Source: Dehalococcoidia bacterium (lineage in GTDB: Bacteria; Chloroflexota; Dehalococcoidia; UBA3495; JAAXIE01). Taken from it: a DNA stretch of 10,442 nt. The stretch is taken from assembly GCA_012270525.1 (NCBI GenBank), contig JAAXIE010000135.1, positions 1 through 10,442 on the forward strand, in the 5' to 3' direction. Within the stretch, counting starts at the first letter, position 1. Every line of letters starts with the position of its first letter. Shown piece after piece: positions 1 to 10,442 of this stretch. A program made the translations under genes and the position numbers. The notes below the pieces were generated by a model. That model did no database searches, was not told where the DNA came from, and saw nothing but the letters and a program-made list of their open reading frames with translations.

Positions 1-767
1 TCCCACGGGGCGGTGCCCACATCCTGCTGTACAGCCTCTTCCGGGGTCACGGAGTCGAAGTGCTTCTTGCTGTTCATGGAGAAGCCGGGGATGGGAGCCT
101 GACTGTACCAGGTGAGCTGGAAGGTGGGAGTGGGCCGCTTCAGTTCCACGGTGAGGTCGTCGATTTTCCGTAATTCGCAGCCGTCGCACTTGAACACCTT
201 CCGGGTGTTGCCCGCCTGCACATGGGAAGAGCCCTCGCGGGCGATTTCGCCGATGGACCAGATGAAGTCGTCGGCGTCCAGGTTGCCCCAATCACCTGGA
301 TTGGTGCGGTTGTGCCACTTGGCGCCCTCTTGGAGCCTGATGGTGTAGGTCAGTCCGTCGGGCGAGACGTCGAAACCGCTTACCAGTCGGTGTTCCCACT
401 CACCATCGTAGCCCATGATGAAGAGGGTCTCGTGGGTGACCAGCTCGGCGAACCTGTTCTGGAAGTAGCCAGCGTCGTAGAGAGTGGCCACATAGGGGCC
501 GAGAACCGCCATCCCCACATCAAGCGTCCCTTGGGGGGCCATCCTCGCTGGGGCTGTCCCAGCTGCGTCCACCACCGCGGGAGTCGGGGTGGCCACCGGA
601 GTCTGACCGGTAACCGACGGTGGCAGGGTTGTAATCGCCTGGACCGGTGCCACGGTCGGTTCTGGGGCCGCCGTCTCCGTGGTTTCCTCACCGCAGGCGA
701 TGATCACCGCCAGCAGGAGAAGCAGGATTCCTACGATTGCTACCTTGGCTCGCTTCGAACCTACCAT
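1..767 (-). CDS. ABC transporter substrate-binding lipoprotein, SBP family 5 (partial, N-terminal part)
   Basis: Reading frame open to the left edge; 255 complete codons are visible and the C-terminus lies outside. Seen: a lysine/arginine-positive N-terminus, a hydrophobic stretch (residues 9-24) and a lipobox ending in Cys25 (VIIAC), so a type II signal peptide and lipid anchoring are expected. Residues 26-79 form a low-complexity Thr/Pro/Ala linker. From about residue 80 the chain reads as the start of a peptide/nickel-binding SBP_bac_5 domain, with the family signature SPDGLTYTIRL (135-145) followed by EGAKWHN and DADDFIWSI. Known for the family: these proteins capture oligopeptides, nickel chelates or similar solutes outside the membrane and deliver them to a Dpp/Opp-type permease. 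The ATG at 767 is chosen because it follows a good Shine-Dalgarno and starts directly at the signal peptide. An unusual CDGC pair lies at residues 194-197. No permease or ATPase gene is in the window, so the substrate cannot be named. It is transcribed divergently from the sox-like operon. Confidence 0.9.
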   Translation of the reverse strand, partial: MVGSKRAKVAIVGILLLLLAVIIACGEETTETAAPEPTVAPVQAITTLPPSVTGQTPVATPTPAVVDAAGTAPARMAPQGTLDVGMAVLGPYVATLYDAGYFQNRFAELVTHETLFIMGYDGEWEHRLVSGFDVSPDGLTYTIRLQEGAKWHNRTNPGDWGNLDADDFIWSIGEIAREGSSHVQAGNTRKVFKCDGCELRKIDDLTVELKRPTPTFQLTWYSQAPIPGFSMNSKKHFDSVTPEEAVQQDVGTAPW

Positions 768-772
768 GGGAT

Positions 773-778
773 ACCTCC
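773..778 (-). promoter_or_regulatory. Shine-Dalgarno of the SBP gene
   Basis: On the minus strand GGAGGT lies 5 nt before the ATG at 767. It is a strong anti-16S match and decides the start codon of the substrate-binding protein. Confidence 0.75.
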
Positions 779-849
779 AAATCTGAAGACATAAAATCCG
801 AAGACATAGAGGATACCGTAGCTGGAAAGCAGCGCATGAAGACTATTTA

Positions 850-877
850 ATTGTAGGAAAGGACATGAAGTTATCAC
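850..877 (-). promoter_or_regulatory. Candidate sigma70-type promoter for the SBP gene
   Basis: On the minus strand TACAAT (855-850, 5 of 6 to the -10 consensus) is preceded after 16 nt by GTGATA (877-872, 4 of 6 to the -35 consensus). Transcription would start near 843 and give a leader of about 75 nt. A competing pair just upstream is TTGACT (897-892) with GATAAC after 16 nt. This is an AT-rich stretch in a GC-rich window, which supports a promoter somewhere here, but the exact site is inference. Confidence 0.35.
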
Positions 878-1106
878 GAGTCTCTATGCTAAGTCAATAT
901 ACTTTCGCAGATCCTAATCGTATTGCCTTGAAGTCAGGCGAGGGTCTCGGATTACTTAGGTGCTCTGGAGAGGCCATAGGCCCAGCCGGTGCTCGGGTTG
1001 ATTTGGGACTTACGGGTTGTTTCACCAATGGCCGGGCCTGCACTGGGCCAAAATTGCTGGAGCTTGTAGAGCCCCTGACCGTTCCCTAGTCCTCCTGCGG
1101 TGGACG

Positions 1107-1112
1107 TATAAT
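1107..1112 (+). promoter_or_regulatory. TATAAT -10 box of the sox-like operon (leaderless geometry)
   Basis: A perfect TATAAT whose last base lies 7 nt before the GTG at 1119. With the usual -12 to -7 numbering, transcription would begin exactly on that G, giving a leaderless mRNA. No Shine-Dalgarno precedes the GTG, which fits. No good -35 hexamer is seen at 16-19 nt upstream, so the box stands alone. Confidence 0.55.
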
Positions 1113-1118
1113 GCTCCG

Positions 1119-4034
1119 GTGAGATCCCAACGTCTGCCCCAACGTGCTCATCATGTCACCTCCCCACGACGGCGCATCGCCTTCACCCTGGATGGCAAGC
1201 GCATTGAAGGCGTGGAGGGGGATACACTAGCCTCAGCTCTCTACGCGGCGGGCGTCCGTATATTCACCCGAAGCTTCAAGTACCACCGCCCTCGGGGACT
1301 GCTGTGCGTATCGGGGAGTTGCCCCAACTGCTTGATGAATGTCGATGGCGTCCCCAACGTGCGCACCTGCACGGAACCGCTGCGGGAAGGCATGGCGGTA
1401 CGTCATCAGAACGCGTGGCCATCGCTGAGGCATGACCTTCTATCCGTACTCGACCGGCTGGACCGGTTTCTCCCGGTGGGCTTCTACTACAAGACGTTCA
1501 TCAGGCCCCGTTTTCTGTGGAGGGTGGTGTCGCCGTGGATGAGGCGTGTGGCGGGGTTGGGCAGGATCGATCCGGATGGCCTGCCCGCACACCATCACTA
1601 TGAGCATGTTCACCGGCACGCCGAGGTGGCAGTGATAGGAGGCGGGCCAGCCGGGCTGTCCGCTGCCGCGGAGGCCGGCAGGGCTGGACTGCGGGTCACG
1701 CTTGTCGACGAGCAGCCCTCCCTGGGAGGGCACCTGCGGGCTGAGTCGCATGCGTACGAGCACCTGCCTGAGGGGCAGTTGCAGGGGCGGTCGGGGTACG
1801 AAATCGCGGCCGAGTTGGCGGGTGCGCTGGAAGGGCTTCCCAACGTGGAAGTCCTCAGCGGGGCCAGTGCCTTCGGCCTGTACGAGGGTAACCTTCTTGG
1901 TATCGCGCAGGGGCAGCGGCTAATCAAGCTCCGCGCTGACTCGATAATCGTCGCCACCGGGGCCAAGCAGGTCCCCTATGTTTTCCGCAACAACGACCTG
2001 CCCGGCATCATGCTTGGAGCGGGAGTGCAGCGACTGGTGAACCTGTACGGAGTGAGTCCTGGACGGCGCGCGGTGGTGGTGACCAGCGATGAAGCCGGTT
2101 ACGACCTTGCTCAAGAGATGCTGGATGCGGGCGTTCCCGTGGCCGCCTTGGTGGACTGCCGGTCCTCCCGTGAGGCTGGATTCCCGGGGCCCAAGGAGTT
2201 GCAGAGCCAAGGGGTGGCCGTGTACCCAGCGCATCATGTGGTGCGGGCCCACGGGAGCCGTCACGTCCGCGCGCTTACGCTAGTTGACCAGATGACCAGC
2301 AAGAAGGGGCGCTTGGCGTGCGATCTGGTCTGCATGGCTGGGACGTATCAGCCGGAGTCCGCCCTGTTGCAGCAGTCTGGTTGTCGCATGACCTACGACG
2401 CCGATATTGATGAGACTGTGCCCACTCATCTGCCAACCGGGGTTTACGCGGCCGGGGATGTCACCGGCGTTCACGACCTGTGGTCAACGATTCTCCAAGG
2501 GCGCATCGCTGGACAGGAAGCGGCGGGCAGAATAGCGGGCCAGTTGCCCCGGATGAGGGGAGAGTTGGCGCGCACGACCGAACACTACCGGTTGAGGGTC
2601 ATTGATGCCGGGGTGCGTCGGCAAATGCCGTCCATCGACACCAAGAGCCGGAAGAAGAGCTTCGCGTGCTTCTGCGAAGACGTCACCGCCAAGGACGTGT
2701 CCGATGCGGTGACAGAGGGGTACGACGACATCGAACTGCTGAAGCGGTACACGACGTTCGCCATGGGCCCCTGCCAAGGGCGGATGTGCCAAGCCAACGT
2801 CAGGGCACTGTGCTCCAGGGTAACTGGGCAACCCATGGAAGAGGTATTTCCCACGACCTCGCGTCCTCCGGCACGACCCGTGGCCCTTGGCGCGCTGGCT
2901 GGCCCGGAACAGATGCCTGTTCGCCTCACCCCCATGCACTACGTGCACCTGCAGCTTGGTGCAGAGATGGGCGACGTAGGGCAGTGGCGACGGCCCCATC
3001 ATTACAGCACGGTAGAGGAGGAGTGCCGGGCTGTCCGCGAGCGGGTGGGTATGATCGACGTAAGCACACTGGGCAAGCTCGACGTGCAAGGGAGGGACGC
3101 AGGCAAGCTATTGGACCGGGTGTACACCAACACGCACTCCAACCTCGCAGTGGGTCGGACCCGCTACGGCGTGGTGTGTTCCGACTCGGGCGTGATCATG
3201 GATGACGGGACCGTCTCGCGCATTGGGCAGGACCGCTTCTACATAACCACTGGCACGGGAAACACCGACCTGATGGAGGAGTGGTTCAAGTGGTGGTCGG
3301 CTGGGAGCGAAGGGTGCGTGCATGTCAGCAACGTCACCTCGGCATACGCCGCGGTGAACGTTGCTGGCCCGCGGGCGCGGGATCTGCTGAAGAAGCTGAC
3401 CGACACCGATCTTGCCGCCGAGTCCTTCACCTACATGACTCACCGCGAGGCGGTGGTAGCTGGCGTGCCCGTGAGGATGATCCGCGTCGGGTTCGTGGGG
3501 GAAACAGGCTGGGAGTTGCACTGTCCATCCGAGTACGGCGAGCACCTCTGGAGCACCATCATGGAAGCCGGACTCGAGTTCGGCATCGCGCCCTTCGGCG
3601 TGGAGGCGCAGCGAGTCCTTCGCTTGGAGAAGAAGCACATCATCCCAGCCCAGGATACGGATGCCGTGTCGAACCCGCTGGAAGCAGACATGGCTTGGGT
3701 GGCCCGCTTGCAGAAGGACGATTTCATCGGAAAGCAGGGCCTGCGTGCGGTGCAGGAGCGGGGTATACGGCATTCGCTGGTGGGATTCGTGATGGACGAT
3801 TCCATACTACCCAGGGACGGCGACCCTGTTGTGGCCGAGGGGCAACCGGTGGGACGAGTGACAAGCTCGCGTTACAGTCCCGCGCTGGGCAGGGCGATCG
3901 GGATGGCCTGGGTGCCCATTTCGATGGCCGAAGAGAACACCGAACTGGGCGTCTTGGTGGAGGGCAGACGGACTACGGGGAGGGTGGTGACGCAGCCCTT
4001 CTACGATCCGGACGGCAGCAGGCTGAGGGAGTAG
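1119..4034 (+). CDS. soxA: Sarcosine-oxidase alpha-subunit-like protein: [2Fe-2S] - FAD/NAD Rossmann - BFD [2Fe-2S] - GcvT fusion
   Basis: A 971-residue multidomain flavoprotein subunit, the usual length of SoxA. Domains seen: an N-terminal ferredoxin-like domain (19-90) with Cys63, Cys68, Cys71 and Cys84 (C-x4-C-x2-C-x12-C); the SoxA-typical YYKTFIRP segment; a Rossmann dinucleotide site with GGGPAG at 174-179; a pyridine-nucleotide-oxidoreductase core ending in YAAGDVTG; a BFD-type [2Fe-2S] site with Cys517, Cys519, Cys552 and Cys557; and a GcvT-like folate-binding unit (about 604-971) with GETGWE at 794-799. Family knowledge: the alpha subunit receives electrons at the flavin and places the C1 unit from the oxidised N-methyl group on tetrahydrofolate. 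Classical corynebacterial SoxA lacks the cluster cysteines, whereas opine oxidase- and HCN synthase-type relatives keep them, so the true substrate may be another secondary amine or N-methylated amino acid. The frame extends upstream to a TTG at 1017. GTG 1119 is preferred because homologues begin near the following SQRLPQR and because of the TATAAT spacing. The stop lies 3 nt before the next start. Confidence 0.9.
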   Translation: MRSQRLPQRAHHVTSPRRRIAFTLDGKRIEGVEGDTLASALYAAGVRIFTRSFKYHRPRGLLCVSGSCPNCLMNVDGVPNVRTCTEPLREGMAVRHQNAWPSLRHDLLSVLDRLDRFLPVGFYYKTFIRPRFLWRVVSPWMRRVAGLGRIDPDGLPAHHHYEHVHRHAEVAVIGGGPAGLSAAAEAGRAGLRVTLVDEQPSLGGHLRAESHAYEHLPEGQLQGRSGYEIAAELAGALEGLPNVEVLSGASAFGLYEGNLLGIAQGQRLIKLRADSIIVATGAKQVPYVFRNNDLPGIMLGAGVQRLVNLYGVSPGRRAVVVTSDEAGYDLAQEMLDAGVPVAALVDCRSSREAGFPGPKELQSQGVAVYPAHHVVRAHGSRHVRALTLVDQMTSKKGRLACDLVCMAGTYQPESALLQQSGCRMTYDADIDETVPTHLPTGVYAAGDVTGVHDLWSTILQGRIAGQEAAGRIAGQLPRMRGELARTTEHYRLRVIDAGVRRQMPSIDTKSRKKSFACFCEDVTAKDVSDAVTEGYDDIELLKRYTTFAMGPCQGRMCQANVRALCSRVTGQPMEEVFPTTSRPPARPVALGALAGPEQMPVRLTPMHYVHLQLGAEMGDVGQWRRPHHYSTVEEECRAVRERVGMIDVSTLGKLDVQGRDAGKLLDRVYTNTHSNLAVGRTRYGVVCSDSGVIMDDGTVSRIGQDRFYITTGTGNTDLMEEWFKWWSAGSEGCVHVSNVTSAYAAVNVAGPRARDLLKKLTDTDLAAESFTYMTHREAVVAGVPVRMIRVGFVGETGWELHCPSEYGEHLWSTIMEAGLEFGIAPFGVEAQRVLRLEKKHIIPAQDTDAVSNPLEADMAWVARLQKDDFIGKQGLRAVQERGIRHSLVGFVMDDSILPRDGDPVVAEGQPVGRVTSSRYSPALGRAIGMAWVPISMAEENTELGVLVEGRRTTGRVVTQPFYDPDGSRLRE

Positions 4035-4037
4035 GCG

Positions 4038-4733
4038 ATGGCCGACCTGGTTCCGCACCGCTTGAGTCCGCTGCACCGACGCCACATCTCATTGGGTGCC
4101 CAGATGGTCAGTGAGTACGGTTGGCAGCGTCCCAGCCGTTACACGTCGGCACAAGAGGAAGGGGAGGAGATAGCATCAGCCGCTGGCTTGTGCGACATCA
4201 GCCCCGTGGGCAAGCTGCTGGTGCAGGGCAGCGAAATGCCGGGCGTGCTCATGAGGGCCTTGGGAGTCACGAAAATACCGGATACGGGGAGGGTGACGCG
4301 GCAACCGGGGGTTGGGCTGCTGTGTCGGCTTGCTGCTAATCAGGTGCTTCTATTCGTACCGCCAAGGGACGCAGACGAGGTGCGCTCCGCTTTTGATGCC
4401 CATCAAGAGGGGTGCGTTCATGTGGTGGACATGACTTCGGGGCTGACAGGCCTGTGCCTGGCCGGACCCCGTAGCCAGGATGTATTGAGCAAACTAACGG
4501 ATTTGGACCTGTCCCAGCCAGACGCCGGAGATATGACCTGCGCCCAGACCAGCCTATCGGGAGTGCAGGCCACAGTGGTACGGGCCGATTTGCGGTCGAT
4601 GTCCTGCTACCGTATCTTCGTGTCGAGAGACTTGGGTGAGTACGCTTGGGATGTGCTGACCGAGGCGGGATCGAGGGAAGGGCTGCAACCCTTTGGGGTC
4701 GAGACTTTTCGGGTGCTTAGGGGAGAGGCCTAA
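4038..4733 (+). CDS. soxG: Sarcosine-oxidase gamma-subunit-like protein (GcvT-fold, truncated relative to GcvT)
   Basis: A 231-residue protein with the fold of the first two thirds of aminomethyltransferase (GcvT). The N-terminal SPLHRRHISLGAQMV and GLCDISPVGKLLVQG match the GcvT start, and the chain stops after PFGVETFRVLRGEA, where GcvT would continue into its C-terminal barrel. It shares clear segments with the GcvT unit of the upstream alpha chain (EGCVHV, AGPR, KLTD-DL, PFGVE--RVLR), so the two look like paralogous units. The GETGWE stretch of the alpha chain is absent here, which suggests a structural rather than folate-binding role, as known for SoxG. The ATG lies 3 nt after the alpha stop, with a GAGGGAG Shine-Dalgarno at 4025-4031 overlapping the end of the alpha gene, so translational coupling is likely. 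Position between alpha and beta genes supports the subunit call. A free-standing GcvT-family protein is the alternative. Confidence 0.75.
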   Translation: MADLVPHRLSPLHRRHISLGAQMVSEYGWQRPSRYTSAQEEGEEIASAAGLCDISPVGKLLVQGSEMPGVLMRALGVTKIPDTGRVTRQPGVGLLCRLAANQVLLFVPPRDADEVRSAFDAHQEGCVHVVDMTSGLTGLCLAGPRSQDVLSKLTDLDLSQPDAGDMTCAQTSLSGVQATVVRADLRSMSCYRIFVSRDLGEYAWDVLTEAGSREGLQPFGVETFRVLRGEA

Positions 4734-4735
4734 CC

Positions 4736-5953
4736 GTGCTCCGGTTGTTCAGGAAAACACCCATGTGGCGACGCCACCCGCTCAGGGAAAGCTACGACGT
4801 GGTCATTGTGGGCGGCGGGGTACACGGCCTCTCCACTGCCTACTACCTTGGCAAGATGGGCGTGAAGAACGTGGCTGTGGTGGACCGGGGCTATCTCGGA
4901 GGGGGGGCAAGCGCGCGCACCACCGCGATCATACGGGCCAACTACTTGACGCCTGAGGGGATTCCCTTCTTCAGGCGCAGCCTTGCTCTGTACGAGAGGC
5001 TGGGGCAGGAACTCAACTTCAACCTGATGTTCAACCAGTTTGGGCGGTTGGACCTGGGGCACACCGAGTCGGCCATGTTCGGACTCCACATGAGGACGGA
5101 GTTCAACAAGGCTTTGGGCGTGGACAGCCGCCTTGTCGGCCCGGACGAGGTGAAGGAGTTGGTTCCCATTATCGACCTGCGACGGGGCAAGCAATTGCCC
5201 ATCCTGGGAGCCATGTATCACCCGCCCGGCGGGGTCATTCGCCACGACGCGGTGGTGTGGGGGTTCGGGCACGGGGCCGACAGGTTGGGAGCCGAGTTGC
5301 ATCCCCATACCAATGTGCTTGGAATCAGCCGTGACGGGCCTTCGGGATGGGTGGTCATCACCGACAGAGGCGACATTCGATGCGGGACGGTAGTTAATGC
5401 CACCGCGGGCTGGTGTTCCACCATCGCGCGCATGGTGGGCCTAGACCTGCCCATCATCACCTACCCGCTGGAAGCCTGTGTCACCGAGCCGCTGAAGCCT
5501 CTGCTCCACCGCACCATTTCCTCGGCGAACCTGCACGTGTATGCGTACCAGACGGACCGGGGCGAGGTGGTCATCGGCGGTGCGGTAAACCCCTATCCGG
5601 GGTACAGCGTGCGGTCGACGCTGCCTGCGTTGCAGACGCTCACTTCCCATCTGCTGGAGATGCTGCCCTGCCTGCGGGAAGCCCGCATCCTTCGGCAGTG
5701 GGCTGGTCTGTGCGACATGACCCCTGACTATGCCCCTCTCATGGGCGACGTGGAAGGGATGTCGGGATTCATCCTGAACTGTGGCTGGGGCACCTGGGGG
5801 TTCAAGGCGGCACCAGCGGCGGGTGAGAGTGTTGCTTCTTTGATCGCATCGGGGAAGACTCCCGATCTGATCAGGCCCTTCGGCATGGGACGGTTCGCCG
5901 ATGGGAGGCTGGTGAACGAGCGGGCCGCCGCGCCTGCGGCGGCGATACAGTAG
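4736..5953 (+). CDS. soxB: Sarcosine-oxidase beta-subunit-like FAD-dependent amine oxidoreductase
   Basis: A 405-residue DAO/SoxB-family flavoprotein. Seen: an N-terminal Rossmann motif VGGGVHGLSTAYYLG (25-39); ASARTTAIIRANY (58-70), typical of the FAD loop of the beta subunit; GGVIRHDAVVWG (165-176) with His170; and C-terminal signatures AGLCDMTPDYAPLMG and NCGWGTWGFKAAPAAGE. Family knowledge: SoxB binds FAD noncovalently and oxidises the amine, and FMN is attached covalently to a His (His172/173 in characterised enzymes) at the interface with alpha. His170 fits that residue by motif and by position. The substrate is probably sarcosine, dimethylglycine, N-methylglutamate or another secondary amine; sequence alone does not decide. 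The GTG at 4736 lies 2 nt after the gamma stop with GGGAG at 4721-4725. An in-frame ATG at 4763 with AGGA at 4751-4754 is a possible later start. The tail is Ala-rich. No terminator is evident after the stop. Confidence 0.9.
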   Translation: MLRLFRKTPMWRRHPLRESYDVVIVGGGVHGLSTAYYLGKMGVKNVAVVDRGYLGGGASARTTAIIRANYLTPEGIPFFRRSLALYERLGQELNFNLMFNQFGRLDLGHTESAMFGLHMRTEFNKALGVDSRLVGPDEVKELVPIIDLRRGKQLPILGAMYHPPGGVIRHDAVVWGFGHGADRLGAELHPHTNVLGISRDGPSGWVVITDRGDIRCGTVVNATAGWCSTIARMVGLDLPIITYPLEACVTEPLKPLLHRTISSANLHVYAYQTDRGEVVIGGAVNPYPGYSVRSTLPALQTLTSHLLEMLPCLREARILRQWAGLCDMTPDYAPLMGDVEGMSGFILNCGWGTWGFKAAPAAGESVASLIASGKTPDLIRPFGMGRFADGRLVNERAAAPAAAIQ

Positions 5954-6031
5954 AGGTCAGTCCGGTTGCAGGCACTCCCATGCCAGGGTTCTTGAGCACG
6001 GTGCCCACGCGTCCGCCTTTTTGATAACCGA

Positions 6032-6037
6032 TATAAT
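6032..6037 (+). promoter_or_regulatory. TATAAT -10 box ahead of the LLM oxidoreductase
   Basis: A perfect TATAAT with a predicted transcription start near 6044-6046. It overlaps the ATG at 6036, so if it is used, that ATG is not in the transcript. The first in-frame start downstream would then be TTG 6072, which has GGAG at 6061-6064 with a 7-nt gap. As with the box before the sox-like operon, no clear -35 element is seen. Confidence 0.45.
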
Positions 6038-7139
6038 GGATGCCGATTTCTGGGAAGATTGGAGCGCAGGGTTGCCGGACGGGTTCCAACTGAGCGTAGT
6101 AGACCAATCTCCCGTACGCAAGGGCGGGACAGCCGCCGATGCATTGAAGGAATCGGTGCGCTTGGCCCAGATCGTGGAGGGGCTGGGCTACAGCCGGTAT
6201 TGGGTGGCGGAGCATCACAACTCCGGTGCCTTCGCTGGCACCAGCCCCGAGATTCTCATCGGGCAGATTGCCGGTGCAACCAACTCCATCCGGGTGGGCA
6301 GCGGGGGCGTGATGCTGTCCCACTACTCATCCCTGAAGGTTGCGGAGCAGTTTCGGGTGCTGGACTCCTTCTTTCCAGGGCGGATAGACCTTGGTATCGG
6401 TCGTGCTCCCGGCAGCGACCGGCTGACCTCGGCCGCACTGGTGTACCCGCGACCGCAAGCCGACATCAACAAGTTCCCGCAGCAGGTGTCCGACCTGATG
6501 GGCTATCTCACTGGCGCGGTGGTGGGGGAGCAGGCGTTCTCCGGCATACGAGCCCAACCCGGTTCCGACCCTGAGTCCACGCCAGAGGTCTGGTTGCTGG
6601 GGTCCAGCTTCTATAGTGCCCAGTTGGCGGCGGTGCTGGGTCTTCCGTTCTCGTTTGCCGATTTCTTCGGGATGACCAGCTTCCACGGTCCCGAGGCTGC
6701 GTCGGTCTATAGGCGGGAATTCCAGCCCTCGCCCTACGTGTCGGAGCCCAAGCTGAATGTGACCCTGCAGGTGATATGCGCTGCCACGACCGAGGAGGCG
6801 GAGTATCTAGCGACCAGCCGCAAGATCGACCGTTTGCGCATGGCCTTGGGAGAGAGGCAGGGACTGTTGCCACCCGAAGAGGCGGCCGCTTACTCCTTGA
6901 GAGAGGACGAACGCATTTACATCGAACGGAACACGGTCGGCAACATCGTGGGAGACCCGGACCAGGTGGGGGAGCTCATCGTGCAGGCTGCTGCCCGGTA
7001 CGATACCGTAGACGTGGGCATCGTCACCAACTGCTATGATTTCCAAGCAAGGGTGACGTCATACGAGTTGGTGGCCGAACGCTTCAACCTGCAAGGGCCG
7101 GAACCCGCCACCATGCCATCAGAGCAACTGGCGCGGTAA
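6036..7139 (+). CDS. LLM-class flavin-dependent oxidoreductase (luciferase-like, MsnO8-like group)
   Basis: A 367-residue bacterial-luciferase-fold (TIM barrel) protein of about the family's usual length. Seen (numbering from 6036): LSVVDQSPV (19-27), the typical first strand of this group; [14 protein letters not shown] (49-62), [14 protein letters not shown] and [16 protein letters not shown], all diagnostic of LLM oxidoreductases with the AEHH element near the flavin; and a C-terminal part with [14 protein letters not shown], the usual cofactor/dimer-side segment. Known for the family: reduced FMN or F420 is used to oxygenate or oxidise small organics; substrates vary widely and cannot be predicted here. 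No flavin reductase is adjacent. The start is uncertain. ATG 6036 is the only ATG but has no Shine-Dalgarno and overlaps a TATAAT; TTG 6072 has a well-placed GGAG and gives an N-terminus closer to homologues; TTG 6021 is also open. An 82-nt gap separates it from the sox-like operon, so it may be a separate unit or partly read through. Confidence 0.88.
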
Positions 7140-7168
7140 CGTCACCACACGCGAGGAATATCGCCAAC

Positions 7169-7333
7169 ATGACAATGCCCAGGACGAACTGGTATAGCGA
7201 ACATCCCCCGGCCTGCACCTGCAAGGACTGCGAGGAACGCAGGAACATCACCCAGCGACATGGGAAGCTGGGGCGCAATGAACGATGCCCGTGCGGGAGC
7301 GGCAAGAAATACAAGCGTTGCCACGGTAGCTAG
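7169..7333 (+). CDS. Small SEC-C motif zinc-binding protein
   Basis: A 54-residue protein. Its C-terminal half, [19 protein letters not shown] (35-53), is a complete SEC-C motif with zinc ligands Cys40, Cys42, Cys51 and His52, as at the C-terminus of SecA and in many small stand-alone proteins. The N-terminal half carries CTCKDC (16-21), a second cysteine group that could bind another metal or help fold. Family knowledge: SEC-C binds one zinc and mediates contacts with ribosome or chaperones in SecA; stand-alone forms are mostly uncharacterised. ATG 7169 has GAGGA at 7153-7157, a slightly long 11-nt gap. A second in-frame ATG at 7175 is possible. It begins 29 nt after the LLM stop on the same strand, so co-transcription is likely, and it is convergent with the macroglobulin gene, whose stop lies 26 nt away. 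The function is unknown; the motif call itself is firm. Confidence 0.85.
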
Positions 7334-7359
7334 TCTCCCGCCGTGACCGGCATCGTGTC

Positions 7360-10300
7360 CTATTGGGCTACTACGATGGCCCCGGTGAGGGTCTCGCCCC
7401 GCTGCTCCGGCTTGTAGTATGAGTAGACCTGCGAGACGACTTCCTTGGCCCTTACCGGATACCTGGCCTTCGCTTGGAATGCGAAGGATAGCTGTTCGCC
7501 GGGAGACATGTCCTCGATGTAGAGGATGACCTTGCGCCCCGCCACCTCGAATCGCTTCAGGTTGTGGTTGGTCTCGACCAGGGACTCGATGGTGTCGCGC
7601 ACCGGTTCGAACCCGGTGGGGACTGCGATGTCCAGCACCACCATGCCGGCATCGCCCGGTCGGGGCGGGTTGAATTGTATGGTGGCGGTGACGGTAATGA
7701 GGTCGTCCACCTCGACCTGTTCCGTGCCGTAGTCCACGGTTATCTCGAACACGTCCTGCGTGGTGTCGCGGGACTCCGGGACTGAGTACCTGAGGACGGA
7801 CTGGACCACCACGTCCCCCCTGCCGGCGGAGGTGACGGTGACGTCGCTACCCAAGGGGATCTCGAAGGTCTGGAGCACGTCGGCGTTGGCTGCATTGATG
7901 CGGATTTCCCTGCTCAGGTCACCGCTCTGTAGGGTGACCGTCACGTCCACGTCGGACCGGGAGTGGGTCGAGAAGGCGGTGAGGGCTTGCAGGCCGACGA
8001 CGGTGTCCTGGGTGGAGCCGAACCCGCCATGAGCGTTGCGCTGTCCCGCAAGCCACTTGGCGGCGCGGGAAGCGCTCACGAGGTCACCACGTTCCACGAG
8101 GGATAGCAGAGCATAGCCCGTGGTCTCGATGGAGGCACTATGGCCTATTTCGGGCAGGTGAGGTGTGGGCAGTCCCCCAGGAATGGGTTCTACGGTCGGG
8201 GGAGGGTCGCCCCAGAACAGGGCGTCGCCGTCCATTTGGGCCGCCGCCATCAGCTTTTCGTGCGCTTCGTCTCTGGAGGGGCTGCCTGCCAGTTCCAGGG
8301 CATATGCGGTGATGGCCAGGGTGTAGGGGTCGTCAATGCTGTCCAATCGGTCTTCCAGGTAGTCGATGGCGAGGGGCCCCTGCCTGCTTCCGGCTTCCAG
8401 GAGGGCGATGGCCACGTAGGCCGTCAGGGCGTCCCTGCCTTGCAGCCCTCCCAGGAGTTCCTGGTGATGCAGGAAGCCGACGTTGGAGAAAGAGCCGTCG
8501 CGAGACTGGTGCCGCCCAATCCATGCTGCGGCGTCGCTCAGAACGTCGGGGTCAATGTACATGAAGTCCTGGGCCTCGGCGAAGGTCTTGAGCACGAAGG
8601 CGGTTAGCCACAGGCTGCCCTCCCGGTCGCTGTCGCCGAAGGCGGAGAAGCTGCCGTCGTGCCGCTGGTAGGTCATCTCACGCTGGTAACCCACCAGCAT
8701 CAGGTGCTCGGCCTTGGCCATGATTTCGGGCTTGAACTGGTCCGTTTCCTGCAGGTAGCGGGCGACGAATACGTTGGGGGCGAAGAGGATCATGTTCTGC
8801 TCGCCACAGCCGAAGGGCATACGCAGCAGACCCTCCAGACCTTCGATGGTCTGCGTCATCAAGCTGCCGGTCAGGGCAACATATGCGCGCCCAGACCCTT
8901 CCACGGCGTTCAGGGGAATACGGGTGCTGAACTCGTGGCTGCTTGTAGCGGAGAGGACGTGGTTGCCCACGGCCTCAACTTCCACGCCTTCGGGCTCCAC
9001 CAGAAGCTCCTTGATGACGGCATCGGCTGCTTCGGTGCTGCGAGCCGTGATTTTCACCGGCGTGGAACCCAGTTGATTCAGCCGGACTCTGAACTCGACG
9101 CCATCGATGTCGCTGGGGCCCACAGTCACAGACTTGGTGCGAGCGTCCAGAAGATCGAATGCGTCGCTCGGTTCGATTTCAACAAAGAGCTCCTGTGGAG
9201 TGTCCAGGTAGTTGAAGAGGGCGACCTTGACGGGCAGCTCCTCGCCACGAATGGCGGAGTAGGGGAGGTCGACGGTGAGGAAGAAGGGCTGGAATACTCT
9301 CAACTGGTCCTGGCCGATGCCCAGTCCGTGTTCCCTGGACATGCCCACGGCGCGAAGCATCCAGGTGGTGATGCTGTCGGGGGCTTCCACCGGCACTGTG
9401 GCCGAGCCGCCAGAGCCGGTGGTTACATCCTGCCACAGCCAGGTTTCGGGGAAGAACTGGCGCACCCGTTGCACCTCTGCCAGACCTCCTGGAGGGGAAG
9501 CGCCTGCTTGAGGAGGCGGAGGGGAAGCAGTGGGGAGGGGAGCCCTCTCCATCATTGCCTCTTGAGCATCCACGGCCACGGCGATTGCGCCCTCCATGAC
9601 AGGACGTGGACGGGTGAATTCTTCCCCGGATGGAAGCTGCTTGTTGGTCAGGACGACGGTGCCAGCGTCCTGGAAGGTTTCGAAGGCTCCCCGGGTTTCC
9701 AGCTCGTAGGGGGTGAAGTCGTGCAACTCCACCTGGGGTTCGAGGTAGAGCTTCTCCAGTTCGTTGAACACCTGCTGCAGGTTGAGTCGGCTCTCGGCGA
9801 GGATGAACACGCTTCTGTCGACGGCAACGAGGCCGACCCGCGATTCGCCTTGAGTCTGGACCTGGATGTCCACGGCATCGCCCGGCTGTACCTGGTCACG
9901 GCTGAAATCGACTTCCACCTGGTGGGGGTACGATGCTTCTACGCTGAAGGGGAGGTAGTCGGCAGCGATCTCGTTGTTGGGAAGGATCTGGTATACGAGG
10001 AGACGGGAGGAAGGGGCCATCATGTGGTCGGCGGTGAAGCGAATATCGGGACTGGTGGAAACGCTGGTGAACAGCACCGTACCTCTGGATAGGACCTCAT
10101 AGTAGAAGGCTCGAGCCTCCCTTGTGGAGTTGACGCGGAAATGGACGAGATCGCCGACCATGATGTCGCCCTGCGTCACCTGCTCGAGGTGTATGAAGTG
10201 GCCTGAAGGCGAGTGACCCGCCTGCTGGGTGAGGCTGGTGTAAGCCCCCTCGGATTCGGCTTCCAGCACGAAGAATACGGCATCAGCGGGGGGCTCGATC

Positions 10301-10442
10301 TCGAGCAGGGCCCTGCCGTTGGATGTGGTGACATATGCCACGCCAGCATCCAGAGGCTCGAACTCCTTGTCGACATACGAGGAGGTGATCCTCACCTCGG
10401 TGTCGACGGGTTGGCCGTCGGGGGTTTGGGCCACTACGAGGT
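7360..10442 (-). CDS. Alpha-2-macroglobulin/complement-like thioester protein (partial, N-terminus beyond the window)
   Basis: The frame is open to the right edge; more than 1,024 residues are visible (numbered here from the codon at 10434). Order seen: macroglobulin (MG) domains with LVYQILPNNEIAADY and VGLVAVDRSVF; a bait-like Pro-rich stretch (268-323); VRQFFPETWLW and FQPFFLTVDLPYSAIRGEE (MG7 area); LLVEPEGVEVE and a CUB half; a thioester domain (about 535-820) with MPFGCGEQNM (Cys543, Gln546) and WLTAFVLKTFAEA; STQDTVVGLQAL; a second CUB half; and a receptor-binding-like domain (about 925-1024) ending AIVVAQ. Family knowledge: Cys and Gln form an internal thioester that couples covalently to targets once proteolysis exposes it. 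The order and motifs match animal A2M/C3 more closely than E. coli YfhM, whose thioester is CLEQ. His657 aligns with the C3 catalytic His. Cys543 is the only cysteine. Export is expected, but a signal peptide would lie outside the window. Likely role: protease trapping or surface tagging in defence. Confidence 0.92.
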   Translation of the reverse strand, partial: LVVAQTPDGQPVDTEVRITSSYVDKEFEPLDAGVAYVTTSNGRALLEIEPPADAVFFVLEAESEGAYTSLTQQAGHSPSGHFIHLEQVTQGDIMVGDLVHFRVNSTREARAFYYEVLSRGTVLFTSVSTSPDIRFTADHMMAPSSRLLVYQILPNNEIAADYLPFSVEASYPHQVEVDFSRDQVQPGDAVDIQVQTQGESRVGLVAVDRSVFILAESRLNLQQVFNELEKLYLEPQVELHDFTPYELETRGAFETFQDAGTVVLTNKQLPSGEEFTRPRPVMEGAIAVAVDAQEAMMERAPLPTASPPPPQAGASPPGGLAEVQRVRQFFPETWLWQDVTTGSGGSATVPVEAPDSITTWMLRAVGMSREHGLGIGQDQLRVFQPFFLTVDLPYSAIRGEELPVKVALFNYLDTPQELFVEIEPSDAFDLLDARTKSVTVGPSDIDGVEFRVRLNQLGSTPVKITARSTEAADAVIKELLVEPEGVEVEAVGNHVLSATSSHEFSTRIPLNAVEGSGRAYVALTGSLMTQTIEGLEGLLRMPFGCGEQNMILFAPNVFVARYLQETDQFKPEIMAKAEHLMLVGYQREMTYQRHDGSFSAFGDSDREGSLWLTAFVLKTFAEAQDFMYIDPDVLSDAAAWIGRHQSRDGSFSNVGFLHHQELLGGLQGRDALTAYVAIALLEAGSRQGPLAIDYLEDRLDSIDDPYTLAITAYALELAGSPSRDEAHEKLMAAAQMDGDALFWGDPPPTVEPIPGGLPTPHLPEIGHSASIETTGYALLSLVERGDLVSASRAAKWLAGQRNAHGGFGSTQDTVVGLQALTAFSTHSRSDVDVTVTLQSGDLSREIRINAANADVLQTFEIPLGSDVTVTSAGRGDVVVQSVLRYSVPESRDTTQDVFEITVDYGTEQVEVDDLITVTATIQFNPPRPGDAGMVVLDIAVPTGFEPVRDTIESLVETNHNLKRFEVAGRKVILYIEDMSPGEQLSFAFQAKARYPVRAKEVVSQVYSYYKPEQRGETLTGAIVVAQ

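Follow-up and report, generated by a model that had tools for sequence, protein, structure and literature searches.

The window analyzed here (the whole stretch of DNA, 10,442 nt) carries on its minus strand the C-terminal part of an animal-type alpha-2-macroglobulin (A2M) gene. This gene probably encodes a lipid-anchored protease trap on the outer surface of what appears to be a Dehalococcoidia bacterium, and, as part of the same joint reading, its prokaryotic family stands apart from YfhM and either includes the animal A2M/CD109/C3/TEP proteins or is their sister group. The reading frame (1026 aa) is uninterrupted and crosses the window end, and thus the N-terminus and the start codon lie outside the window (Table 1).

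Table 1. Features of the A2M gene (window positions; residues of the window protein)
Feature	Position	Strand	Evidence
Animal-type A2M gene, C-terminal 1026 codons and stop (7360-7362)	7360..10440	-	ORF, Pfam, best relative P0001
A2M_BRD domain, residues 88-214	9799..10179	-	Pfam, 89 bits, E 4.7e-25
Bait-like stretch of very high variability, residues 267-319, with predicted disorder	9484..9642	-	Low identity in alignment; pLDDT
A2M (MG7) domain, residues 333-421, FPETW motif at edge	9178..9444	-	Pfam, 90 bits, E 1.1e-25
Thioester domain (TED_complement), residues 524-822	7975..8871	-	Pfam, 296.5 bits, E 2.6e-88
CGEQ thioester, C545-Q548, within GCGEQNM	8797..8808	-	Coding checked
H659, catalytic histidine position	8464..8466	-	Coding checked; alignment with C3, TEP1, CD109, A2ML1
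Receptor-binding-type domain (A2M_recep), residues 930-1017	7390..7653	-	Pfam, 69 bits, E 6.4e-19

The preliminary description of this DNA had proposed an animal-type A2M/TEP architecture in a bacterial gene, and the domain analysis bears this out. The Pfam domains follow the animal order (A2M_BRD, A2M (MG7), TED_complement, A2M_recep), and the PDB sequence search is led by human A2M (422 bits), CD109 (420) and A2ML1 (404), the best solved relatives, followed by C4 (290), TEP1 (264-265) and C3 (218), with no YfhM-type chain among the best 60 of 71 matches. All segments quoted earlier are present in the translation, and the receptor-binding-like end is recognized by Pfam as A2M_recep, followed by 9 residues (the chain ends with GAIVVAQ). 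In the best relative, P0001 (1450 aa, 76% identical), Pfam also finds MG2 and MG3, while the corresponding N-terminal part of the window protein is outside the window. The window protein carries these marks of the animal-type A2M/CD109/complement/TEP group: GCGEQ in TED_complement, A2M_recep, the MG7-CUB-TED-CUB-RBD order, and its grouping in the trees (see below).

C545 is the sole cysteine among the 1026 residues of the window protein, and the thioester cysteine is alone in the core in 68 of 85 prokaryote rows of the alignment; having just one cysteine in the core does not set the class apart, since YfhM and the Meiothermus protein are alike in this. Histidine occupies the position of H659 in 82 of these rows. 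CGEQ is present in all 85, which says little, because 77 locus rows were selected by GCGEQ. The bait-like stretch (limits drawn by eye) shows 37% identity and 15% gaps among eight close rows, compared to 64-87% identity elsewhere, and the pLDDT of its residues 277-319 is below 50. Such a variable stretch is also compatible with a simple linker.

The predicted model is of moderate quality (pLDDT 76.7, pTM 0.56). It keeps the MG7-CUB-TED-CUB-RBD order and fold, the loss of which would have spoken against the preliminary description, and the PDB matches agree. The thioester domain is alpha-helical in the model, and most C3d/C4d/C5d fragments superpose on it at 2.2-2.8 Å, while the C3 fold covers residues 328-1025. 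Superposition of the whole chain on the native forms of A2M, A2ML1 and CD109 gives an rmsd of 14-18 Å, and pLDDT falls below 50 at 539-545 and 658-662, adjoining the thioester and the histidine. The best Foldseek match is CD109; E. coli and Salmonella A2M structures are absent among the 50 structure matches listed, which does not by itself show that their fold differs.

The neighbors of the A2M gene in the window are Sox, LLM and SBP genes. The order A2M - LLM monooxygenase - SoxB - GCV_T - SoxA is kept in L010, an uncultured Dehalococcoidia chromosome, with identities of 73%, 88%, 90%, 63% and 85%, respectively (the SoxA comparison reaches only to the locus end), so the window A2M is a normal chromosomal gene. 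An animal gene caught inside a metagenome bin would explain the resemblance to animal proteins, but nothing else favors it: the frame is uninterrupted, the GC content per kb of the gene (61-64%) resembles that of the neighboring stretches (59-64%), and named Methanolobus isolates carry members of the family. Contamination, ruled out by the synteny with L010, is therefore hardly credible.

The window A2M belongs to a broad prokaryotic family that has members in both Dehalococcoidia and methanogenic archaea. The marker domain is present in 19 of 197 sampled genomes of the Dehalococcoidia class (that of L010) and in 62 of 149 sampled genomes of the Methanolobus order, and therefore this is no lone transfer; the A2M_recep family has no match in the 14 control genomes. 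The locus set comprised 80 of 190 relatives, 77 of which were retained as rows (L057, L061 and L068, shorter than 1000 aa, were left out); eight loci, L070-L073 and L075-L078, are from Methanolobus. The archaeal label of L074, a protein from a Thermococci-labelled MAG, is unsure, because its best matches, a near-identical copy aside, share about 46% identity with it, and those of the 120 listed matches that bear a name are from Dehalococcoidia, Dehalococcoidales or Chloroflexota or are called 'CD109 antigen'. The phage collection yielded no match to the window A2M, and the plasmid collection only two weak ones (31% query cover, less than 28% identity).

Among the 69 relatives whose N-terminus is complete, 58 show a lipobox-like signal according to our own second rule; the first pattern, which was too narrow, gave 30 of 84. 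Among the 11 relatives failing the rule, L016 and P0090 have a lipobox by eye, and none is visible in L019, L043 and L067. The anchor and the N-terminal domains are read from relatives and not from the window protein. From these relatives we infer the surface location of the window protein, its own N-terminus being outside the window. No bacterial neighbor gene is common to more than seven of the 80 loci (the most frequent is a family of ABC transporter ATPases whose distance varies from locus to locus), and thus genomic context gives no support to any role. In the 16 archaeal loci, two families lie upstream of the A2M gene, each in seven loci, as expected of close relatives.

The contrast with YfhM drawn in the preliminary description also stands. 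E. coli YfhM has CLEQ where the window protein has CGEQ, contains bMG1/2/3/5/6/10 domains, shows no A2M_recep match, and adjoins pbpC. No bMG domain, a mark of type I, is found by Pfam in the window protein (with its N-terminus missing) or in full-length P0001. A pbpC homologue is present in none of the 80 loci of relatives (tblastn, some flanks being short), compared to two of six Chloroflexota outgroup loci, and in none of the scanned window proteins, the window showing one side of the A2M gene only. A divergent YfhM-type protein with convergent animal-like features would account for the shared broad CXEQ motif and for the thioester core with a single cysteine; a lipobox is likewise found at the N-terminus of YfhM and, mostly, in relatives of the window protein. 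Yet the core identity to YfhM is 19%, against 31-36% to animal proteins, PF07678 scores in Chloroflexota split into two groups, and in the tree with graded outgroups the clade of CXEQ bacterial A2Ms is set apart with support 100/99, the window protein falling outside it. The window family groups with animal members against these A2Ms in 997 of 1000 bootstrap trees. As bMG domains are missing, pbpC is not found in the 80 loci and the trees separate both groups, the window protein is not of YfhM type; the convergence scenario, refuted by the tree and the domain content, is extremely improbable.

The relation to animals was analyzed in trees of 53 (rooted on YfhM and Meiothermus), 51 (no outgroup), 46 (graded outgroups) and 42 rows (reduced), taken from 93, later 100. 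With YfhM and Meiothermus as the only root, the outgroup branches are 8-10 changes per column long, and animals are placed beside archaea (73/84), not beside bacteria; this rooting was superseded by graded outgroups drawn from Chloroflexota genomes. Prokaryote monophyly is not rejected with all 46 rows (AU p = 0.12) and is rejected with the 42 rows remaining after removal of YfhM, C3, TEP1 and L096 (p = 0.023). The animals thus fall either beside the prokaryotic family or inside it, the AU test differing between the two data sets.

Reportedly, a transfer of A2M from animals to bacteria was suggested by Budd et al. 2004. Extended to the whole class, an old transfer from animals to prokaryotes agrees with the core identity of 36% to both human A2M and CD109 (33% to A2ML1) and with the tree without outgroups, which is unable to root the family: there, grouping of prokaryotes with CD109 is not quite rejected (AU p = 0.067), and prokaryotes are on the side of CD109 and A2M against C3 and TEP1 of a weak branch (71/30). 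Moreover, the available text of PMC13069473 discusses bacterial A2Ms as acquired from animal hosts. However, once graded outgroups are included, the AU test rejects each of the three placements of prokaryotes within the animal paralogues (with CD109, p = 2.5e-11; with A2M and CD109, p = 0.009; with C3 and TEP1, p = 0.006), animals are monophyletic in 998 of 1000 bootstrap trees, and the prokaryotic family is widespread, as given above. We thus regard such a transfer as quite unlikely. Of the two origins offered in the preliminary description, a bacterial lineage close to the animal root is favored over an old animal-bacteria transfer; transfer out of known animal paralogues is disfavored by the sequence data, while transfer from a stem animal predating the paralogue split may have occurred. 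Tentatively, with confidence approaching but not reaching an even chance, we suggest that A2M/CD109/complement entered the animal stem from prokaryotic surface protease traps, the window gene being on a bacterial branch sister to animals.

The protease-trap role is likely, since the hypervariable bait, the thioester and the catalytic histidine are all present. A foreign protease would cut the exposed bait, and the cut molecule, by analogy with animal A2Ms, would change its shape, uncovering the buried thioester, which, aided by H659, could bond to the protease or a nearby hydroxyl group, so that the bonded protease would be held or smothered at the cell surface. We found no activity report for any member of this prokaryotic class in the literature. 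Alternatively, the protein may work like complement C3 or insect TEP, the thioester tagging nearby surfaces after cleavage, such as those of other cells, of phage or of minerals, so as to mark them or adhere to them. In established thioester chemistry a catalytic histidine favors bonds to hydroxyl groups, and the window protein shares it with C3, TEP1 and CD109, while human A2M has Asn here; the RBD is also present, and archaeal homologues are proposed, in the available part of PMC8416519, to act in immune or inter-microbial conflict systems. On the other hand, Pfam detects neither of the complement marks, anaphylatoxin and C345C domains, in the window protein or in P0001, no partner gene is kept nearby in bacteria, and the histidine is shared by CD109 and A2ML1, the latter capturing proteases (PMC9156758, as far as its available text goes). 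Surface tagging is therefore the less probable function, albeit one to be taken seriously, and the protease trap is preferred.

A 2026 review names, in its available part, animals and Gram-negative bacteria as sources of A2M (PMC12939704), and the idea that bacteria took A2Ms from animal hosts is repeated in another (PMC13069473, available text). A class of monoderm-bacterial and methanogen proteins with the complete animal architecture reverses this picture and opens the origin of complement to testing; if the proposed descent is true, A2M/CD109/complement, which belongs to the foundations of animal innate immunity, derives from prokaryotes. Cultured methanogens carrying the gene could reveal which function the ancestral machine served before there was animal immunity, and A2Ms whose thioester cysteine is alone in the core are handy for thioester studies and protease capture.

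Among known systems, CD109 (human, PDB 8s3o; gorilla, P0121) is the closest in structure, sharing with P0001 the set of six Pfam domains and their order, a full length of about 1450 aa, CGEQ and the catalytic His; it differs in having more cysteines and a GPI-type C-terminal hydrophobic tail, absent from the window protein, most prokaryotic relatives having an N-terminal lipobox instead. Human A2M and A2ML1 share the architecture, CGEQ, the bait before MG7 and the RBD, but have 11 and 12 core cysteines, respectively, compared to one. Complement C3 and TEP1 share the catalytic His, and the thioester domain of the window protein is 37% identical to that of human C3 (the human A2M domain is 31% identical to that of human C3) and 39% to that of TEP1. 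The Methanolobus member and the database names have already been noted by others: the A2M of Methanolobus psychrophilus (WP_015053894) is described in the available part of PMC8416519 as a close relative of bacterial A2Ms that was gained from bacteria, the comparison there being with the E. coli A2M rather than with Dehalococcoidia; by genus it is likely of the same family as our Methanolobus loci. Our literature search found no macroglobulin work on SAR202 or on CD109 in Chloroflexi, and the apt papers, in their available parts, treat A2Ms of Patescibacteria and sponge Thaumarchaeota rather than Chloroflexota. Finally, MagD, the type II bacterial A2M, is defined as lacking the thioester (PMC5764988, available text), unlike the window protein with its CGEQ; MagD is encoded in the six-gene mag operon, and the window neighbors are the Sox, LLM and SBP genes named above. 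The Dehalococcoidia/methanogen family can be counted as a third class among prokaryotic A2Ms.

The window gene encodes the domains of an animal A2M in the animal order, as the preliminary description had proposed: Pfam places the bait-region domain, MG7 (A2M), the thioester domain and the receptor-binding domain in succession, each well above the cut-off (no NCBIfam model matches at E 0.001). Its closest PDB sequence relatives (among the best 60 of 71) are human A2M, CD109 and A2ML1, followed by C4, TEP1, C3 and C5, and the CD109 match forms one stretch covering residues 40-1014. Over the core from MG7 to the receptor-binding domain, identity is 36% to human A2M, 36% to CD109, 33% to A2ML1, 31% to C3 and 31% to TEP1, as against 19% to E. 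coli YfhM; as a yardstick, the figure for human A2M against human C3 is 28%. For the thioester domain, identity to human C3 is 37% for the window protein, as against 31% for human A2M. The six Pfam domains of gorilla CD109 are those of P0001, a full-length relative, which adds one sub-threshold cyclase match. Metagenome pipelines have labelled several bacterial proteins (P0012, P0056, P0078 and others) 'CD109 antigen', a sign that the likeness was already visible in databases.

Features of the window and of its A2M protein
Feature	Position	Strand	Remarks
Solute-binding protein, family 5 (fragment)	3-767	minus	lipoprotein-like N-terminus; at window edge
SoxA-, GCV_T-, SoxB-like genes	1017-5953		consecutive; sarcosine-oxidase-like
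MsnO8-type luciferase-like monooxygenase	6021-7139		adjoins the Sox-like row
Animal-type A2M gene	10440 to 7360	minus	single open frame, 1026 residues, N-terminus lost at window end
Variable stretch of the A2M protein	residues 267-319		between bait-region domain and MG7; from alignment with relatives

GC content is even across the window. The gene order is shared with an uncultured Dehalococcoidia chromosome, L010 (identities: A2M 73%, LLM monooxygenase 88%, SoxB-like 90%, GCV_T-like 63%, SoxA-like 85%), which makes a Dehalococcoidia bacterium the likely host. The TTG start listed for the SoxA frame is probably too early, since no model match starts before about residue 50.

E. coli YfhM consists of bMG1, bMG2, bMG3, bMG5, bMG6, bMG10 and CUB_A2MG, with no A2M_recep, in agreement with the earlier statement that it has no clear receptor-binding domain. 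Type I A2M genes have pbpC as a neighbour. By tblastn, pbpC was found at none of the 80 animal-type loci, in E. coli, and at two (L097, L100) of the six Chloroflexota outgroup loci, five of which are of the YfhM type, the sixth being L095. One Chloroflexota genome, G627 (L100 and L101), carries both an animal-type and a YfhM-type A2M, and a pbpC homologue adjoins the latter. The graded-outgroup tree (46 rows, 685 columns, LG+C20) unites the CXEQ proteins in a clade of their own (100/99), and the window family lies on the CGEQ side, as the suggested comparison with YfhM-type bacterial proteins was meant to decide. The YfhM-type identity was rejected on the domain content of P0001, the absence of pbpC from the 80 loci searched and the separate CXEQ clade. 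Type II MagD is described as wholly lacking the thioester (PMC5764988).

On the CGEQ side of this tree, Methanosarcinales (100/99) diverge first and all remaining rows unite (98/89); the next branch is a Thermococci-labelled MAG, followed by animals and a bacterial group. The animals, represented by six rows (human A2M, A2ML1 and C3, CD109 of gorilla and a hamster, mosquito TEP1), are a single clade (100/99) adjoining the bacterial group (94/91), which itself has support of 88/72 and includes L049 and L096. In 998 of 1000 ultrafast bootstrap trees the animals form a single clade, and in 966 they are sister to the bacterial group (to all of it in 848, to part in 118); prokaryotes are one clade in a single tree. 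The AU test on prokaryote monophyly is less decisive (p 0.12 with all rows; p 0.023 without YfhM, C3, TEP1 and L096). Long branches persist (C3 and TEP1 2.8, L095 1.75), and with YfhM and Meiothermus as the only outgroup, animals joined archaea (73/84).

Cnidarians are reported to have C3, A2M and CD109 as distinct proteins (PMC13337447), so that any transfer from animals to prokaryotes would need to predate the split of these three. With graded outgroups, the AU test rejects three nested placements of prokaryotes, with CD109 (p 2.5e-11), with A2M and CD109 (p 0.009) and with C3 and TEP1 (p 0.006). The data set without outgroups speaks against these rejections, as prokaryotes with CD109 give p 0.067 there, and the branch separating prokaryotes, CD109 and A2M from C3 and TEP1 is weak (71/30).

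Of 7988 candidates scored in a search of 5.8 billion proteins, 3387 were matches; the few among the best 120 that carry names are from SAR202 bacteria or Chloroflexi, or bear the JGI-pipeline label 'CD109 antigen'. A scan of 84,980 species, each represented by a single genome, yielded 190 relatives among 221 motif matches. By title, the best 80 of them are mostly from Dehalococcoidia and other Chloroflexota, with some Actinomycetota and 16 archaea, including isolates of Methanolobus psychrotolerans, profundi, bombayensis, halotolerans and vulcani. With A2M_recep as the marker and groups named after their reference genomes' titles, the family has a single match in each of 19 genomes among the 197 sampled from the L010 class and of 62 among the 149 sampled from the M. 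psychrotolerans order, and none in 14 control genomes, E. coli among them. Thioester-domain scores in 251 genomes of the L010 phylum are bimodal: 14 matches at 278-310 bits (frames of 1389-1534 aa) and a group below 66 bits (frames mostly of 1.7-2.3 thousand aa). The single intermediate score, 168.7 bits, belongs to L095 (G738:C13), a Chloroflexota A2M of 1659 aa with GCFEQ, which steadies the tree root. Animal-type-like scores occur in 2 of 198 genomes of the phylum of L062 (Actinomycetota).

Some taxonomic labels seem unreliable. L049, from a 'Methanosarcinales' MAG, clusters with Chloroflexota, and the N-terminus of the 'Deltaproteobacteria' protein L042 is nearly that of the SAR202 bin L015; both look like mis-binned contigs. 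The named best database relatives (among the matches listed) of L074, the Thermococci-labelled protein branching near animals and bacteria, are Dehalococcoidia, and its archaeal label is doubtful and should be checked.

In reviews published in 2026, A2M is still assigned to animals and Gram-negative bacteria, and the idea of a transfer from animals to bacteria is repeated (PMC12939704, PMC13069473). A 2021 paper reports 27 archaeal A2Ms in 24 genomes, that of Methanolobus psychrophilus being most likely bacterial in origin (PMC8416519), and further papers describe A2Ms in Patescibacteria and in a sponge thaumarchaeon (PMC9793634, PMC6697440). The archaeal members and the database names are thus already known. 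No description of the animal-type A2M of Chloroflexota was found in open-licence PubMed Central. The present analysis adds the recognition of this class as a third kind of prokaryotic A2M, together with its distribution in Dehalococcoidia and its position next to the animal family.

CGEQ is present in all 85 prokaryote rows, only 8 of which are informative, because 77 were picked by that motif. The only cysteine of the window protein is that of the thioester; 68 of the 85 prokaryote rows have one-cysteine cores, as do YfhM and the Meiothermus protein, and the six animal rows have 4-12. The position of the C3 catalytic histidine is occupied by His in 82 of the 85 rows, as in C3, TEP1, CD109 and A2ML1. 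Human A2M has Asn here, as do L015 and L051, and L042 has Asp. Asp is also found in L096 (G007:C77), a second, divergent CGEQ copy in the Gaiellales genome of L062. Judging by these substitutions, the thioester chemistry may have changed in L096, L042, L015 and L051.

The variable stretch, whose limits were chosen after inspecting the alignment, shows 37% identity and 15% gaps against 8 close relatives (other parts 64-87%) and 29% identity against 37 relatives (other parts 56-80%), and is disordered in the predicted structure model. We infer that it is the protease bait; its variability and disorder fit bait and linker alike. A lipobox-like signal, scored by a rule devised for this analysis, is seen in 58 of 69 relatives with complete N-termini, including 12 of the 13 archaeal ones. 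Electron microscopy is reported to show monoderm envelopes in cultured SAR202 cells (PMC10444878), and two further papers call Chloroflexota monoderm (PMC12488501, PMC10284905). Given the bait-like stretch, thioester, lipobox-like signal and monoderm envelope, we propose a surface-tethered protease trap as the likely role of the family; the main rival is covalent tagging of other surfaces. Lipid-anchored on a monoderm cell, the trap would face outward, as GPI-anchored CD109 does.
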